Assembly: GCA_023258975.1 (NCBI GenBank)
Contig: JAHFRD010000003.1
Coordinates: 1-64,000 of the forward strand
Reading direction: 5' to 3'
DNA: 64,000 bases
Origin: Hydrogenophilales bacterium
GTDB taxonomy: Bacteria; Pseudomonadota; Gammaproteobacteria; Burkholderiales; Thiobacillaceae
Shown in pieces: positions 1-64,000 of this stretch. The notes beneath the pieces were generated by a model, which was not told the origin of the DNA, ran no database searches, and saw nothing but the letters and a program-made list of their open reading frames with translations. The stretch's first letter is position 1. Each line of letters starts with the position of its first letter. A program made the position numbers and the translations under genes.

Positions 1-1
1 C

Positions 2-100
2 GACGGCGAGCCAGGCGTGAAGACCGTCTGGTTGGGCCTCCAGCGCGTCATGGACTTCGCTGCGGGGATCAGATTCGCTCGGGAGGCTCATGCGATTTGA
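2..100 (+). pseudogene. C-terminal end of an IS4-family-like transposase (cut by window edge)
   Basis: Frame 2 reads through from the window edge and ends at TGA 98-100. It gives 32 residues, beginning DGEPGVKTVWLGLQRVMDF and ending REAHAI. The pattern GxKTxWxGLQR...DFA at the very end of a protein is what I know from the C-terminus of Tn5/IS4-type DDE transposases. The catalytic domain lies outside the window, so it cannot be said whether the element is intact. It sits directly upstream of an ORF remnant that lacks its 5' part, which fits an insertion at this point. Identification rests on a short tail only. Confidence 0.5.
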
Positions 101-111
101 GTTGTGTGTAA

Positions 112-246
112 TGGGATGGGAACAACCCGGCCTGGAGTGGTTTCTGGAAAGACATCGCCGACAAGGAGGACAGCACCTGGCTTTACGCCTTGCTGAAATC
201 GGGCGACGCCTTCTATTCCCACGGCCAGGGCCGAAAGATTCAATAA
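112..246 (+). pseudogene. 3' remnant of an unknown gene next to the IS end
   Basis: After a stop at 109-111, frame 1 is open to TAA 244-246 without an ATG. It encodes 44 residues ending in WLYALLKSGDAFYSHGQGRK plus IQ. Composition and codon use look like a genuine protein C-terminus, but no start codon or ribosome binding site is present. The likely reading is that the transposon to its left removed the 5' part of the gene. It ends 20 bp before the ankyrin gene and could once have been its operon partner. Function is not recognised. Confidence 0.35.
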
Positions 247-266
247 CCCGACTCAACGAGACCCCC

Positions 267-1724
267 ATGAAAAACTTGCTGACTGTCCTCATGCTCCTGC
301 CCGCTGCGGCACTGGCCCAATCCACCACCATCCCGGTCATGGGCACCGCGCCCGCCCAGGCGGCGGCCGCGCAAGCCGCGCCCGAATCAACGAAAAAGAC
401 CCGCAACACCCGACATAAAGCAACCGCCGCCGCGCGGACATTGCCGCAGTCTGTCAAACCCGTGGCGGCGGCCATTTCGACTCCCGCGCAGGCTTTGCCC
501 CAAGTGGTCAAACCTGTTGTGGCGCCCATCCCGACGCCCTCGCAGGTGACCCGGGATTTTTACAAGGCATTCACCAATGACAACCTGCAACTCGCGGAAA
601 TGTTGCTGCAACAGGGGGCGGATATTAATTGTCGGAATTGCGGTGAATATACGCTATTGACACTCGCCACACACAAGTCTGGATATTATGGGATGGCGCC
701 AATGCAATGGTTACTAGCTCGCGGCGCTGACATTAATTTATATAATTTGGACGACATTAACAATCCACTTATGGTGGCGACCAGTCGCCTATATCGAGAC
801 GGAATTTATTTCCTACTAAAAAATGGAGCAAACCCGAACTCCAAGAATATTCAGGGCAACTTTCCACTAGCACTCTTGGGAATGCGTGCTGGCGATATAT
901 ATTCAGAGAGTTTCTTATCATTTTTTGGCGCATTGATTACTGCTGGCGCAAGAATCAATGATGTCAATAGCATGGGCTATTCCTCCTTGATGCTTTCCAT
1001 TGCCTCGTCGCGAGACTGCTCACCAATAACTGTTGAAGCCTATCTCAGGAATGACGCCAACGTGGACATCCGCGCAAAAGATGGCATGACGGCCACTGAT
1101 CTCGTCTATAAAAACGCACTTGCCGGAGGTCGATCCTGCAACGAAGTCTATGCAACCCTGAAATCCCACAAACCCGGCCCCCGTCCCGTTGCGGCGGAGG
1201 CGATCAATCTCGTTCCTGTCACCGCCCAACCTGCCGCAATGGCGCCGCAACCCGCAATGACGCCTTCAATTCTGGCCGGCGAATGGCAGGGTGTTTTCAA
1301 TGCCACACAACCCAGGCAGGGTTCGGTGGCGGTCACCGGCGTTTTTTCCAGGTCTGGCGAGGTCATTTTCAGTTCGCAAAGCGGATTGCGCGGCAGCGGC
1401 AGCCTGAAGGTCGCGGGTGAGCAGGTGGAGGGCAGTTTCATGGCGAAGTCGCCGCTGGACGCCCAGGGCAGGCCCGTATTCAGAAACCCGGACGGCTCGA
1501 CCGACATTCTCTTCACCCTCAAGGGTTCCCATGCCAACGGGGTCATGCGCGGTCAATACGCCAGCGCCATCGAGTCGGGCAATTTCGTGATGTGTGACGA
1601 CGCGAACTACAAGCAGGCCACGGAATGCCGGCCGGTTCAGATGTCGGCGGAAGGCAGCACGGGCGCCCTGCTTCAGGCCGTCGGCGGCTTGCTGGGCACC
1701 TTGAAAGGGCTTTCAGGAAAGTAA
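267..1724 (+). CDS. secreted ankyrin-repeat protein
   Basis: A protein of 485 residues. I chose ATG 267 because it opens a clear signal peptide (MKNLLTVLMLLPAAALAQS); the frame is open further upstream to 90, but that part reads like nonsense across the IS remnant. After a low-complexity Ala/Pro/Lys linker (about residues 20-95), four or so degenerate ankyrin units follow at about 100-300, with the markers LLLQQGADIN, WLLARGADIN, FLLKNGANPN and ALITAGARIN. A beta-rich C-terminal domain (about 335-450) is unrecognised. It is probably a periplasmic or envelope scaffold. The ankyrin-coding part (roughly 610-1010) is visibly AT-richer than both flanks, suggesting a mosaic gene. No partner can be named from context. 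Confidence 0.75.
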   Translation: MKNLLTVLMLLPAAALAQSTTIPVMGTAPAQAAAAQAAPESTKKTRNTRHKATAAARTLPQSVKPVAAAISTPAQALPQVVKPVVAPIPTPSQVTRDFYKAFTNDNLQLAEMLLQQGADINCRNCGEYTLLTLATHKSGYYGMAPMQWLLARGADINLYNLDDINNPLMVATSRLYRDGIYFLLKNGANPNSKNIQGNFPLALLGMRAGDIYSESFLSFFGALITAGARINDVNSMGYSSLMLSIASSRDCSPITVEAYLRNDANVDIRAKDGMTATDLVYKNALAGGRSCNEVYATLKSHKPGPRPVAAEAINLVPVTAQPAAMAPQPAMTPSILAGEWQGVFNATQPRQGSVAVTGVFSRSGEVIFSSQSGLRGSGSLKVAGEQVEGSFMAKSPLDAQGRPVFRNPDGSTDILFTLKGSHANGVMRGQYASAIESGNFVMCDDANYKQATECRPVQMSAEGSTGALLQAVGGLLGTLKGLSGK

Positions 1725-1856
1725 TGCGCGCGCCGGATCGGGCGTGGTTGTGATCGGGCGCCCACGCTCCAGCATCGTCTGCTGTCTTTGGGCGCGGGAG
1801 CGCGGGAACCGGGGCTAACTTTCATGGCTCGACTGGCCGCCCCCCGATGATGAAAC

Positions 1857-1925
1857 CCACCGTAGGAGCGGGCTTGCCCGCGATAGCAGCCGTGGCAATC
1901 GCGGGCAAGCCCGCTCCTACGGTGG
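1857..1925. repeat. REP-type palindrome, family 1
   Basis: Two 28-bp arms (1857-1884 and 1898-1925) are perfect inverted copies around a 13-bp spacer. The core gtaggagcgggcttgcccgc contains its own small hairpin (GCGGGC-TT-GCCCGC). The same core recurs at 25813-25872 and 47786-47865. This matches the layout of bacterial REP/BIME elements lying between genes. Confidence 0.85.
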
Positions 1926-1970
1926 AAACGGTGTATTTCGCGTTAATCAGTTGCAAGCGGGACGCCTGCG

Positions 1971-3275
1971 CTACTGGCGCATCGCCGCTTCAATCTCCGC
2001 CACCGTCTTCGGCGCCGCCTCGGTCAGCACGCGGCAGCCTGCTTCCGTCACCACCACGTCATCCTCGATGCGGATGCCGATGTTCCACAGGGCTTCCGGC
2101 ACGTCGGCGGATGGGCGCAGGTAGAGGCCGGGTTCGACGGTGAGCGCCATGCCGGCTTGCAGTTCGCGCCAGGCGCCGCCCACCTTGTAGTCGCCGGCGT
2201 CGTGGACGTCGAGGCCGAGCCAGTGGCCGGTCTTGTGCATGTACCAGGGTTTGTAGGCTTCGGACTCAATCAAGCCGTCGATTTCGCCTTGCAACAGTTT
2301 CAGGTCGATCAGACCCTGGGTGAGCACGCGCAGGGCGGCCTCATGCGGGGCGTTGAAGCGGTTGCCGGGCTTGACCGCCGCGATGGCGGCGAGCTGGGCG
2401 GCGAGGACGATTTCGTAGACGTCCTTCTGCGTGGCGGAAAAACGGCCGTTGACCGGGAAGGTGCGGGTGATGTCGGCGGCATAGCCGTGGTATTCGCCGG
2501 CGGCGTCGATCAGCACCAGGTCGCCGTCCTTGAGCGGCTGGTCGTTGCCGACGTAATGCAGCACGCAGGCGTTGCCGCCGCCGGCGACGATGGGGGTGTA
2601 GGCCGGCGACTGGCAGCCGCCGGCGCGGAACACGCGCAACAGTTCGGCTTCGATTTCCCATTCGCCCATGCCCGGCTTGCACAGGTGCAATACCGAGCGG
2701 TGCGCGTCGGCGGAAACGTCGGCGGCACGCTGCATCAGGTCGATCTCGTGGGCGTCCTTGAGTAGACGCATGGCGTCGATCAGGGCGTGGGCGTCGCTCA
2801 GATTGGCGGGCGCGGTCACGCCGCCACGCGCCTTGCCGCGCACGGTGTTGATCCAGCCCATGACGCGGGCATCCCAGGCGGGGGCGGCGCCGAAAGCGTA
2901 GGCGACGCGCGGCTGGTTTTCCAGGAGCTTGGGCAGGCGTTTGTCGAGTTCGCCATACGAATAGGCGGCGTCGAAGCCGAACGCCGTCTTCGCCGCTTTC
3001 GGGCCGTGGCGGAAACCGTCCCAGATTTCCCGTTCCTCGTTTTTCTCGCGGCAGAACAGGATCTGCCTGGGACGCTTGCCGGCGATCAGAACCAGCACCG
3101 CCTCGGGTTCCGGGAAGGCGGTGAGGTAATAGAAATGGCTGTCGAAACGATAGGGATAGTGGGTGTCGCGGTTGCGGATGGCTTCCGGCGCGGTGGCGAG
3201 GATCAACACGCCCTCGACCAGGGTTTTCAGGAGGCGGTCGCGGCGGGCGCGGTGGCTGGCGATGTCGGGGTGCAT
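1971..3275 (-). CDS. pepP: Xaa-Pro aminopeptidase (M24 family)
   Basis: The 434-residue protein has the usual PepP length and two-domain layout. The N-terminal aminopeptidase_P_N domain includes HYPYRFDSHFYYLTAFPEPE, and the C-terminal pita-bread M24 domain follows. The five dimetal ligands can be followed: Asp in LIDAAGEYHGYAADITRTF (two), His in HKTGHWLGLDVHD, Glu in LTVEPGLY and Glu in IRIEDDVVVTEAG. It removes N-terminal residues that precede proline, in the cytoplasm. It is transcribed away from the toxin-antitoxin pair upstream and converges with nothing obvious. ATG 3275 gives the standard N-terminus. Confidence 0.93.
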   Translation of the reverse strand: MHPDIASHRARRDRLLKTLVEGVLILATAPEAIRNRDTHYPYRFDSHFYYLTAFPEPEAVLVLIAGKRPRQILFCREKNEEREIWDGFRHGPKAAKTAFGFDAAYSYGELDKRLPKLLENQPRVAYAFGAAPAWDARVMGWINTVRGKARGGVTAPANLSDAHALIDAMRLLKDAHEIDLMQRAADVSADAHRSVLHLCKPGMGEWEIEAELLRVFRAGGCQSPAYTPIVAGGGNACVLHYVGNDQPLKDGDLVLIDAAGEYHGYAADITRTFPVNGRFSATQKDVYEIVLAAQLAAIAAVKPGNRFNAPHEAALRVLTQGLIDLKLLQGEIDGLIESEAYKPWYMHKTGHWLGLDVHDAGDYKVGGAWRELQAGMALTVEPGLYLRPSADVPEALWNIGIRIEDDVVVTEAGCRVLTEAAPKTVAEIEAAMRQ

Positions 3276-3345
3276 GGTGGGACTCAGAACACGGGGAGCA
3301 AATGGCCCGGAGGGTTGCGCGAATTCCTTTGGCCGGCGGCATCCA

Positions 3346-3648
3346 TCAATGAGGGGTCGTCTGGGCGTGCAGTTTCAGCCCCAACGCCTTGATGACTTTC
3401 ATGATGGTGGCGAACTCGGGGTTGCCGTCGGCGGAAAGCGCCTTGTACAACCCCTCGCGCGCCAGCCCGCTGTCGCGGGCGAGTTGCGTCATGCCGCGCG
3501 CGCGGGCGATCGTTCCCAAAGCACGGCGAATCAGGCTGCCGTCGCCAGGGTCTTCCTCGACGCAGATATCGAAGTAGTCGTTGATGTCTTCTTCGGTTTT
3601 GAGATAGTCGGCACTATCCCAGCGGGAATATTTCTCAGCCATGATCAC
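3346..3648 (-). CDS. addiction-module antitoxin, XRE-type HTH
   Basis: This is a protein of 100 residues (98 if the second ATG at 3642 is used). It has a helix-turn-helix at about residues 42-90: TIARARGMTQLARDSGLARE followed by GLYKALSADGNPEFATIMKV. This is the layout of the HigA-like 'probable addiction module antidote' family, which neutralises the partner RelE-fold toxin and represses its own promoter. It overlaps the 3' end of the toxin gene by 4 bp, with the toxin first, as usual in this subfamily. Confidence 0.88.
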   Translation of the reverse strand: MIMAEKYSRWDSADYLKTEEDINDYFDICVEEDPGDGSLIRRALGTIARARGMTQLARDSGLAREGLYKALSADGNPEFATIMKVIKALGLKLHAQTTPH

Positions 3649-3959
3649 TCCTTCCAGTCTTTTGCCATGTTGACGGCACGTTCGATGTCGGCATCCTGCG
3701 TGCGCTTGTCGCCGCCAGCCAGTAGCACAATCACCAACGCGCCCTTGCGGATGAAATACACCCGATAGCCGGGGCCGGTGTCGATACGCAGTTCGCAGAC
3801 GCCTTCGCGTACCGGTTTGACGTCGCCCGGATTACCTTCGGCCAGGCGGTCGATTCTGGCTTGTATGCGAAGGCGCGCACGGCGGTCTTTCAGGCCAAGC
3901 AACCAGCGTTCGAAGGTGCCGCTTTTGATGATCTCAAGCATGACCAAAGTGTCAACCAT
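3645..3959 (-). CDS. RelE/HigB-like addiction-module toxin
   Basis: The ORF is 104 residues long, or 98 if translation starts at the ATG at 3941 (MLEIIKSGTFERWLLGLKDR), which is the more typical start for this family. The core LRIDTGPGYRVYFIRKG and LLAGGDKRTQDADIERA is diagnostic of the phage-derived Gp49-like / HigB killer family of ribosome-dependent mRNA interferases. The order toxin then antitoxin, with a 4-bp overlap, supports a functional pair. It is inserted between pepP and the cell-wall recycling genes. Confidence 0.88.
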   Translation of the reverse strand: MVDTLVMLEIIKSGTFERWLLGLKDRRARLRIQARIDRLAEGNPGDVKPVREGVCELRIDTGPGYRVYFIRKGALVIVLLAGGDKRTQDADIERAVNMAKDWKE

Positions 3960-3972
3960 GAATTACATCCGG

Positions 3973-4680
3973 TCAAGGCCGAAGGGACGCATCCAGATCC
4001 GCGAGCCGTTGCGGAGTGCCGACATCCTCCCAGCGGCCGCTGAAGTGCTCGCCGCTCACCTGCCCCCGGGCCATCGCCGCGCGCAGCAGAGGCGCGAGCT
4101 TGGCCTTGGTCATGGGCGCGATGCCGGCGAACAGTTCCGGACGGTAGCAACCGATGCCGGAGAAGGTGAGGCGCGCACTGGCATGCGTGGTCGGTTCGGC
4201 GACCTTGCCCGCTTCCAGGGTGAAATCCCCTTCCGGGTGGTGTGGCGGGTTGTCCACCAGCACCAGATGCGCGAGGTGGCCGGGATTGCCGGCCAGGTCT
4301 CGCAGCGCCGGCAGCAGGCGGGCGTAGTCGTAATCCGTGTAGACGTCGCCATTGGTCACCAGAAAAGGCGCGTCACCCAGCAGGGCCAAGGCGGTGGCGA
4401 TGCCGCCGGCGGATTCCAGGGGTTCCGGTTCGCGCGACCAGGCGATGGCCACGCCCAGGCCGGCGCCGTCGCCCAGCGTGTCTTCCAGAAGCTGGCCGAG
4501 GTGGGCGTGGTTGATGGCCAGATCACCGAATCCGGCGCGCTTCAGGCGCTCGATCTGCCATTGAATCAAGGGTTTGCCACCGGCTTGCAGTAGCGGTTTG
4601 GGGGTGTGGTCGGTGAGCGGGCGCATCCGTTCGCCAAGGCCGGCGGCGAGGATCATGGCCTTGAAGGCGTGTGGCGCCAT
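3973..4680 (-). CDS. murU: N-acetylmuramate alpha-1-phosphate uridylyltransferase
   Basis: This 235-residue nucleotidyltransferase carries the sugar-phosphate signature MILAAGLGERMRPLTDHTPK at the N-terminus, and PLLQAGGKPLIQWQIERL and VTNGDVYTDYDY further on. The metal-binding Asp is in NGDVY. Length and neighbour identify it as MurU rather than a larger glucose-1-phosphate enzyme. It makes UDP-MurNAc from MurNAc-1-P in the peptidoglycan recycling bypass. The kinase that supplies MurNAc-1-P (amgK) is immediately upstream on the same strand, separated only by an inserted repeat at 4681-4761. Confidence 0.88.
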   Translation of the reverse strand: MAPHAFKAMILAAGLGERMRPLTDHTPKPLLQAGGKPLIQWQIERLKRAGFGDLAINHAHLGQLLEDTLGDGAGLGVAIAWSREPEPLESAGGIATALALLGDAPFLVTNGDVYTDYDYARLLPALRDLAGNPGHLAHLVLVDNPPHHPEGDFTLEAGKVAEPTTHASARLTFSGIGCYRPELFAGIAPMTKAKLAPLLRAAMARGQVSGEHFSGRWEDVGTPQRLADLDASLRP

Positions 4681-4761
4681 GTCAGTTCCGCACGGCCGTT
4701 CCGAAGGAACTGACCTCCCCCTCGGGGGGAAACGAGCGTAGCGAGCAAGGGGGCTGTTTCA
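4681..4761 (-). repeat. 81-bp interspersed repeat, family 2
   Basis: Reverse-complement copy of the tandem pair at 60369-60531. It contains an inner inverted repeat (GTTCCGCACGGCCG against CGGAAC) and a C-rich/G-rich stem (CCCCCTCGGGGGG). It occupies exactly the space between amgK and murU. Read on the minus strand it encodes a spurious run in frame with the amgK 3' neighbourhood. Confidence 0.85.
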
Positions 4762-5787
4762 TCAGAAGGTGTAGCCGACATCCACCGCCCGGCCTTCGAT
4801 CTCGTCGAGCAGGCGCATGAAGTCGCCGAGGCCGTTGTAGCGGCCGCAGGCTTTCTTCAGGTAGGCCATGACCAGGGGCAGGTCTTTCAGGTAGCCGTCC
4901 TTGCCGTCGCGGTGATAGAGGCGGGCGAAGATACCGAGCACCTTGATGTGGCGCTGCATGCCCATCCATTCGAAGTCGCGGTAGAAATCGCCGAAATCGG
5001 CCGACAGCGGCAGGCCTGCCTTGCGGGCGGACTCCCAGTAACGAATCGTCCAGTCCAGCACGCGCGCCTCCTCCCAGTGGATGTAGGCATCCTTGTAGAT
5101 GGAGGCGAGGTCATAGGTGACGGGGCCATACACCGCGTCCTGAAAATCCAGCACGCCGGGGTTGGAGTCGTCGGGGTTGCCGATGAGCATCAGATTGCGC
5201 GAGTGCCAGTCGCGGTGCACATAAACCCTGGGTTGCGCCAGGTTGTTGGCGAGGATGGCCTGGAAAGCGGACTCCATGACCTCCCGTTGCGCCTCGCTCA
5301 ATGTGACATTGAGATGCCGCGCCAGATACCAGTCCGGGAACAGGCGCATCTCGCGCAGCAACAGTTCGGCGTCGTATTCGGGCAGTTCGCCCGGACGGCT
5401 GGCGACCTGGATCCGGATCAACGCGTGGTTGGCGTCGCGGTAGAGCCGGTCGGCGCTGGCTTCATTCAAGGCCATCAAATAGGTGGTGTTGCCGAAATCG
5501 GACAGCAACAGGAAACCTTCTTCCAGGTTTTCCGCGAGGATTTCCGGGGTATTGGCGCCGGCGGCGCGGAACAACCGCGCGACATGCAGAAACGGCCGGC
5601 AGTCCTCGTGGCTGGGCGGGGCATCCATCACCACGAAGCTGCCGGAGTCGGTCAGCGCGCGGAAATAACGGCGGAAACTGGCATCGGCGGAGGCGGGAGA
5701 AAGAGAGAGAAGGGGGCCGGGAAGGACACTACGGGTCCAGGCGGTCAAACGTTCAAGGCGTTCCAAAGCTATAATCCGCGCGGTCAA
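4762..5787 (-). CDS. amgK: N-acetylmuramate/N-acetylglucosamine kinase (aminoglycoside phosphotransferase fold)
   Basis: An APH-family kinase of about 341 residues. The nucleotide-sensing N-lobe contains ASADASFRRYFRAL. The catalytic loop is VYVHRDWHSRNLM (HxDxxxxN) and the metal site is GVLDFQDAVYGPVTYDLASI. It phosphorylates MurNAc at the anomeric position to feed MurU. No ATG is available at the 5' end: the frame begins with TTG at 5787, and other TTG codons at about 5766 and 5748 are equally possible, so the start is uncertain. It is divergent from lptD, with about 30 bp between the starts, a neighbourhood shared with pseudomonads. Confidence 0.88.
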   Translation of the reverse strand: MTARIIALERLERLTAWTRSVLPGPLLSLSPASADASFRRYFRALTDSGSFVVMDAPPSHEDCRPFLHVARLFRAAGANTPEILAENLEEGFLLLSDFGNTTYLMALNEASADRLYRDANHALIRIQVASRPGELPEYDAELLLREMRLFPDWYLARHLNVTLSEAQREVMESAFQAILANNLAQPRVYVHRDWHSRNLMLIGNPDDSNPGVLDFQDAVYGPVTYDLASIYKDAYIHWEEARVLDWTIRYWESARKAGLPLSADFGDFYRDFEWMGMQRHIKVLGIFARLYHRDGKDGYLKDLPLVMAYLKKACGRYNGLGDFMRLLDEIEGRAVDVGYTF

Positions 5788-5817
5788 AAAAACGTCGAAA
5801 TTCTAACACCCCTCGTG

Positions 5818-8079
5818 ATGCCGCCCGCCGTACCTCCCTTCCCGCGTCTGTTGCTGTCTCTATGCCTCGCGGCGGCTTCCCTGGAGGCATACGCCGCTAG
5901 TAGCCGCGTACCGCTGAAGATTTCCCCCGCCCTCAGCCCGGCGGCACCGCAAGGCCAGCAAGTAAACGGCCCCACCCATGTCGAGGCGGATCGGCTGCAT
6001 GGCGTCCAGTACCAATATTTCGAGGCCGAGGGCACCGTGACCATGCGCAACCTGCGCGAGCAGGTCGAGGCCGACTGGATCCACTATGACCAGCCCGAGG
6101 ATGAAGCCCGGGCGCGCGGCAACGTCGTTTTCACGCAGGACGGTGATCGGTTGCGCGGCTCTGAACTCAAGTTGAAGCTCACGGAGCGGCTAGGCGACAT
6201 GAAAGACGTGGTCTACGACCTCCACGCCAAGGATGGGAGCCTGATGCGCGGCGAAGCGAAAGTCATCGAATTCCAGGGCCCGGATCGCTACCGGATGGAA
6301 ACCGCGACCTACAGCACCTGCCCGGCAAACGAGCAGGACTGGGTGCTGAAAACGGATGAGTTGAAACTCGACTACATCAGCAGCCTGGGCAGCACCCGCC
6401 AGGTGCGGGTGGAATACCTGAACATGCCCATCCTGTATTCCCCGTGGCTGGATTTCTCCCTGGACAACAAACGCAAGTCCGGCTTCCTCGCGCCGACCTA
6501 TGGCGCCACCAATGGTCGTGGTCTGGAATTGATCGTGCCGTGGTACTGGAACATCGCGCCCAACCGCGATGCCACCATCACCCCGCGCGTCATGACCCGG
6601 CGAGGCCTGCAACTGGGAGGAGAACTCCGCTATCTGGAAGCGAATTACAACGGCGACCTCAACCTGGAATTCCTGCCCGACGACAAGCTGGCGGATCGCA
6701 GCCGCTACCGTGGCCTGATCCATCATCGGCAACGCTTCGATTCGCGTTGGTCCGGAAACCTCAGTTTCGAACGAGTATCGGATCACGCCTATTTCACCGA
6801 TCTGTCGAGCATGATTAGCCAGACTTCCCAGGTGAACCTCCCCAGGGAAGCCACATTGGCTTATGAAGGCGGCTGGTGGCGCAGCACCGGCAGATTGCAG
6901 GGCTACCAGACGTTACAGAACCCGGCGACACCCCTGGCCGACAGCCAGATTCCCTATCGTCGGCTGCCGCAACTGACCCTCAGCGCGAACCGGCCGGATG
7001 TACTCGGACAATCCTCGCGGCTTGATTTCTCGGGTGAATTCGTCGCCTTCGCGCACCCTGGCACAACCCTGGCCGAAGGCAATCGCCTGCATCTCAACCC
7101 CAGCATCAGCCTGCCGATCAACACGCCCTACTCGGTTTTCACCCCGAAACTGGGCTGGTATCTCACGCGTTATGACCTGAGCAACACCACCGCCGGCAAC
7201 CACTCGCAGACACGCAGCCTGCCCATGTTCAGCGTCGACACCAGCCTGTTCCTGGAACGCGACATGGCCTGGAATAACCGGGCTTTCACCCAGACGCTGG
7301 AACCACGCGCCTACTACGTTTACATCCCGAATCGCCAACAGGGCGGCATTCCGGTATTCGACAGCGGCGTCAGCGACCTGTCGCTGGACCAGATGTTCCG
7401 CGAGAACCAGTTCACCAGCGTCGACCGCATCAACGACGCCAACCAGTTGACCCTGGCCGTCACCTCGCGCTTTCTCGAACAGGGTAGCGGCACGGAACGG
7501 CTTCAGGTCACCCTGGGCCAGCGCTATTACTTCGCCGACCAACTCGTCACCCTGCCCGGCACCTTGCCCAGAGGCCGCAACACGACCGACCTGCTCGGCC
7601 AGGTGTCGGGCCAGATCAACAACAAACTCCGACTCAACGGCGGCATTCAATTCAATACCGACACCCATCAACTCGCGAAAGGCAATCTGGGTGGAACCTG
7701 GCGCGATGGCCCCGGCCGCCTGTTCAACGCCGATTACCGCTATACCCAGGACAGCCTCAACCAGATCGATCTTTCCGCGCAATGGCCGCTCGCGCCCAGA
7801 TGGCATGGACTCGGCCGCCTCAACTACTCGATCGAAGAATCCCGCCTGGTGGAAGCGCTGGCCGGGTTCGAGTACAACGCCGGCTGCTGGTCGTTGCGCG
7901 GCGTCATGCAACGCCTCTCGACCAGCCAGACCACGACCACCAATGCTTTCTTCCTGCAACTCGAACTAAACGGCCTGACCAAACTCGGCCCCAACCCTCT
8001 GGATGTACTCAAACGGAGCATCACCGGCTATGTCCCCAACCGTACTTTCGTCACGCCTGATGCTTCCACGCCGTACTAA
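5818..8079 (+). CDS. lptD: LPS-assembly outer-membrane protein LptD
   Basis: Predicted 753 residues. The open frame extends upstream to 4912, but ATG 5818 begins the signal peptide (PRLLLSLCLAAASLEAYAAS), so I use it; a GTG lies one codon earlier. Next comes an OstA/LptA-like jellyroll (VEADRLHGVQYQYFEAEGTV, RARGNVVFTQDGD) at about 45-150, and then the beta-barrel. LptD takes LPS from LptA and inserts it into the outer leaflet with LptE. The mature part contains only two cysteines that I can find, in YSTCPANEQDW and NAGCWSLRG. They should correspond to one of the two inter-domain disulfides known in E. coli. It overlaps surA by 20 bp. Confidence 0.95.
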   Translation: MPPAVPPFPRLLLSLCLAAASLEAYAASSRVPLKISPALSPAAPQGQQVNGPTHVEADRLHGVQYQYFEAEGTVTMRNLREQVEADWIHYDQPEDEARARGNVVFTQDGDRLRGSELKLKLTERLGDMKDVVYDLHAKDGSLMRGEAKVIEFQGPDRYRMETATYSTCPANEQDWVLKTDELKLDYISSLGSTRQVRVEYLNMPILYSPWLDFSLDNKRKSGFLAPTYGATNGRGLELIVPWYWNIAPNRDATITPRVMTRRGLQLGGELRYLEANYNGDLNLEFLPDDKLADRSRYRGLIHHRQRFDSRWSGNLSFERVSDHAYFTDLSSMISQTSQVNLPREATLAYEGGWWRSTGRLQGYQTLQNPATPLADSQIPYRRLPQLTLSANRPDVLGQSSRLDFSGEFVAFAHPGTTLAEGNRLHLNPSISLPINTPYSVFTPKLGWYLTRYDLSNTTAGNHSQTRSLPMFSVDTSLFLERDMAWNNRAFTQTLEPRAYYVYIPNRQQGGIPVFDSGVSDLSLDQMFRENQFTSVDRINDANQLTLAVTSRFLEQGSGTERLQVTLGQRYYFADQLVTLPGTLPRGRNTTDLLGQVSGQINNKLRLNGGIQFNTDTHQLAKGNLGGTWRDGPGRLFNADYRYTQDSLNQIDLSAQWPLAPRWHGLGRLNYSIEESRLVEALAGFEYNAGCWSLRGVMQRLSTSQTTTTNAFFLQLELNGLTKLGPNPLDVLKRSITGYVPNRTFVTPDASTPY

Positions 8080-9373
8080 TCCCGCCGCTCACCTGATCGC
8101 CGCCGCGCTGCTGGCCGCCGGCCTGTTGGGCGCGGCCACCGCGAAGGCCGCGCCGCGCGATATTGACCGTATCGTGGCGGTGGTCAACAACGCGGTAATC
8201 ACCGAATACGAACTGAAGAAACGAATCGAGCAGGTCATCCGCCAACTCGCCAGCCAGCAGACACCGGCGCCACCGCGCCGCGCGCTGGAAAAACAGTTGC
8301 TGGAACGCATGATTACCGAGCGCGCGCTCCTGCAGATCGCGGAGGACACCAACATCCGCTTCGAAGGCGCCGCCCTGGATCGCGCCGTGGCCCGCATCGC
8401 CCAGCAGAACAAACTCTCGCCCGAGGAATTCCGCAAGGCGCTGGAAACCGAGGGCACCGATTTCGCCGCCTTCCGCGAGCAGATCCGCTCGGAAATGACC
8501 ATTGCCCGCCTGAAAGAACGCGAAGTCGATAACAAGATCGTGGTCACCGACGCCGAAATCGACAATTTCCTCGCCAATCCCGCGCTGGATGCCAACCAGC
8601 AGGACGAATACAACCTCGCCCATATCCTGATCCTGGCCCCGGAAGGCGCCAGCCCGGAAAAACTGGCGGAATTGCGCGTCAAGGCCGAGAAAGCCCAGGC
8701 GGAACTCCAGGCCGGCACCCATTTCAGCCAGGTTTCCGCCACCTACTCCGACGCCCAGAATGCGCTGCAAGGCGGCAGCCTGGGCTGGCGCGCCGAGGGG
8801 CAGATCCCCAGCCTGTTCGCCACCGTGGTGAGAACCCTGAAAGCGGGCGAGACCTCCGCCGTGATCCAAAGCCCGAACGGCTTTCATATCGTCAAACTGG
8901 TCGACAAGCGCGGCAAGAACGTCCAGATGGTGGTCAAGCAGACCCGCGCGCGCCACATTCTGGTGAAGACCAACGAAGTGGTCAGCGATGACGATGCCCG
9001 CAACCGACTGCGCCTGCTCAAGGAGCGGATCGAAAACGGCGCCGATTTCGCCGAATTGGCCAAACTGCATTCCGACGATCTTTCGGCCAACCGGGGGGGG
9101 GAACTGAACTGGCTCAATCCCGGCGATACCGTGCCCGAATTCGAGCGCGCGATGGACGCGCTGAAACCCGGCGAAGTCTCCAACCCGGTGCGTTCCCCCT
9201 TCGGCTGGCACCTGATCCAGGTGCAGGAGCGGCGCGACCAGGACGTCACCCAGGAACGCAAGCGTCTGGAGGCGCGTAGCGCGCTGCGCGAACGGAAAGC
9301 GGAAGAAGCGTTCGAGGACTGGGTGCGGCAGGCGCGCGACCGCGCCTATGTGGAATACCGGCTGGAAGAATAA
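8060..9373 (+). CDS. surA: periplasmic chaperone / peptidyl-prolyl isomerase SurA
   Basis: From ATG 8060 the protein has 437 residues, close to the E. coli length of 428. A signal peptide (LIAAALLAAGLLGAATAKAA) is followed by the SurA N-terminal domain (IDRIVAVVNNAVITEYELKK), two parvulin domains (first around NLAHILILAPEGASPEKLAE, second around KQTRARHILVKTNEVVSDDD) and a C-terminal helix. It escorts unfolded outer-membrane proteins, LptD among them, to the BAM machine. The start lies inside the lptD 3' end, so the two are probably translationally coupled. A run of eight G at 9096-9103 is a plausible slippage site but the frame is intact. Confidence 0.95.
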   Translation: MLPRRTNPAAHLIAAALLAAGLLGAATAKAAPRDIDRIVAVVNNAVITEYELKKRIEQVIRQLASQQTPAPPRRALEKQLLERMITERALLQIAEDTNIRFEGAALDRAVARIAQQNKLSPEEFRKALETEGTDFAAFREQIRSEMTIARLKEREVDNKIVVTDAEIDNFLANPALDANQQDEYNLAHILILAPEGASPEKLAELRVKAEKAQAELQAGTHFSQVSATYSDAQNALQGGSLGWRAEGQIPSLFATVVRTLKAGETSAVIQSPNGFHIVKLVDKRGKNVQMVVKQTRARHILVKTNEVVSDDDARNRLRLLKERIENGADFAELAKLHSDDLSANRGGELNWLNPGDTVPEFERAMDALKPGEVSNPVRSPFGWHLIQVQERRDQDVTQERKRLEARSALRERKAEEAFEDWVRQARDRAYVEYRLEE

Positions 9374-9548
9374 GGCGGGAGGCTTGTCGATCCGGCGCCG
9401 TCAACGAGGAAGGAACTGGCGGGTTTCAGGCCAAGGTTCAAGCTGAAAATATTTGGCATCAGCGAGATTGCCCAATCCGGCGTCCAACCCGGCGTCCAAT
9501 CCGACATTGAATCGCCACAACCGCGCGCTGGCCGCGACGGCCAGCGGC

Positions 9549-9824
9549 TCAACGACGGCGAAACTGGCTCGCGGGCCTCGGGCCGGCGGCCGCAGCGGCG
9601 CGATCATCGCGATGGCGGAAGCTGATGCGCGCCTTGGTCAGATCGTAGGGGGAAAGTTCCAGCGTGACGCGATCACCCGCCAGGATGCGGATGTGGTGTT
9701 TCTTCATCTTGCCGGAAGCATACGCCGCGACTTCCATGCCGTTATCCAGCGTCACCTTGAAACGGGTGTCCGGCAACACCTCGTTGACGACGCCTTCCAT
9801 TTCGATCAGTTCTTCTTTGGCCAT
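9549..9824 (-). CDS. infA: translation initiation factor IF-1
   Basis: A 91-residue protein from ATG 9824 ([20 protein letters not shown]), chosen over the longer frame to 9890 because IF-1 begins exactly here. The S1/OB fold continues with [20 protein letters not shown] and [20 protein letters not shown]. It binds the ribosomal A site with IF-2 and IF-3. The common form is about 72 residues; here an Ala/Arg-rich tail of roughly 19 residues follows ISFRHR. A standalone monocistronic gene, convergent with surA. Confidence 0.93.
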
Positions 9825-10250
9825 GCGTTGTATCTCCTGCGCCTCGCCATCAAGGCAAGGGAGTATGGAAAAGGGCATGGAGACTACCACGCGGCGCGCA
9901 TGCCCGCCGCGTGATATTTACCCGCGCGACCGAGATTCAGCGGCGTTTGTCGCGCCGGGCGAGTGGCCTGGATGATGGGAAAGCGCCTTGTCCGAACCCT
10001 GTCCGCCGCGCCACCGAATATGACCAGCGCCAGCGCGGACAAGGAACCAAGCGCCCAGTTGCCCAGGCAAACCCGGCTCCGGGAAAAAGCGAAATACGGC
10101 CGAAATACAGCCCGGCGACAAGCCACCGGACGTACCTATCCAAAGACATATGGCGATTCAGACACTTGGCAAAGTGAACAATTCGCTAAGATTGCGTCAC
10201 TCCCGCTACGCGGGGGAACGAAGAAACCAGCCAATTACAGGAGACACATC
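9825..10250. other. 426-bp intergenic region, no gene supported
   Basis: Upstream of both infA (minus) and the tail-collar gene (plus), so it should hold two promoters. Several short frames of 60-80 codons exist on both strands, but none has a convincing start, ribosome binding site or recognisable sequence. A good ribosome binding site (AGGAGA at about 10239-10244) precedes the ATG at 10251. No clear terminator, riboswitch or repeat was seen. Confidence 0.5.
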
Positions 10251-10967
10251 ATGAAAATCCACCATCACGCGCTGTTCCGCCCTCTCGCCCTTGCTTGCGC
10301 GCTATGCGTGCCGCTGATCGCGGCCAAGCCCGCCGCCGCCTGCGGCGCCGAACCCATCCTCGGTGAAATCTGCACCTTCGGCTTCAACTTCTGCCCCAAT
10401 GGCTACCTCAGCGCCAGCGGCCAGATGTTGCCCATCCAGCAATACAGCGCCTTGTATTCCCTGTATGGCACCTATTACGGCGGCAACGGTACAACCACCT
10501 TCGCTCTGCCCGACCTGCGCGGCCGCGCGGTGGTCGGCACCGGCACCACCCCCGGCAGTGGCGTCAATGTCCAGATCGGCCAGACGCGGGGCAGCGAACA
10601 GGTGACCCTGAACGTCAACCAGATGCCCGCCCACACCCACGCGGCCCAATACACGTCACCGACCCTGACCCAGCCCACGGTCAACGTGACGGTCAACGCC
10701 AAGCAAGCGACGGCGACGACCGGCACCCCCGCCGCCGGCATGCAAATGGGCGACAGCGGGCGCACCACCATCTATGTCGCCAGCACCGCCGCCGGCAACA
10801 ACGTCGCCCTGGGCGGCGTCAGCGCCACAGCCAGCGGCGCCGCCCTCACCGGCGGCGGCGTGGCCATCGGCGTGGCCGGCGCCAACAGCCCGGTCGCGAC
10901 CCTGCCGCCGGAACTGGGCCTGACGGCCTGTATCGCCACCCAGGGCATCTACCCGCAGCGCCCGTAA
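10251..10967 (+). CDS. secreted phage-tail-collar domain protein (microcystin-dependent-protein family)
   Basis: A protein of 238 residues starting at ATG 10251. The frame runs upstream to 9963 but only this start gives a signal peptide (LACALCVPLIAAKPAAACGA). The tail-collar domain follows at about 35-95 with the family hallmark CPNGYLSASGQMLPIQQYSA, YGGNGTTTFALPDLRGRAVV and GTGTTPGSG. The remainder is Thr/Ala/Gly-rich and probably fibrous. Such proteins form trimeric adhesive or tail-tip structures. It lies 102 bp upstream of the giant DUF4347 protein and its export genes, in the same orientation, so it may be co-exported or decorate the same surface structure. That link is inference. Confidence 0.8.
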   Translation: MKIHHHALFRPLALACALCVPLIAAKPAAACGAEPILGEICTFGFNFCPNGYLSASGQMLPIQQYSALYSLYGTYYGGNGTTTFALPDLRGRAVVGTGTTPGSGVNVQIGQTRGSEQVTLNVNQMPAHTHAAQYTSPTLTQPTVNVTVNAKQATATTGTPAAGMQMGDSGRTTIYVASTAAGNNVALGGVSATASGAALTGGGVAIGVAGANSPVATLPPELGLTACIATQGIYPQRP

Positions 10968-11069
10968 CAACCACCCCGGGGAAACCGGCCACGAGGCCTT
11001 TCCCCGGCATGGAATCGCCAATTCCCAACCGGCCGGATCAACCGGCCGGTTTCCTGAAAGGGCCGCCGC

Positions 11070-14000
11070 ATGAACCGCCACCATCCCCTGACCCGCCTCG
11101 GCCTCGGCCTGGCCGCCGCCTTCGCCCCTCCCCGCCGCGCCGATGGCGCCCAGGCCCGAACGGGCCTCGCCACACGGAGCGGCTTGGGCTTCATGGCCCT
11201 GGAGCCGCGCATCCTGTTCGACGGCGCGGCGGTGGCCTCGGTGGTGGATGCCGCCCCCCCGCCGGACGCCGCGGCCCACGCGTTGATCCCGGAAGCGCCC
11301 GCCCTGGTGCAAGTGGGCGCGGCGGAGCCGGCCCGGGACGGCGGTGGGAAGGAAGTCGCTTTCGTCGATACCTCGCTGGCCGACTACAAAACCCTGATTT
11401 CCGGCATTCGCGCCGGCGTGGAAATCGTGGAAATCGACGGCACGCAAAGCGGCCTGGCGCAGATCGCCAAGTGGGCGGAAAGCCATAGCGGCTACGACGC
11501 CATCCATATTCTTTCCCACGGCTCCGAGGCCACCTTGCACCTCGGCTCGGACATCCTGACCAACGCCAACCTGACCACTCCGGAGGCGCGGGCTGAACTG
11601 GCGAAACTGGGTACTTCGCTGAATGCCGGTGGCGATCTGCTGATCTATGGTTGCGACATCGCGGCCGGCGCCGACGGCCAGCAGTTCCTTGCGAACCTAC
11701 ATGACGCCACCGGCGCCGACGTGGCGGCCTCAATCGACAACACCGGAGCGACAGGCCAGGGTGGCAACTGGACGCTGGAAACGAGTTCCGGCGCCATCGA
11801 AACCGTGGCCTTGAGCGCCCCGATCTATGGCGGCCTGCTGGCTACGTTTACTGAAAACTTTGCCGTCCCGGCCGGCAAAATCAACGGTGACTGGATCGAA
11901 TCCGACGGTGGTTACAGCACGAATGGCGGGTCGGCGGCTTCAACGGGGCCAACCAACCATTTCACCTATACGGAAAGCGGCGTGGACTTCCGCATCACCC
12001 TGAATGACGGCGGTGATGGCATGGGGCTGTATTTCCGAGATAGATTTGGCGAGGGCGACTCGCCCTCGCTTGAGTTCGACTCCGGGCGCGACGGCAACCT
12101 TGGAGCGCCGATTTCGGGCACCACCGAAAGCTTCACCATCACCCGCGCCGATGGCCAAGCTTTCACCCTCGGCTCCCTCTGGGCCGATCCGGGAACTTCT
12201 TCGGGCACGGTCACCATTACGGCCAAATTGAGCGGCGGCACGGTCGCCACCCAAAGCGTGGCAAGTGCCAGCACATACAGTTTCGGCAACATCGGCGTCG
12301 ACACAGTCACCTTCTCGTCCACCGACTTTTATTTTTTCGAACTCGACTCGTTTGCCGGCAATACCACCTATACGCCCCCCAACGCCACTCCCACCATCAG
12401 TGCCGGCGGCAGCACCGCCTTCACCGAACAAACGCCCGTGGCCATCGCCGGCGGCATCACGGTCAACGATACGGATGGCGACGCCGACTGGAACGGCGGC
12501 ACCTTGCGCGCGCAGATCACCGCCAATGCCGGCGCCGGCGACACGCTGTTCCTGCCCACTTCCGACCCTGGCGGCGGCGCCATCTGGATCAGCGGCAGCG
12601 ACGTCAAGACCGGCGCAACCAGCATTGGCACGGCCAGCGCCGGCAGCGTCAGCGGCGGCACGGCCTGGACCATCACCTTCAACGCCAGCGCCAGCAACGC
12701 CCTGGTGCAGAGCACGGCGCGGGCCATCCAATTCGACAACACGGGCGACGACCCCGGTTCCAGCAGCCGCACCGTCACCTTCACCGCCACCGACAAGAAC
12801 GCGGCGGCGGCATCCGCCACCCAGACCGTCGCCGTCACCCCGGTCAACGACGCGCCCACCCTCAGCGCCACGGGCGGCACGCCGACCTACACCGAGAATG
12901 GGGCGGCGGTCGATCTCTTCAGCGGCGTCTCGATCAGCGCCATCGAAAGCGGCCAGAGCATCAATCAGTTGACGCTCACGGTAAGCAACGTGGCCGATGG
13001 CGGCAGCGAGATTCTGAGCATCGACGGCAGCGACGTGGCGCTGACCCACGGCAACTCGGCCACCACCGCGAGCAACGGCATGACCGTTGCGGTCAGCCTC
13101 GCCGGCGGCACCGCCACAGTCACCATCAGCAAGGCCGCCGGCATTGGCGCGGTGGCGGCGCAAACCCTGGTCGATGGCCTCGGTTACCGCAATGCGAGCG
13201 AATCCCCCGACACGACGAACCGTGTGGTCACCCTCACCAGCATCCGCGACAGCGGCGGCACGGCCAATGGCGGCGCCGACACCACCAGCCTCTCGCTTGC
13301 CGCGACCGTCACCGTCGTCTCGGTCAACGACGCCCCGCTGACCGGCGGCTTCGCCAACTTCAGCGCCACCGAACAGGGCGCTTCCGCCTATGTGATGAGC
13401 GGCTTCACCGTGTCCGACGTGGACGCGGCGACTTTCAATGGCGCCGTGCTGACCGTCTCGCAGACGGCTTATTACACCGGCGAATACCTCTCCATCGCCA
13501 ACGTCGGCAGCGTCACCTACAACGCTGGCAGCGGCGCGGTCAGCCACGGCGGCACCCAGGTCGCCACAGCCAGTGGCGGTAACGGCAATGCGCTCGAACT
13601 CACCTTCAACGCCAATGCCACGGCGACCATCGTGCGCGACGTGGGCCGCTCCGTGGTGTTCTGGACCACCACCGACGACCCCACCGCCAGCAGCGCCACC
13701 CGCACCGTCCACATCGACTTGAACGATGGCGGCAACACGGGTTCCGGCGGGGCGCAGCCCGCCACCCAGGGCACGGAAACCCTCACCATTACTCCCGTCA
13801 ACGACGCCCCCGTCGCCACCGCCGGCGCCACGCTGGCCTACACGGAAAACGGCGCGGCGGCGGTGATAGACGGCACCATCACCCTCAGCGATGCCGACGA
13901 TACCCAGATCAGCGGCGCCACGGTGGTCATCAGTGCTGGTTTCACCACGGGCGATCTCCTGCAAGGCACGCAACCCGGTGTCACCTATAGCTGGAATGCC

Positions 14001-17000
14001 GGCACCCACACACTTACCCTGAGCGGCACGAATAGCCTGGCCGTCTACGAGACCGCCCTGCGCGGCGTGAAGTTCAGCTCCGCGTCCGACAACCCCACCG
14101 CCATTTCCGCCAGCCGCACCCTCACCTGGCAGGTCACCGATGCCAACTCGGATGGCGTCGGCGCGACGACCAGCGCAGGCGTCACCAGCACGGTCAACAT
14201 CACGGCGAGCAATGACGCCCCGATCCTGGATGACACGCAATCTCCCACCCTCACCGCCATCGACGAAGACGTCTCCGATGGCGGCAACACCGGCACCACG
14301 GTGGCCGCAATGGTGATGAATGGTTCCATCACCGATCCGGACGGCGCAGCGGTGGAAGCCATCGCCGTCAGCGCGGTGGACGGTAGTAACGGCACCTGGC
14401 AATACAAGGTTGGCGCGGGCTCCTGGACCACGTTCGATTTCAGCGGCGGCAATGCGGGCAAGGCCCTGTTGCTGGACAGCGGGGACAGCCTCCGTTTCGT
14501 TCCCGCTGCGAATTACCACGGCACGGTCAGTGGCCTCACGTTCCACGCCTGGGACAAGAGCGCCGGAAATGCCGGCGACTACCAGACGGTCAGCGGCAAT
14601 ACGGGGAGTGGCGGGCCGCTGTCCAGCGCCACGGATAGCGCCTCCATCGTGGTCAGTCCAATCGCCGACACTCCCTCGGTGACCAACGCCGGCACCACCC
14701 CCGGCGCGCAGACCACGTCCGGCCTGGTGCTCGACCGCAACGCGGTGGACGGCGCCGAGGTCACCCATTTCAAGATCACCGGCATCAGCAACGGCACGCT
14801 GTATCAGAACGATGGCGCCACGGCCATCCACAACGGCGACTTCATCACCTACGCCCAGGGCCATGCCGGCCTGAAGTTCACCGACAACGGCGGCGGCGAC
14901 GGCAGCTTCACCGCGCAAGCGTCCCTCAGTGGTGTCGATGCCGGCCTGGGCGGCGCCCCGATCACCGCGACCATTTCCGTCGGCATCGGCGTGGCCGACG
15001 CCACGACCGACGAGGATACCGACTCCGGCGCCATCGCCATCACCCGCGGCGTCGGCCAGACCCACATCAAGATCAGCGGCATCAGCGGTGGCGCGCTGTA
15101 CGCGGATGCCGGCTTCACCGCGCAAATCCACGCCGGCGACTTCATCGCGGCCGCCGGAGCGACCACCAACGTCTATTTCCGCCCCACACCCGACGCCACC
15201 AGTTCCGGCGCCTTTACCGCGCAAGGCGCCACCGCCGGCAACGATGGCGCACTGGTGGCCGGTACCGCGACATCCACGATCAGCATCAACCCGGTCAACG
15301 ACGCCCCGGTGACCGGCGGCTTCGCCAATTTCAGCGCCACCGAACAGGGCGCCTCGGCCTACGTGATGAGCGGCTTCACCGTGTCCGACGTGGACGCGGC
15401 GACTTTCAACGGCGCCGTGCTGACCGTCTCGCAGACGGCTTATTACACCGGCGAATACCTCTCCATCGCCAACGTCAACAACGTCACCTACAACGCGGGA
15501 ACCGGGGCCGTCACCTACAACGCCACCCAGGTCGCCACGGCGGCCGGCGGCAACGGCGGCGCCCTCCTCATCACCTTCAACGCCAGTGCCAACCAGGCCG
15601 CCGTGCGGGCCGTGGGCCGCTCCGTGGTGTTCTGGACCACCACGGATGACCCCACCGCCAGCAGCGCCACCCGCACCGTCCACATCGACTTCAGCGATGG
15701 CGGCAACACGGGTTCCGGCGGGGCACAGTCCGCCACCCAGGGCACGGAAACCCTGACCGTCACGGCGGTCAACGACCGACCCACCGCCACGGCGGGCGCC
15801 ACGCTCGCCTATACGGAGAATGGCGCGGCGGCGGCCATCGACGCCGGCATCAACCTTGCCGATGTCGACGACACCCAGATCAGCGGGGCCACGGTGAGCA
15901 TCAGCGCCGGGCTCACCACGGGCGACGTTCTCGGTTTCACCACGCAGAACGGCATCAGCGCCAGCTACAACGCCGCGACCGGCGTCCTCACCCTGAGTGG
16001 CGGCGCCAGCATCGCCCACTATCAGGCCGCCCTGCGTTCGGTGACCTATCACTCGACCTCCGACGACCCCACCGCGACCTCGGCCTCGCGCACGATCACC
16101 TGGACGGTGACCGACGCCAACGGCGATGGCGCCGGTGCCCAGACCAGCGCGGGCGCCACCAGCACGGTCAACATCACGGCGGCCAATGACGCTCCGGTGG
16201 TGCAAACCGCGCTGACGAACCGAACCGGCAGCACCGGCGTGCCCTTGAGCTTCGCGCTACCCGCCTCGGCGTTTTTCGATGTCGATAGCGGCGACGTGCT
16301 GACCTGGAGCGCCACTCGTGCCGATGGCGGCCCGCTCCCGGCCTGGTTGAGCTTCGACGCCGCCACCCGGACGTTCTCGGGCACACCGGGCGCCGCCGAC
16401 GCAGGCATCTTGAACCTCAAGGTCACGGTCAACGATCCGCACGCGGCCAGCGCCGAACAGACCTTTTCCCTGCGCGTCGATGCGCCCCCACCACCCCCAC
16501 CCCCGCCGCCACCACCACCACCGCCACCTCCCCCCGCGCCCCCACCGCCGCCTCCCCCACCCCCGCCGCCGCCCCCGGTGCCGGAACCGGTGCCGCTCGC
16601 GCCGCCCCCACCGCCCCCGCCTCCTCCCCCGCCCCCCTCGCACCCCGCGGGCGATACGGTGTCGCCTGGCGGCACCGGCTTTGTCGGTTTCGCCGCGCCC
16701 GGATCGGGGGGGCTCGCCGTGCTCAACCTCCCACCCGCGCAATCGTTCCAGGCCGGGGAAAGCGTCAGCTTCCAACTGCCGAGCGCCACCTTCGTGGTGT
16801 CCGGCGACAGCCCGCGACTGGCGGTGAGCGCACGCCTCGCCGACGGCCATTCCCTCCCCGCCTGGTTGTCGTTCGACCCGATCCACGGCGGCTTCCAGGG
16901 CATGCCGCCAACGGGATTCAGCGGAGAGTTGAAGATCGTCGTAATCGCCCGCGACGGCACCGGCAGGGAAGTCAGCACGACCTTCAACCTGGAAATTGGC

Positions 17001-17147
17001 GGCGCCCGGCCACGCGGCCATCTGGAGCGGGACAAGGCCATCTTCGCCCTCGGCCGCCCATCGCTCGCCGACCAGTTCGCGCGCCAGGACAAGGCCCGCG
17101 CGCTGCTTGAACACGCCGCCCGCGCCGCGCGCCCGCGCGCCGGCTGA
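11070..17147 (+). CDS. giant DUF4347 / cadherin-like surface or secreted protein
   Basis: This protein has 2025 residues. At residues 43-53 it carries the LEPR-type motif ALEPRILFDGA, then DUF4347 (about 95-255) with HILSHGSE (His150) and LLIYGCDIAAG (Cys195). Next comes a long array of cadherin/VCBS-like beta-sandwich repeats (about 260-1700), many ending in VNDAP and starting LAYTENGAA. A putative-Ig (He_PIG-like) domain follows at about 1710-1800, then a 51-residue proline-rich spacer and a last He_PIG-like domain. The tail contains FALGRPSLADQFARQ, which may be an export signal. There is no Sec signal peptide, as is usual for type I substrates. The export genes follow directly. It is probably an adhesin or biofilm matrix protein. 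Confidence 0.82.
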   Translation: MNRHHPLTRLGLGLAAAFAPPRRADGAQARTGLATRSGLGFMALEPRILFDGAAVASVVDAAPPPDAAAHALIPEAPALVQVGAAEPARDGGGKEVAFVDTSLADYKTLISGIRAGVEIVEIDGTQSGLAQIAKWAESHSGYDAIHILSHGSEATLHLGSDILTNANLTTPEARAELAKLGTSLNAGGDLLIYGCDIAAGADGQQFLANLHDATGADVAASIDNTGATGQGGNWTLETSSGAIETVALSAPIYGGLLATFTENFAVPAGKINGDWIESDGGYSTNGGSAASTGPTNHFTYTESGVDFRITLNDGGDGMGLYFRDRFGEGDSPSLEFDSGRDGNLGAPISGTTESFTITRADGQAFTLGSLWADPGTSSGTVTITAKLSGGTVATQSVASASTYSFGNIGVDTVTFSSTDFYFFELDSFAGNTTYTPPNATPTISAGGSTAFTEQTPVAIAGGITVNDTDGDADWNGGTLRAQITANAGAGDTLFLPTSDPGGGAIWISGSDVKTGATSIGTASAGSVSGGTAWTITFNASASNALVQSTARAIQFDNTGDDPGSSSRTVTFTATDKNAAAASATQTVAVTPVNDAPTLSATGGTPTYTENGAAVDLFSGVSISAIESGQSINQLTLTVSNVADGGSEILSIDGSDVALTHGNSATTASNGMTVAVSLAGGTATVTISKAAGIGAVAAQTLVDGLGYRNASESPDTTNRVVTLTSIRDSGGTANGGADTTSLSLAATVTVVSVNDAPLTGGFANFSATEQGASAYVMSGFTVSDVDAATFNGAVLTVSQTAYYTGEYLSIANVGSVTYNAGSGAVSHGGTQVATASGGNGNALELTFNANATATIVRDVGRSVVFWTTTDDPTASSATRTVHIDLNDGGNTGSGGAQPATQGTETLTITPVNDAPVATAGATLAYTENGAAAVIDGTITLSDADDTQISGATVVISAGFTTGDLLQGTQPGVTYSWNAGTHTLTLSGTNSLAVYETALRGVKFSSASDNPTAISASRTLTWQVTDANSDGVGATTSAGVTSTVNITASNDAPILDDTQSPTLTAIDEDVSDGGNTGTTVAAMVMNGSITDPDGAAVEAIAVSAVDGSNGTWQYKVGAGSWTTFDFSGGNAGKALLLDSGDSLRFVPAANYHGTVSGLTFHAWDKSAGNAGDYQTVSGNTGSGGPLSSATDSASIVVSPIADTPSVTNAGTTPGAQTTSGLVLDRNAVDGAEVTHFKITGISNGTLYQNDGATAIHNGDFITYAQGHAGLKFTDNGGGDGSFTAQASLSGVDAGLGGAPITATISVGIGVADATTDEDTDSGAIAITRGVGQTHIKISGISGGALYADAGFTAQIHAGDFIAAAGATTNVYFRPTPDATSSGAFTAQGATAGNDGALVAGTATSTISINPVNDAPVTGGFANFSATEQGASAYVMSGFTVSDVDAATFNGAVLTVSQTAYYTGEYLSIANVNNVTYNAGTGAVTYNATQVATAAGGNGGALLITFNASANQAAVRAVGRSVVFWTTTDDPTASSATRTVHIDFSDGGNTGSGGAQSATQGTETLTVTAVNDRPTATAGATLAYTENGAAAAIDAGINLADVDDTQISGATVSISAGLTTGDVLGFTTQNGISASYNAATGVLTLSGGASIAHYQAALRSVTYHSTSDDPTATSASRTITWTVTDANGDGAGAQTSAGATSTVNITAANDAPVVQTALTNRTGSTGVPLSFALPASAFFDVDSGDVLTWSATRADGGPLPAWLSFDAATRTFSGTPGAADAGILNLKVTVNDPHAASAEQTFSLRVDAPPPPPPPPPPPPPPPPPAPPPPPPPPPPPPPVPEPVPLAPPPPPPPPPPPPSHPAGDTVSPGGTGFVGFAAPGSGGLAVLNLPPAQSFQAGESVSFQLPSATFVVSGDSPRLAVSARLADGHSLPAWLSFDPIHGGFQGMPPTGFSGELKIVVIARDGTGREVSTTFNLEIGGARPRGHLERDKAIFALGRPSLADQFARQDKARALLEHAARAARPRAG
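13321..13790 (+). repeat. intragenic long repeat, copy 1
   Basis: Near-identical at DNA level to 15292-15761 (constant offset 1971 bp). The first 185 bp and the last 150 bp differ at only a few positions, mostly third codon positions, while the middle is more diverged. It encodes a cadherin-like module starting GGFANFSATEQGASAYVMSG. Confidence 0.85.
15292..15761 (+). repeat. intragenic long repeat, copy 2
   Basis: Partner of 13321-13790 within the giant gene. High DNA identity in the outer parts suggests recent duplication or gene conversion between modules. It provides a substrate for in-frame deletion or expansion of the stalk by recombination. Confidence 0.85.
16485..16637 (+). repeat. 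poly-proline tract in the giant protein
   Basis: 153 bp of CCN codons encode 51 residues, nearly all proline, broken only by single Ala residues and by VPEPVPLA. It separates two He_PIG-like domains. The codons CCC/CCA/CCG are mixed, so this is selected at protein level and is not a pure homopolymer. Tracts of this kind act as rigid spacers, for example across peptidoglycan or a secretion channel. Confidence 0.9.
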
Positions 17148-17197
17148 TCCGGCCCATCCATTGAACCAACGACAAGAACGACACACAGGAACCCGCC

Positions 17198-18748
17198 ATG
17201 AACAAGACCGCTCCCCCCCGCTTCACCCGCCCCCTCCTGGCCACGGCCCTGGGCTTGGCCCTGGCCGGCTGCGCCGTCGCCCCGATGCCGTTCACCCAGG
17301 CCGAGCGCGCCGCTCGCGTGCAGGCCGACCAGGCGCGGCTGAAGGCGGAGCAGGAGGCGGTGACGGCGCCGCTCACCCTGGCCGATGCCGTGGCGCGCGC
17401 GCTGAAATACAACATGGAACATCGCCTCAAGATGATGGCCAGCGCCCTGGCCGCGAATCAGGCCGATCTCGCCAAATACGACCTGCTGCCGAGACTCACC
17501 GCGCAGGCCGGCTACAACCGGCGCGATTCCTACCCGGCCTCGTCCAGCATGGATGTCGCCACTGGCACCCAGTCCCTGGTGCCCTCGACTTCGCAGGAGA
17601 AGACCCGCGAGACCGCCGATCTCGCCCTCACCTGGAACATGCTCGACTTCGGCGTCAGCTACTGGCAGGCGCGGCAGCAAGGTGATCGCGCCCTCATCGC
17701 CGAGCAGCAGCGGCGCAAGACCGCGCAGACCCTGATCCAGAACGTGCGCCAGGCTTATTGGCTGGCGGCCGGCGCGCAGCAACTGGAGAGCCGGGTGGAT
17801 GGCCTGTTGAAAGAAATCGACCTCGCCCTGAACGACAGCCGCAAGTCGCGCAAGGAACGCCTGAAACCCTCGCTGGACGCGCTCGCCTACCAGAAATCCC
17901 TGCTTGATCTGGTGCGCCAGCTGGAACCGATCCGCAATGAGCTGGCGCAAGCCCGGCCGCGCCTGGCCAGCCTGATGAATCTCGCCCCCGGCACGGCTTT
18001 CTCCCTGGCCGTGCCGGCCCGGCTGGAGCCCCCCGTGCTCGGCGCCAAGCCCGAGGCGCTGGAGGAACAGGCGCTGCTGAATCGCCCGGAATTGATCGAG
18101 GCGGATTACCAGGAACGCATCGGCGTGGCGGAAACCAAAAAAGCCCTGCTGCGCATCTTGCCCGGCATCGAATTGTCGGCCGGCGCGCACCGCGACGAAA
18201 ACCGTTTCCTGGTGGACAAGAACTGGGCCGACGGCGGCCTGCGCCTGACCTGGAACCTGCTCGGCCTGCTCTCGGCGAAGCAATCCATGCATGCCGCCGA
18301 ACAACAACTGGAAATCAGCCGCGCGCAGCGCCTGGCGCTGAACATGGCCATCCTCTCGCAGGTGCGTATCGCCTACCGCGACGTCGAGGGCAAGCTGCGC
18401 GAATACGGCATGGCCGACGAGGTCAACGAGGTCGATGCCGAGATCCAGGCAGCCACCCGCGCCGGCGCCGAATCCGGCGCGACCGACCGCATGCAGTTGA
18501 TCCGCGCGGAAGCCGCCAGCGTGGTATCGGAGTTGCGCCGCTGGCAGTCGTATTCCAACCTCGCCCTGGCCTGGGCGCAGTTGAATGCCAGCATCGGCGT
18601 CGATGCCATGCCGGAGAAAGTGGCCTCGCATGAATTGCCCGCCCTCGCCGATGCGTTCCAGCGCCAAGCGCAAGCCAGCGCGAAACTGGCGGCGATTCCG
18701 GCCACGCGCCCCTGGTGGCAGCCGGCGCGGGCGCGCGGCGATGAGTGA
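17198..18748 (+). CDS. TolC-like outer-membrane efflux lipoprotein
   Basis: 516 residues with a lipoprotein signal peptide ending LALAGC (Cys25). The body is the alpha-helical TolC/OEP repeat architecture: first repeat ADAVARALKYNMEHRLKMMA, then LDFGVSYWQARQQGDRALIA and TLIQNVRQAYWLAAGAQQLE; second repeat around LNRPELIEADYQERIGVAET. TolC proteins form the outer-membrane exit duct of type I secretion and efflux systems. It begins 51 bp after the giant gene and overlaps the following HlyD-like gene by 8 bp (ATGAGTGA). This links it to export of the giant protein rather than to drug efflux. Confidence 0.88.
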   Translation: MNKTAPPRFTRPLLATALGLALAGCAVAPMPFTQAERAARVQADQARLKAEQEAVTAPLTLADAVARALKYNMEHRLKMMASALAANQADLAKYDLLPRLTAQAGYNRRDSYPASSSMDVATGTQSLVPSTSQEKTRETADLALTWNMLDFGVSYWQARQQGDRALIAEQQRRKTAQTLIQNVRQAYWLAAGAQQLESRVDGLLKEIDLALNDSRKSRKERLKPSLDALAYQKSLLDLVRQLEPIRNELAQARPRLASLMNLAPGTAFSLAVPARLEPPVLGAKPEALEEQALLNRPELIEADYQERIGVAETKKALLRILPGIELSAGAHRDENRFLVDKNWADGGLRLTWNLLGLLSAKQSMHAAEQQLEISRAQRLALNMAILSQVRIAYRDVEGKLREYGMADEVNEVDAEIQAATRAGAESGATDRMQLIRAEAASVVSELRRWQSYSNLALAWAQLNASIGVDAMPEKVASHELPALADAFQRQAQASAKLAAIPATRPWWQPARARGDE

Positions 18749-19463
18749 ACGCGCACTTTGCCTCGCGCTTTGCCTCGCGCTCCCCCTTGCCGCCCACGCC
18801 GAAGGCCGCGTCCGCGCGCAACTGGTCTCGCCCAACCAGACCACGCTTTCCACCGAAATCGCCGCGCGCCTGGCGGAACTGCCGTTCCGCGAGGGGCAGG
18901 CGTTCAAGGCCGGCGACACCCTGGCCAGCTTCGATTGCGCCTTGTTCACCGCGCAGCGCGATAAGGCCGAGGCCCTGGAGGAACTCGCGCGGCAGGGGCT
19001 GGAAACCGCGAACAAACTGCGTGAACGTGGCATGAACAGCGACATGGAATGGCATCAGGCAAAAGCGAAACTCAAGGAAACCGCCGCCGACGCCCAGGCC
19101 GCGCGCGCCACGTCCAGCCGCTGCGCGATCAGCGCGCCATTCGACGGCCGCGTCGCCCGCCTCGGCGTGGCGCAATACCAGTTCGTCACCGCCGGCACCC
19201 CGCTCATGGAAATCGTCGATACCCGCAAGCTGGAAGTGCAGGCCGTGGTGCCCTCCCACTGGCTGGCCTGGTTGCGCGCGGGCCACGCTTTTACCCTGCG
19301 TGTCGATGAACTCGGACGCGACTACCGCGCCCATGTGGCCCGTCTCGCCGCCCGCATCGACGCGGTCAGCCAGATGGCGCCAGTGGTCGGTGAAATCGAG
19401 AACCCCGGTTCGGAGCTGCTACCCGGCATGAGTGGCTGGGCGACCTTCCGTGGCAAACGCTGA
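18741..19463 (+). CDS. HlyD-like periplasmic adaptor (short)
   Basis: 240 residues starting at ATG 18741 with a signal peptide (LCLALCLALPLAAHAEG). The split biotinyl-lipoyl barrel-sandwich can be followed: AELPFREGQAFKAGDTLASF, a short coiled coil ALEELARQGLETANKLRERG, then CAISAPFDGRVARLGVAQYQ. A beta-barrel part follows (VDTRKLEVQAVVPSHWL). It resembles RND/HlyD membrane-fusion subunits but is short, and the hairpin has only one helical pair. Start and stop overlap both neighbours, so it is in a tightly coupled operon of export components. Confidence 0.85.
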   Translation: MSERALCLALCLALPLAAHAEGRVRAQLVSPNQTTLSTEIAARLAELPFREGQAFKAGDTLASFDCALFTAQRDKAEALEELARQGLETANKLRERGMNSDMEWHQAKAKLKETAADAQAARATSSRCAISAPFDGRVARLGVAQYQFVTAGTPLMEIVDTRKLEVQAVVPSHWLAWLRAGHAFTLRVDELGRDYRAHVARLAARIDAVSQMAPVVGEIENPGSELLPGMSGWATFRGKR

Positions 19464-20805
19464 CGAGGCGTCGGCGGCCGACGCCGCCGCGCGGCTCGCC
19501 GCCCTGCTCCAGCTCGAACGGCGCGCGCGCGAGGCGGCCAATGTGGCCGAACTCGGCTTCGTCGCCCTCAACGAAACCCGGCAACTCCTGGATTACCGCC
19601 AGGCCGCGCTGTGGCTGCCGAACGAGCGCGGCAACGCGCGCCTGGCACTGTCCGGCCTGCCCCGCGCGGAAACCGACGCGCCCTACGGCCAGTGGCTGCA
19701 ACGGGTGTTCCGCAAGGTTTTTGGTGCCCAGGACAAGGCCGCCCGCGTGAGCGCGGAAAGCCTGCCTGGCGACCTCGCCGAGGATTGGCCGCAATGGCTG
19801 CCCGCCCACGCTCTGCTGCTGCCCCTGGCGCGCGCGGAAAATCGCCTGGGCTGGCTGCTGCTGGCGCGCGAACAGGACTGGGACGGCGCCGAGATCGCCC
19901 TCGCGGAAGAACTGGCCCATGCCTATGGCCATGCCCTGGCGCTGCTGGCGCGGCGGCCGGCGGCCTGGCGGCGCGCCCTCGACGGCGGCGGCGCGCGCCG
20001 CGCCCTGGCCTGGTTGGCGGCGGCGGGTGCCGTGCTGGGTGTCGGCCTGATTCCGGTGCCGCTGTCCACCCTGGCGCCCGCCGAAGTGGTGGCGAAATCG
20101 CCGTTCCTGGTGCGCGCGCCGATCGAGGGCGTGATCGACCACTTCGAGGTGCGCCCAAACCAGCCGGTCAAGGCCGGCCAGACGCTGTTCGAGTTCGACA
20201 CCACCAGCCTGCGCAATCGCAGAAGCCAGGCCGGCGGCGCCCTGGCGGTGGCCTCGGAAGAGTTCCGCCAGGCCGCGCAACTGGCCGTCACCAACGACAA
20301 GGGGCGCCTGGACATGGGCGTGCGCCAGGGCGAAATGGCCAATCGCGCGGCGGAAGTGCGCTATTCGCAACAGTTGCTGGAACGCGGCCGGGTGCGGGCG
20401 CCGCGCGACGGCGTGGTGATCTTCGGCGACCCCGCCGACTGGATCGGCCGCGCCGCGCGGGTGGGTGAAAAAATCCTGGAAATCGCCGATCCGGAACAGA
20501 TGGAATTGCTCATCCACCTGCCGCTGGGCGACGCCATTCCTCTGGAAACCGGTGCCCGCGTCGAGCTGTTTCTCACGGTGGCGCCCCAGACCCGCTACCC
20601 CGCCGTGCTGGAATACGCCGCCTACCGCGCCGAGGCGCTGCCGGGCGGCGGCATGGCCTATCGCCTCAAGGCCCGCTTCAGCGGCGACCGGCCCACCCGC
20701 ATCGGCCTGGCCGGCACCGCCAAACTGTACGGCGCGCCGGTGCCCCTGGCCTATTACGTGTTCCGTCGCCCGCTGGCGGCGCTGCGGCAATGGTTGGGCT
20801 GGTAA
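19432..20805 (+). CDS. GAF domain fused to a membrane-anchored HlyD-like adaptor
   Basis: About 457 residues. It starts with GTG at 19432 or more likely GTG at 19450; no ATG is available. Residues about 10-175 form a GAF-like domain (LLQLERRAREAANVAELGFV, LLDYRQAALWLPNERG, LLPLARAENRLGWLLLAREQ). Then comes one membrane helix (about 188-206, ALAWLAAAGAVLGVGL) and a HlyD-type barrel sandwich (FLVRAPIEGVIDHFEVRPNQ; VRAPRDGVVIFGDPADWIG). The layout places a ligand-sensing GAF domain in the cytoplasm and the adaptor in the periplasm. It overlaps the previous gene by 14-32 bp and the next by 16 bp. I have no firm precedent for its role; gating or energising export in place of an ABC protein is a guess. 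Confidence 0.82.
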   Translation: MAGRPSVANADEASAADAAARLAALLQLERRAREAANVAELGFVALNETRQLLDYRQAALWLPNERGNARLALSGLPRAETDAPYGQWLQRVFRKVFGAQDKAARVSAESLPGDLAEDWPQWLPAHALLLPLARAENRLGWLLLAREQDWDGAEIALAEELAHAYGHALALLARRPAAWRRALDGGGARRALAWLAAAGAVLGVGLIPVPLSTLAPAEVVAKSPFLVRAPIEGVIDHFEVRPNQPVKAGQTLFEFDTTSLRNRRSQAGGALAVASEEFRQAAQLAVTNDKGRLDMGVRQGEMANRAAEVRYSQQLLERGRVRAPRDGVVIFGDPADWIGRAARVGEKILEIADPEQMELLIHLPLGDAIPLETGARVELFLTVAPQTRYPAVLEYAAYRAEALPGGGMAYRLKARFSGDRPTRIGLAGTAKLYGAPVPLAYYVFRRPLAALRQWLGW

Positions 20806-22913
20806 CCCTGCCGCCGCTACGCCAGGATCTCGCTCTCTACCCCGGCGAGCCCGAAGCGGACGGTAGCCCGACCTGGACCCTGCACGACCCGGCCGCGAAT
20901 CGTTTCTACCGGATCGGCTGGGCGGCCTTTGAAATCCTCTCGCGCTGGAGCCTGGGCAACGCGGAACAGGTGGCGCGCGCGGTGCGGGAACAAACCACGC
21001 TGCAAAGTGACGCGGAAGCGGTGCTCGATCTGGCCGAGATGCTGCGCCACAGCCATCTCTGCCAGGCAGGCACGGCCGTCGATAGCCTGCGTCTGGCGCG
21101 AACACTGGGCGACAGCCGCAAACACTGGGCGAAATGGCTGCTGGAACACTACTTGTTCTTCCGCGTGCCGCTGTGGCGGCCGCTGCGATTGCTGCGCGCG
21201 CTCACGCCCCGGGTGGGCTGGGCCTACGCGCGCGGCTTTCACCTCACCCTGGCGATGCTGTTGCTGGCCGGCCTGTATCTGGTCTCGCGGCAGTGGGACG
21301 CCTTCATTCATTCCTTCAGCGCGTTCGACCACTGGAGCGGCTACCTCGGCCTGGGGCTGGCGCTGACCTTCTCCAAGGTATTGCACGAATTCGGCCATGC
21401 CCTCACCGCCACCCGTTACGGTTGCAAGGTGCCGACCATGGGGGTGGCGTTCCTGGTGATGTGGCCGATGCTCTACACCGACGTCAACGAGGCCTGGAAA
21501 CTGCCCTCGCGGCGCCTGCGCCTGCGTATCGCCGGCGCAGGCATCGCCACGGAACTGGCGCTGGCGGTGCTGGCCACCTTCTTGTGGAGCTTTCTGCCGG
21601 AGGGGCCGTTGAAGGCGGCCGCGTTCATGCTCGCCACCAGCACCTGGCTGGTGACCCTGGCCATCAATGCCAGCCCGTTCATGCGTTTCGACGGTTACTT
21701 TCTCTTGTGCGACTGGATCGGCATCGACAACCTGCACGCACGATCCTTCGCCTTCGGCCGCTGGTGGCTGCGCGAGCGGCTGTTCGCCCTGGGCGCGCCG
21801 GCGCCGGAAGCGGCGTCGCGCGGCCGTCAACACTTCCTGGTGGCCTTCGCCCATGCCACCTGGCTGTATCGCCTGATTCTGTTCCTGGGTATCGCGCTGC
21901 TGGTCTACCACTTTTTCTTCAAGGCGCTGGGCATCTTCCTCATGCTGGTGGAACTGGGCTGGTTCATCGTCCGGCCACTGGCGATGGAGGCGGGCGTCTG
22001 GTGGCAATCACGAGAGGCGATCATGAAACATCCTCGCTCATGGGCCACGCTGGCCCTGTTCACGGCGCTTGCCGCCCTGCTCGCCCTGCCCTTGCAAACC
22101 ACGCTGCAAGCCCCCGCCATGCTCACCCTGGAAGCGCACCAGGCCATCCGTGCGCCGCTGGCCGGTGTCCTGCAAGCCGCGCCGCCGCGCGTCGGCCAGG
22201 CCGTGCGCCAGGGCGAGGCGCTGTTCCACCTGCGTTCGCCCGATACCGATTTTCAGCTCGCCCACGCGCGCCTGCGGGAACAACCACTACGCCTGCAACA
22301 GGAGCGGCAGGCGCTGGATGAGAGCCTGCGCCGCCAGGGCGGCGTCATCGGCAAACGCCAGGAGGAGGCGGCCGGCTCCATCCAGGCCTGGAGCCGCGAA
22401 CAGGCTCGGCTGACGATCAACGCGCCACTCGCGGGTGTGGTACTGGAGGTGAACGACCAACTCAACATGGGCGGCTGGGTGGCGGCCGACGAATGGCTGG
22501 CCTTCGTCGGCCAGCCGCGCGGCGCGCGAGTCGAGGCCTACATCGAGGAGGCCGACCTGGAACGCCTGCGCCCGAACGCGCGCGCGCGCTTCGTCCCGGA
22601 AACCCCGGAATGGCCCGTGTTTCAGTGTCGCCTGGCGGAGATCGACCGCAGCAATGCCGCCATCCTGGAACACCCGGCCCTGGCCATGCCGAATGGCGGC
22701 ACCCTGGCGGTGAAGGGCGATGGCCGCGATGGCCGCGATGGACTGATTCCCGCCGCCAGCCACTTCCGCGCGCGTCTCGACCGGTGCGACCCGGCCATCG
22801 CGCCGCCGCGCGAGTTGCGCGGCACCGCGCATATCGAGGCCGAACGCTCCAGCCTGTCGGCGCGCTGGTGGCGCGCCGCGCGGGCGCTGTTGCAGCGGGA
22901 GACGGGGTTCTGA
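20790..22913 (+). CDS. PqqD-like / M50 site-2-protease-type membrane protein fused to a HlyD-like domain
   Basis: 707 residues. Residues about 30-95 look like a PqqD-type winged-helix peptide-binding domain (NRFYRIGWAAFEILSRWSLG). A multi-helix membrane region follows with the zinc motif HEFGH (His199, Glu200, His203) and a downstream NASPFMRFDGYFLL carrying Asp301, together the active site of the M50/S2P family. From about 430 there is another membrane helix and a barrel-sandwich domain (HQAIRAPLAGVLQAAPPRVG; LTINAPLAGVVLEVNDQLNM). Related proteins, the 'putative peptide zinc metalloprotease' type, accompany peptide export. Here it could process or release the giant protein in or at the inner membrane. 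It overlaps the GAF-HlyD gene by 16 bp. Confidence 0.85.
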   Translation: MVGLVTLPPLRQDLALYPGEPEADGSPTWTLHDPAANRFYRIGWAAFEILSRWSLGNAEQVARAVREQTTLQSDAEAVLDLAEMLRHSHLCQAGTAVDSLRLARTLGDSRKHWAKWLLEHYLFFRVPLWRPLRLLRALTPRVGWAYARGFHLTLAMLLLAGLYLVSRQWDAFIHSFSAFDHWSGYLGLGLALTFSKVLHEFGHALTATRYGCKVPTMGVAFLVMWPMLYTDVNEAWKLPSRRLRLRIAGAGIATELALAVLATFLWSFLPEGPLKAAAFMLATSTWLVTLAINASPFMRFDGYFLLCDWIGIDNLHARSFAFGRWWLRERLFALGAPAPEAASRGRQHFLVAFAHATWLYRLILFLGIALLVYHFFFKALGIFLMLVELGWFIVRPLAMEAGVWWQSREAIMKHPRSWATLALFTALAALLALPLQTTLQAPAMLTLEAHQAIRAPLAGVLQAAPPRVGQAVRQGEALFHLRSPDTDFQLAHARLREQPLRLQQERQALDESLRRQGGVIGKRQEEAAGSIQAWSREQARLTINAPLAGVVLEVNDQLNMGGWVAADEWLAFVGQPRGARVEAYIEEADLERLRPNARARFVPETPEWPVFQCRLAEIDRSNAAILEHPALAMPNGGTLAVKGDGRDGRDGLIPAASHFRARLDRCDPAIAPPRELRGTAHIEAERSSLSARWWRAARALLQRETGF

Positions 22914-22955
22914 GCGGGGGGTAATATCGCCGCATATCTCTTACCGGAGCGCGCC

Positions 22956-23531
22956 ATGACCCCCCTGATTTCATTCCGTATGTTCCTCCTCGGCCTGCTC
23001 GCCGGCCTGATGCTGATCGCGCCGGCCCGCGCGGCGGAGAACGAGAAAAATACCTATGACCAGGAATCCATCGTGAAGGAGGCCAAGGAATTCTTCGGCG
23101 AAGCCACCGAAGGCCTGGCCAAGGTCATCGAGAAAGCCTTCCAGGAACAGGGGCGGCCGGTGGGCTACATCAAGGGCGAGGAACTCTCCGCCGCCGTCAC
23201 CGTGGGGCTGAGTTACGGCAAGGGCGACCTGAAACTCAAGAGCGGCGAGACGGCAATGGTGTTCTGGCAAGGCCCGTCGATCGGTTTCGACCTCGGCTTC
23301 AACGCCTCCAAGGTGTTCACCCTTGTCTACAACCTGCCATCCAGGAACGCGATCTACCAACGCTTCCCCGGCGTCGACGGCAGTCTCTACTGGATCGCCG
23401 GGGTCGGCATGAACTACCAGCGCCGCCAGGACATCGTGCTCGCCCCCATCCGCCTCGGCGCCGGTTGGCGCACCGGCGCCAGCGTCGGCTATCTGCATTA
23501 CACGCGGGAACGCAGCTACCTCCCCCTGTAA
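22956..23531 (+). CDS. DUF1134 (EipA-like) periplasmic protein
   Basis: 191 residues with signal peptide MFLLGLLAGLMLIAPARAAE. The conserved DUF1134 body is visible: GRPVGYIKGEELSAAVTVGL, SYGKGDLKLKSGETAMVFWQ, GPSIGFDLGFNASKVFTLVY, and GSLYWIAGVGMNYQRR near the C-terminus. The family's best-known member, EipA of Brucella, is a periplasmic protein needed for envelope integrity. It lies 42 bp after the export operon with its own ribosome binding site; whether it belongs to that system is unclear. Convergent with prk. Confidence 0.82.
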   Translation: MTPLISFRMFLLGLLAGLMLIAPARAAENEKNTYDQESIVKEAKEFFGEATEGLAKVIEKAFQEQGRPVGYIKGEELSAAVTVGLSYGKGDLKLKSGETAMVFWQGPSIGFDLGFNASKVFTLVYNLPSRNAIYQRFPGVDGSLYWIAGVGMNYQRRQDIVLAPIRLGAGWRTGASVGYLHYTRERSYLPL

Positions 23532-23538
23532 ACGACAA

Positions 23539-23557
23539 GCGCCCCTGGTCGGGGCGC
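23539..23557. terminator. hairpin between convergent genes
   Basis: GCGCCCC, a 5-base loop, then GGGGCGC, just after the DUF1134 stop and before the prk 3' end. No T-run follows on either strand, so termination efficiency is doubtful. Confidence 0.45.
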
Positions 23558-23587
23558 CTGCTCCACGGGTCGGCGGAGGTGAAGTCT

Positions 23588-24526
23588 TTATGCCGCCCGG
23601 CGCGCCTCCATGAACTCGGCCAGGATGGGAGAACAAATCACTTCCAGAGACAGGCGCAGCTTGCCGCTGGGGATCACCATCGTGGTCGGGCGCGACATGC
23701 GGGCGCCGGGAATGCGCTTGAGCAGGGAAGGAAAGTCGTAACGCTTGCGGTCGCGGAAATGGATGATGCAGATCGACTCCTCCGCCACCGGCACATCGCG
23801 CGCGATGAACGGGTTGGAGGTATCCACCAGCGGCATGCGCTGGATGTTGATGTCGGTCAGGCCAAACTGCGGGACGATGTAATGGAGGTAGTCGTCCATG
23901 CGGCGCAGGATGGTTTCCACCGATTCTTCGGGCGAACAGAGGCCCTTGCTGCAATCGCGGTGAATCTTCTGAATCCACTCCAGATTGATGGCCGGCGCCA
24001 CGCCGATCAGCAAATCCACATGCTGTGCCACGTCGATGCCCCTGCCCCCGGAGCGGCGGTCGATTTCCGGCGGAAAGTGTCTCGAATCGACGCGGCGGCG
24101 AGTCCAGGTGTTGGCCATCAGGCCGCCATGCTGGCCTTCGTAAAACAGCAGATCGCTACCCGACGGCAAGGGCTTCCACTCCGTGAACTCGCCGGCCTGC
24201 ACGCCAAGTTCACGCGCATGGTCGACGCTGTGCGCGTACTGGCGATAGATGCCGCCGCCGCATTCGCCGTAGGTCTTGAAAAAAGACTCCAGTTCCGGGA
24301 AATGATTGCATTCCGGCCCGAACCAGGAGAAACGACGGCCGCTGCCGCGCGCTTCATCGAGCAACGCGGTGAACTGCCGCTCGGTATAACGCCGAAAACC
24401 GTCGCCGTGGACGATGGCGGGCGTCAAACCGAGGCGCTGAAAAATGAACTTGAAGGCGTGGCGAACCGTGGACAGGCCGGCACCGGCGGAACCGGTCACG
24501 GCGACGATGGGATGCTGCTTGGACAT
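23588..24526 (-). CDS. prk: phosphoribulokinase
   Basis: 312 residues from ATG 24526 (MSKQHPIVAVTGSAGAGLST). The longer frame to 24712 lacks family similarity and was not used. P-loop GSAGAGLST, then HGDGFRRYTERQF and GPECNHFPELESFFKTYGEC typical of the proteobacterial class I enzyme, and FYEGQHGGLM. It phosphorylates ribulose 5-phosphate to ribulose 1,5-bisphosphate, the Rubisco substrate, so it points to Calvin-cycle autotrophy and fits the sulfur-oxidising genes further on. No other cbb gene is in the window, so this is a standalone locus. Confidence 0.92.
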   Translation of the reverse strand: MSKQHPIVAVTGSAGAGLSTVRHAFKFIFQRLGLTPAIVHGDGFRRYTERQFTALLDEARGSGRRFSWFGPECNHFPELESFFKTYGECGGGIYRQYAHSVDHARELGVQAGEFTEWKPLPSGSDLLFYEGQHGGLMANTWTRRRVDSRHFPPEIDRRSGGRGIDVAQHVDLLIGVAPAINLEWIQKIHRDCSKGLCSPEESVETILRRMDDYLHYIVPQFGLTDINIQRMPLVDTSNPFIARDVPVAEESICIIHFRDRKRYDFPSLLKRIPGARMSRPTTMVIPSGKLRLSLEVICSPILAEFMEARRAA

Positions 24527-24659
24527 GGTTGGCTTCTCCCCCGATGGGCCAAAAATTACAAGGACATGACGGTCGGAGTGTAGCCGAAGCGCCGTCTGTC
24601 GCGCGGATCGGCGGCCTGTCGGGCTACCATAGGCATCCCGTTTGCCCGAACCTTCCCCC

Positions 24660-25397
24660 ATGCCCCAACAAGACCTTATCCGCCTGTCCAAACTCATGTC
24701 CGAACGCGGCATCTGCTCGCGCCGCGAGGCCGACGCCTATATCGCGAAAGGCCAGGTATACGTCGATGGCCAACGCATCAGCGAACTCGGCACACGGGTG
24801 GCTCCGGACTGCGAGATCAGGCTGGCGACCGAGGCCAGCCAACAGCAACAGGCGCGCGTCACCGTGCTCCTGAACAAACCCATCGGCTTCGTATCGGGGC
24901 AGCCGGAACCCGGCTACACCCCCGCCGTCACCTTGATCCTTCCGGAAAATCTCTGGTCGGAAGGCGGCGGCCCGGCCTTCCAGCCCGCTCACATCAAGGG
25001 ACTGGCCCCGGCCGGCCGCCTCGACATCGACTCCACCGGCCTGCTGGTGATGACCCAGGACGGCCGCGTCGCCAAGCAACTCATCGGCGACGACTCCGAA
25101 GTCGAAAAGGAATACCTGGTGCGCGTGGAGGGCAACCTCGACCAGCAAGGCATGAAACTGCTCAACCACGGCCTCTCGCTCGACGGCCAGAAACTGCGCC
25201 CCGCCCAGGTCGCCTGGCAGAACGAGGACCAGTTGCGCTTCATCCTCAAGGAAGGCCGCAAACGCCAGATTCGCCGCATGTGCGAACTGGTCGGCCTGCG
25301 CGTGGTCGGCCTCAAGCGGGTCCGCATCGGCCGCATCATGCTGGGCCATCTGCCGCTGGGAAAATGGCGCTATCTGCGGGGGGACGAGGGGTTCTGA
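24660..25397 (+). CDS. rluF: 23S rRNA pseudouridine synthase, RsuA/RluF family
   Basis: 245 residues from ATG 24660. An N-terminal S4 RNA-binding domain ([20 protein letters not shown]) is followed by the RsuA-type catalytic domain with the nucleophilic Asp in [39 protein letters not shown] and [20 protein letters not shown] lie in the C-terminal part. The RLxxxSxGL and QIRRM motifs place it with RluE/RluF/RluB; assignment to RluF (U2604) is based on the single compact domain and the [13 protein letters not shown] stretch, and is less certain than the family. Confidence 0.8.
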
Positions 25398-25422
25398 CCT
25401 GGATTGTGGGCGCGGCGCGGGC

Positions 25423-25710
25423 TCACGATGCCGCGAGCGCGCGCTTGCGCTCCTTGGTATAGCGCCACCAGGGCAGCGGCGGCTCCCCGCCCATGAAGCG
25501 GGTGGCGGCGATGAAGGTATCGAGCAGACACGGGTCATACATGACCCCGGCCCGCGCGCATAGCTGCTGGTAAAGGAGGTAGGGATCTTGCCCTTCGAGT
25601 TGCGCGGGGGACTGGATGCCCAGTTGACCAAGGTACGCCGCCACGGCCGGGCCGATGTTTGGAATGTCTTCCAGAATCCGCGCCTGTGCCGCCGATTTCG
25701 CCTTCTTCAT
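25423..25710 (-). CDS. helix-hairpin-helix protein, Cdd1/pathogenicity-locus family
   Basis: 95 residues. ILEDIPNIGPAVAAYLGQLG is a helix-hairpin-helix, and the rest (GQDPYLLYQQLCARAGVMYD, PCLLDTFIAATRFMGG) matches the small Cdd1-type family (PF11731). The HhH implies non-specific DNA binding. The biochemical role of the family is not established to my knowledge. It stands alone, convergent with the pseudouridine synthase. Confidence 0.75.
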   Translation of the reverse strand: MKKAKSAAQARILEDIPNIGPAVAAYLGQLGIQSPAQLEGQDPYLLYQQLCARAGVMYDPCLLDTFIAATRFMGGEPPLPWWRYTKERKRALAAS

Positions 25711-25812
25711 GTTCCTGATCTCCCCCGATAAATGGACGCCGCCACGCGAACGTTACATCAGGCGCGGTTTATGGCCGTGGCCGATTACTCTATTTCCCGC
25801 AGTTGCAGGTGC

Positions 25813-25872
25813 CGTAGGAGCGGGCTTGCCCGCGATAGAACGCGGCCATTCGCGGGCAAGCCCGCTCCTACG
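25813..25872. repeat. REP-type palindrome, family 1
   Basis: Inverted pair of the same gtaggagcgggcttgcccgc unit as at 1857-1925, here with a spacer of about 14 bp. It lies in a 268-bp gap between two minus-strand genes; the rest of that gap shows nothing recognisable. Confidence 0.85.
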
Positions 25873-25978
25873 AGTGACGTTTCCACTCACCCCGCGGGTG
25901 AAGCGAACAATCACCGGTCATGCCTTTGCCCACGCAGCTTTCGAGCGTTTTGCGTATGACCAACCGCAGTTTCCAGGA

Positions 25979-26761
25979 TTACTCCACTCCCCACGCCTCC
26001 AGAAACTCGAACCAGTGCTCGGCGCCGATTTCTTCCAGGCTGGAACGAACCAGGGCAATCTCCTGTTCGTACTGGGCGGCGGTGAGGGCGCCGCGCATGC
26101 GCTGGAAGCGCAGGTAGACCAGCCAGGTGTTGACCACGTCGGTCTCGCAGTAGTCGCGAATGGCGGCGATTTCACCACGCTCATAGGCGGGCCAGACGGC
26201 GGAACCGTCCATGCCGAGTTTGCCGGGAAAGCCGTAGAGCTTGGCGAGATCGTCCAGCGGGGCGTTGGCGCGGCCGGAGAACATGGCGATCACGTCCATC
26301 AGGTCGAGGTGGCGGGTGTGGTAGCGGTTCAGGTAATTGTTGTATTTGAAGTCACGATCATCATCGCCCCAATCCCAGTATTTCGGCGCGGTGACGCCGT
26401 GCAGCATGGCGCGGTAGTGCAGCACCGGAAGGTCGAAGCCGCCGCCGTTCCAGCTCACCAGTTGCGGGGTGTATTTCTCGATGCCGTCGAAGAAGCGCTG
26501 GATGATCTGGGCTTCAGTGGCATCCGGCTCGGAAAGCGAGAACACGCGGAAGCGGTCACCCTCGCGCAGGGTGCAGGAAATGGTCACCACGCGCTGCAAA
26601 TAATGCGGCAGGAAGTCGGAACCGCCGGTCTGCTGGCGACGCATGAGGAAGGCCATTTCTCCGACCTCATGGTCGCTGGCTTCCGGGCCGACCTTGTGGA
26701 GGCGACGCAACCCGGCGATGTCGGGAATGGTTTCGATATCGAAGACGAGAACGGGGGTCAT
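25979..26761 (-). CDS. predicted 3'-5' exonuclease (PolB-exo2 family)
   Basis: 260 residues starting MTPVLVFDIETIPDIAGLRR. DnaQ-fold exonuclease motifs: Exo I FDIETIPD (Asp and Glu metal ligands), Exo II VSWNGGGFDLPVLHYRAML, and Exo III in AIRDYCETDVVNTWLVYLRF. This is the standalone PolB-like exonuclease family (PF10108), with no polymerase domain. It presumably trims DNA or RNA 3' ends, but the substrate is unknown. Divergent from pgl. Confidence 0.85.
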   Translation of the reverse strand: MTPVLVFDIETIPDIAGLRRLHKVGPEASDHEVGEMAFLMRRQQTGGSDFLPHYLQRVVTISCTLREGDRFRVFSLSEPDATEAQIIQRFFDGIEKYTPQLVSWNGGGFDLPVLHYRAMLHGVTAPKYWDWGDDDRDFKYNNYLNRYHTRHLDLMDVIAMFSGRANAPLDDLAKLYGFPGKLGMDGSAVWPAYERGEIAAIRDYCETDVVNTWLVYLRFQRMRGALTAAQYEQEIALVRSSLEEIGAEHWFEFLEAWGVE

Positions 26762-26829
26762 GGTGAGGGGGCGTAAAATTCGGGCAATTCTATCCGCTTT
26801 ACCTCCGCCACCTCCCTCCCCGCTTTTCC

Positions 26830-27525
26830 ATGCACACCCGCTGGCATTTTTCCGATTCCGATGCGATCTGGCTGGCCCAGGCGCTGGCCTTTGTCGCCCG
26901 CGCGGAACGTGAGGCGCTGGCGGCGCGCGGCGAGTTTCACATCGTGCTGGCGGGCGGCGACACGCCGCGTGATGTCTACGCTGCGCTGGCGCGGGAGACG
27001 CACGACTGGCCGCGCTGGCGGGTCTGGTTCGGCGACGAGCGCTGCCTGCCGGCCGGGCATCCCGAGCGCAACAGCACGATGGCCGGCGCGGCCCTGCTCG
27101 ATCACGTCCCGATTGCCGCCGTGCATGCCATCCCCGGCGAACGCGGCGCGCTGATGGCCGCCGTGCTCTACGACGGGGAACTGGACGGGGTGGGCGATTT
27201 CGACCTGGTGATTCTGGGCCTGGGCGAGGATGGCCATACCGCCAGCCTGTTCCCCGGCCGCGTGTTCGAGCATGAGCCGGATGTCCTGCCGGTATTCGAC
27301 GCGCCGAAGCCGCCGCCCGAGCGCGTCAGTCTTTCCGCCGGCCGTCTTTCGCGCGCCCGCCATGCCCTTTTTCTGGTGCGCGGCACGGCCAAGCGCGATG
27401 CCCTGCTGCGCTGGCGCGCGGACGCCGCCGCTTTGCCGCTCATTCCCGCCGCGACCATCCGCCCCGAAGCGGGTGTGGATGTGTTGCTGGCCCCCGATCT
27501 CTCAACTCCTGGAGTCTTCCCATGA
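26830..27525 (+). CDS. pgl: 6-phosphogluconolactonase
   Basis: 231 residues. The sugar-phosphate-binding core reads FHIVLAGGDTPRDVYAALAR, then VWFGDERCLPAGHPERNSTM and DLVILGLGEDGHTASLFPGR, all standard for the DevB/Pgl family. It hydrolyses 6-phosphogluconolactone in the oxidative pentose phosphate pathway. zwf and gnd are not in the window. It ends overlapping the earlier possible start (27522) of the DUF4139 gene by 4 bp. Confidence 0.93.
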   Translation: MHTRWHFSDSDAIWLAQALAFVARAEREALAARGEFHIVLAGGDTPRDVYAALARETHDWPRWRVWFGDERCLPAGHPERNSTMAGAALLDHVPIAAVHAIPGERGALMAAVLYDGELDGVGDFDLVILGLGEDGHTASLFPGRVFEHEPDVLPVFDAPKPPPERVSLSAGRLSRARHALFLVRGTAKRDALLRWRADAAALPLIPAATIRPEAGVDVLLAPDLSTPGVFP

Positions 27526-29117
27526 AAACCGCTTTGCTCGCCCTGACGGCGCTCGCCACTTCCGTATACGTCGCACAGCGACGCTCGACGCCCCCCTCCC
27601 CCCCGGGGGGAGGGGCTGGGGGTGAGGGGAACGGGCATGGCATGAGGCGTTCATTCATCGTGGCCACCTTGATCGCCATGCCCGTTCTCTCAACTGCCCA
27701 AGCGGCGGAGGAACGCCGTTCCACCGCCGCCGATCAGACCGCCCTGGCGGTGACCATCTACAACGGCGACCTGGCGCTGGTGAAGGACGCGCGCCGGATC
27801 AAGCTGGGCGGCGGCGAGAACCTGCTGGCCTGGCGCGGCGTGTCGGCGCGCATGCAGCCGGAAACCGCACTGTTGCGCAGCCTGGACGGCCGGAAACTGA
27901 CCCTGCTGGAACAGAACTTCGATTTCGATCTGCTCACTCCACAAAAGCTGCTGGAAAAATCCGTGGGCGAGGCGGTGCGGGTGATCCGCGCGCAGCCGGT
28001 CACCGGTGTGGAATATGCCGAGCATGCCAGCGTGGTGGCGGCCAATGACGGCGTGGTGTTGCAGTTCAGCGACCGGGTCGAGGCTGGAAACCTCGGCGGC
28101 CCCCCCGGCCGCATCGTCTTCTCCCGCGTGCCGGCGGATCTGCGCGACCATCCCACGCTTTCGATGCTGTTCAGGAGCGACGCCCCCGCCGCCACCGCGT
28201 ATCAGGGCGGCACCGAACATGGGCTGGAACTGTCCTATCTCACCGGCGGCCTGACCTGGAAAGCCGACTATGTCGCCGAACTCTCCGCCCAGGAGGACAG
28301 CATCGACCTCAACGGCTGGGTGACGCTCACCAATACCAGCGGCACGGCGTACCTCAACGCGCGCCTGCAACTGGTGGCCGGCGAGGTGAACCGCGCGCAA
28401 ACGGAACGACCGCGCGCGCCGGTGATGATGAAGGCGCTGGCGATGGCCGACGCCGCGCCGCAGATGCAGGAGGAAAGCCTGTTCGAGTACCACCTCTACA
28501 CCCTGGATCGCAACACCACCCTGGGGGACAAGCAGACCAAGCAGGTCGCCCTGCTGTCCGCGCAGAAAGTGGCGGTGGAGAAAGAATTCCGTCTGGTCGG
28601 CGGCGACTGGTACTACCACGGCCAGTATGGCGACCTCGGCAGGAAGCTGAAACCGGGCGTGTTCATGCAATTCGCCAACAAGGGCGAGAAGGGCGATGGC
28701 CTTGGAATTCCCCTGCCCAAGGGCGTGGTGCGGGTCTACAAGAAAGATTCCAGCGGGCGCGCGCAATTCATCGGCGAAGACCGCATCGACCATACCGCCA
28801 AGGGCGAGATGGTGAAACTGAAGCTGGGCGAGTCCTTCGACATCACGGCCGACAAGAAACAGACCGATTTCCAGAAACTGGCCGCCGGTTTCAACGCGCG
28901 CGGCGGCATGATCGAATCCGGCTACCAGATGGAAATCCGCAACGCCAAGCGCGAAAAGGTCGTGGTCACGGTGATCGAAAACATCCCCGGCGAATGGCAG
29001 ATGCTCCAGGAAAGCCACCCGCACAAACGGGAAAGCGCCAACAGCGCCATCTGGGAAGTGGCGGTGCCGGCGGAAGGCAAGGCCGTGCTGAACTGGCGGG
29101 TGCGGGTGAAGTACTGA
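27522..29117 (+). CDS. DUF4139 domain exported protein
   Basis: 531 residues from ATG 27522, or 491 from ATG 27642. The first start gives MKTALLALTALATS, a truncated-looking signal peptide. This is followed by about 25 Pro/Gly-rich residues (RRSTPPSPPGGGAGGEG) encoded by a GC palindrome, and then a second good signal peptide, MRRSFIVATLIAMPVLSTAQ. I think the inner start at 27642 is the working one. The body (VTIYNGDLALVKDARRIKLG; LELSYLTGGLTWKADYVAEL; VTVIENIPGEWQMLQESHPH) matches the DUF4139 family, a beta-rich secreted domain of unknown function. It is followed by a strong terminator. Confidence 0.8.
   Translation: MKTALLALTALATSVYVAQRRSTPPSPPGGGAGGEGNGHGMRRSFIVATLIAMPVLSTAQAAEERRSTAADQTALAVTIYNGDLALVKDARRIKLGGGENLLAWRGVSARMQPETALLRSLDGRKLTLLEQNFDFDLLTPQKLLEKSVGEAVRVIRAQPVTGVEYAEHASVVAANDGVVLQFSDRVEAGNLGGPPGRIVFSRVPADLRDHPTLSMLFRSDAPAATAYQGGTEHGLELSYLTGGLTWKADYVAELSAQEDSIDLNGWVTLTNTSGTAYLNARLQLVAGEVNRAQTERPRAPVMMKALAMADAAPQMQEESLFEYHLYTLDRNTTLGDKQTKQVALLSAQKVAVEKEFRLVGGDWYYHGQYGDLGRKLKPGVFMQFANKGEKGDGLGIPLPKGVVRVYKKDSSGRAQFIGEDRIDHTAKGEMVKLKLGESFDITADKKQTDFQKLAAGFNARGGMIESGYQMEIRNAKREKVVVTVIENIPGEWQMLQESHPHKRESANSAIWEVAVPAEGKAVLNWRVRVKY
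27565..27641 (+). repeat. GC-rich palindromic insertion in the signal-peptide region
   Basis: About 77 bp with an inverted repeat centred at 27604 (CCCCTCCCCCC against GGGGGGAGGGG) and a G-rich tail. It separates two signal-peptide starts in the same frame. It looks like one of the short intergenic elements of this genome placed inside a coding 5' end; only one copy is present in the window. Confidence 0.55.
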
Positions 29118-29144
29118 TAGGGTTGCTTGAGTTCACTCAGTTAG

Positions 29145-29170
29145 CGCCGGCGTCCCCGCTGGCGTTTTTT
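29145..29170 (+). terminator. intrinsic terminator after the DUF4139 gene
   Basis: CGCCGGCG, loop TCCC, CGCTGGCG (one G-U pair) and then six T. A canonical rho-independent terminator 28 bp after the stop codon. Its stem resembles the tgtagcgccggcg repeats seen at 29913, 31824 and 60534. Confidence 0.8.
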
Positions 29171-29189
29171 CTCGCGTGGTGGATGCGGC

Positions 29190-29786
29190 ATGGAGCCAAT
29201 GGAAAACATCATCGAGTCCCTGGCCGATTACGGCTGGTGCGTGGTTCCCGGATTTCTCCCCGAAGCCGAAACGGCGGCATTGCGGGTGGAGTGCCTGCTA
29301 CCCCATGCGGCCGGCGCCTTCCATGCCGCCGGTATCGGGCGCGGCCAGGCGCGGATACGTTCTGAGATTCGCGGCGATCACGTCCTCTGGGTGGAGGAAA
29401 TCAAAGCCGGCCCGGCGCTACGCGCCATGTTGGAACGGTTCGAGACGCTGCGCCGGGAAGTGAATCAAGCGCTGTTCCTCGGCCTGCTCGATCTGGAAAC
29501 GCATTTCGCCGTGTATCCCCCTGGCGGCGGCTACCAGCGCCATCTCGACCGCTTCCGCGACGACGACCGGCGCAGCCTGACCGTCATCCTCTATCTCAAC
29601 GAACCGGACTGGAGCGAGGAAGACGGCGGCCAGTTGCGCTTCTGGCCCGACCCGGACGCCGCGCCGCTGGAAATTCCGCCGGCCGGCGGCACCCTGGTGA
29701 CCTTTCTCTCCGACCGCTTCTGGCATGAGGTTCTGCCCGCCAACCGGCAACGCCTGTCGCTGACCGGCTGGTTCCGCCGCCGCTGA
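29190..29786 (+). CDS. 2-oxoglutarate/Fe(II)-dependent oxygenase, prolyl-hydroxylase-like
   Basis: 198 residues; an in-frame ATG at 29199 is an alternative start. The double-stranded beta-helix core is clear. The iron ligands His and Asp are in GGGYQRHLDRFRDDD (HxD), the distal His is in LSDRFWHEVLPA, and the 2-oxoglutarate-binding Arg is in NRQRLSLTGWFRRR. LTVILYLNEPDWSEEDGGQL is the typical P4H stretch. Such enzymes hydroxylate protein side chains or small molecules. No substrate can be inferred from the neighbours. Confidence 0.85.
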   Translation: MEPMENIIESLADYGWCVVPGFLPEAETAALRVECLLPHAAGAFHAAGIGRGQARIRSEIRGDHVLWVEEIKAGPALRAMLERFETLRREVNQALFLGLLDLETHFAVYPPGGGYQRHLDRFRDDDRRSLTVILYLNEPDWSEEDGGQLRFWPDPDAAPLEIPPAGGTLVTFLSDRFWHEVLPANRQRLSLTGWFRRR

Positions 29787-29799
29787 TCTCTGGAGGAGA

Positions 29800-29938
29800 T
29801 CCGCTCGCGGGCCGATTGCCACGATAGCTGCGGTAGTGACGTCGGCGCTTCGTGGTTGCCGTGATCGCGCCGCGAGCGGCGCTCCTACCTTGGGGCCAGC
29901 CGCCTATTTAAGACGCCGGCAAGGATGCCGACGCTACA
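29800..29938. repeat. palindromic repeats downstream of the exporter gene
   Basis: Contains an imperfect inverted pair (CGCTCGCGG at about 29803 against CCGCGAGCG at about 29870) and, at 29913-29938, a half unit of the tgtagcgccggc family. The half unit is oriented opposite to the copy at 31824. The last bases overlap the stop codon of the exporter gene (29934-29936). Confidence 0.65.
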
Positions 29939-31739
29939 ACTCTGTTCCCTTCTCTTCCCTGAGTTGCAGCCGCCACATCGCGGCATAGCGTCCGTTCGCC
30001 GCCAGCAGCACGGCGTGGCTGCCGCGTTCGGCGACGCGGCCGCCTTCCAGTACAAGGATTTCATTGGCATCCACTACCGTCGAAAGACGATGGGCGATGA
30101 CCAGGGTGGTGCGGTTTTCGGCGATGCGCGCGAGTTCCTCGCCGATGGCCTGTTCCGTGGCGGTATCAAGCGAGGAGGTGGCTTCGTCGAACACCATGAT
30201 GGGCGGATTTTTCAGGATGGCGCGGGCGATGGCCACGCGTTGTTTTTCCCCACCGGAAAGTTTCAGGCCGCGTTCGCCAACCACGGTGTCGTAGCCATCC
30301 GGCAGGCTGACGATGAAGCGGTCGAGGCTCGCCGCGCGCGCGGCTTCCAGCACTTCCGCGCGAGAGGCATCGGGACGGCCGTAGGCGATGTTGTGGTAGA
30401 GGCTGTCGTTGAACAGCACGGTGTCCTGGGGAACCATGCCAATGTGTTTTCTCAGGCTGGCCTGGGTGACGGCGCGGATGTCCTGGCCGTCGATCAGGAT
30501 GCGCCCGGCGGTGACTTCAAAGAAACGGAACAACAGGCGCGACAGCGTCGATTTCCCCGCTCCGCTGGCGCCGACCACGGCCAGCGTGCGGCCGACCGGG
30601 ATGGTGAAGCTGACTTCTTCCAGGATCGGCCGGCGCGGATCGTAGGCGAAGCCGACCCGCTCGAAGCGCACCTCGCCCCGTTCCACCCGAAGTTCGCGCG
30701 CGTCCGGCGCATCGACGATCTCCGGCGGCCGCCGTAGCAGGCCGAACAGTTTTTCCATGTCGGTGAGCGCGTTGCGGATTTCCCGGTAAATGGTGCCGAG
30801 GAAGTTGAGCGGAATGAATAACTGGATCAGGTAGGCGTTGACCAGCACCAAATCGCCCAGGGTCATGCTTTTGTCCGCCACCCCCTGGGCCGCCAGCCCC
30901 ATCATGGCGGTGACGCCGATGGCGATGATGAAGGCCTGGCCGGCGTTGAGCCAGGCCAGGGAAATCTCGCTTTGCACGGTGGCGTCCTCGGCGCGGCGCA
31001 GATCGGCTTGCAGACGGTCGGACTCGTATTGCTCGTTGTTGAAGTACTTCACCGTCTCGTAGTTGAGCAGGCTGTCCACCGCGCGCGCGTTGGCGCGCGA
31101 GTCGCTCTCGTTCATGGCGCGGCGGAATTGCAGGCGCCAGTTGGTGATGGCGATGGTGAAGGCGAGGTAGACCGCCAGAGTGAGTAGTGTGATGCCGCCG
31201 AACCAGGGGTCGTATTTGGCGAACAACACCCCGGCCACCATGAGGATTTCCAGCAGCGTGGGGCCGATATTGAACAGGGTGAAGTTGATGAGAAAACGGA
31301 TCGAGCGCGCGCCGCGCTCGATGTCCACGGCGATGCCGCCAGTGCGGCGTTCCAGGTGGAAGCGCAGGGATTGCGCGTGCAGGTGTTTGAATACGTCGTG
31401 AATGGCGCCGCGCATGGCGCGTTGCAGCACCCGCGCGAAGATCGCGTCGCGCAGTTCGGTGAAGGCGGTGTTGCCGAACCGGAGCAGGCCGTAGAGAACG
31501 ACGAACAGGAGGGGCGCGGCCAGAGCGGAAGCGTCGACGTGTCCCACCCGGTCGACGATTTCCTTCAACACCAGCGGCACCGAGACATTCGCCAGTTTGC
31601 CGCCCAGCAGCAATACGAACGCCGCCAGCACCCGCCCCTTGTAGCGCCAGACATAGGGCGCCAGCGACCACGCCGCGCGCCACTGGCCGGCGGAGGTGTG
31701 GGCGGTCATGGAATCGGAACGGGCGTGGTCGCGGGCCAT
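29934..31739 (-). CDS. Atm1/HMT1-type ABC exporter
   Basis: About 601 residues from ATG 31739; ATG 31709 is an alternative, and the extension to 31820 is probably not translated. The six-helix ABC transmembrane domain comes first, with YVWRYKGRVLAAFVLLLGGK and VDSLLNYETVKYFNNEQYES, the latter a hallmark of the mitochondrial Atm1 / bacterial HMT1 branch. The nucleotide-binding domain follows: Walker A VVGASGAGKSTLSRL, signature LSGGEKQRVAIARAI, Walker B PIMVFDEATSSLD, H-loop VIAHRLST. The branch exports glutathione-linked sulfur species or metal-glutathione conjugates. That fits a sulfur-active cell, though the cargo here is not known. Confidence 0.87.
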   Translation of the reverse strand: MARDHARSDSMTAHTSAGQWRAAWSLAPYVWRYKGRVLAAFVLLLGGKLANVSVPLVLKEIVDRVGHVDASALAAPLLFVVLYGLLRFGNTAFTELRDAIFARVLQRAMRGAIHDVFKHLHAQSLRFHLERRTGGIAVDIERGARSIRFLINFTLFNIGPTLLEILMVAGVLFAKYDPWFGGITLLTLAVYLAFTIAITNWRLQFRRAMNESDSRANARAVDSLLNYETVKYFNNEQYESDRLQADLRRAEDATVQSEISLAWLNAGQAFIIAIGVTAMMGLAAQGVADKSMTLGDLVLVNAYLIQLFIPLNFLGTIYREIRNALTDMEKLFGLLRRPPEIVDAPDARELRVERGEVRFERVGFAYDPRRPILEEVSFTIPVGRTLAVVGASGAGKSTLSRLLFRFFEVTAGRILIDGQDIRAVTQASLRKHIGMVPQDTVLFNDSLYHNIAYGRPDASRAEVLEAARAASLDRFIVSLPDGYDTVVGERGLKLSGGEKQRVAIARAILKNPPIMVFDEATSSLDTATEQAIGEELARIAENRTTLVIAHRLSTVVDANEILVLEGGRVAERGSHAVLLAANGRYAAMWRLQLREEKGTEL

Positions 31740-31823
31740 TGGTGAATTTATGCGTGAGGCGCCAGCGAAGTAACCGGCCCGCCGCCGAAACGCGTTTGAA
31801 TATTGCGCCAGCGTATCCATCGC

Positions 31824-31912
31824 TGTAGCGCCGGCATCCTTGCCGGCGTCTTTGAAACAGCCGGCTGGCCCTGAAGGATACCGCCCCTGCGGGACATAAA
31901 GCCGGCGCTACA
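31824..31912. repeat. palindromic element, tgtagcgccggc family
   Basis: Outer arms TGTAGCGCCGGC (31824-31835) and GCCGGCGCTACA (31901-31912) are perfect inverted copies. Internally there is a second hairpin, GCCGGCATCCTTGCCGGC. It lies between the exporter and cysG, just upstream of the exporter start. A half copy sits at the exporter's 3' end. Confidence 0.8.
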
Positions 31913-31931
31913 TAGGCGCAGCCTCACGCCC

Positions 31932-33368
31932 TCACATGCTCGCCGGCCGATCCAGCGGGGTATGCCAGTGGTCGTCGTCAGCCGGTTCCGGGTTGAACCA
32001 GTTGAGCTTGGCGTGCAGGCTGACCACGCTGCCGACGATAATCAGGGTCGGCGGTTTCAACTCGGCCCTGGCGGCGAGCGCGGGCAGGCTGTCCAGCGTG
32101 CCGACAACGGTTTTCTGGTTCAGCGTGGTGCCCTGTTGCACGATGGCCATCGGCGTATCACCAGGCATGCCGTGCTTCTTCATCTCGTCGCACAGCGTCA
32201 CCAGCCCTTTCAGCCCCATATAGATGACGATGGTCTGGCGCGGCCGGCAGAGCATGTCCCAGTCCAGATCCATGCTGCCATCCTTGAGATGGCCGGTGAC
32301 CAGAATCAGGGCCTGGGCATGGTCGCGGTGGGTGAGCGGAATGCCGGCGTAGGACGCCACGCCTGCCGCCGCCGTCACCGCCGGCACCACCTGGAACGGC
32401 ACGCCATGTTCGCGCAGGGTTTCGATTTCCTCGCCGCCCCGCCCGAAGATGAACGGGTCGCCGCCTTTCAGACGCAGCACCCGTTTGCCCTCCTTGGCCA
32501 GACGCACCAGAACCATGTTGATTTCATCCTGCGGCACGGCGTGGTTGTCGCGCTCCTTGCCGACATAGAAACGGTCGGCGTCGCGCCGGCACATGTCCAG
32601 GATGGGGGGGGAAACCAGGCGATCATAGACCACCACGTCGGCCTGCTGCATCAGGCGCAAGGCGCGGAAGGTGAGCAGATCGGGGTTGCCCGGGCCTGCG
32701 CCGACCAGATAGACCTCGCCGGTCGCGGGCGCGGTGCCCTCGGCGTCCAGCATGGCCTGGAGACCGGCCTCGGCTTCCTGCTCGCGCCCGGAGAAAACCA
32801 TTTCCGAGATGGGCGATAGAAAGGCCTTCTCCCAGAACTTGCGCCGCTGGTCCGTGCTGTCGAACCTGCCGCGCACCGCTTTCTTGAATCGCCCGGCCAA
32901 TCCGGCCAGACGGCCGTAGGCGGCGGGAATCAGGGTCTCCAGGCGGGCGCGCAGCAGACGCGAGAGCACCGGCGCCTCGCCACCGCTGGATACCGCCACC
33001 ATGACCGGCGAGCGGTCGATGATGGAAGGCATGATGAAGGAACACACCTCCGGCTTGTCCACCACGTTCACCGGAAGATGGCGGGCACGCGCGGCGTCAT
33101 GCACGGCGCGGTTCAGGGCATCGTCCTCGCTGGCGGCGAACACCACATCCATGCCATCCAGTTGTTTTTCCTGGAAAGCGCTTTCGATATGAATCAGTCG
33201 GTCAGCGCCAGCCAGTTCCTTGAAAGCGTCGGACAACACGGGAGAAACCGCGTGCACCCAGGCGCCCGCATTGAGCATGAGCGAGGCCTTGCGCGCGGCG
33301 GTGTCGCCACCGCCCACCACCAGCCCCTTGCGGCCTCGCAGGTCGAGGAAAATCGGTAAGTAATCCAT
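31932..33368 (-). CDS. cysG: siroheme synthase (trifunctional)
   Basis: 478 residues, the full fused form. The N-terminal precorrin-2 dehydrogenase / sirohydrochlorin ferrochelatase part has FLDLRGRKGLVVGGGDTAAR. The C-terminal uroporphyrinogen-III methyltransferase has VYLVGAGPGNPDLLTFRALR, VYDRLVSPPILDM, VLRLKGGDPFIFGRGGEEIE and TLIIVGSVVSLHAKLNWF. It makes siroheme, the cofactor of DsrAB. It follows dsrR on the same strand after a palindrome, effectively closing the dsr cluster with the supply of its cofactor. Confidence 0.95.
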   Translation of the reverse strand: MDYLPIFLDLRGRKGLVVGGGDTAARKASLMLNAGAWVHAVSPVLSDAFKELAGADRLIHIESAFQEKQLDGMDVVFAASEDDALNRAVHDAARARHLPVNVVDKPEVCSFIMPSIIDRSPVMVAVSSGGEAPVLSRLLRARLETLIPAAYGRLAGLAGRFKKAVRGRFDSTDQRRKFWEKAFLSPISEMVFSGREQEAEAGLQAMLDAEGTAPATGEVYLVGAGPGNPDLLTFRALRLMQQADVVVYDRLVSPPILDMCRRDADRFYVGKERDNHAVPQDEINMVLVRLAKEGKRVLRLKGGDPFIFGRGGEEIETLREHGVPFQVVPAVTAAAGVASYAGIPLTHRDHAQALILVTGHLKDGSMDLDWDMLCRPRQTIVIYMGLKGLVTLCDEMKKHGMPGDTPMAIVQQGTTLNQKTVVGTLDSLPALAARAELKPPTLIIVGSVVSLHAKLNWFNPEPADDDHWHTPLDRPASM

Positions 33369-33392
33369 GTTTCAGAAAGTCCAATAGGCGTC

Positions 33393-33458
33393 GGGAGGCC
33401 CGCTGGCGGGCCGAAATACGCACCAAGCGTCGAGATTCGGCCCACCAGCGGGCCTCCC
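33393..33458. repeat. palindrome between dsrR and cysG
   Basis: 23-bp arms (33393-33415 and 33436-33458) are inverted copies with one mismatch around a 20-bp spacer. The core is GGGAGGCCCGCTGG. There is no T-run, so it is more likely a repeat element than a terminator, though as RNA it would form a strong stem between the two genes. Confidence 0.75.
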
Positions 33459-33463
33459 ACGGA

Positions 33464-33829
33464 TCAGGAACCGCAGCCGCCGCCACTGCCACAACCGCCA
33501 CAGCCGCCGCTGCTGGCGCCACCGGTGCTGCAACCGCCGTTTTGCGCGCTGGCCTTCATGAACACAAAACGGTGTTCGCCGGGGGAGACTTCAGAGAAAT
33601 CGACGGTGACGTCATCCAGCATCGCCGCGCTTTCGGCGTTGACCAACAAGGTCACGCCCCAGGAATCAACGAGGGTGTCGTTGGTTCGCTCGTCGTCGAA
33701 GCCCATGCCGAATTCCAGCATTCCGGCCGGGTTGACGCGCGCGGCGATGCGCAGGGCCATGTTCTCGGCGCCGCCTTCCTGGGCGGAGGCACGGACTTGC
33801 TCGGCGGCTTCCTTGGTCAAGCTGATCAT
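33464..33829 (-). CDS. dsrR: DsrR, A-type (IscA/HesB-like) protein with Cys-rich tail
   Basis: 121 residues. The HesB/IscA fold is recognisable (ISLTKEAAEQVRASAQEGGA; MLEFGMGFDDERTNDTLVDS; VLLN-type segment GVTLLVNAESAAMLDDVTVD). The conserved A-type cysteine in the first half of the protein is missing, as known for DsrR of Allochromatium, where it affects dsr expression rather than carrying an Fe-S cluster. Here the C-terminus is a Gly/Cys tail with four cysteines (NGGCSTGGASSGGCGGCGSG, then GGCGS), so metal binding cannot be excluded. It lies between dsrN and cysG. Confidence 0.85.
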   Translation of the reverse strand: MISLTKEAAEQVRASAQEGGAENMALRIAARVNPAGMLEFGMGFDDERTNDTLVDSWGVTLLVNAESAAMLDDVTVDFSEVSPGEHRFVFMKASAQNGGCSTGGASSGGCGGCGSGGGCGS

Positions 33830-33890
33830 GATTCATTTCCTTACAGAGATGGGGTCGTGCCCCGGTTTCATAACAGTCCGGCCGGAACCG

Positions 33891-35270
33891 CTAGGCGGCC
33901 AGGCGATTGGGTGATCCGGATCGCGCGCGCGCCATTTCCAGGAAAGGGGCGATCCAGCCTTGCTCACCGGTTCCGCGACGATGGCAGTAGGCGGCGAGCA
34001 GATTGCGATACACATAGCCGTCACGCTGGCCGTCGATACCGTGCCCGCGTTTCACCTGGTATGCGTAATTAAGGCCGGGCGGCAGGTTTTCCAAGTGCGA
34101 GTAGTGAAATTCGTGCGCCGGGAGGGTTGTTTTCCGTGGCGCCCAGGGTGCGTGGTCCGTCTCCACCACCTCGGCATAGCCTCGGCCCACGGGACGGGCG
34201 GCCATGACCACATCTCCGGGCAGCACTCCGACCATCTCGCCGTGGCGTTCGCCCCAGCGAATCGAGCGCGCCAGGAACATGAGACCGCCACACTCGGCAT
34301 ATACGGGGAGCCCGGCTTCAATCTGACGCGCGATATCCGCGCGCAGGCCGGCATTGGCAGCCAACGCCTCAATGAACATCTCGGGGAAACCACCGCCCAG
34401 CAGGAGGCCATCCACCACCGGCAAGCGGGTATCTTCCAGACAATCCAGGGGAATCAATTCGACACCGGCCTGCGCCAGCGTATCGAGATCCTCCTGATAG
34501 TAGAAACCGAAGGCGCGGTCATGCGCGTAGGCGATACGCAGCCCGCCCCGTTTCGCCCGTATCGGCGCCGGTGGACGCAGAGTTGCCCTGGCCTGGCCGG
34601 CGATCTGCAACAGACGGTCGATATCCACCTGCGCGTCGATCAGGCTGGCAATGGCTTCGATGCGGGCGTCCGCCTCGGCCGCCTCATTTCCCGGCACCAG
34701 GCCAAGATGGCGCTCGGCGATGGCCATTTGCTCGCTCTTGTAGACCACGCCCAGGATCGGCACATCGGTATAGCGCGCGATCACCTCGCGCAGCTTGCCT
34801 TCATGGCGTGGCCCACCCACCTTGTTGAGAATGATTCCGGCGATATTCACGGCCGGATCGAAGGCCTGATAGCCCAGAATCAAGGGCGCGATGCCACGCG
34901 TCATGCCGATGGTGTCCAACACCAGAACCACTGGCGCGCCCAGCAGCTTGGCGAGCGCGGCGTTGCTGTTGGAACCTTCCACGTCCATGCCGTCGTACAG
35001 GCCCTTGTTGCCCTCGATCAGACTGATGTCCACCTCGCCGGCATGGCGCGCGAACAAGTCCTCGATCTCGGCCTCGCGCATCATGTGGAAGTCCAGGTTG
35101 TAACTGGCGCGACGGGCCGCCAGCCCATGCCAGATCGGATCAATGTAATCCGGGCCCTTCTTGAAGGCCTGCACCTTCAACCCGCGATTCGACAGGGCGC
35201 GGCAGAGCCCCAGCGTCAGCGTGGTCTTGCCCGAGGATTTATGGGCGGCGGAGAGGTACAAGTGAGGCAT
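33891..35270 (-). CDS. dsrN: DsrN, cobyrinate a,c-diamide synthase-like siroheme amidase
   Basis: 459 residues of the CbiA/CobB type. The N-terminal P-loop ATPase domain begins MPHLYLSAAHKSSGKTTLTL with an LIEGNKGLYDGMDVEGSNSN Walker B region. The C-terminal class I glutaminase domain has the nucleophilic Cys in GLPVYAECGGLMFLARSIRW and His in LPAHEFHYSHLENL. In a dsr context this is DsrN, thought to convert siroheme to siroamide for DsrAB. Absence of any other cobalamin gene nearby supports that reading. It is separated from dsrP by an intrinsic terminator. Confidence 0.9.
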   Translation of the reverse strand: MPHLYLSAAHKSSGKTTLTLGLCRALSNRGLKVQAFKKGPDYIDPIWHGLAARRASYNLDFHMMREAEIEDLFARHAGEVDISLIEGNKGLYDGMDVEGSNSNAALAKLLGAPVVLVLDTIGMTRGIAPLILGYQAFDPAVNIAGIILNKVGGPRHEGKLREVIARYTDVPILGVVYKSEQMAIAERHLGLVPGNEAAEADARIEAIASLIDAQVDIDRLLQIAGQARATLRPPAPIRAKRGGLRIAYAHDRAFGFYYQEDLDTLAQAGVELIPLDCLEDTRLPVVDGLLLGGGFPEMFIEALAANAGLRADIARQIEAGLPVYAECGGLMFLARSIRWGERHGEMVGVLPGDVVMAARPVGRGYAEVVETDHAPWAPRKTTLPAHEFHYSHLENLPPGLNYAYQVKRGHGIDGQRDGYVYRNLLAAYCHRRGTGEQGWIAPFLEMARARSGSPNRLAA

Positions 35271-35293
35271 GGCGAAATTTTACCGTCGTGAAA

Positions 35294-35326
35294 GCAAAAA
35301 GCCGACAAAGTTAGTCGGCTTTTTGC
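35294..35326. terminator. bidirectional intrinsic terminator between dsrP and dsrN
   Basis: Perfect 13-bp arms GCAAAAAGCCGAC and GTCGGCTTTTTGC around a 7-base loop. The T-run inside the arm makes it a rho-independent terminator in both directions. In the direction of dsr transcription it follows dsrP and precedes dsrN by about 24 bp. Confidence 0.85.
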
Positions 35327-35346
35327 AATTACAGGCCAGGCTCTGT

Positions 35347-36564
35347 TCAATCCGTGCTTCTGCGGGCCTGCAGGGTCTGGAAATCGTCCTGCGGCATGAA
35401 TTTGAACACCCGTACCGCAACCACGGTCAAGGTGAAGGTGACACCGACACCACCCAGGCCCAGCAGCCATTCATAGATGCCAGGATGGTAGGCATTGACC
35501 ACACCGTCATAGAAACTGCTCTGGACTTCATGGCCCGGGAACATCACCAGCGGGAAAGCCTGCCCCCCGACGATGGTGACGTACATCTGCGCGACACCGC
35601 CCAGGATCACCAGGAAGGGAGCCAGGAAACAGAAGCACATGGACTGCGCGTCCTTGGAACGGGGCATGAACAACAGAATCAAGGGCACGATGCCGCCAAT
35701 GACCACCTGGCCCACCCAGAACACCTTGGTGTAGATGCCGCCGTCGAGCAGGATGAAGCGCTCGAATTCCCACTGTTTGGCGAAGTAGAGGTTGGTCAGG
35801 TGGAAGACGATGGTGAAGTACAGCGATGCGCCGACGAAGACCGCCAGCAGATTCTTCATGCGCCGACGCACACCTTCATCCAACCTGAGACCGTTCCAGC
35901 GGTACATGGACGACTGCACCACCATGAAGATCGCGAGACCGTAGGCGAACGACATGATGACGAACATCGGCGCCATCAATGCCGAGTTATACCCGGCGCG
36001 CGCCACGAGGAAGCCGAAGATGGAACCGGTGGCTGTGGTCAGCGACAAGCGCCAGAAGAACGCCATGTAACCGACCGGCTTTGACCATGCCTTCAACTTG
36101 CGATCCATCAGGGTGATCAGGTACAGCCCCACAATGGCGAAGAAACCGTTGTAGAAGATCATGTTCCAGGCAAAGATGGACTTGAAGTTGTACTGGGTCA
36201 TGGCCACGACCAGGCGATCCGGGCGTCCCAGGTCGAGCACGAGCACGGCAAGGCCACCCGCCAGCAACGCCAGTGCCAGCATGCCGGACAGGGGCGCGCG
36301 GGACTTGTAGACCTGCTTGCCGAATACCGATCCGATCGAGGCCACGTTGAGCGCGCCCGAGGCGGCTACGATCAGGAACACGGCGAACACATGCGGCAAG
36401 CCCCAGACGATCTGGTTGTTCATCCCGGTGAGGATGTGGCCGTGGTGCTCCAGGGTAAAGAACGCGAACAGCGCGCCGAGTACCACCAGTCCGCCTAGAG
36501 CGAGCAAGGCAAAGAACTGTCCGGTGCGGCACTCGCCTTGGTTGATGCAGAGTTGCTGTGCCAT
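35347..36564 (-). CDS. dsrP: DsrP, NrfD-type integral membrane quinone-interacting subunit
   Basis: 405 residues, with ten or so hydrophobic helices (for example VFAVFLIVAASGALNVASIG, LALLAGGLAVLVLDLGRPDR, IFYNGFFAIVGLYLITLMDR). The Asp in the VLDLGRPDR turn is typical of the NrfD/PsrC family. It is the membrane anchor of the DsrMKJOP complex and exchanges electrons with the quinone pool. It starts 3 bp after the dsrO stop codon. Confidence 0.93.
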   Translation of the reverse strand: MAQQLCINQGECRTGQFFALLALGGLVVLGALFAFFTLEHHGHILTGMNNQIVWGLPHVFAVFLIVAASGALNVASIGSVFGKQVYKSRAPLSGMLALALLAGGLAVLVLDLGRPDRLVVAMTQYNFKSIFAWNMIFYNGFFAIVGLYLITLMDRKLKAWSKPVGYMAFFWRLSLTTATGSIFGFLVARAGYNSALMAPMFVIMSFAYGLAIFMVVQSSMYRWNGLRLDEGVRRRMKNLLAVFVGASLYFTIVFHLTNLYFAKQWEFERFILLDGGIYTKVFWVGQVVIGGIVPLILLFMPRSKDAQSMCFCFLAPFLVILGGVAQMYVTIVGGQAFPLVMFPGHEVQSSFYDGVVNAYHPGIYEWLLGLGGVGVTFTLTVVAVRVFKFMPQDDFQTLQARRSTD

Positions 36565-36567
36565 GTC

Positions 36568-37311
36568 TTAAATCCCTTGGTAACGGACGCCGGTATGGAG
36601 CGCGAGATCGGCCCGCACCTCTACACTGTCGCTGGACTTGAGCGCCTTGGAAACCTCGCTTTCAGGATCCTTGAGGTCGCCGAAGAGCATCGCTTTGTGG
36701 CCTTTGGTGTCGCAGGCCTCCACGCAAGCTGGCTTGTCGCCGCGATCCACGCGCTGCACGCAGAAGGTGCAGGACTCGACACAGCCCTTGCCACGCGGCA
36801 CTTCCGGGTTCTGGTCGGTGAGCGGTTCATGCACGAAAGAGCGCGCCTTGTAGGGGCAGGCCATCATGCAATAGCGGCAACCGATACAACTGTGCCGATC
36901 CACCAGGACGATGCCGTCCGCGCGTTTCATGGAAGCGCCGGTCGGGCAGACATCCACGCAGGGCGCGTTCTCGCAGTGCTGGCACAGCATGGGCAGGCTC
37001 TGCACGTAACCCGTGCGCAGATCCTTGATGTCGACCTTGCGGATCCATTGGCTGTCCTGCGGGCCGGTGTGTCCGGTGAGACCGTTCTCGGTGTTGCAAG
37101 CGGTGACACAATCGCTACAGCCATCGCCACACTTTGTGGTGTCGATCAGCATGCCCCAGCGTTGATTGCTGGAGGCGCCTTCCTCGGGGGCACGGCTCTG
37201 CGCGACTCCGAAAAAGAGCACACCGGGCCCGAGCGTCACGCCGGCCACCACCGCGCTGGTTTTCAGAAAGTGGCGACGATCTTCAAGCTTGGAGTTCATG
37301 GAATCACTCAT
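36568..37311 (-). CDS. dsrO: DsrO, periplasmic Fe-S ferredoxin-like subunit
   Basis: 247 residues from ATG 37311 (the open frame to 37989 is an artefact). A twin-arginine signal RRHFLKTSAVVAGVTLGPGV directs folded export. Several 4Fe-4S sites follow: CGDGCSDCVTAC, CQHCENAPCVDVCPTGASM, CIGCRYCMMACPYKAR and CTFCVQRVDRGDKPACVEAC. It passes electrons between the triheme DsrJ and the membrane protein DsrP. The start overlaps the dsrJ stop by 4 bp. Confidence 0.93.
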   Translation of the reverse strand: MSDSMNSKLEDRRHFLKTSAVVAGVTLGPGVLFFGVAQSRAPEEGASSNQRWGMLIDTTKCGDGCSDCVTACNTENGLTGHTGPQDSQWIRKVDIKDLRTGYVQSLPMLCQHCENAPCVDVCPTGASMKRADGIVLVDRHSCIGCRYCMMACPYKARSFVHEPLTDQNPEVPRGKGCVESCTFCVQRVDRGDKPACVEACDTKGHKAMLFGDLKDPESEVSKALKSSDSVEVRADLALHTGVRYQGI

Positions 37312-37769
37312 TGACGACCTCCACTGGAGGGCATGAGAGGGGAAACAGCGGGCTGCGCGGCTTGTCGCACGGAGTGCTTGCCGGGTTTCGTGGCATGGCA
37401 ATCCCAACAGTCGGGTTTGGCCCCCGCATAGCTGTGACAGGCCACGCAGAAATCCTCCTTCGAAGATGCGACGCTCCCTGTCTTGCCGCTGGCATGGCAC
37501 TCCACACAGGCTTTCAGGCTGTGTTTGGTGGTGCGGATACCCTGGCGCAAGGTCTCGTTGCGGTGATGCTTGAGCAATTCCATGTGATTGCGGCGCATGA
37601 ACGCCGTATCTTCCACACATTTCTCGCCCTTGCCTTTTTCCAGCTTGGGAAGTTCCACGCCAGCCGCCGCCTCGAACGACGGGGCGGCCATCAAGGCCGT
37701 CACGCCCAGGAGCACGGCGAGGCGTAGCCCCGCACGCAAATAACTGGCCAGTCTCGCCATGCCATTCAT
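37308..37769 (-). CDS. dsrJ: DsrJ, periplasmic triheme cytochrome c
   Basis: 153 residues from ATG 37769 (ATG 37760 also possible). An N-terminal membrane anchor (GLRLAVLLGVTALMAAPSFE) is followed by three CxxCH heme sites: CVECH, CVACH and CWDCH. EKCVEDTAFMRRNHMELLKH contains the Cys that in Allochromatium DsrJ serves as an unusual distal heme ligand. It is part of the periplasmic face of DsrMKJOP. It starts 9 bp after the dsrL stop. Confidence 0.92.
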   Translation of the reverse strand: MNGMARLASYLRAGLRLAVLLGVTALMAAPSFEAAAGVELPKLEKGKGEKCVEDTAFMRRNHMELLKHHRNETLRQGIRTTKHSLKACVECHASGKTGSVASSKEDFCVACHSYAGAKPDCWDCHATKPGKHSVRQAAQPAVSPLMPSSGGRQ

Positions 37770-37777
37770 CCTTTTTC

Positions 37778-39736
37778 TTACTCGCCCATGCCCATGAGAA
37801 TGTAGCCGGTCGGGCAAACGTCGGCACAAATGTGGCAGCCGATGCACTTGCTGTAGTCGGTATCGACGTAGCGGCCGGTGGTGGGGTTGTCTTTCTTCTT
37901 GACCTTGAACACGGCGGTCTGCGGACAGTAGACCACGCAGTTGTCGCACTCGAAGCAGAGGCCGCAGGACATGCAGCGCTTGGCTTCACCCACGGTCTGC
38001 TTCTCGTCCAGCGCGTGCAGGCGATCCTCGAAGTTGCCCAGGGCGGAGTTCTTGTCCAGCACGGTCACACCACGCTGATTGCGTGGAACGTTCAGGAAGT
38101 GGCCGAGGAACATCTCGGTGGACGGAATCACGTAACGGCCGGAACGGTCATCGTAGTTGTGCAGGACATCCTTCCATTCGGAAGTGCCCAACTCCTGGCC
38201 ATGGTGCTCCTTGTAATCGTGACCGGACTCAACCCATTTCCGAACCTGATCCCAGTGCGCCACATCGACTTTGGGGCGGCGTTCCAACTCTTCACCTTTC
38301 ATGAAGGCGTCGATGCCGTCGGCACAGATGCGGGCGTGGCCGATGGCGGTGGTCAGCAGGTGGGGACGGATCACGTCACCGGCGACGAAGACGTTCGGCT
38401 TATTGGGGAAGCGGTAATTCTTGTCGGCGCGGATCAGGCCATTGTTGTTGTTGAAGCTCTCCAGACCGGTGAAATCGACGGCCTGGCCGATGGCGGAGAC
38501 GATCAGGTCGCCGGTGATGTCGAACTCGGTGCCTTCCTTGATCTTGGTTTCCTTGCCGACCACCTCGAACTCGGCGACACGCAGCGCGGTGGCGCGACCG
38601 GAGGCATCCTTGATGACGGCGACGGGGGTGACGCCACCGATGATCTCGATACCCTCGGCCTTGGCCTGCTCGACTTCGTGCTTGTTGGCCGCCATCTTGT
38701 CGATGGTGGCGCGGGAGATCAGCACCACTTCAACGCCCATGCGCGCGGAGATGCTGGCGACGTCATGCGCGGTATGGCCGGCCAGCACCATTTCCGGCAG
38801 ATCGCTCGTGGAGGCGTTGGTCACCTTGCCGAGACGGCGGGCGACGGTCGCCACGTCGATGGAGGTATCACCGCCGCCGATGACCACGATCTTGTTGCCA
38901 ACGTGTTGCAGGCGGCCTTCGTTGAAGGCTCGCAGGAAAGCGGTCGCGGGCACGCAGTTGGGAGCGTCGGCGCCGTCCACCGGCAGGGTGCGGCCACCTT
39001 GCGCGCCCAGTGCCATCAGCACGGCGTCGTAGTCCTTCTCGATCTGCTCCATGCTGATGTCGGTGCCGATCCGGGTGTTCATGCGCGTCTCGACGCCCAT
39101 GTCGATGATGCGCTTGATTTCGCCATCGAGAACCTGGCGCGGGGTGCGGAAGCCGGGGATGCCGTAGCGCATCATGCCGCCGAGTTCGGCGTGGTCGTCA
39201 AAAATGGTGCAGCCGTGGCCCATGCGACGCAACTGGTAAGCGGCGGCCAGGCCGGCCGGGCCGCCACCGATGATGGCGACTTTCTTTCCGCTTTCGCTGG
39301 CCGGCTTCTCGAAGCCGATGTTGTTTTCCAGTGCCCAGTTGCCCAGGAAATGCTCGACGGAGTTGATACCGACGTTTTCTTCAACCTGATTGCGGTTGCA
39401 ACCGGACTCGCACGGCGCGGGGCAAACCCGGCCCATGACGGCGGGGAAAGGGTTGGCGCTGGTCAGGCGGCGGAAGGCGTATTCCTGCCAACTCTGGCCG
39501 CCGGTGGGCTTCTCGATGCCGCGCACGATGTTCAGGTAGCCGCGAATATCCTCGCCGGCGGGGCAGGATCCCTGGCAGGGGGGGGTGGAGTGCACGTACT
39601 CGGGGCACTTGTGGGTCCAGCCCGCCTGGAAAATCTTCTCCTGCGAACGGCGATAGCTACCTTCCTTCTCGCCGTCCTTGTAACGGCGCCAGGAGACACC
39701 CTCAGTTTTCTTTACGTCTTTGGAAGTGACCGACAT
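37778..39736 (-). CDS. dsrL: DsrL, iron-sulfur flavoprotein NAD(P)H oxidoreductase
   Basis: 652 residues of GltD/glutamate-synthase-small-subunit type. N-terminal Fe-S cysteines lie around TPPCQGSCPAGEDIRGYLNI and VCPAPCESGCNRNQV. The FAD-binding Rossmann fold is KVAIIGGGPAGLAAAYQLRR, the NAD(P)-binding one KIVVIGGGDTSIDVATVARR. At the C-terminus there are two 4Fe-4S sites (CMSCGLCFECDNCVVYCPQT; CIGCHICADVCPTGYI). It links DsrAB-released electrons to NAD(P)+ and is a hallmark of oxidative dsr pathways. Located between dsrK and dsrJ as in Allochromatium. Confidence 0.94.
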   Translation of the reverse strand: MSVTSKDVKKTEGVSWRRYKDGEKEGSYRRSQEKIFQAGWTHKCPEYVHSTPPCQGSCPAGEDIRGYLNIVRGIEKPTGGQSWQEYAFRRLTSANPFPAVMGRVCPAPCESGCNRNQVEENVGINSVEHFLGNWALENNIGFEKPASESGKKVAIIGGGPAGLAAAYQLRRMGHGCTIFDDHAELGGMMRYGIPGFRTPRQVLDGEIKRIIDMGVETRMNTRIGTDISMEQIEKDYDAVLMALGAQGGRTLPVDGADAPNCVPATAFLRAFNEGRLQHVGNKIVVIGGGDTSIDVATVARRLGKVTNASTSDLPEMVLAGHTAHDVASISARMGVEVVLISRATIDKMAANKHEVEQAKAEGIEIIGGVTPVAVIKDASGRATALRVAEFEVVGKETKIKEGTEFDITGDLIVSAIGQAVDFTGLESFNNNNGLIRADKNYRFPNKPNVFVAGDVIRPHLLTTAIGHARICADGIDAFMKGEELERRPKVDVAHWDQVRKWVESGHDYKEHHGQELGTSEWKDVLHNYDDRSGRYVIPSTEMFLGHFLNVPRNQRGVTVLDKNSALGNFEDRLHALDEKQTVGEAKRCMSCGLCFECDNCVVYCPQTAVFKVKKKDNPTTGRYVDTDYSKCIGCHICADVCPTGYILMGMGE

Positions 39737-39831
39737 CTTCGCTCTCCTATCTCAAGAATCGTGCGGCAGTACCGCTGTCTAACGCGTGTTTAACGCCAAT
39801 GCGCAGCCGACCTCAAGGTCGGCTGGCCTCA

Positions 39832-41355
39832 TCAATCCAGTTTGATGGCCGTGCTGACGAGCTGATGCACGCCACCGACCATGCTCCTGTCGAAACCGTA
39901 ATACGGTATTACCTTGGTGAACTGCGCCTTGCAGATTGCGCAGATCAGTCCCAGGAAGTTCACGCCGTTGTTCTGCACCACGTTATTGAACGCGTTCATG
40001 CGCGGCAGCGCGCCCTTCACCCGAACCTCGATCAAATCGTCGGTCAGCACACCACCACCGCCGCCACAGCAGAAAGTGGCTTCGCCGATGGTTTCCGGGG
40101 CCATGTCGTGGAAATTGTTGGCGACCGCCCGGATGATGTTGCGCGGGATCGTGAACTGGCCACCCGGCTCGTTACCCATGCGGGAGCCGCGCGCCACGTT
40201 GCAGGAATCGTGGAAGGTGATGATGCGATCATCGTTCAGCGACTTGTCGAACTTGAGCGTGCCCTTCTCGATCAGATCCCAGGTGTATTCGCAGATATGC
40301 ATCGGCTGCGGATAACGCGAATCGAGCTGGCTCTGCAGCTCGATCGAGAACGGATCGTTGCCGCCATAGCCGATGCCGGTGAGGGTATTCCAGAAGCTGT
40401 AGGCGACGCGCCACGCATGGCCGCACTCGCCGACGATGATGCGCTTGACGCCCAACTCCAGGGCGGCATCGCGAATGCGCATGGCAACCTTCTTCATGAC
40501 CTCGTAATTGCCGTTGAACAGGCCAAAATTGCCCGCCTCCGAGGCATGCGTGGACAGGGTCCAGGATGCGCCCGCCGCATGGAATACCTTGGCGTAGCCG
40601 ATCAGGGATTCGACGTGCGGTTCCGAGAAGAAGTCGGCCGAGGGGGTAATCAGCAGAATTTCAGCGCCCTTCACATCCAGAGGAATCTTGACCGGCACCC
40701 CGGTGTCCAGCTCGATGTCCTCTTCCAGTCCCAGCAGCGTGTCTTCCAGCGCGGGGCCGGGCAGGCCGAGGTTGTTACCGATTTTCTGAACCTTGGTCAG
40801 AATTTCGCTGGAATACTTCTGGCCCATGCCCACCGTGTTGAGAATCTCGCGGCCGGCCATGGTGATCTCGGCGGTGTCGATGCCATAGGGGCAATACACG
40901 GAACAGCGGCGGCACTCGGAACACTGGTGGTAATAGCTGTACCAGTCGGCCAGAGTCTCCTTGGTGAGATCTTCCGCGCCCACCAGCCAGGGAACGATCT
41001 TGCCGGGCAGCGTGAAATAGCGGCGATACACCTTGCGCATCAATTCCTGGCGCGCCACCGGCATGTTTTTCGGATCAGCCGTGCCCAGGAAATAATGGCA
41101 CTTGTCGGTACACGCGCCGCAATGCACGCAGGCATCCATGAATACGCGCAGGCTGCGATATTTGCCAAGCAAGTCACCCATCTTGTTGATGGCGCGCTCT
41201 TGCCAATCCTCGGTCAGTTCCCAGGGATAGCCCAGGAATTCCTGGCTGGCCTTGGCAGCCGGGAAGGATTTGACGTGCGCCATCGCCCCTTCCTTGATCT
41301 TGGGGACATCGGTGTATTCCGTCAGCTTGGGGACTTCAAATTCAGGACCAGCCAC
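39832..41355 (-). CDS. dsrK: DsrK, HdrD-like Fe-S subunit
   Basis: 507 residues. Two 4Fe-4S ferredoxin sites (CVHCGACTDKCHYF and CSECRRCSVYCPYGI) precede two CCG-type domains (TFHDSCNVARGSRMGNEPGG and ATFCCGGGGGVLTDDLIEVR) as in heterodisulfide reductase HdrD. It is the cytoplasmic subunit that oxidises or reduces the DsrC trisulfide/disulfide, working with the heme b protein DsrM. It starts 51 bp after dsrM. Confidence 0.94.
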   Translation of the reverse strand: MAGPEFEVPKLTEYTDVPKIKEGAMAHVKSFPAAKASQEFLGYPWELTEDWQERAINKMGDLLGKYRSLRVFMDACVHCGACTDKCHYFLGTADPKNMPVARQELMRKVYRRYFTLPGKIVPWLVGAEDLTKETLADWYSYYHQCSECRRCSVYCPYGIDTAEITMAGREILNTVGMGQKYSSEILTKVQKIGNNLGLPGPALEDTLLGLEEDIELDTGVPVKIPLDVKGAEILLITPSADFFSEPHVESLIGYAKVFHAAGASWTLSTHASEAGNFGLFNGNYEVMKKVAMRIRDAALELGVKRIIVGECGHAWRVAYSFWNTLTGIGYGGNDPFSIELQSQLDSRYPQPMHICEYTWDLIEKGTLKFDKSLNDDRIITFHDSCNVARGSRMGNEPGGQFTIPRNIIRAVANNFHDMAPETIGEATFCCGGGGGVLTDDLIEVRVKGALPRMNAFNNVVQNNGVNFLGLICAICKAQFTKVIPYYGFDRSMVGGVHQLVSTAIKLD

Positions 41356-41406
41356 AGTTGCTCCTTGCGTATCTCGTTGATTGTCGCGGACGTGCCGGAC
41401 TTATCC

Positions 41407-42138
41407 TTACTTACGCTCTGCCGCCGCCGCCCAGGGGGCGATCAGACGGGTCTCACGCGGGTTGTCAGCCTGGTTGCGGGTCGGGCTGAAGAAGATGCCC
41501 GGCGCGTGCAGCAACTTGCTCACGGGGAAGATGATCATCAGGATCGCCACCAGAGTCAGATGCACCAGCATCGGCCCATCGGTGGGTACCGGGTGCCAGT
41601 CGAAGGTCACCAGACCCAGCGCGAAAGCCTTGAGAGCGACAATGTCGGTATGCGACACGAAGGTCGTCATCATGCCGGAGGCGCCGATTCCGACCAGCAA
41701 CGCGAGCATGAGATGGTCGGACGGGGTGGAGATGTAACGTACACGGTCGACCAGAAAGCGGCGTGCCCACAGGCCCAGCAGCCCGGCGACCATCGCGAAA
41801 CTGGCGTATTTGCCATACGGCTGCACGAATTCAACCACGAACCACATCGGTTCCTGGAAATAGCGCACATGGCGCAACAGAACCAGGGCCAGGCCGATGT
41901 GAAACATCCAGCCGAAAACCCAGATCCATTTATTGGATTTGAACAGGGATTCGAACAGCACGACTTCGCGCGCCATCCGCAACGCCACGCCGCTATTGGT
42001 GATCGGCGCGGGCGTGGTGGGAATCTTGAGAGGCGCCGGGGTGCGGCTGTACTCGGTGATACGGTAGGCCACGCCGGCAATCAGCACGATCGCGGCAAAG
42101 TAATACAGGCCAATATAGAAAAGTGTCAACGTAGTCAT
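41407..42138 (-). CDS. dsrM: DsrM, membrane cytochrome b subunit
   Basis: 243 residues and about five or six transmembrane helices (LFYIGLYYFAAIVLIAGVAY; WIWVFGWMFHIGLALVLLRH; HLMLALLVGIGASGMMTTFV). Histidines in MFHIGLALVLLRH and in PMLVHLTLVAILMIIF are the likely heme b ligands. The NarI-like fold couples DsrK to the quinone pool. Located directly upstream of dsrK, as in all dsr operons. Confidence 0.92.
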   Translation of the reverse strand: MTTLTLFYIGLYYFAAIVLIAGVAYRITEYSRTPAPLKIPTTPAPITNSGVALRMAREVVLFESLFKSNKWIWVFGWMFHIGLALVLLRHVRYFQEPMWFVVEFVQPYGKYASFAMVAGLLGLWARRFLVDRVRYISTPSDHLMLALLVGIGASGMMTTFVSHTDIVALKAFALGLVTFDWHPVPTDGPMLVHLTLVAILMIIFPVSKLLHAPGIFFSPTRNQADNPRETRLIAPWAAAAERK

Positions 42139-42249
42139 CCGTTCCTCTGCTTCTGGCAGAACAACTCATTCCATTCCGGGTAATCCGGAACACGAACAGT
42201 GATCTTGGAACCGACGGGCCGAGGCCCGCCGGGGATCAATCGAGATTGA

Positions 42250-42585
42250 TCAGATACAGCCGGTCGGCTTGGGCAGGCCGGCGATCTTGCAGGCCTGCTT
42301 GGCGGGGCCGTAGGGGAACAACTCGTACAGGTACTTGTTGTTGCCCTTGTCCGCGCCCAGCTTCTTGGAAATCGCCTTGGTCAGCACGCGCACAGCGGGA
42401 GCGATTTGATACTCGTCGTAGTACTCGCGCAGGAAGTTGACCACTTCCCAATGGGAATCGGTCATTTCCACTTTTTCTTCCTGAGCCAGATATCCGGCGA
42501 TGTCCTGGTTCCAATCGGCCAGATTGGTCAGGTAGCCTTCCTCGTCGACTTCGAATGATTTGCCGGCAACTTCAACCATAGGCAT
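42250..42585 (-). CDS. dsrC: DsrC, sulfur-carrier protein
   Basis: 111 residues. The C-terminal arm carries both redox cysteines, Cys99 (AKQACKIAGL) and Cys110 (PKPTGCI), spaced 11 residues apart as in the functional DsrC of sulfur oxidisers and reducers. It accepts persulfidic sulfur from DsrEFH and presents it to DsrAB and DsrK. Compare with the cysteine-free paralogue at 47451. Confidence 0.96.
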   Translation of the reverse strand: MPMVEVAGKSFEVDEEGYLTNLADWNQDIAGYLAQEEKVEMTDSHWEVVNFLREYYDEYQIAPAVRVLTKAISKKLGADKGNNKYLYELFPYGPAKQACKIAGLPKPTGCI

Positions 42586-42608
42586 AGCGATACTCCTTGA
42601 GAAAATAA

Positions 42609-42914
42609 TTACAACCAGGACTGGCAGGTATTGTTCTCGGCCACGAGATCAACGAATCCGCCGTAATCCACGACTTTTACCCCGTCCAGCACACGAGCGG
42701 ACATACCGCGCGCATCGAGATCGGGACCGAGGGCATAAATCTGAAGGTCAGCCATGGCCGCCTGGATTTTCGCCGCCGCCACACTGCCCTGGGTCGCCGC
42801 ATAGACGGCATCCTCGATCAGCAATACGACGGAACCTTTGCTGGCCAGACGCAGGCAACTCTCGACAGAGTTGCGCTCCGTGGCCGATTTGTTAACGATA
42901 TGCAGCATGCTCAT
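42609..42914 (-). CDS. dsrH: DsrH, TusB-like sulfur-relay subunit
   Basis: 101 residues (MSMLHIVNKSATERNSVESC start), with Cys20 where the family's conserved cysteine lies and a second Cys near the C-terminus (NTCQSWL). It forms the DsrE2F2H2 hexamer, which hands sulfur to DsrC. 15 bp after dsrF. Confidence 0.92.
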   Translation of the reverse strand: MSMLHIVNKSATERNSVESCLRLASKGSVVLLIEDAVYAATQGSVAAAKIQAAMADLQIYALGPDLDARGMSARVLDGVKVVDYGGFVDLVAENNTCQSWL

Positions 42915-42929
42915 TTCCTCCGTGCTCCC

Positions 42930-43328
42930 TCAGTAGCTGATCACGATGTCTTGCTCAGCCATGAGATTGGCCATCTCGGCGCTGTCGAGCACGGTCACAT
43001 CCACGATCAGATCGTCCTCGGTCAGGCCACGAGCCTCCATGGACGCCTTTTCGACGTACAGCTTCTCAATGTCATAACCGTCCAGGGCGCGGTAGGTCCG
43101 GGAGAAGTCCTTGACCTCGATGCCCTTGGTGTTCATGCCCTTGATCAGTTCATAAACGCCATCGTCGGCAAACACCATGCTCACATCCTGATCGAAGGCG
43201 GCGGAAATCAGCACCACTTCCAGGCCCTCAAGGGCATAGATGGTGCCGTGCGGCGCCTTGCGGTTGACGAACATGAACTTCTTGACGACGCCTTCGCCGC
43301 CTTCCATGTCTTCCATCATGTCGCTCAT
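42930..43328 (-). CDS. dsrF: DsrF, TusC-like sulfur-relay subunit
   Basis: 132 residues. Core KKFMFVNRKAPHGTIYALEG and EVVLISAAFDQDVSMVFADD typical of the DsrF/TusC family; no catalytic cysteine is expected or seen. Structural subunit of DsrEFH. 10 bp after dsrE. Confidence 0.92.
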   Translation of the reverse strand: MSDMMEDMEGGEGVVKKFMFVNRKAPHGTIYALEGLEVVLISAAFDQDVSMVFADDGVYELIKGMNTKGIEVKDFSRTYRALDGYDIEKLYVEKASMEARGLTEDDLIVDVTVLDSAEMANLMAEQDIVISY

Positions 43329-43338
43329 TTCCTTTTCC

Positions 43339-43698
43339 TCAGTCGCCGAAGGTCACCAGGCGATCGCACTGGATGCCGGCTTCCACCAATTGGCCGAGAC
43401 CGGAGATACGAAAACCGGGAGCCAGAATGTCGTCTGTAATGCCACGGCGCATGCCGGCGGCGACGCACACCACCAGATCCACGCCATGATCTTCCGCCAG
43501 CTTGGACCAGCGATTGACCACGTTGCGGTCGTCCTGGGGAGGCTGTGTGAGCTTGGTCGAGTTGTTCACGCCATCGTGATAGAAAAACACACGAGGCACC
43601 TTGTGTCCTTTTTCGATGGCCGTCCGGGCGAACAGATACGCGGTATCGCTTGCCTGGTGGTTGTACGGCCCTTCGCTAACCATAATGCCGATTTTCAT
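43339..43698 (-). CDS. dsrE: DsrE, TusD-like sulfur-relay subunit
   Basis: 119 residues. The active-site cysteine is in DLVVCVAAGMRRGI, aligned with Cys78 of TusD/DsrE. The N-terminus MKIGIMVSEGPYNHQASDTA is standard. It receives persulfide sulfur and passes it to DsrC. It follows dsrB after a 76-bp gap. Confidence 0.93.
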   Translation of the reverse strand: MKIGIMVSEGPYNHQASDTAYLFARTAIEKGHKVPRVFFYHDGVNNSTKLTQPPQDDRNVVNRWSKLAEDHGVDLVVCVAAGMRRGITDDILAPGFRISGLGQLVEAGIQCDRLVTFGD

Positions 43699-43774
43699 TT
43701 AAATATCCCTATCTCCGAATATCCGATGCTTACCGGCCCCGAGGCTCTGGGGCCGGGATACTGGTCAAAAAAGA

Positions 43775-44848
43775 TCAGAAGCGGATATGCGTGGAAGCAT
43801 TCAGCGTGGTACGGGAACCGCGCCAGTTGTCGATGTGATACTTGGTGAACGGCAGTCCGGTCTTCTCGAAGAAGGCGGGCCAGCCGATGCGGTCGATCCA
43901 GTCGTTCATGCGCTCCCACGGGCGGCCATCCGCCTTGTAGACGCCGAGGATCTTCTTGACGATCTCGCTGACTTCCGGCCAACGCGGCGGGTTGTTCGGG
44001 ATGCCGGCGGCGACCAGTTTGTGGAAGGTCGGTTTGGAACGGGCGTTGGAGTTCTTGCCGCCAACCCAGATCGCGAACTTGGAATGCACGGGGTCGTTGA
44101 TCTGCATCGGGGGGCACGGGGGGAAGCAGGCGCCGCAACAGATACATTTCTTCTCGTCGACTTCCAGGGACGGCTTGCCGTTCACCAGCGCGGGACGGAT
44201 CGCGGCGACCGGGCAACGGGCCACGACGGTAGGACGCTCACACACGTTGGCGACCAGATCGTGATTGATCTTCGGCGGCATGGTGTGCTGGATGACGATG
44301 GCGATGTCGGCCTGGCCGCCACAGTTGATCTCGCAGCAGGAGGTGGACAGCTTGACGCGGTTGGGCATCTCGCACTTGGTGAACTCGTCGTACAACTCGT
44401 CCATCAGCGCCTTGACCGCGCCGGAAGCGTCGGTACCCGGAATGTCGCAATGCAGCCAGCCCTGGGTGTGGGCGATCATGGAAACCGAGTTGGCGGTGCC
44501 GCCGACCGGGAAGCCGCCTTCACTCAATGCCTTGATCAGGGGTTCGACCTTGGTCTGGTCGGCCACCATGTACTCGATATTGGAACGGGTGGTGAAACGC
44601 ACATAGCCGTCGGCGAACTGATCGGCGATGTCGGCCAGCTTACGAATGGTGTAATGATCCATCTGGCGCTGGGTGCCGGCCTTGACGGTCCATATCTCGG
44701 CGCCGTTCTCGGCGCGGTGGTAGAGCACGCCCGGCTTGGGGTGGGAGTGAAACACCCACTTGCCATAGTTGTCTTTCATCACGGGGTGCATGTAGGGCAT
44801 CGGATCCGGTGCACCGGATTCAATGGTCTGGTGAGTCCTTTCAGCCAT
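43775..44848 (-). CDS. dsrB: reverse-type dissimilatory sulfite reductase, beta subunit
   Basis: 357 residues from ATG 44848, preceded by GGAGA; a TTG at 44860 is in frame but unlikely. Siroheme-[4Fe-4S] region: STSCCEINCGGQADIAIVIQ and CERPTVVARCPVAAIRPALV. Ferredoxin insert: CICCGACFPPCPPMQINDPV. Together with DsrA it forms the alpha2beta2 enzyme that, in sulfur oxidisers, turns DsrC-bound sulfur into sulfite. The presence of dsrL, dsrEFH and DsrN/R supports the oxidative direction. Confidence 0.95.
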   Translation of the reverse strand: MAERTHQTIESGAPDPMPYMHPVMKDNYGKWVFHSHPKPGVLYHRAENGAEIWTVKAGTQRQMDHYTIRKLADIADQFADGYVRFTTRSNIEYMVADQTKVEPLIKALSEGGFPVGGTANSVSMIAHTQGWLHCDIPGTDASGAVKALMDELYDEFTKCEMPNRVKLSTSCCEINCGGQADIAIVIQHTMPPKINHDLVANVCERPTVVARCPVAAIRPALVNGKPSLEVDEKKCICCGACFPPCPPMQINDPVHSKFAIWVGGKNSNARSKPTFHKLVAAGIPNNPPRWPEVSEIVKKILGVYKADGRPWERMNDWIDRIGWPAFFEKTGLPFTKYHIDNWRGSRTTLNASTHIRF

Positions 44849-44932
44849 TGCTATCTCCAACTGAGTGAAATCGAAAAACCTGGATTTTGCTCTCGGGCCA
44901 CCCGCCGGGCGGCCCCAAGAGTACCGTTGAAA

Positions 44933-46234
44933 TCAGGCGGCAGCCTGCTTGCGCTCGAACCACTTGGCAGCTTCTTCATCCCAGCCATCCATGCGGATGT
45001 AAGGGTTGGCGCGCGGCTGGTTGACCATGTTGGGATCGACTTCCAGTTCGATACCTTCCAGGAAGTTGACCAAGCCGATCCGCTCAATCATCTCGCCGGT
45101 ACGCTCGTGCTCCAACGCGTTTTCGGCGAAGAAGTCGAGCATGGAGCGGGAAAGATCGTTCAGCCGCTCGAAGTCCTCGTCGGACTCGAGCTTCATGAAC
45201 GGAATCACCACGGTACCCATGGTGGCACCGATCTTCAGCACACTTTTGCCACCGACCAGGATGGTGACGCCCTTGTCCTTACCCGGCAGCAAGGCGCCAG
45301 GCATCACGTTCAGGCAGTGCATGCAGCGCACACAGTTGTGGTTGTCGATCTCCAGACAGCTTTCGTCGGACAGAACCACCTTGGTCACGCCCTCGGCGAC
45401 GGCGGCGCCGTCGTTCTTCCTGAGCTGAATGGCCTTGGACGGGCAATGGTTGACCACCATGTTGATGGCGTCTTCCATGCTGTGCGCGGCGTACCACTCA
45501 CGCGACAACTTCTCATCGGCGCGGATGTTGTCGCGCCAGGTGCCGATGGTGGCCATGTCGGAACGCTGAATGGAGTTCATGCAGTCGTTCGGGCAGCCGG
45601 AGAACTTGAACTTGAACTTGTACGGCAGGGACGGACGGTGCATGTCGTCCAGGTTGTTGTTGATGACGATGCGCAGGGCGCGAGCCTCGTCGAAGCAGGA
45701 CATTTCGCAGCGCGCGGCGCCGACACAGGACATGGAGGTACGCAACGCGGGGCCGGCACCACCCAGGTCGAAGCCCATTTCGTTGAACTTGTCGAAAGCG
45801 CGCTGCACGTCGGCGGTCTTGATGCCCTGCAGCATGATGTCGCCGGACTGGCCGTGGAAAGCGATCAGGCCGGAGCCGCCGGTTTCCAGCCAGGCATCGG
45901 ACATCTGACGCAGCAGATCGGAAGAGTAATGCATGCCGGCGGGCGGCATGATACGCAGGGTATGGAACTCGGCCGCCTCGGGGAACAGGGGCTTGTGGTT
46001 TTCGTCTTTCAATTCGGTAAAGCGGGGAATCACGCCGCCGCCATACCCCACCACGCCGACCGTACCGCCTTTCCAGTAACCGAAACGGGTCTGGTAGGAA
46101 GTTTCCAACTGGCCCATCAGGTCGACCATCATGTCGTTGTCTTTAGCCAGACGCTTCAGACCCGTAACGAACGAGGGCCACGGGCCATTCTCGAGTTCGT
46201 CCAGGTTCGGCGTATCAATCATTTGCTTAGCCAT
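44933..46234 (-). CDS. dsrA: reverse-type dissimilatory sulfite reductase, alpha subunit
   Basis: 433 residues from ATG 46234, with an AAGGAGAAAG ribosome binding site. Siroheme cluster ligands: CVGAARCEMSCFDEARA (C-x5-C) and SGCPNDCMNSIQ (C-x3-C). The ferredoxin domain is CLEIDNHNCVRCMHCLNV. It is the first gene of the operon; the 276 bp upstream separate it from a divergent sulfur-related module and contain several dyads. Confidence 0.96.
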   Translation of the reverse strand: MAKQMIDTPNLDELENGPWPSFVTGLKRLAKDNDMMVDLMGQLETSYQTRFGYWKGGTVGVVGYGGGVIPRFTELKDENHKPLFPEAAEFHTLRIMPPAGMHYSSDLLRQMSDAWLETGGSGLIAFHGQSGDIMLQGIKTADVQRAFDKFNEMGFDLGGAGPALRTSMSCVGAARCEMSCFDEARALRIVINNNLDDMHRPSLPYKFKFKFSGCPNDCMNSIQRSDMATIGTWRDNIRADEKLSREWYAAHSMEDAINMVVNHCPSKAIQLRKNDGAAVAEGVTKVVLSDESCLEIDNHNCVRCMHCLNVMPGALLPGKDKGVTILVGGKSVLKIGATMGTVVIPFMKLESDEDFERLNDLSRSMLDFFAENALEHERTGEMIERIGLVNFLEGIELEVDPNMVNQPRANPYIRMDGWDEEAAKWFERKQAAA

Positions 46235-46328
46235 CCGTCTTTCTCCTTGAAGTCTTGAACAACACCATGTCGTCACAACTCACCGCACTTTCCCGTTGGC
46301 AATCCGCTCGCACGGGACGAGTGAATTC

Positions 46329-46346
46329 ATATTAGGGAGTGCTAAT
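46329..46346 (-). promoter_or_regulatory. candidate dsrA -10 element overlapping a small dyad
   Basis: On the minus strand TAATAT (46334-46329) is a good -10 hexamer, placing the start of transcription near 46322 and a leader of about 88 nt before dsrA. It overlaps the dyad ATTAG-N6-CTAAT (46331-46346), which could be an operator. No strong -35 hexamer was found at 17 bp, so an activator may be needed. Confidence 0.35.
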
Positions 46347-46391
46347 CCAGACCACCATCATTCCGAGGGGGTAACCCGGCCTTTCAGTAGG

Positions 46392-46431
46392 GTAGTACTC
46401 AACCTACCCGATCGGGTAGGTTGAGTACTAC
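46392..46431. promoter_or_regulatory. perfect 40-bp palindrome in the dsr divergent region
   Basis: All 20 base pairs of the two half sites match, centred on CGATCG (46409-46414). The half site reads GTAGTACTCAACCTACCCGA. It has no loop and no T-run, and occurs only once in the window. It lies about 160 bp from dsrA and 80 bp from the divergent gene, so it is well placed as a shared operator or as a cruciform-forming site. Confidence 0.85.
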
Positions 46432-46461
46432 GGAATCCGTACCCAACTGAAACATCAATAC

Positions 46462-46502
46462 CTGACAGTTCTTGTCAGATAATTAATGTATTGGAATATA
46501 CT
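46462..46502 (+). promoter_or_regulatory. candidate promoter and operator of the divergent module
   Basis: CTGACA-N5-TGTCAG (46462-46478) is a perfect dyad that overlaps a -35-like TTGTCA (46472-46477). TATACT (46497-46502) is a good -10, with a 19-bp spacer. The start of transcription would fall at about 46509-46511, that is on the ATG of the first gene. Confidence 0.45.
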
Positions 46503-46510
46503 AACACCCC

Positions 46511-46753
46511 ATGGACCAGATCACATCCCTCACCCAGTTTCGCAACCCCTTCGGCAACCAGGAAATCGAGTTGCAGGAGGCCCGCTATGAAGCGGGCGGC
46601 ACACCGATGCTGCGCTTGCGGATACGGGAGCGTGGCGCGCGCTTCACGATTTTTGACGTCGATCCCGTGACCGCGAAATACTGGGCGGAGGAAATGTTGA
46701 AGTGGGCCACGCCACTGGCCACCGATACCCCCCCCCTTCCGGCGGAGGACTGA
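46511..46753 (+). CDS. 80-residue conserved-looking protein of unknown function
   Basis: Starts at ATG 46511 without any Shine-Dalgarno sequence, directly behind a -10 box, so it may be translated from a leaderless mRNA. The sequence (ELQEARYEAGGTPMLRLRIR; RFTIFDVDPVTAKYWAEEML) suggests a small alpha/beta protein, soluble, with no cysteine and no signal peptide. I do not recognise a family. It is 4 bp upstream of the Cas6-like gene and probably co-translated with it. A small partner or regulator of that protein is the simplest guess. Confidence 0.7.
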   Translation: MDQITSLTQFRNPFGNQEIELQEARYEAGGTPMLRLRIRERGARFTIFDVDPVTAKYWAEEMLKWATPLATDTPPLPAED

Positions 46754-46757
46754 TTCC

Positions 46758-47411
46758 ATGCGTATGTACAACCCGGAATGGGAAGCCGTGAAAGACCTGG
46801 TGTTCACGCCCAAAGTGCTGGATCTCCACTACGATCTGGTGAGCGGCGAGATACCCGAGGATCACGGATTCGCTCTTTACCGCGAACTTCTGCGCCACCT
46901 CCCCTGGCTGGCCGACGCCCCCGGAGCCGCGATTCATCCCGTGCATGGCGCGCCGAGTGGGCGCAATGCCAATCTGGTGATCAATCGGCGGGTGAAACTG
47001 GTATTGCGTCTGCCGATTGATCGACTGGAAGCCGCGCGCGCGCTGGTCGGCGAGCAGATCGACCCGGGCGCCGGGCCTTTGCGCATCGGCGCCTTGAAAG
47101 AGAAGAATCTGACGCCATTTGGCACGCTGTATTCCCACTTCGTCACTCAAGGTGACCTCGACGAGTCCACCTTGCTCATTGAAGTACGACGCCAACTCGA
47201 CGAAATGGGCATCCAGTGCGGACTGATAGCGGGGATGCAACGTAAAATGCACACCCCCGATGGGGAGATCAGCGGCCACACGCTGATGTTGCATGACCTC
47301 AGCCTGGTGCATTCCCTGACCGTGCAAGAACAAGGGCTGGGACTGCACCGCTTATGGGGCTGCGGCATCTTCGTACCGCACAAATCCATCAAGGAAGTAG
47401 CAACTGTCTGA
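46758..47411 (+). CDS. Cas6/Cmx6-like RAMP protein, without a CRISPR array
   Basis: 217 residues. Several stretches match what I know of the type I-MYXAN Cas6 (Cmx6) family: IPEDHGFALYRELLRHLPWL near the N-terminus, AIHPVHGAPSG, VKLVLRLPIDRLEAARALVG, and the C-terminal glycine-rich loop GLGLHRLWGCGIFVPHK, typical of Cas6 RAMP folds. True Cas6 proteins cut CRISPR RNA. No repeats, no other cas gene and no spacer array exist in the window; the neighbours are sulfur-transfer genes. An RNA-binding or RNA-processing role connected with the dsr genes is therefore possible but unproven. Histidines are scattered and I cannot assign a catalytic one. Confidence 0.62.
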   Translation: MRMYNPEWEAVKDLVFTPKVLDLHYDLVSGEIPEDHGFALYRELLRHLPWLADAPGAAIHPVHGAPSGRNANLVINRRVKLVLRLPIDRLEAARALVGEQIDPGAGPLRIGALKEKNLTPFGTLYSHFVTQGDLDESTLLIEVRRQLDEMGIQCGLIAGMQRKMHTPDGEISGHTLMLHDLSLVHSLTVQEQGLGLHRLWGCGIFVPHKSIKEVATV

Positions 47412-47450
47412 CTTTTGGCAGATTTTTTAACTGTGAAATAGGAGAAAACC

Positions 47451-47783
47451 GTGGGATACGTTCTGAACGGCCAAGAACTCGAAGTGGATGACGATGGTTT
47501 CCTGCTGGAAGCCGATTTCAGTGACGAGATCGTTCCCGTCATCGCCGAAGCCGAAAACATCACGCTGACCGACGAGCACTGGCAGGTCATCAACTTCATG
47601 CGCCGCAAGTTCCAGGAAGATGGGCAAACCCCCAACTTCCGCAACATGGTCGCCGAGTTGACCGATGAAGATGACAGCGTTGACTGGAAGAAGCGGCTGT
47701 ATGACCTGTTCCCGCTGCAGCCCAACCGCCAGTCCGCCAAAGTGGCCGGGCTCACCAAGCCGTTCGGCAAGGGCGGTTATTAA
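47451..47783 (+). CDS. DsrC/TusE-family paralogue lacking both cysteines (RspA-like)
   Basis: 110 residues starting at GTG 47451 with a good ribosome binding site (GGAGAA). The fold is clearly DsrC: GFLLEADFSDEIVPVIAEAE, LTDEHWQVINFMRRKFQEDG and a C-terminal arm QSAKVAGLTKPFGKGGY. Aligned with DsrC at 42250, Cys99 is replaced by Ala and Cys110 by Lys, and there is no cysteine anywhere in the protein. Cysteine-free members have been described as RspA, 'regulatory sulfur-related proteins'. It cannot carry sulfur and may instead bind DsrC partners or DNA. 39 bp after the Cas6-like gene. Confidence 0.9.
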   Translation: MGYVLNGQELEVDDDGFLLEADFSDEIVPVIAEAENITLTDEHWQVINFMRRKFQEDGQTPNFRNMVAELTDEDDSVDWKKRLYDLFPLQPNRQSAKVAGLTKPFGKGGY

Positions 47784-47785
47784 CA

Positions 47786-47865
47786 CGTAGGAGCCAGCTT
47801 GCTGGCGATATTCACGGATGCCGCAACCGCAACCGCCGGAAATCGCGGGCAAGCCCGCTCCTACG
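47786..47865. repeat. REP-type palindrome, mixed pair
   Basis: The right unit (47842-47865) is the standard family-1 sequence, while the left unit (47786-47809) has CCAGCTTGCTGG in place of CGGGCTTGCCCG, a compensated change that keeps its small hairpin. The spacer is 32 bp. It ends 12 bp before the sulfurtransferase start codon and was partly read as coding in the longer frame from 47818. Confidence 0.8.
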
Positions 47866-47877
47866 CCAAGGTCAACC

Positions 47878-48726
47878 ATGTTCATCAACACGCTCGTCAC
47901 CACCGAAGATCTGGCCGCTCATCTGGATGACCCGAACTGGGTCGTCTTCGACTGCCGTTTCACCTTGACCGACCCGGAAGCCGGGCGGCAGGCCTACTTC
48001 AAAGACCATATTCCCGGCGCGCGCTATGTCCATCTCGATGAAGACATGGCCGCGCCGATCACCGACAGCACCGGCCGCCACCCGCTGCCGGATGTCCACG
48101 AACTCGCGGAGAGGCTTTGCGCCTGGGGTGTCGGCGTCAACAAACAGGTGGTCGTGTACGACGACAGTTACGGCGCGATGGCCGTGCGCCTGTGGTGGAT
48201 GCTGCGCTGGCTCGGCCACCCTGGAGCGGCCCTGCTCGATGGCGGCATGCCGAAATGGCGCAAGGAAAAGCGTCCGCTGACCGCAGATATGCAGGAACCA
48301 CGCAGGGGCCATTGCGCCTGCCTGCCGGAGCACAGCCAGATCGTGAATGCCGACGAGGTATTGCGCGCCTCGCGAACCGGCGATGCCCTGATCATCGACG
48401 CGCGACCGGATCGCCGCTTCACGGGCGAATTCGAACCGCTCGACCCGGTTGCCGGCCATATACCCGGCTCCATCAACTGGCCCTTCGACGAAAACCTGGA
48501 CATCGACGGCACCTTCCTGCCGCCCGAAGCCCTGCGCGAAAACTATCAGGCCATGCTGAAAGGCCGCGCGCCCTGGCAGGTCATCCATTCCTGCGGCTCC
48601 GGCGTCACCGCCTGCCACAACCTGCTGGCGATGGAAGTCGCCGGCCTGCCCGGTTCGCGCCTCTATCCCGGTTCCTGGAGCGAATGGATCCGCGACCCTT
48701 CCAGACCCATCGCCACCGGAGAATGA
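47878..48726 (+). CDS. two-domain rhodanese-type sulfurtransferase (SseA-like)
   Basis: 282 residues from ATG 47878; the in-frame extension to 47818 lies in a REP element. Two rhodanese domains: an inactive N-terminal one (WVVFDCRFTLTDPEAGRQAY) and a catalytic C-terminal one with the loop SCGSGVTACHN, the CGSGVTA form typical of 3-mercaptopyruvate sulfurtransferases. It forms a cysteine persulfide, and in this setting could feed sulfur to TusA/DsrEFH-type carriers. It is followed at 1 bp by the next gene. Confidence 0.88.
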   Translation: MFINTLVTTEDLAAHLDDPNWVVFDCRFTLTDPEAGRQAYFKDHIPGARYVHLDEDMAAPITDSTGRHPLPDVHELAERLCAWGVGVNKQVVVYDDSYGAMAVRLWWMLRWLGHPGAALLDGGMPKWRKEKRPLTADMQEPRRGHCACLPEHSQIVNADEVLRASRTGDALIIDARPDRRFTGEFEPLDPVAGHIPGSINWPFDENLDIDGTFLPPEALRENYQAMLKGRAPWQVIHSCGSGVTACHNLLAMEVAGLPGSRLYPGSWSEWIRDPSRPIATGE

Positions 48727-48727
48727 A

Positions 48728-49321
48728 ATGGCATTACGGGTAAAAACCGTCTGGTTCAAGAAGGCGGGCGAGCAACGCGACCCCTCCGAAGTCGCCACCG
48801 TCGTCGCCTCCACCATCTGGCGCCTGTGCGACCGCACCATCGACAATCTGTCGAAAGCGGATTTCGACATCGTCACGCCACAGCGCGGTTTCCGCATCAT
48901 CGGCGAAATGGCCTGTTTTCTGGTCCACTACGTCGACCGACTGGCCTTCAACCGCATGGACGACGAGTTGCGGCAGGACGTGGTCAGCGCGGTGGGAGTG
49001 CGCCTGGCCGAGATCATGGAAGAAAACATCATCGAGTTCACCGGCGGCGAGAAAGACCCGGATTACGACTATCAAGCCGGCTTCATTGATCTCACCAACA
49101 AGCGCATGGGCGATTACTCGGAGTTCGACTTCCCCGAAGACAAGGCCAGTTTCCCGGCGTTGCGCTTTCTCTCCCTGAAAATCCGCGAGGTCATGGAGCA
49201 ATCCGACCAGACCTGGATCCAGGATCAGATCATGGATATCGAAATGCCCGAAATGATGGGCATGGTGAAGAAAAACATGGACGGGTTTTATCCGCTCCCC
49301 GCCGTAACCGACGAAAAGTGA
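48728..49321 (+). CDS. 197-residue protein of unknown function, linked to the sulfurtransferase
   Basis: The ATG lies 1 bp after the sulfurtransferase stop with a GGAGAA ribosome binding site, so the two are coupled. The protein is soluble and helical with many acidic residues; it has no signal peptide. Notable stretches are GFRIIGEMACFLVHYVDRLA and EENIIEFTGGEKDPDYDYQA, and a C-terminal Met/Glu-rich helix (MDIEMPEMMGMVKKNMDGFY). I do not recognise the family. Clustering with DsrC-like and rhodanese genes suggests a role in sulfur transfer or its control. Confidence 0.75.
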   Translation: MALRVKTVWFKKAGEQRDPSEVATVVASTIWRLCDRTIDNLSKADFDIVTPQRGFRIIGEMACFLVHYVDRLAFNRMDDELRQDVVSAVGVRLAEIMEENIIEFTGGEKDPDYDYQAGFIDLTNKRMGDYSEFDFPEDKASFPALRFLSLKIREVMEQSDQTWIQDQIMDIEMPEMMGMVKKNMDGFYPLPAVTDEK

Positions 49322-49404
49322 TGGGCGGCCGGTAAAAGGTCAAGGCGAGCCTGCCCGGATATCGGCACGCTGCCTCCTCCATCCTTCACGAAGCCACGCC
49401 CGCC

Positions 49405-50298
49405 ATGATCCCCGCCGACTCCCCCTTCCACCCCGACAACGAAGCCGGCTACCCGGCCTGGCGCGCCGCCAAACTGGCGGATTATCCGACGCGCGGTGAA
49501 GACCTCATCGTCAGCGTGCGCGACCCGCGCAACCTGAGCGATACCGAATATCAGGCCCTCTGGCGGCTGATCGCCAAGACCAACATGGCGATCTACGCCA
49601 CCGACCTGGGCGAGGCGGAAGACAAGGAAGCCGTCGGCCGGCTCGCCGCGCAATTCGGCCTCACCCACCTGGACGCCAACTGGCTGGCGGATGAGGATGG
49701 CATTTCCAGCCTCACCCCGCACGATGAGGACGGCCAGAAGCGCGGCGAATTCATTCCCTACACCCACCAGCCCATCCGCTGGCATACCGACGGCTACTAC
49801 AACCCGCCGCAACGGCGCATCTGGGCAATGGCGCTGCATTGCGCGCGCGCGGCCGACGCGGGCGGCATCAATGATCTGTATGACCATGAACTCGCCTATA
49901 TCGCCCTGCGCGATGCCGACCCGGGGCATATTCGCGCCCTCATGGCCGACGACGCGATGACCATCCCGGCGCGCACCGACGAGGCAGGCGTGGCGCGCCC
50001 CGACGAAGCCGGGCCGGCTTTCGCGGTGGAAGATGGCCGCCTGCACCTGCGCTACACCGCCCGCACCAAAAGCATCGCCTGGAAACAGAACAGCGCCACA
50101 CTGGCCGCCGTGCGGGCGCTCGACACGCTGCTCGCCAGCACCCCGCCCGGCGTCTTCACATTGGGTCTGCAACCCGGCATGGGCGTGCTCTGCAACAACA
50201 TCCTGCACACCCGTTCCGGTTTCACGGATAGCCCGGAACACCGCCGTCTGCTCTATCGCGCCCGCTACCACGACCACCTGAAAAATCTGCGCGCCTGA
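49405..50298 (+). CDS. TauD/TfdA-family 2-oxoglutarate-dependent dioxygenase
   Basis: 297 residues. The iron-binding HxD is in QPIRWHTDGYYNPPQRRIW. The distal His lies in LCNNILHTRSGFTDSPEHRR, followed by the 2-oxoglutarate-binding Arg in RLLYRARYHDHL. An N-terminal stretch (FHPDNEAGYPAWRAAKLADY) is typical of the uncharacterised branch of this family rather than of taurine dioxygenase itself. Substrate unknown; taurine or another sulfonate is possible but no transporter is nearby. Confidence 0.85.
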   Translation: MIPADSPFHPDNEAGYPAWRAAKLADYPTRGEDLIVSVRDPRNLSDTEYQALWRLIAKTNMAIYATDLGEAEDKEAVGRLAAQFGLTHLDANWLADEDGISSLTPHDEDGQKRGEFIPYTHQPIRWHTDGYYNPPQRRIWAMALHCARAADAGGINDLYDHELAYIALRDADPGHIRALMADDAMTIPARTDEAGVARPDEAGPAFAVEDGRLHLRYTARTKSIAWKQNSATLAAVRALDTLLASTPPGVFTLGLQPGMGVLCNNILHTRSGFTDSPEHRRLLYRARYHDHLKNLRA

Positions 50299-50324
50299 CC
50301 CCCTGGCGAACACGGCATTTTTTT

Positions 50325-50352
50325 CATTGTTTTTCACATTGTTTTTCACATT
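50325..50352. repeat. small T-rich tandem repeat
   Basis: Two copies of CATTGTTTTTCA (50325-50336 and 50337-50348) plus CATT, in the 105-bp gap before the diguanylate cyclase. An AT-rich spot in a GC-rich genome, possibly part of the promoter region. Confidence 0.6.
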
Positions 50353-50403
50353 CCCGGCGTAATCGGCTGATGAAAAGCGGCTTGGCGTAGGCGAAAATGC
50401 GCC

Positions 50404-52404
50404 ATGCATTTCCGCCTCCTCACCTGGCTCGCCAGCGCTCTCCTGCTGCTCATCTTCGCCACCATCACGGCATTGGTCTGGCGTGATCGCGAACGTGAAT
50501 TACAAGTTCACCTCAACCAGGATGCCAGCCGCCTGCAAACCGCGTTTGACGTCGCCGTGGGCAATCTGGAACAGCAGATGCTCGCGCTCGCCAGCCTGCT
50601 GGCGGCGGATCCGGAAGTGCAACGCCTGTTCGACCGGGGCCGGGCGGCGGTAGAGGCGGAAGGCGGTGGCGCCGGCGGCAAAGGCGCCGAGCAAGCGCGC
50701 GCCGCGTTGCTCGCCCGGGTGAAACCGCAATGGCATTACATGCAGACCCGCTTTGGCGTGCGGCAATTGCAATTCCATCTCGGCCCGGGCGTGCTCTCCT
50801 TCCTGCGTGTGCATGCGCCGGAACGCTACGGCGACCGCATGGACGGGCTGCGCCACATCATCGAGGACACCAACCGCGACCGGCAGCCCCGCGCCGGGTT
50901 TGAAACCGGCCGCGTGCAATCCGGGGTGCGCGGCGTGGTTCCGATCGAGACCGTCAACGCCGACGGCACGACCCGCCACATCGGCGCCCTCGAAACCGGC
51001 ACCTCTTTCAACACACAACTCGGCCTGCTCGACCGGCAACTCGGCGCCGGCTTCGCCGTCCTGCTCAAACCGGAACATGTGGAATCCTCGGTATGGCGGG
51101 AATATCGCGAAGGACAGCGCCAGAAGGGCGGTTGCGACTGCTACCTGGAAGCCAGCTCCCGCCCGGAACTCAAGGACTGGCTGACTCACGCCTCCCTCCC
51201 CGCTTACCACGACCAGCCCGTTTCCTGGCTGATGCCGTTCCAGAACAGCGTCCTGCATATCACCCGGCTTCCCCTGCGCGATTATCTCGGCGCGCGGGAC
51301 GCCACCCGCCCCCCGGTCGGCTCGGTGCTGATCTGGCGCGACGTGGGCAGCCTGGTGCAACGGCATCGCCAGGCGCAGGTGGCGTTGGCGGGCGAAGCAC
51401 TGTTCGGCTATGCCGTAGCCCAGATTCTCCTGCTTTGGCTGCTGCGCGACACACAGCGGCGCTGGAAGCTCCAGGTGCAACAGAAAGCGGCCGCCCTGAA
51501 CGAGAGCGAGGCCCGCTTCCAGATGTTGCTCATGGGCCTCGGCGAAGGCGTCTACGGCGTGAACATGAAGGGCCAAGCGACCTTCATCAACCCGGCCGCG
51601 CTACGCATGCTCGGTATCAGCGGCGAAGCCGTCCTGGGACGCGACCAGCATCTTCTGTTCCATCACCACCATGCCGATGGCCGCGACTACCCACACGCCG
51701 ACTGCCCCATCGCCCTGACCTTGGCTGACGGCCGGCCCCGGCACGAAGAAGAGGAATGGTTCTGGCACCAGGACGGCGGCGGCTTCCCGGTTTCGCTCAC
51801 GGTCACCCCGGTGCTGAAAAACGGCGTCCGGGTAGGCGCGGTGGTGGTTTTCCAGGACATTTCCGAACGCCAGGCGCATGCCCACCAGATGCGCCGTCTG
51901 GCCACCACCGATTCGCTCACCGGCGTGAACAACCGCCGCCACTTCCTGCACCAACTGGAACAGGAACTGGCGCGGCATCAGCGCTACGGCGAGGCGGCCG
52001 CGCTGCTCATGCTGGATCTCGACCATTTCAAACAGGTCAACGACGAATTCGGCCACGCCGCAGGCGACTCGGTGCTCAAAGCCTTCACCGCCAGCGCCCA
52101 GGCCATTCTGCGGCGTAGCGACCACCTTGGCCGCCTGGGCGGCGAGGAGTTCGCCATTCTGCTGCCCGACACCGATGCCGAAGGCGCGCGCGAACTCGCG
52201 GAACGCCTGCGCCAGATGATCGACGACACCCCGGTCGAAACCGCAGCCGGGATGATCCACTACAGCGTCAGCATCGGCATCGCACTGTTCACCCGCGCCG
52301 ACGGCAATGCCGATGCCCTCCTGGCGCGCGCCGACCACGCCCTGTATCGAGCGAAACACGGCGGCCGCAACCGGGTGGAGATGGAAACGGACGCCAGCGA
52401 ATAG
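50404..52404 (+). CDS. membrane diguanylate cyclase: Cache-like sensor, PAS, GGDEF
   Basis: 666 residues. A first membrane helix (LTWLASALLLLIFATITALV) and a second at about 330-350 (ALFGYAVAQILLLWLLRD) bound a periplasmic sensor domain of the double-Cache type (about 30-325). A PAS domain follows at about 365-490 (LLMGLGEGVYGVNMKGQATF), then GGDEF with the active site GGEEF in LGRLGGEEFAILLPDTDAEG. The product-inhibition site RRSD lies exactly five residues before GGEEF. It should make c-di-GMP in response to a periplasmic ligand. No cognate effector is next to it, but type IV pilus genes and a giant adhesin are in the window. Confidence 0.9.
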   Translation: MHFRLLTWLASALLLLIFATITALVWRDRERELQVHLNQDASRLQTAFDVAVGNLEQQMLALASLLAADPEVQRLFDRGRAAVEAEGGGAGGKGAEQARAALLARVKPQWHYMQTRFGVRQLQFHLGPGVLSFLRVHAPERYGDRMDGLRHIIEDTNRDRQPRAGFETGRVQSGVRGVVPIETVNADGTTRHIGALETGTSFNTQLGLLDRQLGAGFAVLLKPEHVESSVWREYREGQRQKGGCDCYLEASSRPELKDWLTHASLPAYHDQPVSWLMPFQNSVLHITRLPLRDYLGARDATRPPVGSVLIWRDVGSLVQRHRQAQVALAGEALFGYAVAQILLLWLLRDTQRRWKLQVQQKAAALNESEARFQMLLMGLGEGVYGVNMKGQATFINPAALRMLGISGEAVLGRDQHLLFHHHHADGRDYPHADCPIALTLADGRPRHEEEEWFWHQDGGGFPVSLTVTPVLKNGVRVGAVVVFQDISERQAHAHQMRRLATTDSLTGVNNRRHFLHQLEQELARHQRYGEAAALLMLDLDHFKQVNDEFGHAAGDSVLKAFTASAQAILRRSDHLGRLGGEEFAILLPDTDAEGARELAERLRQMIDDTPVETAAGMIHYSVSIGIALFTRADGNADALLARADHALYRAKHGGRNRVEMETDASE

Positions 52405-52532
52405 CGGCCCCCACGGTGCGCGGCGACAGAGCCGACCCGACAGAGCCGCCCCATTCCTCGCCCGGCCCCTCAAGTCTTCGCCATCGCGGCCGTTAAGCGG
52501 CCATTGCCCTGGTGGCTTGCGAGGAGAAAACC

Positions 52533-54041
52533 ATGTTCGAGTCAGCGGAAATCGGCCACAAGGTCGACAAGGCCACCTATGAAAAGGAGTTGCCCGCCCT
52601 GCGCGAGGCGCTGCTGGATGCCCAGGATGAACTGGTGCGGACCAAGGGCTTCCAGGTCATCGTCATCATCAGCGGCGTCGATGGCGGCGGCCGCCGCGAG
52701 TCGGTGCACCTGCTCAACGAATGGCTGGATCCGCGCGGCATCGAGACCCACGGCATGGGTGAGCCTTCCGACGAGGAACTCGACCGCCCGCCCATGTGGC
52801 GCTTCTGGCGCGCCCTGCCGCCACGCAGCAAGATCGGCATCTTCCAGGGCTCCTGGTACAGCATGCCCATCCTCGAACGGGTCTACGGGAACATCCGCAA
52901 TGTGGACCTGGAAGAAGCCATGGAACGCAACGTCCGTTTCGAGAAAATGCTCAGCGACGAAGGCGCGCTGATCCTCAAATTCTGGTTCCACCTATCGAAA
53001 CCGTTTCAGGCATCCCGGCTCAAGTCTCTGGAAAAAGACCCGCGCACCCGCTGGCGGGTCACCAAGCGGGACTGGGATCACTTCGGCCTCTACGACAAAT
53101 TTCGCAAGGTCAGCGCCGAGGCGTTGCGCCTGACCAGTACCGCGCAGGCGCCCTGGTACATCGTCGAAGGCGGCGACGAACGTTATCGCAGCCTGATGCT
53201 GGGCAAGATCGTGCTGGAAGCCATGCGCCTGCGCCTGGCCTCCGAGCGCGGCCAACCCCACTCCATCCCCACTCTGCCCAGTCTGCCGCAGGTGGACAAA
53301 CTGGACATCCTGAAGTCGCTCGACCTGAATCAGACGCTGGACAAGGTCGGCTATTTAAAAAAGCTGGAAACCTATCAAGGCCGCCTCAACGTCCTCACCC
53401 GCGACCCCCGTTTCCAGAAGCTCTCCATCGTCGCCGTGTTCGAGGGCAACGACGCGGCCGGCAAGGGCGGCGGTATCCGCCGCATCACCAGCGCCCTCGA
53501 CGCGCGCATGTACAAGATCATTCCCATCGCCGCGCCCAGCGACGAGGAAAAGGCGCAGCCCTATCTGTGGCGATTCTGGCGCCATATCCCCCGACGTGGC
53601 CGCCTGGCGATCTTCGACCGTTCCTGGTACGGACGCGTGCTGGTGGAGCGGGTGGAAGGCTTCTGTTCCGAATACGACTGGCTGCGCGCCTACAACGAAA
53701 TCAACGAATTCGAGGCGCAACTCGACAACCACAACATCGTGGTCGTGAAATTCTGGCTATCCATCAGCGCCGACGAACAACTCAAGCGTTTCAAGGAAAG
53801 GGAAAAAACCGGCTTCAAGCACTACAAGATCACCGACGAGGACTGGCGCAATCGTGACCGCTGGGATGATTACGAACAGGCCGTGTGCGACATGGTGGAT
53901 CGCACCAGCACGGAAATCGCGCCGTGGACCCTGGTTCCCGCCAACAACAAATACCACGCCCGCATCCAGATATTGAAAACCCTGTGCGACAGCATCGAAG
54001 CCGGGTTGCGGCGGGTGAAGGAGAAGAGCAAGAAAGCGTAG
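52533..54041 (+). CDS. pap: polyphosphate:AMP phosphotransferase (tandem PPK2)
   Basis: 502 residues from ATG 52533, with a GAGGAG ribosome binding site; the upstream GTG at 52512 is less likely. There are two PPK2 domains. The N-terminal one has a degenerate P-loop ([20 protein letters not shown], lacking the Lys). The C-terminal one is intact ([20 protein letters not shown], then [18 protein letters not shown]). This arrangement defines the class II PPK2, Pap, which makes ADP from AMP and polyphosphate. It suggests the organism stores polyphosphate. Confidence 0.92.
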
Positions 54042-54093
54042 CGGAACGGATTGGGCACGGCGCGGCGCGCCCATCCGAACCGCATACCGCCGC

Positions 54094-54420
54094 TTACCCG
54101 TTGACGGCCAGCAACTCCACATCGAACACCAGCGTGGCGTTCGGGGGGATCACGCCACCGGCGCCGCGCGCGCCGTAGCCCATTTCCGGCGGGATCGTCA
54201 GCTTGCGCTTGCCGCCCACCTTCATGCCCGCCACGCCTTCATCCCAGCCGCGAATCACGTGGCCGCGCCCGAGCGGAAAATCGAATGGATCGTTGCGATC
54301 CAGGCTGGAATCGAACTTGGTGCCGTCGGTCAGCCAACCGGTGTAATGCACGGTCACATGCTTGCCGGCAACGGCCTCGGCGCCCTCGCCCATGCTCAGG
54401 TCTTCGATGATCAAACTCAT
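54094..54420 (-). CDS. FKBP-type peptidyl-prolyl cis-trans isomerase
   Basis: 108 residues from ATG 54420 (the frame to 54516 is read-through). Single FKBP domain: [60 protein letters not shown]. No signal peptide, so it is cytoplasmic. Convergent with pap and divergent from rlmD. Confidence 0.92.
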
Positions 54421-54612
54421 GACGTCTCCTGGGAAAAACGCCCCGACGCGGGGCGACAAGCGCGGCAGGTGGAGGCGGAATCGGGAATTGCAAGCCACGG
54501 TTTTCTCCCCTCCCACCGGATGCGGGGAGGCAAGCGCAGCCTGGCAGACGCCCGCCGGCCTCTCTGCGACAATGCGCGCCTTCGCGGCCCACGGCCCCCA
54601 CGCTCACTGCCC

Positions 54613-55929
54613 ATGTCCGAACCTCTCCACATTGAATCTCTCGACCACGAAGGCCGTGGTGTCGGCCATCTCGATGGCAAGACCATCTTCGTCGAAGGCG
54701 CCTTGCCGGGCGAACGGGTGCGCTACAACAGCTACCGCAAGAAACCCGGCTTCGAGCAGGCGCAGGCCACCGACATCCTCAAAGCCAGCCCCTTCCGGGT
54801 GACGCCGCGCTGCCGCTGGTTCGGCATCTGCGGTGGCTGTTCGCATCAACATCTGGACGAATCCGCGCAAGTGGCGGCGAAGCAGCGGGTGCTGGAGGAC
54901 TGCTTCAACCATATCGGCCAGGTGAAGCCGGAAACCATGCTCTCGCCCATCCACGGGCCGACCTGGGGTTACCGGCGGCGCGCGCGCCTGTCGGTGCGCC
55001 ATGTAGCCAAGAAGGGCGGCGTGCTGGTGGGTTTTCACGAACGGCGCAGCAGCTACGTGGCGGACATGAGCGGCTGCGAGGTGTTGCCGGAACGCATTTC
55101 CCACCTGCTGCCGCGCCTGCGCGCGCTGGTGGCCAGCCTCTCCATCCGCGACCGCCTGCCGCAGATCGAGCTGGCGGCCGGCGACCAGGTGGATGTGCTG
55201 GTGCTTCGCGTGATGGAGCCGCTCACCCCCGAGGATGAAGCCCATCTGCGTACCTTCGCGGACGCCAACCGGGTGCAGTTCTGGCTGCAACCCAAGGGGC
55301 CGGATACCGCCTACCCGTTCCACCCGCTCGACGCGCCGGCGCTGGATTACCGCCTGGCGGAATTCGATCTGGTGATGCCGTTCCGCCCCACCGAATTCAC
55401 CCAGGTGAACCAGGATGTCAACGCCATGCTGGTGCGCCGCGCCATGCGCCTGCTCGACCCGAAGCCGGGCGAACGGATCGCCGACTTCTTCTGCGGCCTC
55501 GGCAACTTCACCCTGCCCATCGCCCGCCTCGGCGCCAGCGTGCTGGGCATCGAAGGGGCCGCCGGACTGGTGGCGCGCGGCGTCGAGAACGCTGCACGGA
55601 ATGGACTCAGCGGAAAAAGCGAATTCCGCGTCGCCGACCTGTTCAAGATGACGCCGGAGTCCTACGCGGAGTTGTGCGGCAACGGGGGACAATTCGACAA
55701 ACTCCTGATCGACCCGCCGCGCGACGGCGCCATCGACCTGGTGAAATCCTTGCCGGACGAAGGCGCGCCATACCGCATCGTCTACGTCTCGTGCAGCCCC
55801 GCCACCCTGGCGCGCGACGCCTCGGTGCTGGTGCATCAGAAGGGTTACCGCCTGACCACCGCAGGAGTGGCCAACATGTTCCCGCATACGGCACACGTCG
55901 AATCCATCGCCCTGTTCGAGCGAACGTAA
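54613..55929 (+). CDS. rlmD: 23S rRNA (uracil(1939)-C(5))-methyltransferase
   Basis: 438 residues from ATG 54613. A TRAM domain ([20 protein letters not shown]) is followed by the Fe-S cysteines [15 protein letters not shown] and a fourth in [11 protein letters not shown]. The SAM-binding domain is [20 protein letters not shown]. The catalytic Cys lies in [15 protein letters not shown] and the Asp/Pro motif in [11 protein letters not shown]. It methylates U1939 of 23S rRNA. Length and the Fe-S insert separate it from RlmC and TrmA. Confidence 0.93.
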
Positions 55930-55975
55930 AACGCACGCTGCTACACTCGCCCCATCTCCACTCTCTTTCGATGAC

Positions 55976-57247
55976 TTGGACTCGATTCCCATAGGGGCGC
56001 TATTCGGCGTTCTGGTCGTTCTGCTGGTGCTGTCCGGTTTCTTTTCGATGTCGGAAACCAGCATGATGGCGGCGAACCGCTATCGCCTGCGTACCCTGGC
56101 CCGCGCCGGACACCGGGGGGCGAAGCTGGCGGAATGGCTGCTCTCCAATACCGACAAGCTCCTGGGCGTGATCCTGCTGGGCAACAACCTGGTCAACGCC
56201 GCCGCCGCTTCCCTGGTCACCATCATCGCCTTTCGTCTGTTCGGCCAGAACGAAATGGCTCTGACCCTGGGCACCCTGGCGGTCACCTTCCTGATTCTGG
56301 TGTTCTCCGAAGTGACGCCCAAGGTGATCGGCGCGTCCTATCCGGAGCGCATCGCGCCCGCCGTCAGCTTTGTGCTGGCGCCCCTGCTCAAACTGTTCTA
56401 CCCGGTCGTGTGGTTCGTCAATCTGTTCGTGCAGCGCCTGTTGCGGCTGCTGCGCCTGAATCCCTCCGACTCGGAAAACAGCATGGGGGTGGAGGAATTG
56501 CGCACCCTGCTGTCGGAATCCGGCAATTTCCTGCCCGCGCAGCATCGCGGCATCCTGCTCAATCTGTTCGATCTGGAGCACATCACGGTGGATGACGTGA
56601 TGCGCCCGCGCGGCCAGATCGAAGCCATCGACCTCGACGCGGAGCGCGAGGAAATCGTGCGCCAACTGGCCACCAGCCATCATTCCCGCCTGCCGGTCTA
56701 CGCGGGCGAGGCCAACAACGTGGCCGGCATGCTGCATGTGCGCCGGGTGCTGGCGCACATCCATGAGGACGCTTTCAACCTGGATGAATTGCGCGGTGCC
56801 CTGCGCGAACCCTATTTCATTCCCTCCGGCACCAATCTCTACACCCAGTTGGCGCAGTTCCAGGCCACGCGCCAATCCCTCGGCCTGGTGGTGGACGAAT
56901 ACGGCGAACTGCTCGGCCTGGTCACCCTGGAAGACATCCTGGAGGAAATCGTCGGCGAATTCGCCAGCGTGCGTCCGGGCGGCCAGGAACCCGGCCTGCG
57001 CCAGGAGGACGGCTCCTATCTGGTGGAAGGCACGGTGTCCTTGCGCGAACTCAACCGCAAATTGAAGCTGGAACTGCCGGTGGAAGGCGCCCGCACACTC
57101 AACGGCCTGATCCTGGATCAACTGGAAGCGATGCCGGAGCCGGGGGTGAGCATGATGATCGCCGGTTACCCGGTGGAGATCGTGCAGGTGCATGGACGCA
57201 TGGTGAAGACCGCGCGTATCGGGCAGCGCAGGCCCGTCGACCAGTGA
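55976..57247 (+). CDS. CNNM/HlyC-CorC-type membrane protein with CBS pair
   Basis: 423 residues, apparently from TTG 55976; no in-frame ATG precedes the first membrane helix. Domain order is a CNNM/DUF21 transmembrane domain (LFGVLVVLLVLSGFFSMSET; VILLGNNLVNAAAASLVTII), then a CBS pair (ITVDDVMRPRGQIEAIDLDA; LGLVVDEYGELLGLVTLEDI), then a CorC_HlyC domain (YLVEGTVSLRELNRKLKLEL). These proteins are linked to magnesium or cobalt efflux; annotation as 'hemolysin' is historical. It stands 46 bp after rlmD. Confidence 0.9.
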   Translation: MDSIPIGALFGVLVVLLVLSGFFSMSETSMMAANRYRLRTLARAGHRGAKLAEWLLSNTDKLLGVILLGNNLVNAAAASLVTIIAFRLFGQNEMALTLGTLAVTFLILVFSEVTPKVIGASYPERIAPAVSFVLAPLLKLFYPVVWFVNLFVQRLLRLLRLNPSDSENSMGVEELRTLLSESGNFLPAQHRGILLNLFDLEHITVDDVMRPRGQIEAIDLDAEREEIVRQLATSHHSRLPVYAGEANNVAGMLHVRRVLAHIHEDAFNLDELRGALREPYFIPSGTNLYTQLAQFQATRQSLGLVVDEYGELLGLVTLEDILEEIVGEFASVRPGGQEPGLRQEDGSYLVEGTVSLRELNRKLKLELPVEGARTLNGLILDQLEAMPEPGVSMMIAGYPVEIVQVHGRMVKTARIGQRRPVDQ

Positions 57248-57413
57248 ACCCGGATACGGCGGTGAACCGTTTGGTCGCCCCTGAAGCCCGCGATGAAAGC
57301 GGTTCAGGCGCACGCTGCCGCCGTTTCCGGATTCAAATTCATGGTTGCTTTACATTTCCAACCCCGATGGGCAACATCGGGCGAGTCAATGCAATCTCGG
57401 GAGTGGTAGGGGC

Positions 57414-59135
57414 ATGGTCGCGGTAACCGTCGGCGCCAATCTCTCCGGCTTGTGCAGGGCTCTGGTTACCCAGGGTCTGCTTTCGCCGGAAGAGGGAGAG
57501 ACGCTGCAAAACCAGGCACGCAATTCGGGCGAGAGTTCGCTGGCCCACCTCCTGCGCACGCGCCGCTTCCGCGCCGATCAGATCGCGGCCTTCGCCGCCG
57601 TCACTTTCGGCCTGCCCTTCTTCAACCTCGATTCGCTCGACCCCGCCATCCTGCCCAAGGGTCCGGTGGACGCCAAGCTGCTGGCCAAGCACCGGGTTCT
57701 GCCTGTCGCGCAACGCGGCAACCGCATGTTCGTCGCGCTTTCCGACCCCAGCAATCTGCAAGCGCTGGACGACATCAAATTCCAGACCGGATTGATCGTC
57801 GAAGCGGTCGTGGTCGAGGACGACAAGCTGGGGCGCTGGCTGGACCAGTACGGCGAGGCCACCGAGGACAACATCCTCAAGACCATCGAAACCGAGGATC
57901 TCAACCTCGAATTCAGTGATGACGAGGCGATGGAAGCCGCCAGTACGGCGGCGGCGGTGGACATCGACGACGCGCCGGTGGTCAAGTACCTGCAGAAAAT
58001 GATGCTCGACGCCATCAACAGCGGCGCTTCCGACATCCATTTCGAGCCCTACGAGAAAACCTACCGCATCCGCTATCGCCTGGACGGCCTGCTCTACGAA
58101 ATCGCGCAACCGCCGCTGGCGATCAAGGAAAAAATCGCCTCGCGCATCAAGGTCATCTCCAAGCTGGACATCTCGGAGAAGCGCGTCCCGCAGGACGGCC
58201 GCATGAAGCTGGTTCTGTCGCGCAACAAGGCAATCGACTTCCGGGTTTCCACCCTGCCCACGCTGTATGGCGAGAAGATCGTCATGCGTATCCTGGATTC
58301 GACCTCCGCGACGATGGGGATCGAAAAGCTGGGCTACGAACCGGAACAGCTCAAGCTGCTCACCGACGCAATCGCGCGCCCTTACGGCATGGTGCTGGTA
58401 ACCGGCCCCACCGGCTCCGGCAAGACCGTTTCGCTGTACTCCTGCCTGAACATCCTGAACCAGCCGGGGGTGAACATTTCCACCGTGGAAGACCCGGTGG
58501 AAATCCAGCTCGCCGGCATCAACCAGGTCAACGTCAACGAAAAGGCCGGGCTGGATTTCGCCACCGCCATGAAAGCATTTCTGCGGCAGGATCCGGACAT
58601 CATCATGGTCGGCGAGATCCGCGACCACGAAACCGGCGGCATCGCCATCACGGCCGCGCAGACCGGCCACATGGTGCTCTCCACCCTGCATACCAACGAC
58701 GCGCCGGCAACCCTCACCCGCCTCATCAACATGGGCATCCCCAGTTACAACGTGGCGGCCTCGGTTCATCTCATCACCGCGCAGCGCCTGGGCCGCCGCC
58801 TCTGTCCCAACTGCCGCAAACCGGTGGACATTCCCACGGAAGCCCTGTTGAGCGCCGGTTTCGCGGAATCCGATCTGGATGATTCCTGGCAGGCGTATAC
58901 GGCGAAAGGCTGCGACCTGTGCAAACAGACCGGCTACAAGGGCCGGGTCGGCATCTACCAGGTGATGCCGGTCGGCGAAGACATCCACCGCCTCATCCTG
59001 AAGAACAGTTCCACGCTGGAAATCGCCCAACAATCCGAACGGGAAGGTGTGCTCAACCTGCGCCAGGCCGGCCTGCTCAAGGTCAAGCAAGGGCTGACTT
59101 CTCTGGAAGAAGTCCTCGCCGTCACCAACGAATAA
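57414..59135 (+). CDS. pilB: type IV pilus extension ATPase
   Basis: 573 residues from ATG 57414. The N-terminal T2SSE_N/MshEN domain is LSGLCRALVTQGLLSPEEGE. The ATPase part has Walker A LVTGPTGSGKTVSLYSCLNI, Asp box QDPDIIMVGEIRDHET and Walker B-like region, and the His box is HMVLSTLHTNDAPATLTRLI. The tetracysteine zinc site is CPNCRKP and CDLCKQTG. It powers pilus assembly at the inner membrane. First gene of pilB-pilC-pilD. Confidence 0.95.
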   Translation: MVAVTVGANLSGLCRALVTQGLLSPEEGETLQNQARNSGESSLAHLLRTRRFRADQIAAFAAVTFGLPFFNLDSLDPAILPKGPVDAKLLAKHRVLPVAQRGNRMFVALSDPSNLQALDDIKFQTGLIVEAVVVEDDKLGRWLDQYGEATEDNILKTIETEDLNLEFSDDEAMEAASTAAAVDIDDAPVVKYLQKMMLDAINSGASDIHFEPYEKTYRIRYRLDGLLYEIAQPPLAIKEKIASRIKVISKLDISEKRVPQDGRMKLVLSRNKAIDFRVSTLPTLYGEKIVMRILDSTSATMGIEKLGYEPEQLKLLTDAIARPYGMVLVTGPTGSGKTVSLYSCLNILNQPGVNISTVEDPVEIQLAGINQVNVNEKAGLDFATAMKAFLRQDPDIIMVGEIRDHETGGIAITAAQTGHMVLSTLHTNDAPATLTRLINMGIPSYNVAASVHLITAQRLGRRLCPNCRKPVDIPTEALLSAGFAESDLDDSWQAYTAKGCDLCKQTGYKGRVGIYQVMPVGEDIHRLILKNSSTLEIAQQSEREGVLNLRQAGLLKVKQGLTSLEEVLAVTNE

Positions 59136-59149
59136 GGAAATAGACAAGC

Positions 59150-60367
59150 ATGGCGCTGGCCAAAACGACCACGCGGGAAACCCCCTTCCTGTGGGAAGGC
59201 ACCGACAAGAGCGGCAAGAAAATCAAAGGCCAGATGCTGGCGCCCGGCGAGGCCTTCGTGCGGCAAACCCTGCGCCGGCAAGGCATCAATGCCGAGAAGG
59301 TGAGCAAGCAGGGCTTGTTCGCGCGCAGCCAGAAAATCACGGAAAAAGACATCGCCCTGTTCACCCGCCAGCTCGCCACCATGCTCAAGGCCGGCGTGCC
59401 CCTGTTGCAGGCCTTCGACATCTCCGCGCGCAGCCATTCCAACGCGGCATTGCAACGCCTGCTGGGCGACATCAAATCCGACGTGGAAACCGGCACCAGC
59501 ATGAACGCCGCCTTCCGCAAGCATCCGCAATATTTCGACGGACTCTATTGCAACCTGGTTCATGCCGGCGAACAGGCCGGCATTCTCGATTCCGTGCTGG
59601 ATCGGGTCGCCACCTACAAGGAAAAGATGCTGGCCTTGAAGGGGCAGATCAAATCCGCCCTGTTCTACCCGATCATCGTACTGGTCGTGGCCTTCGTCAT
59701 CACCGCCGGCATCATGTTGTTCGTGATTCCCGCCTTCAAGGATCTCTACGGCAAGGCCGGCGCGGAATTGCCGGCACTGACCATGATCGTCCTGCACATC
59801 TCCGACCTGTTCGTGAACTACTGGCATCTGATCCTTCTCGGCATTGGCGGCGGCATCTTCATGCTCATGCAGGCATGGAGGCGCAACCCCGGCTTCCGCG
59901 CCAAGATGGATGCCTGGATGCTGAAAATCCCCGTCTTCGGCCCGCTCATCGAGAAAGCCACGGTGGCGCGCTGGTCGCGCACCTTCGCCTCGATGTTCGC
60001 CGCCGGCGTGCCGATGGTGGAAGCGCTGGATTCGGTTGCCGGCGCCTCCGGCAACCATGTCTTCATGGAAGCCACCCAGAAGATCCGCAGCCAGGTCGCC
60101 ACCGGCTCCAGCCTGGCGAACTCGCTGCAGGGCGCCGGCGTGTTTCCCAACATGCTGATCCAGATGGTCGCCATCGGCGAGGAATCCGGCGCGCTCGACT
60201 CCATGCTGTCCAAGGTGGCCGACTATTACGAGCGCGAAGTGGACGATGCCGTGGCGGGCCTCTCCAGCCTGATGGAACCGTTCATCATGGTGATCCTGGG
60301 CACCCTCATCGGCGGCATCGTCATCGCCATGTACCTGCCCATCTTCAAGATGGGCTCGGTGGTTTGA
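59150..60367 (+). CDS. pilC: type IV pilus inner-membrane platform protein
   Basis: 405 residues with two GspF-type domains. These are ALFTRQLATMLKAGVPLLQA with YFDGLYCNLVHAGEQAGILD, and ARWSRTFASMFAAGVPMVEA with ANMLIQ-type NMLIQMVAIGEESGALDSML. Three membrane helices (ALFYPIIVLVVAFVITAGIM and others). It couples PilB to pilin polymerisation. 14 bp after pilB; two repeat units separate it from pilD. Confidence 0.95.
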   Translation: MALAKTTTRETPFLWEGTDKSGKKIKGQMLAPGEAFVRQTLRRQGINAEKVSKQGLFARSQKITEKDIALFTRQLATMLKAGVPLLQAFDISARSHSNAALQRLLGDIKSDVETGTSMNAAFRKHPQYFDGLYCNLVHAGEQAGILDSVLDRVATYKEKMLALKGQIKSALFYPIIVLVVAFVITAGIMLFVIPAFKDLYGKAGAELPALTMIVLHISDLFVNYWHLILLGIGGGIFMLMQAWRRNPGFRAKMDAWMLKIPVFGPLIEKATVARWSRTFASMFAAGVPMVEALDSVAGASGNHVFMEATQKIRSQVATGSSLANSLQGAGVFPNMLIQMVAIGEESGALDSMLSKVADYYEREVDDAVAGLSSLMEPFIMVILGTLIGGIVIAMYLPIFKMGSVV

Positions 60368-60368
60368 A

Positions 60369-60531
60369 ATGAAACAACCCCCTTACTCGCTACGCTCGTT
60401 CCCCCCGAGGGGGAGGTCAGTTCCTTCGGAACGGCCGTGCGGAACTGACATGAAACAGCCCCCTTACTCGCTACGCTCGTTCCCCCCCGAGGGGGAGGTC
60501 AGTTCCTTCGGAACGGCCGTGCGGAACTGAC
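60369..60531 (+). repeat. two tandem copies of the family-2 interspersed repeat
   Basis: Units 60369-60449 (81 bp) and 60450-60531 (82 bp) differ at two or so positions. Each contains the C-rich/G-rich stem and the palindrome CAGTTCCTTCGGAACGGCCG. Each unit also has an open mini-frame starting with ATG (MKQPPYSLRSFPPEGEVSSF... in the second). The third copy is at 4681-4761 in reverse orientation. Confidence 0.9.
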
Positions 60532-60538
60532 ATGTAGC

Positions 60539-60561
60539 GCCGGCGTCCCGCCGGCTTTTTT
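60539..60561 (+). terminator. intrinsic terminator before pilD
   Basis: GCCGGCG, loop TCC, CGCCGGC and six T. It follows the repeat pair and would end transcripts coming from pilBC, so pilD may need its own promoter. Confidence 0.75.
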
Positions 60562-60579
60562 CCTGACCGCCGTTCCCGC

Positions 60580-61434
60580 ATGCTCGAACCACTCTCCAGC
60601 CAGCCCACCCTGCTGATCTCCCTTGCCGTCGTCCTCGGTCTGCTGATCGGCAGCTTCCTCAATGTGGTCATCCATCGACTGCCGATCATGATCGAGCGGG
60701 AATGGCGCGAGCAATGCACCTGGCTGGACGGCGAGCAGCCCGCCGCGCCGACGATGCCGCCCTACAATCTGGTTCAACCGCGCTCGGCCTGTCCCCGCTG
60801 CGGGCATCGGATCACCTGGTACGAGAACATTCCGATCCTGAGCTGGCTGTTCCTGCGTGGCCGTTGCAGCGCATGCGGCCTGGCCATCACGCCACGCTAT
60901 CCGCTGGTCGAGGCGCTCACCGGCCTCCTGTTCGGCTACGCCGCCTGGCGCTGGGGGGCCACCTGGCTGACACCGGCGATCTGCCTGCTGCTCGCCAGTC
61001 TGGTTGCGCTCGCCTTCATCGACCTCGACACCCGCCTGCTGCCCGACAACCTCACCCTGCCCCTGGCCTGGGTCGGTCTCCTGGTGAACCTGGATGGCGG
61101 TCTGGCCCCGCTGCCGGATGCCGTGATCGGCGCCATCGCCGGCTATCTCTCGTTGTGGTCGGTATACCACCTGTTCAAGCTGCTCACCGGCAAGGAGGGC
61201 ATGGGCTTCGGCGACTTCAAACTGCTTGCCGCCCTCGGCGCATGGCTGGGCTGGAAGTTGTTGCTCCCCATTCTGCTCGCCGCCAGTTTCTCCGGCGCCA
61301 TCGTCGGCATCAGCCTGATTCTGTTCGCCGGCCACGACCGCGCCAAACCCATCCCCTTCGGCCCCTGGCTGGTTCTGGGCGGACTCATTGCCCTGTTCTG
61401 GGGCGATGAACTGCTGCGTTTCTGGTTGGGATGA
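60580..61434 (+). CDS. pilD: prepilin peptidase / N-methyltransferase
   Basis: 284 residues. The cytoplasmic zinc-binding cysteines are in SACPRCGHRI and GRCSACGLAI. The aspartate protease residues are in ALAFIDLDTRLLPDNLTLPL and GKEGMGFGDFKLLAALGAWL (GxGD). Seven or eight membrane helices. It cleaves and methylates type IV prepilins. Its stop overlaps the coaE start (ATGA). Confidence 0.94.
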   Translation: MLEPLSSQPTLLISLAVVLGLLIGSFLNVVIHRLPIMIEREWREQCTWLDGEQPAAPTMPPYNLVQPRSACPRCGHRITWYENIPILSWLFLRGRCSACGLAITPRYPLVEALTGLLFGYAAWRWGATWLTPAICLLLASLVALAFIDLDTRLLPDNLTLPLAWVGLLVNLDGGLAPLPDAVIGAIAGYLSLWSVYHLFKLLTGKEGMGFGDFKLLAALGAWLGWKLLLPILLAASFSGAIVGISLILFAGHDRAKPIPFGPWLVLGGLIALFWGDELLRFWLG

Positions 61435-62039
61435 CCTATCGCGTCGGCCTCACCGGCGGCGTGGGTTCCGGGAAAAGCACGGTCGCCCGCCTGTTTGCCG
61501 ACCACGGCGCGATGCTGGTCGATACCGACGCCATCGCCCATGCCCTCACCGCCGCCAATGGCGCCGCGATGGCGGCCATCGAAGACGCATTCGGCCAGGG
61601 AGTGGTTGCCGCCGATGGCAGCCTGGATCGCGCCGCCATGCGCCGCCTCGTGTTTGCCGACAGCGATGCCCGGCGGCGCCTGGAACGGATACTTCACCCC
61701 CTGATTCTCGCCGAGGCGCAACAACGGATCGCCGCCTCGCGGGCGCCTTATGTCCTCCTCGTCGTACCGCTGCTGCTGGAAAACCTGGAGGCCTACCGCC
61801 CCCTGATGGATCGCATCGCCGTGGTGGATTGCGATGAACAACAGCAGATCGAGCGCGCCGCCGGCCGCCCCGGCGTCGGCCCCGCCCAGGCGCGCGCCAT
61901 TCTGGCGGCGCAAAGCCCGCGCTCCGCGCGCCTCGCCATCGCCGACGACATCATCGACAACCGCACCGGCCTCACCGAACTCGAAGCGCAAATCAGGCAT
62001 CTGCACCAGATCTATCTATCCCCCCCCCACCAAAAGTAA
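61431..62039 (+). CDS. coaE: dephospho-CoA kinase
   Basis: 202 residues. P-loop VGLTGGVGSGKSTVARLFAD, then VDTDAIAHALT and RRLERILHPLI, standard for CoaE, the last step of coenzyme A synthesis. Translationally coupled to pilD. Ends with a run of eight C shortly before the stop. Confidence 0.94.
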   Translation: MTYRVGLTGGVGSGKSTVARLFADHGAMLVDTDAIAHALTAANGAAMAAIEDAFGQGVVAADGSLDRAAMRRLVFADSDARRRLERILHPLILAEAQQRIAASRAPYVLLVVPLLLENLEAYRPLMDRIAVVDCDEQQQIERAAGRPGVGPAQARAILAAQSPRSARLAIADDIIDNRTGLTELEAQIRHLHQIYLSPPHQK

Positions 62040-62147
62040 TAAAAAAACCCTTCCGCTTCATTGCCATTGCCCTGGGCAAGCTGCAAAATCGCCGCCAATT
62101 CAAGCCTTTGGCGCGTTTCCCTCATGTTTTTTCCTCGGACCTGACTG

Positions 62148-62897
62148 GTGACCGTTTACGAATTCCCCCTCAATGAACGCATCCGCACCTGGCTGCGTCT
62201 GGAGGATCTGTTCGACAAGGCGTTGTATTTCGTGCGTGGCGGCGACGCACGCGCGCACCATGCCGCGCTGCTGGCGGTGTTCGAACTCACTGACGTGACC
62301 GGCCGACCCGAGATGAAAAGCGAGCTGATCCAGGAACTGGATCGGCAGAAGACCAATCTGGAAGACTTGCGCAGCAATCCGGCGGTGGATACCAGCCGCC
62401 TCGACGAGATTCTTGGCCACATCACCACCGCCCTCGCCGACCTGCACGGCATGAGCGGCAAGATCGGCCAGCATGTGCGCGACAACGATTGGCTGACCGG
62501 GATCAAGGGGCGCGTCGGCATCCCCGGCGGCACCTGTAGCTTCGATCTGCCCGCCTACCACTTCTGGCTCAATCTGCCGGTAGCCGACCGCACCAACGAT
62601 CTGATGGAATGGCTGGGCCCGTTGCTGCCGCTGAAGAGTGCTGTCGATGTGGTGCTGCGCCTGCTGCGCGACGGCGGCCATCGCAGCCGCCACACCGCCA
62701 GCATGGGGCTGTTTCAGCTCATGCTGGGCGGACGCAGCGCCCATCTGCTGCGCCTGTCCCTGGACAGCATCTGCACACCGGAAGTCAGCGCCAACAAATA
62801 CGCCGTCAACATCCGCTTCCTGGTGCCGGATCGCGCGCAAAAACCACGCCCCTGCGACCGTGATGTCGATTTCGCGCTGACCTTCTGCAATCTGTAG
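62148..62897 (+). CDS. zapD: cell-division protein ZapD
   Basis: 249 residues from GTG 62148. Typical opening VYEFPLNERIRTWLRLEDLF, and IKGRVGIPGGTCSFDLPAYH in the middle. ZapD bundles FtsZ filaments at the division ring. The pilD-coaE-zapD order is common in beta- and gammaproteobacteria. Confidence 0.93.
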   Translation: MTVYEFPLNERIRTWLRLEDLFDKALYFVRGGDARAHHAALLAVFELTDVTGRPEMKSELIQELDRQKTNLEDLRSNPAVDTSRLDEILGHITTALADLHGMSGKIGQHVRDNDWLTGIKGRVGIPGGTCSFDLPAYHFWLNLPVADRTNDLMEWLGPLLPLKSAVDVVLRLLRDGGHRSRHTASMGLFQLMLGGRSAHLLRLSLDSICTPEVSANKYAVNIRFLVPDRAQKPRPCDRDVDFALTFCNL

Positions 62898-62936
62898 GGC
62901 GTAATCCGGGCGTAATCCGTAGGCGCTGAAGCGCCT

Positions 62937-63890
62937 TCAGCCAGAGTTCCAAGCGGATTCCCGCTCGATCAAGCCGCCCACCCGCTGCGGCAAATCGGGC
63001 GCCCGGCAATCCAGCATGATCGCGCCTTGCCATCCGCGCAGCCAGGTGATCTGGCGTTTCGCCAACTGGCGGGTGGCGGCGGCGCCGCTGGCGAACAATT
63101 CCGCCCCGCTGATCTCCCCCTCCAGATAACGCCAGGTCTGGCGGTAGCCCACACAGCGCATGGAAGGCAGTTCCGGATCGAGTGGATAACGTTCGCGCAG
63201 CCCGCGCAGTTCCTCCACCAGGCCAGCCGCCAGCATGGCCTTGAAACGCGCGTCGATGCGCTCATGCAGCCAGGCGCGGTCGTCGTGCATCAGCGCGATT
63301 TCAATCAGGCGACAGGGCAGATCGGCGGTTTCCGGTTGCCGCGCCAGCAGCGCGGAGAGCGGCTCACCACTGCTCAGACAGACTTCCAGGGCGCGCTGGA
63401 TGCGTTGCGCATCGTTGGGCGCCAGACGCGCGGCCGTCGCCGGATCGAGGCACGCCAGTTCCGCGTGCAACGCGGGCCAGCCTTCCCGTTGCGCGCGCGC
63501 CTCCAGTTCCGCGCGCAGTTCCGGCGCCGCCACCGGCAGTTCCGCCAGGCCTTCCTTCAGCGCCTTGAAATACAGCATGGTGCCGCCCACCAGGAGCGGA
63601 ACGCGGCCACGCGCGAGAATGTCGCGCATCAGGGCCAGGGCATCGGCGCGAAAACGGGCGGCGGAATAGCTTTCGGTCGGGGAGAGAATGTCGATCAGAT
63701 GATGCGGCGCCCGCGCCAGGGTGGCGGCATCCGGCTTGGCTGTGCCGATGTCCATGCCGCGATAGACCAGCGCCGAATCGACGCTGATGATTTCCACCGG
63801 AAACCGCGCCGCCAGCGCCACCGCCAGATCGGTCTTGCCGCTGGCGGTGGGGCCCATGAGACAGAGCGCGGGGGGGCGCTCGCCGCTCAC
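62937..63890 (-). CDS. miaA: tRNA dimethylallyltransferase
   Basis: 317 residues. P-loop [20 protein letters not shown], then [40 protein letters not shown], and a C-terminal [15 protein letters not shown] region with [11 protein letters not shown]. It adds the isoprenyl group to A37 of tRNAs. Convergent with zapD, and 10 bp after the next gene on the same strand. Confidence 0.95.
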
Positions 63891-63900
63891 TGCTTACCGC

Positions 63901-64000
63901 TCACGCATACGCCTTCTGTTCGCTGCGCTTGCCTGGCTTCTTCTTCATGATGACCACGCCCTTGACCACCGACAGCCCGTCCACCGGGATGTTGGGATAA
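63901..64000 (-). CDS. 3' end of an unidentified gene (cut by window edge)
   Basis: Minus-strand frame ending at TGA 63903-63901, with 32 codons visible: YPNIPVDGLSVVKGVVIMKK followed by KPGKRSEQKAYA. The basic tail looks like a genuine protein C-terminus. I cannot assign a family from this piece. Confidence 0.5.
   Translation of the reverse strand, partial: YPNIPVDGLSVVKGVVIMKKKPGKRSEQKAYA

What the first reader, a model, noticed from the sequence alone, without database searches (positions are those of the whole stretch)
10251..22913. Export locus for a giant DUF4347 protein with three HlyD-like parts, a membrane protease and no ABC ATPase
Six same-strand genes are tightly packed: tail-collar protein, 2025-residue DUF4347/cadherin-like protein, TolC-like lipoprotein, short HlyD-like adaptor, GAF-HlyD fusion, and PqqD/M50/HlyD fusion. 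The last four overlap each other by 8-32 bp, so they are one translation unit. Classical type I secretion needs an ABC ATPase; none is in the cluster. The system could be energised elsewhere, or the membrane protease and GAF adaptor may replace the usual inner-membrane engine. I know of M50-HlyD proteins near exported peptides but not of a characterised system with this exact composition.
Basis: partly seen in the sequence, partly recalled or inferred. Interest (0 to 1): 0.82.

Follow-up and report, generated by a model that had tools for sequence, protein, structure and literature searches.

The report
Likely ABC-less exporter of giant proteins
A conserved gene set in many bacteria appears to recognise a short tag at the front of a giant surface protein and pass it out of the cell without the usual ATP-driven ABC pump, which would make it an undescribed kind of protein export machine.

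The parts
10251..10967 (+). Phage-tail-collar (PF07484) protein with a Sec-type signal peptide by eye; association with the system uncertain
   Evidence: collar genes in 9 of 80 related named loci, mostly one lineage; 0 in 18 class-level NEAR loci
11070..17147 (+). Giant 2025-aa cargo: LEPR tag, DUF4347, repetitive Ig/cadherin-like body, Pro-rich stretch, C-terminal motif
11199..11228 (+). LEPRILFDGA N-terminal tag (residues 44-53), D-type
11355..11813 (+). DUF4347 domain
17052..17078 (+). GRPSLADQF motif 31 residues from the C-terminus (conserved in part of the relatives only)
17198..18748 (+). TolC-like outer-membrane factor, lipoprotein signal (LAGC, by eye)
18741..19463 (+). Short periplasmic HlyD/RND-type adaptor with Sec-type signal peptide by eye
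19432..20805 (+). GAF-like domain, one hydrophobic span, HlyD part
20790..22913 (+). RRE-M50-HlyD fusion (707 aa)
20790..21074 (+). N-terminal RRE/PqqD-fold domain (residues 1-95)
21384..21398 (+). HExxH zinc-protease motif (H199, E200, H203 invariant in 20 of 20 aligned sequences, window included)
21690..21692 (+). D301 of the FDGY motif (third zinc ligand by analogy with site-2 proteases, recalled)
22092..22856 (+). HlyD/membrane-fusion part (residues 435-689), MacA/MexA-like fold

Best explanation
This is a dedicated export and processing machine for giant proteins that carry an N-terminal LEPR tag. Shown: gene conservation, co-occurrence, the match between tag form and M50-HlyD group, an RRE fold, an intact protease site, HlyD/TolC homology, and no type I ABC exporter among the ABC ATPases in the operon runs or, over cut-off, in ten of 11 other genomes tested. 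Inferred: the RRE domain of M50-HlyD, placed in the cytoplasm by hydropathy, binds the LEPR leader. The giant crosses the inner membrane, probably by the Sec motor: housekeeping SecA in this group, a dedicated SecA-like ATPase in the distant group. The intramembrane protease then trims the leader. The three HlyD parts and the lipoprotein TolC form the conduit to the surface, and the GAF domain gates or tunes it. A self-cleaving role for DUF4347 is a guess.
Against: No export, cleavage or binding was measured. No SecA-like gene in any of 80 named NEAR loci, so Sec use is inferred from the distant group alone, and 6 of the 19 FAR loci read show none. The lack of a Sec signal rests on hydropathy only: best 12-residue value 0.90-2.43 in 13 giants against 1.91-2.83 in five Sec-type controls, so the ranges overlap. 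Foldseek's E for the RRE match is only 0.02. Exceptions: G216 has a tag (LEKRIVFDAA) but no M50-HlyD. G189 has a LEPR hit in a 7373-aa frame but no M50 part. G067's DUF4347 protein has no tag, although another of its proteins has (L193). Some M50-HlyD genes lie apart from the rest (L041, L044). Tag classes were defined after seeing the sequences.
Confidence: 0.6

Rival explanations
1. An ordinary type I secretion system whose ABC ATPase is encoded elsewhere; this locus supplies only adaptors, the outer-membrane channel and cargo.
For: Own genome has HlyB-type (C13:113088-115166) and LssB-type (C22:157740-159803) ABC exporters over curated cut-offs. HlyD and TolC parts are of the kind used by type I systems.
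Against: LssB type over cut-off in only 13 of 47 genomes with the system. Of 12 then searched for PrtD and HlyB types, 10 of the 11 non-own genomes have none of the three over cut-off, including single-contig G198. Limits: each search scored only part of the first-look candidates in many genomes (for G198 19 of 93, 55 of 93 and 44 of 92), sub-threshold relatives exist (G297, full length, 402 bits), and other ABC exporter families were not tested.
Confidence: 0.15
2. M50-HlyD itself is the inner-membrane conduit, with no dedicated ATPase; export is driven by proton motive force or by folding outside.
For: It is the one multi-pass protein of the four machine proteins (six hydrophobic stretches plus the HExxH helix), and is fused to an adaptor as an inner-membrane pump would be joined.
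Against: Its membrane part has an S2P-type protease core (3b4r match at the HExxH region, E 2.5e-4), and the searches run reported no channel homologue. SecA-like genes in the distant group argue for a motor.
Confidence: 0.15
3. The system processes or senses rather than exports: the RRE-M50 protein cleaves LEPR leaders and the GAF/HlyD parts are signalling or peptide-export modules, while the giant leaves by another route.
For: RRE-M50 is related to RiPP maturation proteases, and a GAF domain is a sensor module (recalled).
Against: TolC and three HlyD parts beside the giant in many genomes are hard to explain without an outer-membrane export step.
Confidence: 0.1

Closest known systems
Type I secretion systems (HlyBD-TolC, LapBCE-LapA; recalled)
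   Same: HlyD-family adaptors, a TolC-family outer-membrane factor, a giant repetitive protein
   Different: No ABC ATPase in the cluster, and none of the three type I ABC families over cut-off in 10 of 11 non-own genomes tested; N-terminal tag conserved instead of a general C-terminal signal; adaptors fused to GAF and to RRE-M50
RiPP leader-processing intramembrane metalloproteases (daptide NF041824, YydH/LiaK NF058609)
   Same: Shared RRE-M50 or M50 region, E 1.5e-43 and 9.5e-8
   Different: Fused to an HlyD domain; the partner is a protein of roughly 900 to several thousand residues, not a short peptide; scores below the NCBIfam cut-offs
LEPR-XLL (NF012209, LEPR-8K) giant proteins
   Same: Same N-terminal LEPR core; the own genome's second system has the S-type that the model recognises
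   Different: The window's D-type tag is not matched by NF012209; four other D-type genomes match it only weakly (E 2e-4 to 0.005). I found no printed link of the domain to a transport or protease partner
PEP-CTERM/exosortase-type sorting (recalled)
   Same: A short tag on many cargo proteins paired with one dedicated membrane protease
   Different: Tag is N-terminal, protease is a zinc M50 type, and it is linked to HlyD/TolC
Accessory Sec (SecA2) systems
   Same: Many distant-group operons hold an extra SecA-like ATPase
   Different: The own-genome one matches only about the first 60-70% of SecA models in its best stretch, scores below every SecA/SecA2 cut-off shown, and is paired with M50-HlyD and HlyD; not seen in the window's group

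Membership tests
Type I secretion system | ABC exporter ATPase encoded with the adaptor and outer-membrane factor | tested here: not met
   ABC-type ATPases in the same-strand run of 3 of 80 loci (L084 MsbA-like, L110 PtuA-like, L141 sugar/B6-importer-like); none in the window's cluster
Type I secretion system | A type I ABC exporter somewhere in the genome | tested here: inconclusive
   present in own genome; none over cut-off in 10 of 11 non-own genomes searched with all three families, with only part of the candidates scored in many
Type I secretion system | HlyD-family adaptor and TolC-family outer-membrane factor | tested here: met
Type I secretion system | Uncleaved C-terminal secretion signal on the cargo | tested here: inconclusive
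   C-terminal motif in 32 of 46 adjacent long ORFs of one set, 0 of 12 in another set
RRE/PqqD leader-binding domain | Three strands then three helices, matching RRE structures | tested here: met
   pLDDT 90.1; 13 of the top 15 structural rows are RiPP/PqqD proteins (which of them hold an RRE is partly recalled); Foldseek E 0.02
RRE/PqqD leader-binding domain | Binds a leader peptide | not testable with these tools
   needs a binding assay
M50/site-2 protease | HExxH plus a distal Asp ligand | tested here: met
   invariant in 20 of 20 aligned sequences
LEPR-XLL (NF012209) | Model match over cut-off at the N-terminus | tested here: not met
   no match in the window giant (LEPRILFDGA); the own genome's only match is on contig C9
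RiPP system | Short precursor peptide and modifying enzyme | not tested
   not searched for

The most novel reading that the evidence does not exclude
A previously undescribed class of Gram-negative secretion system: an RRE-bearing intramembrane protease fused to a periplasmic adaptor reads an N-terminal LEPR address on giant proteins and hands them to TolC, with Sec (housekeeping, or a dedicated SecA-like motor in one group) rather than an ABC ATPase as engine; two mutually specific address forms operate side by side in one cell.
Probability: 0.5. Interest if true: 0.9.

Novelty: new variant of a known kind. Interest (0 to 1): 0.8.

Why it matters
If true, it explains how a large class of giant LEPR proteins leaves the cell, gives the LEPR-XLL domain a function, extends RRE leader recognition from small peptides to giant proteins, and shows HlyD-TolC conduits working without an ABC, RND or MFS pump. 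It makes two questions directly testable: what reads the LEPR tag, and whether a SecA-like ATPase can power a HlyD-TolC path.

Tried and rejected
C-terminal signal: the regular expression fits 32 of 46 long ORFs beside NEAR operons (one of the 46, in L081, is not a giant) against 11 of 757 other ORFs. It was drawn from those same sequences. In 12 further C-termini (NEAR, intermediate and FAR together) it fits 0, with near misses SFSEQL (L045) and TLSQQL (L057); two of the 12 are poor rows (L073 ends in masked letters, L049 is a 96-residue ORF). I treat it as limited to some lineages, not as the general signal.

Apparent ABC neighbours: L067 is Uup (ABC-F), L099 MacB, L084 MsbA-like, L110 PtuA-like; L141, L120, L134 and L139 resemble importer ATPases, L108 YbbA/LolD, L116 a PQQ-dependent-alcohol-dehydrogenase ABC; L097 and L152 had no family at E 1e-70. 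The weak hits in L101 and L118 were not typed.

Whole-model structure searches listed only the HlyD part, so the N-terminal domain was folded alone. A weak sequence hit of that domain to an unrelated PDB family (E 0.3) is chance. The window's own N-terminal domain has no Pfam match; PqqD hits 3 of 35 sequences (best E 0.0034), and the FAR protein of this genome scores PqqD over cut-off (26 against 23.4 bits).

DUF4347 as a clan-CD self-cleaving protease (motif recalled): C100 invariant and H51/H55 nearly invariant in 17 sequences; Peptidase_C80 hits 2 of 17, best E 0.027; no caspase-type PDB hit. Left as a guess.

Collar association: 9 of 80 named loci, mostly Chromobacterium and relatives; 0 in 18 class-level NEAR loci, and 0 in 0.39 Mb of other loci, which is too small a control.

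Limits: NEAR and FAR are my labels from a single-query search, so FAR may be undercounted. The 80 named loci are the best of at least 596 stretches; 18 have under 4 kb upstream. ORFs came from my own caller, which plainly erred in places (for example L086, L104), so gene counts are approximate. Co-occurrence ignores phylogeny. PrtD and HlyB searches were given 12 of the 47 genomes: the 11 with the weakest LssB scores, and own. Of 35 DUF4347 genomes, the tag was sought in 30. FAR neighbourhoods were read at 19 of about 28 places, five of the 19 with 1.5 kb flanks only. The script stopped with an error after printing the counts; the tag reading was redone. TolC, HlyD and GAF-HlyD were not searched genome-wide. 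Ten paper searches covered open-access full text only; passages of one paper they listed (PMC12114271) were unrelated.

Full report
WHAT IS THERE. Six + strand genes lie at 10251-22913. The four machine genes overlap by 8, 32 and 16 bp; the giant is 50 bp before TolC and the collar gene 102 bp before the giant. Upstream lie LptD- and SurA-like genes (by eye), downstream phosphoribulokinase. The GAF domain is weak by sequence. By hydropathy, GAF-HlyD has one membrane span. M50-HlyD has six plus the HExxH helix, which puts its N-terminus in the cytoplasm and its HlyD part in the periplasm (inference).

RELATIVES. In 276 genomes of the class, 42 hold M50-HlyD at E 1e-20 or better with the window protein as query. 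They split into a group near the window (NEAR, including an intermediate subgroup) and a distant group (FAR). This genome has both: the window, and contig C9. A scan of named genomes kept the best 80 loci, from alpha-, beta-, gamma- and deltaproteobacterial groups, Magnetococcales and Nitrospira. The order giant-TolC-HlyD-GAF-HlyD-M50-HlyD repeats. By my automatic calls, GAF-HlyD is found in 74 of 80, TolC in 55 and short HlyD in 49; 18 of the 80 have less than 4 kb upstream.

NO TYPE I ABC IN THE OPERONS. Three of the 80 have any ABC-type ATPase in the same-strand run: L084 MsbA-like, L110 PtuA-like, L141 like sugar/B6 importers. An intermediate locus (L067) has Uup beside it. Genome-wide, the LssB type passes its cut-off in 13 of 47 NEAR genomes. 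Twelve of the 47 (own and the 11 with the weakest LssB scores) were then searched for PrtD and HlyB types. The own genome has HlyB and LssB; G301 has PrtD; the other ten have none of the three over cut-off, among them G198, a single contig. These searches scored only part of the first-look candidates in many genomes (G198: 19 of 93, 55 of 93, 44 of 92), and G297 has a full-length sub-threshold relative. In the same 12 genomes a clear second SecA-like gene occurs only in G000 and G267, both with a FAR system; two further hits are weak and below cut-off. In G208 no SecA was found at all, so a miss there is not informative.

THE TAG. The giants begin with a short basic stretch and then LEPR-xx-FDGAA, with no obvious Sec core before it (hydropathy only, and the range overlaps that of the weakest control). 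DUF4347 occurs in 35 of the 276 genomes, 28 of which have M50-HlyD (p 1.4e-21). NCBI's LEPR-8K model hits 28 genomes, 24 with M50-HlyD (p 2.5e-19). Of its four exceptions, two are very short frames (G103, G210), one is a fragmented genome (G066) with a broken match to part of the M50 region (residues 160-227, E 2.2e-5, one stop), and one looks real (G189); none shows a full M50 part. The seven DUF4347 genomes without M50-HlyD show only HlyD-part matches to a combined profile. Of the six such proteins read, five lack the tag; three of those begin with a Sec/TM-like stretch by eye, and the sixth, G216, has a LEKR variant. G269 was not read.

TWO FORMS. In 30 DUF4347 proteins read, D-type (xxFDGA and kin) goes with NEAR in 8 of 8 and S-type (xxLSAD and kin) with FAR in 15 of 15 (p 2e-6). 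The patterns were written after seeing the sequences and allow variants. One FAR genome (G067) had no tag on that protein but has an S-type protein elsewhere (L193); six genomes had no system. G000 and G267, which have both systems, are counted as NEAR because the protein read lies beside the NEAR operon. Twelve of 12 tagged giants of the named NEAR loci are D-type (one non-giant ORF dropped). G000 and G267 each also hold an S-type giant. In a tree of 37 M50-HlyD proteins, D, S and intermediate groups are each one clade (96/98, 100/100, 99/97). Some labels there, of both forms, rest on an unlinked LEPR protein of the same genome.

THE DISTANT SYSTEM. FAR operons carry GAF-HlyD, M50-HlyD, often a SecA-like protein of about 650-730 residues, and HlyD. 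Of about 28 FAR places, 19 were read. The SecA-like gene is present in 13 (L005, L038, L053, L054, L055, L068-L071, L075, and L032-L034) and not seen in six (L065, L072, L073, L074, L030, L031; the last two with 1.5 kb flanks only); L035 ends at the contig edge and is not counted. The three of these proteins scanned have SecA DEAD, P-loop and preprotein-binding domains. The own-genome one matches only about the first 60-70% of SecA models in its best stretch and is below their cut-offs.

MECHANISM. See Best explanation. The RRE reading the tag is the most economical account of why tag form follows M50-HlyD group; cleavage and Sec use are inference.

LITERATURE. Ten open-access searches found no paper describing this system. 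Passages seen: LEPR-XLL named once as a domain of a giant Vibrio protein (PMC10868602); DUF4347 in the putative T6SS effector PA0256 (PMC8262886) and in a stationary-phase table of Burkholderia thailandensis (PMC12322963). The words HlyD and M50 do not occur in the main text of two RRE papers (PMC12710340, PMC7470986). In the held part of a tripartite-systems review (PMC8277102) the one M50 passage shown is unrelated (a residue M507), and GAF does not occur.

Noticed in passing
L005, L056 (G000:C9:40000-79999), outside the window: The same genome has a second system: LEPR-XLL giant in a 7,978-residue open frame, DUF3467 protein, GAF-HlyD with a longer N-terminal part, M50-HlyD, SecA-like ATPase, HlyD.
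   Followed up: partly
window 11355-11813 (DUF4347): DUF4347 has an invariant Cys (YGC) and near-invariant His (SHG), as recalled for clan-CD cysteine peptidases; two of 17 relatives weakly hit Peptidase_C80. It may be a self-cleaving domain.
   Followed up: partly
PDB 9qpe chain G: A solved entry names one chain a DUF4347 domain-containing protein (E 2.6e-4); not examined.
   Followed up: no
L087, L091, L093-L095, L100, L105, L107, L144: Phage-tail-collar genes near related systems in 9 of 80 named loci; in most of the Chromobacterium/Phytobacter-type loci downstream on the opposite strand, after a gene of about 175 residues.
   Followed up: partly
L051 (G167), L050 (G052): M50-HlyD genes that look degraded or split, suggesting the system can decay.
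   Followed up: no
L129: A Gram-negative-type locus in a genome bin named Mycobacterium sp.; probably a mis-binned contig.
   Followed up: no
window 31599-31689, minus strand: ARAGORN reports an odd tRNA-like call (anticodon atgt) overlapping the MsbA-like ORF; probably false.
   Followed up: no
L041 (G174), L044 (G099): M50-HlyD genes lying apart from the other machine genes, beside DctM- or peptide-binding-protein genes.
   Followed up: no
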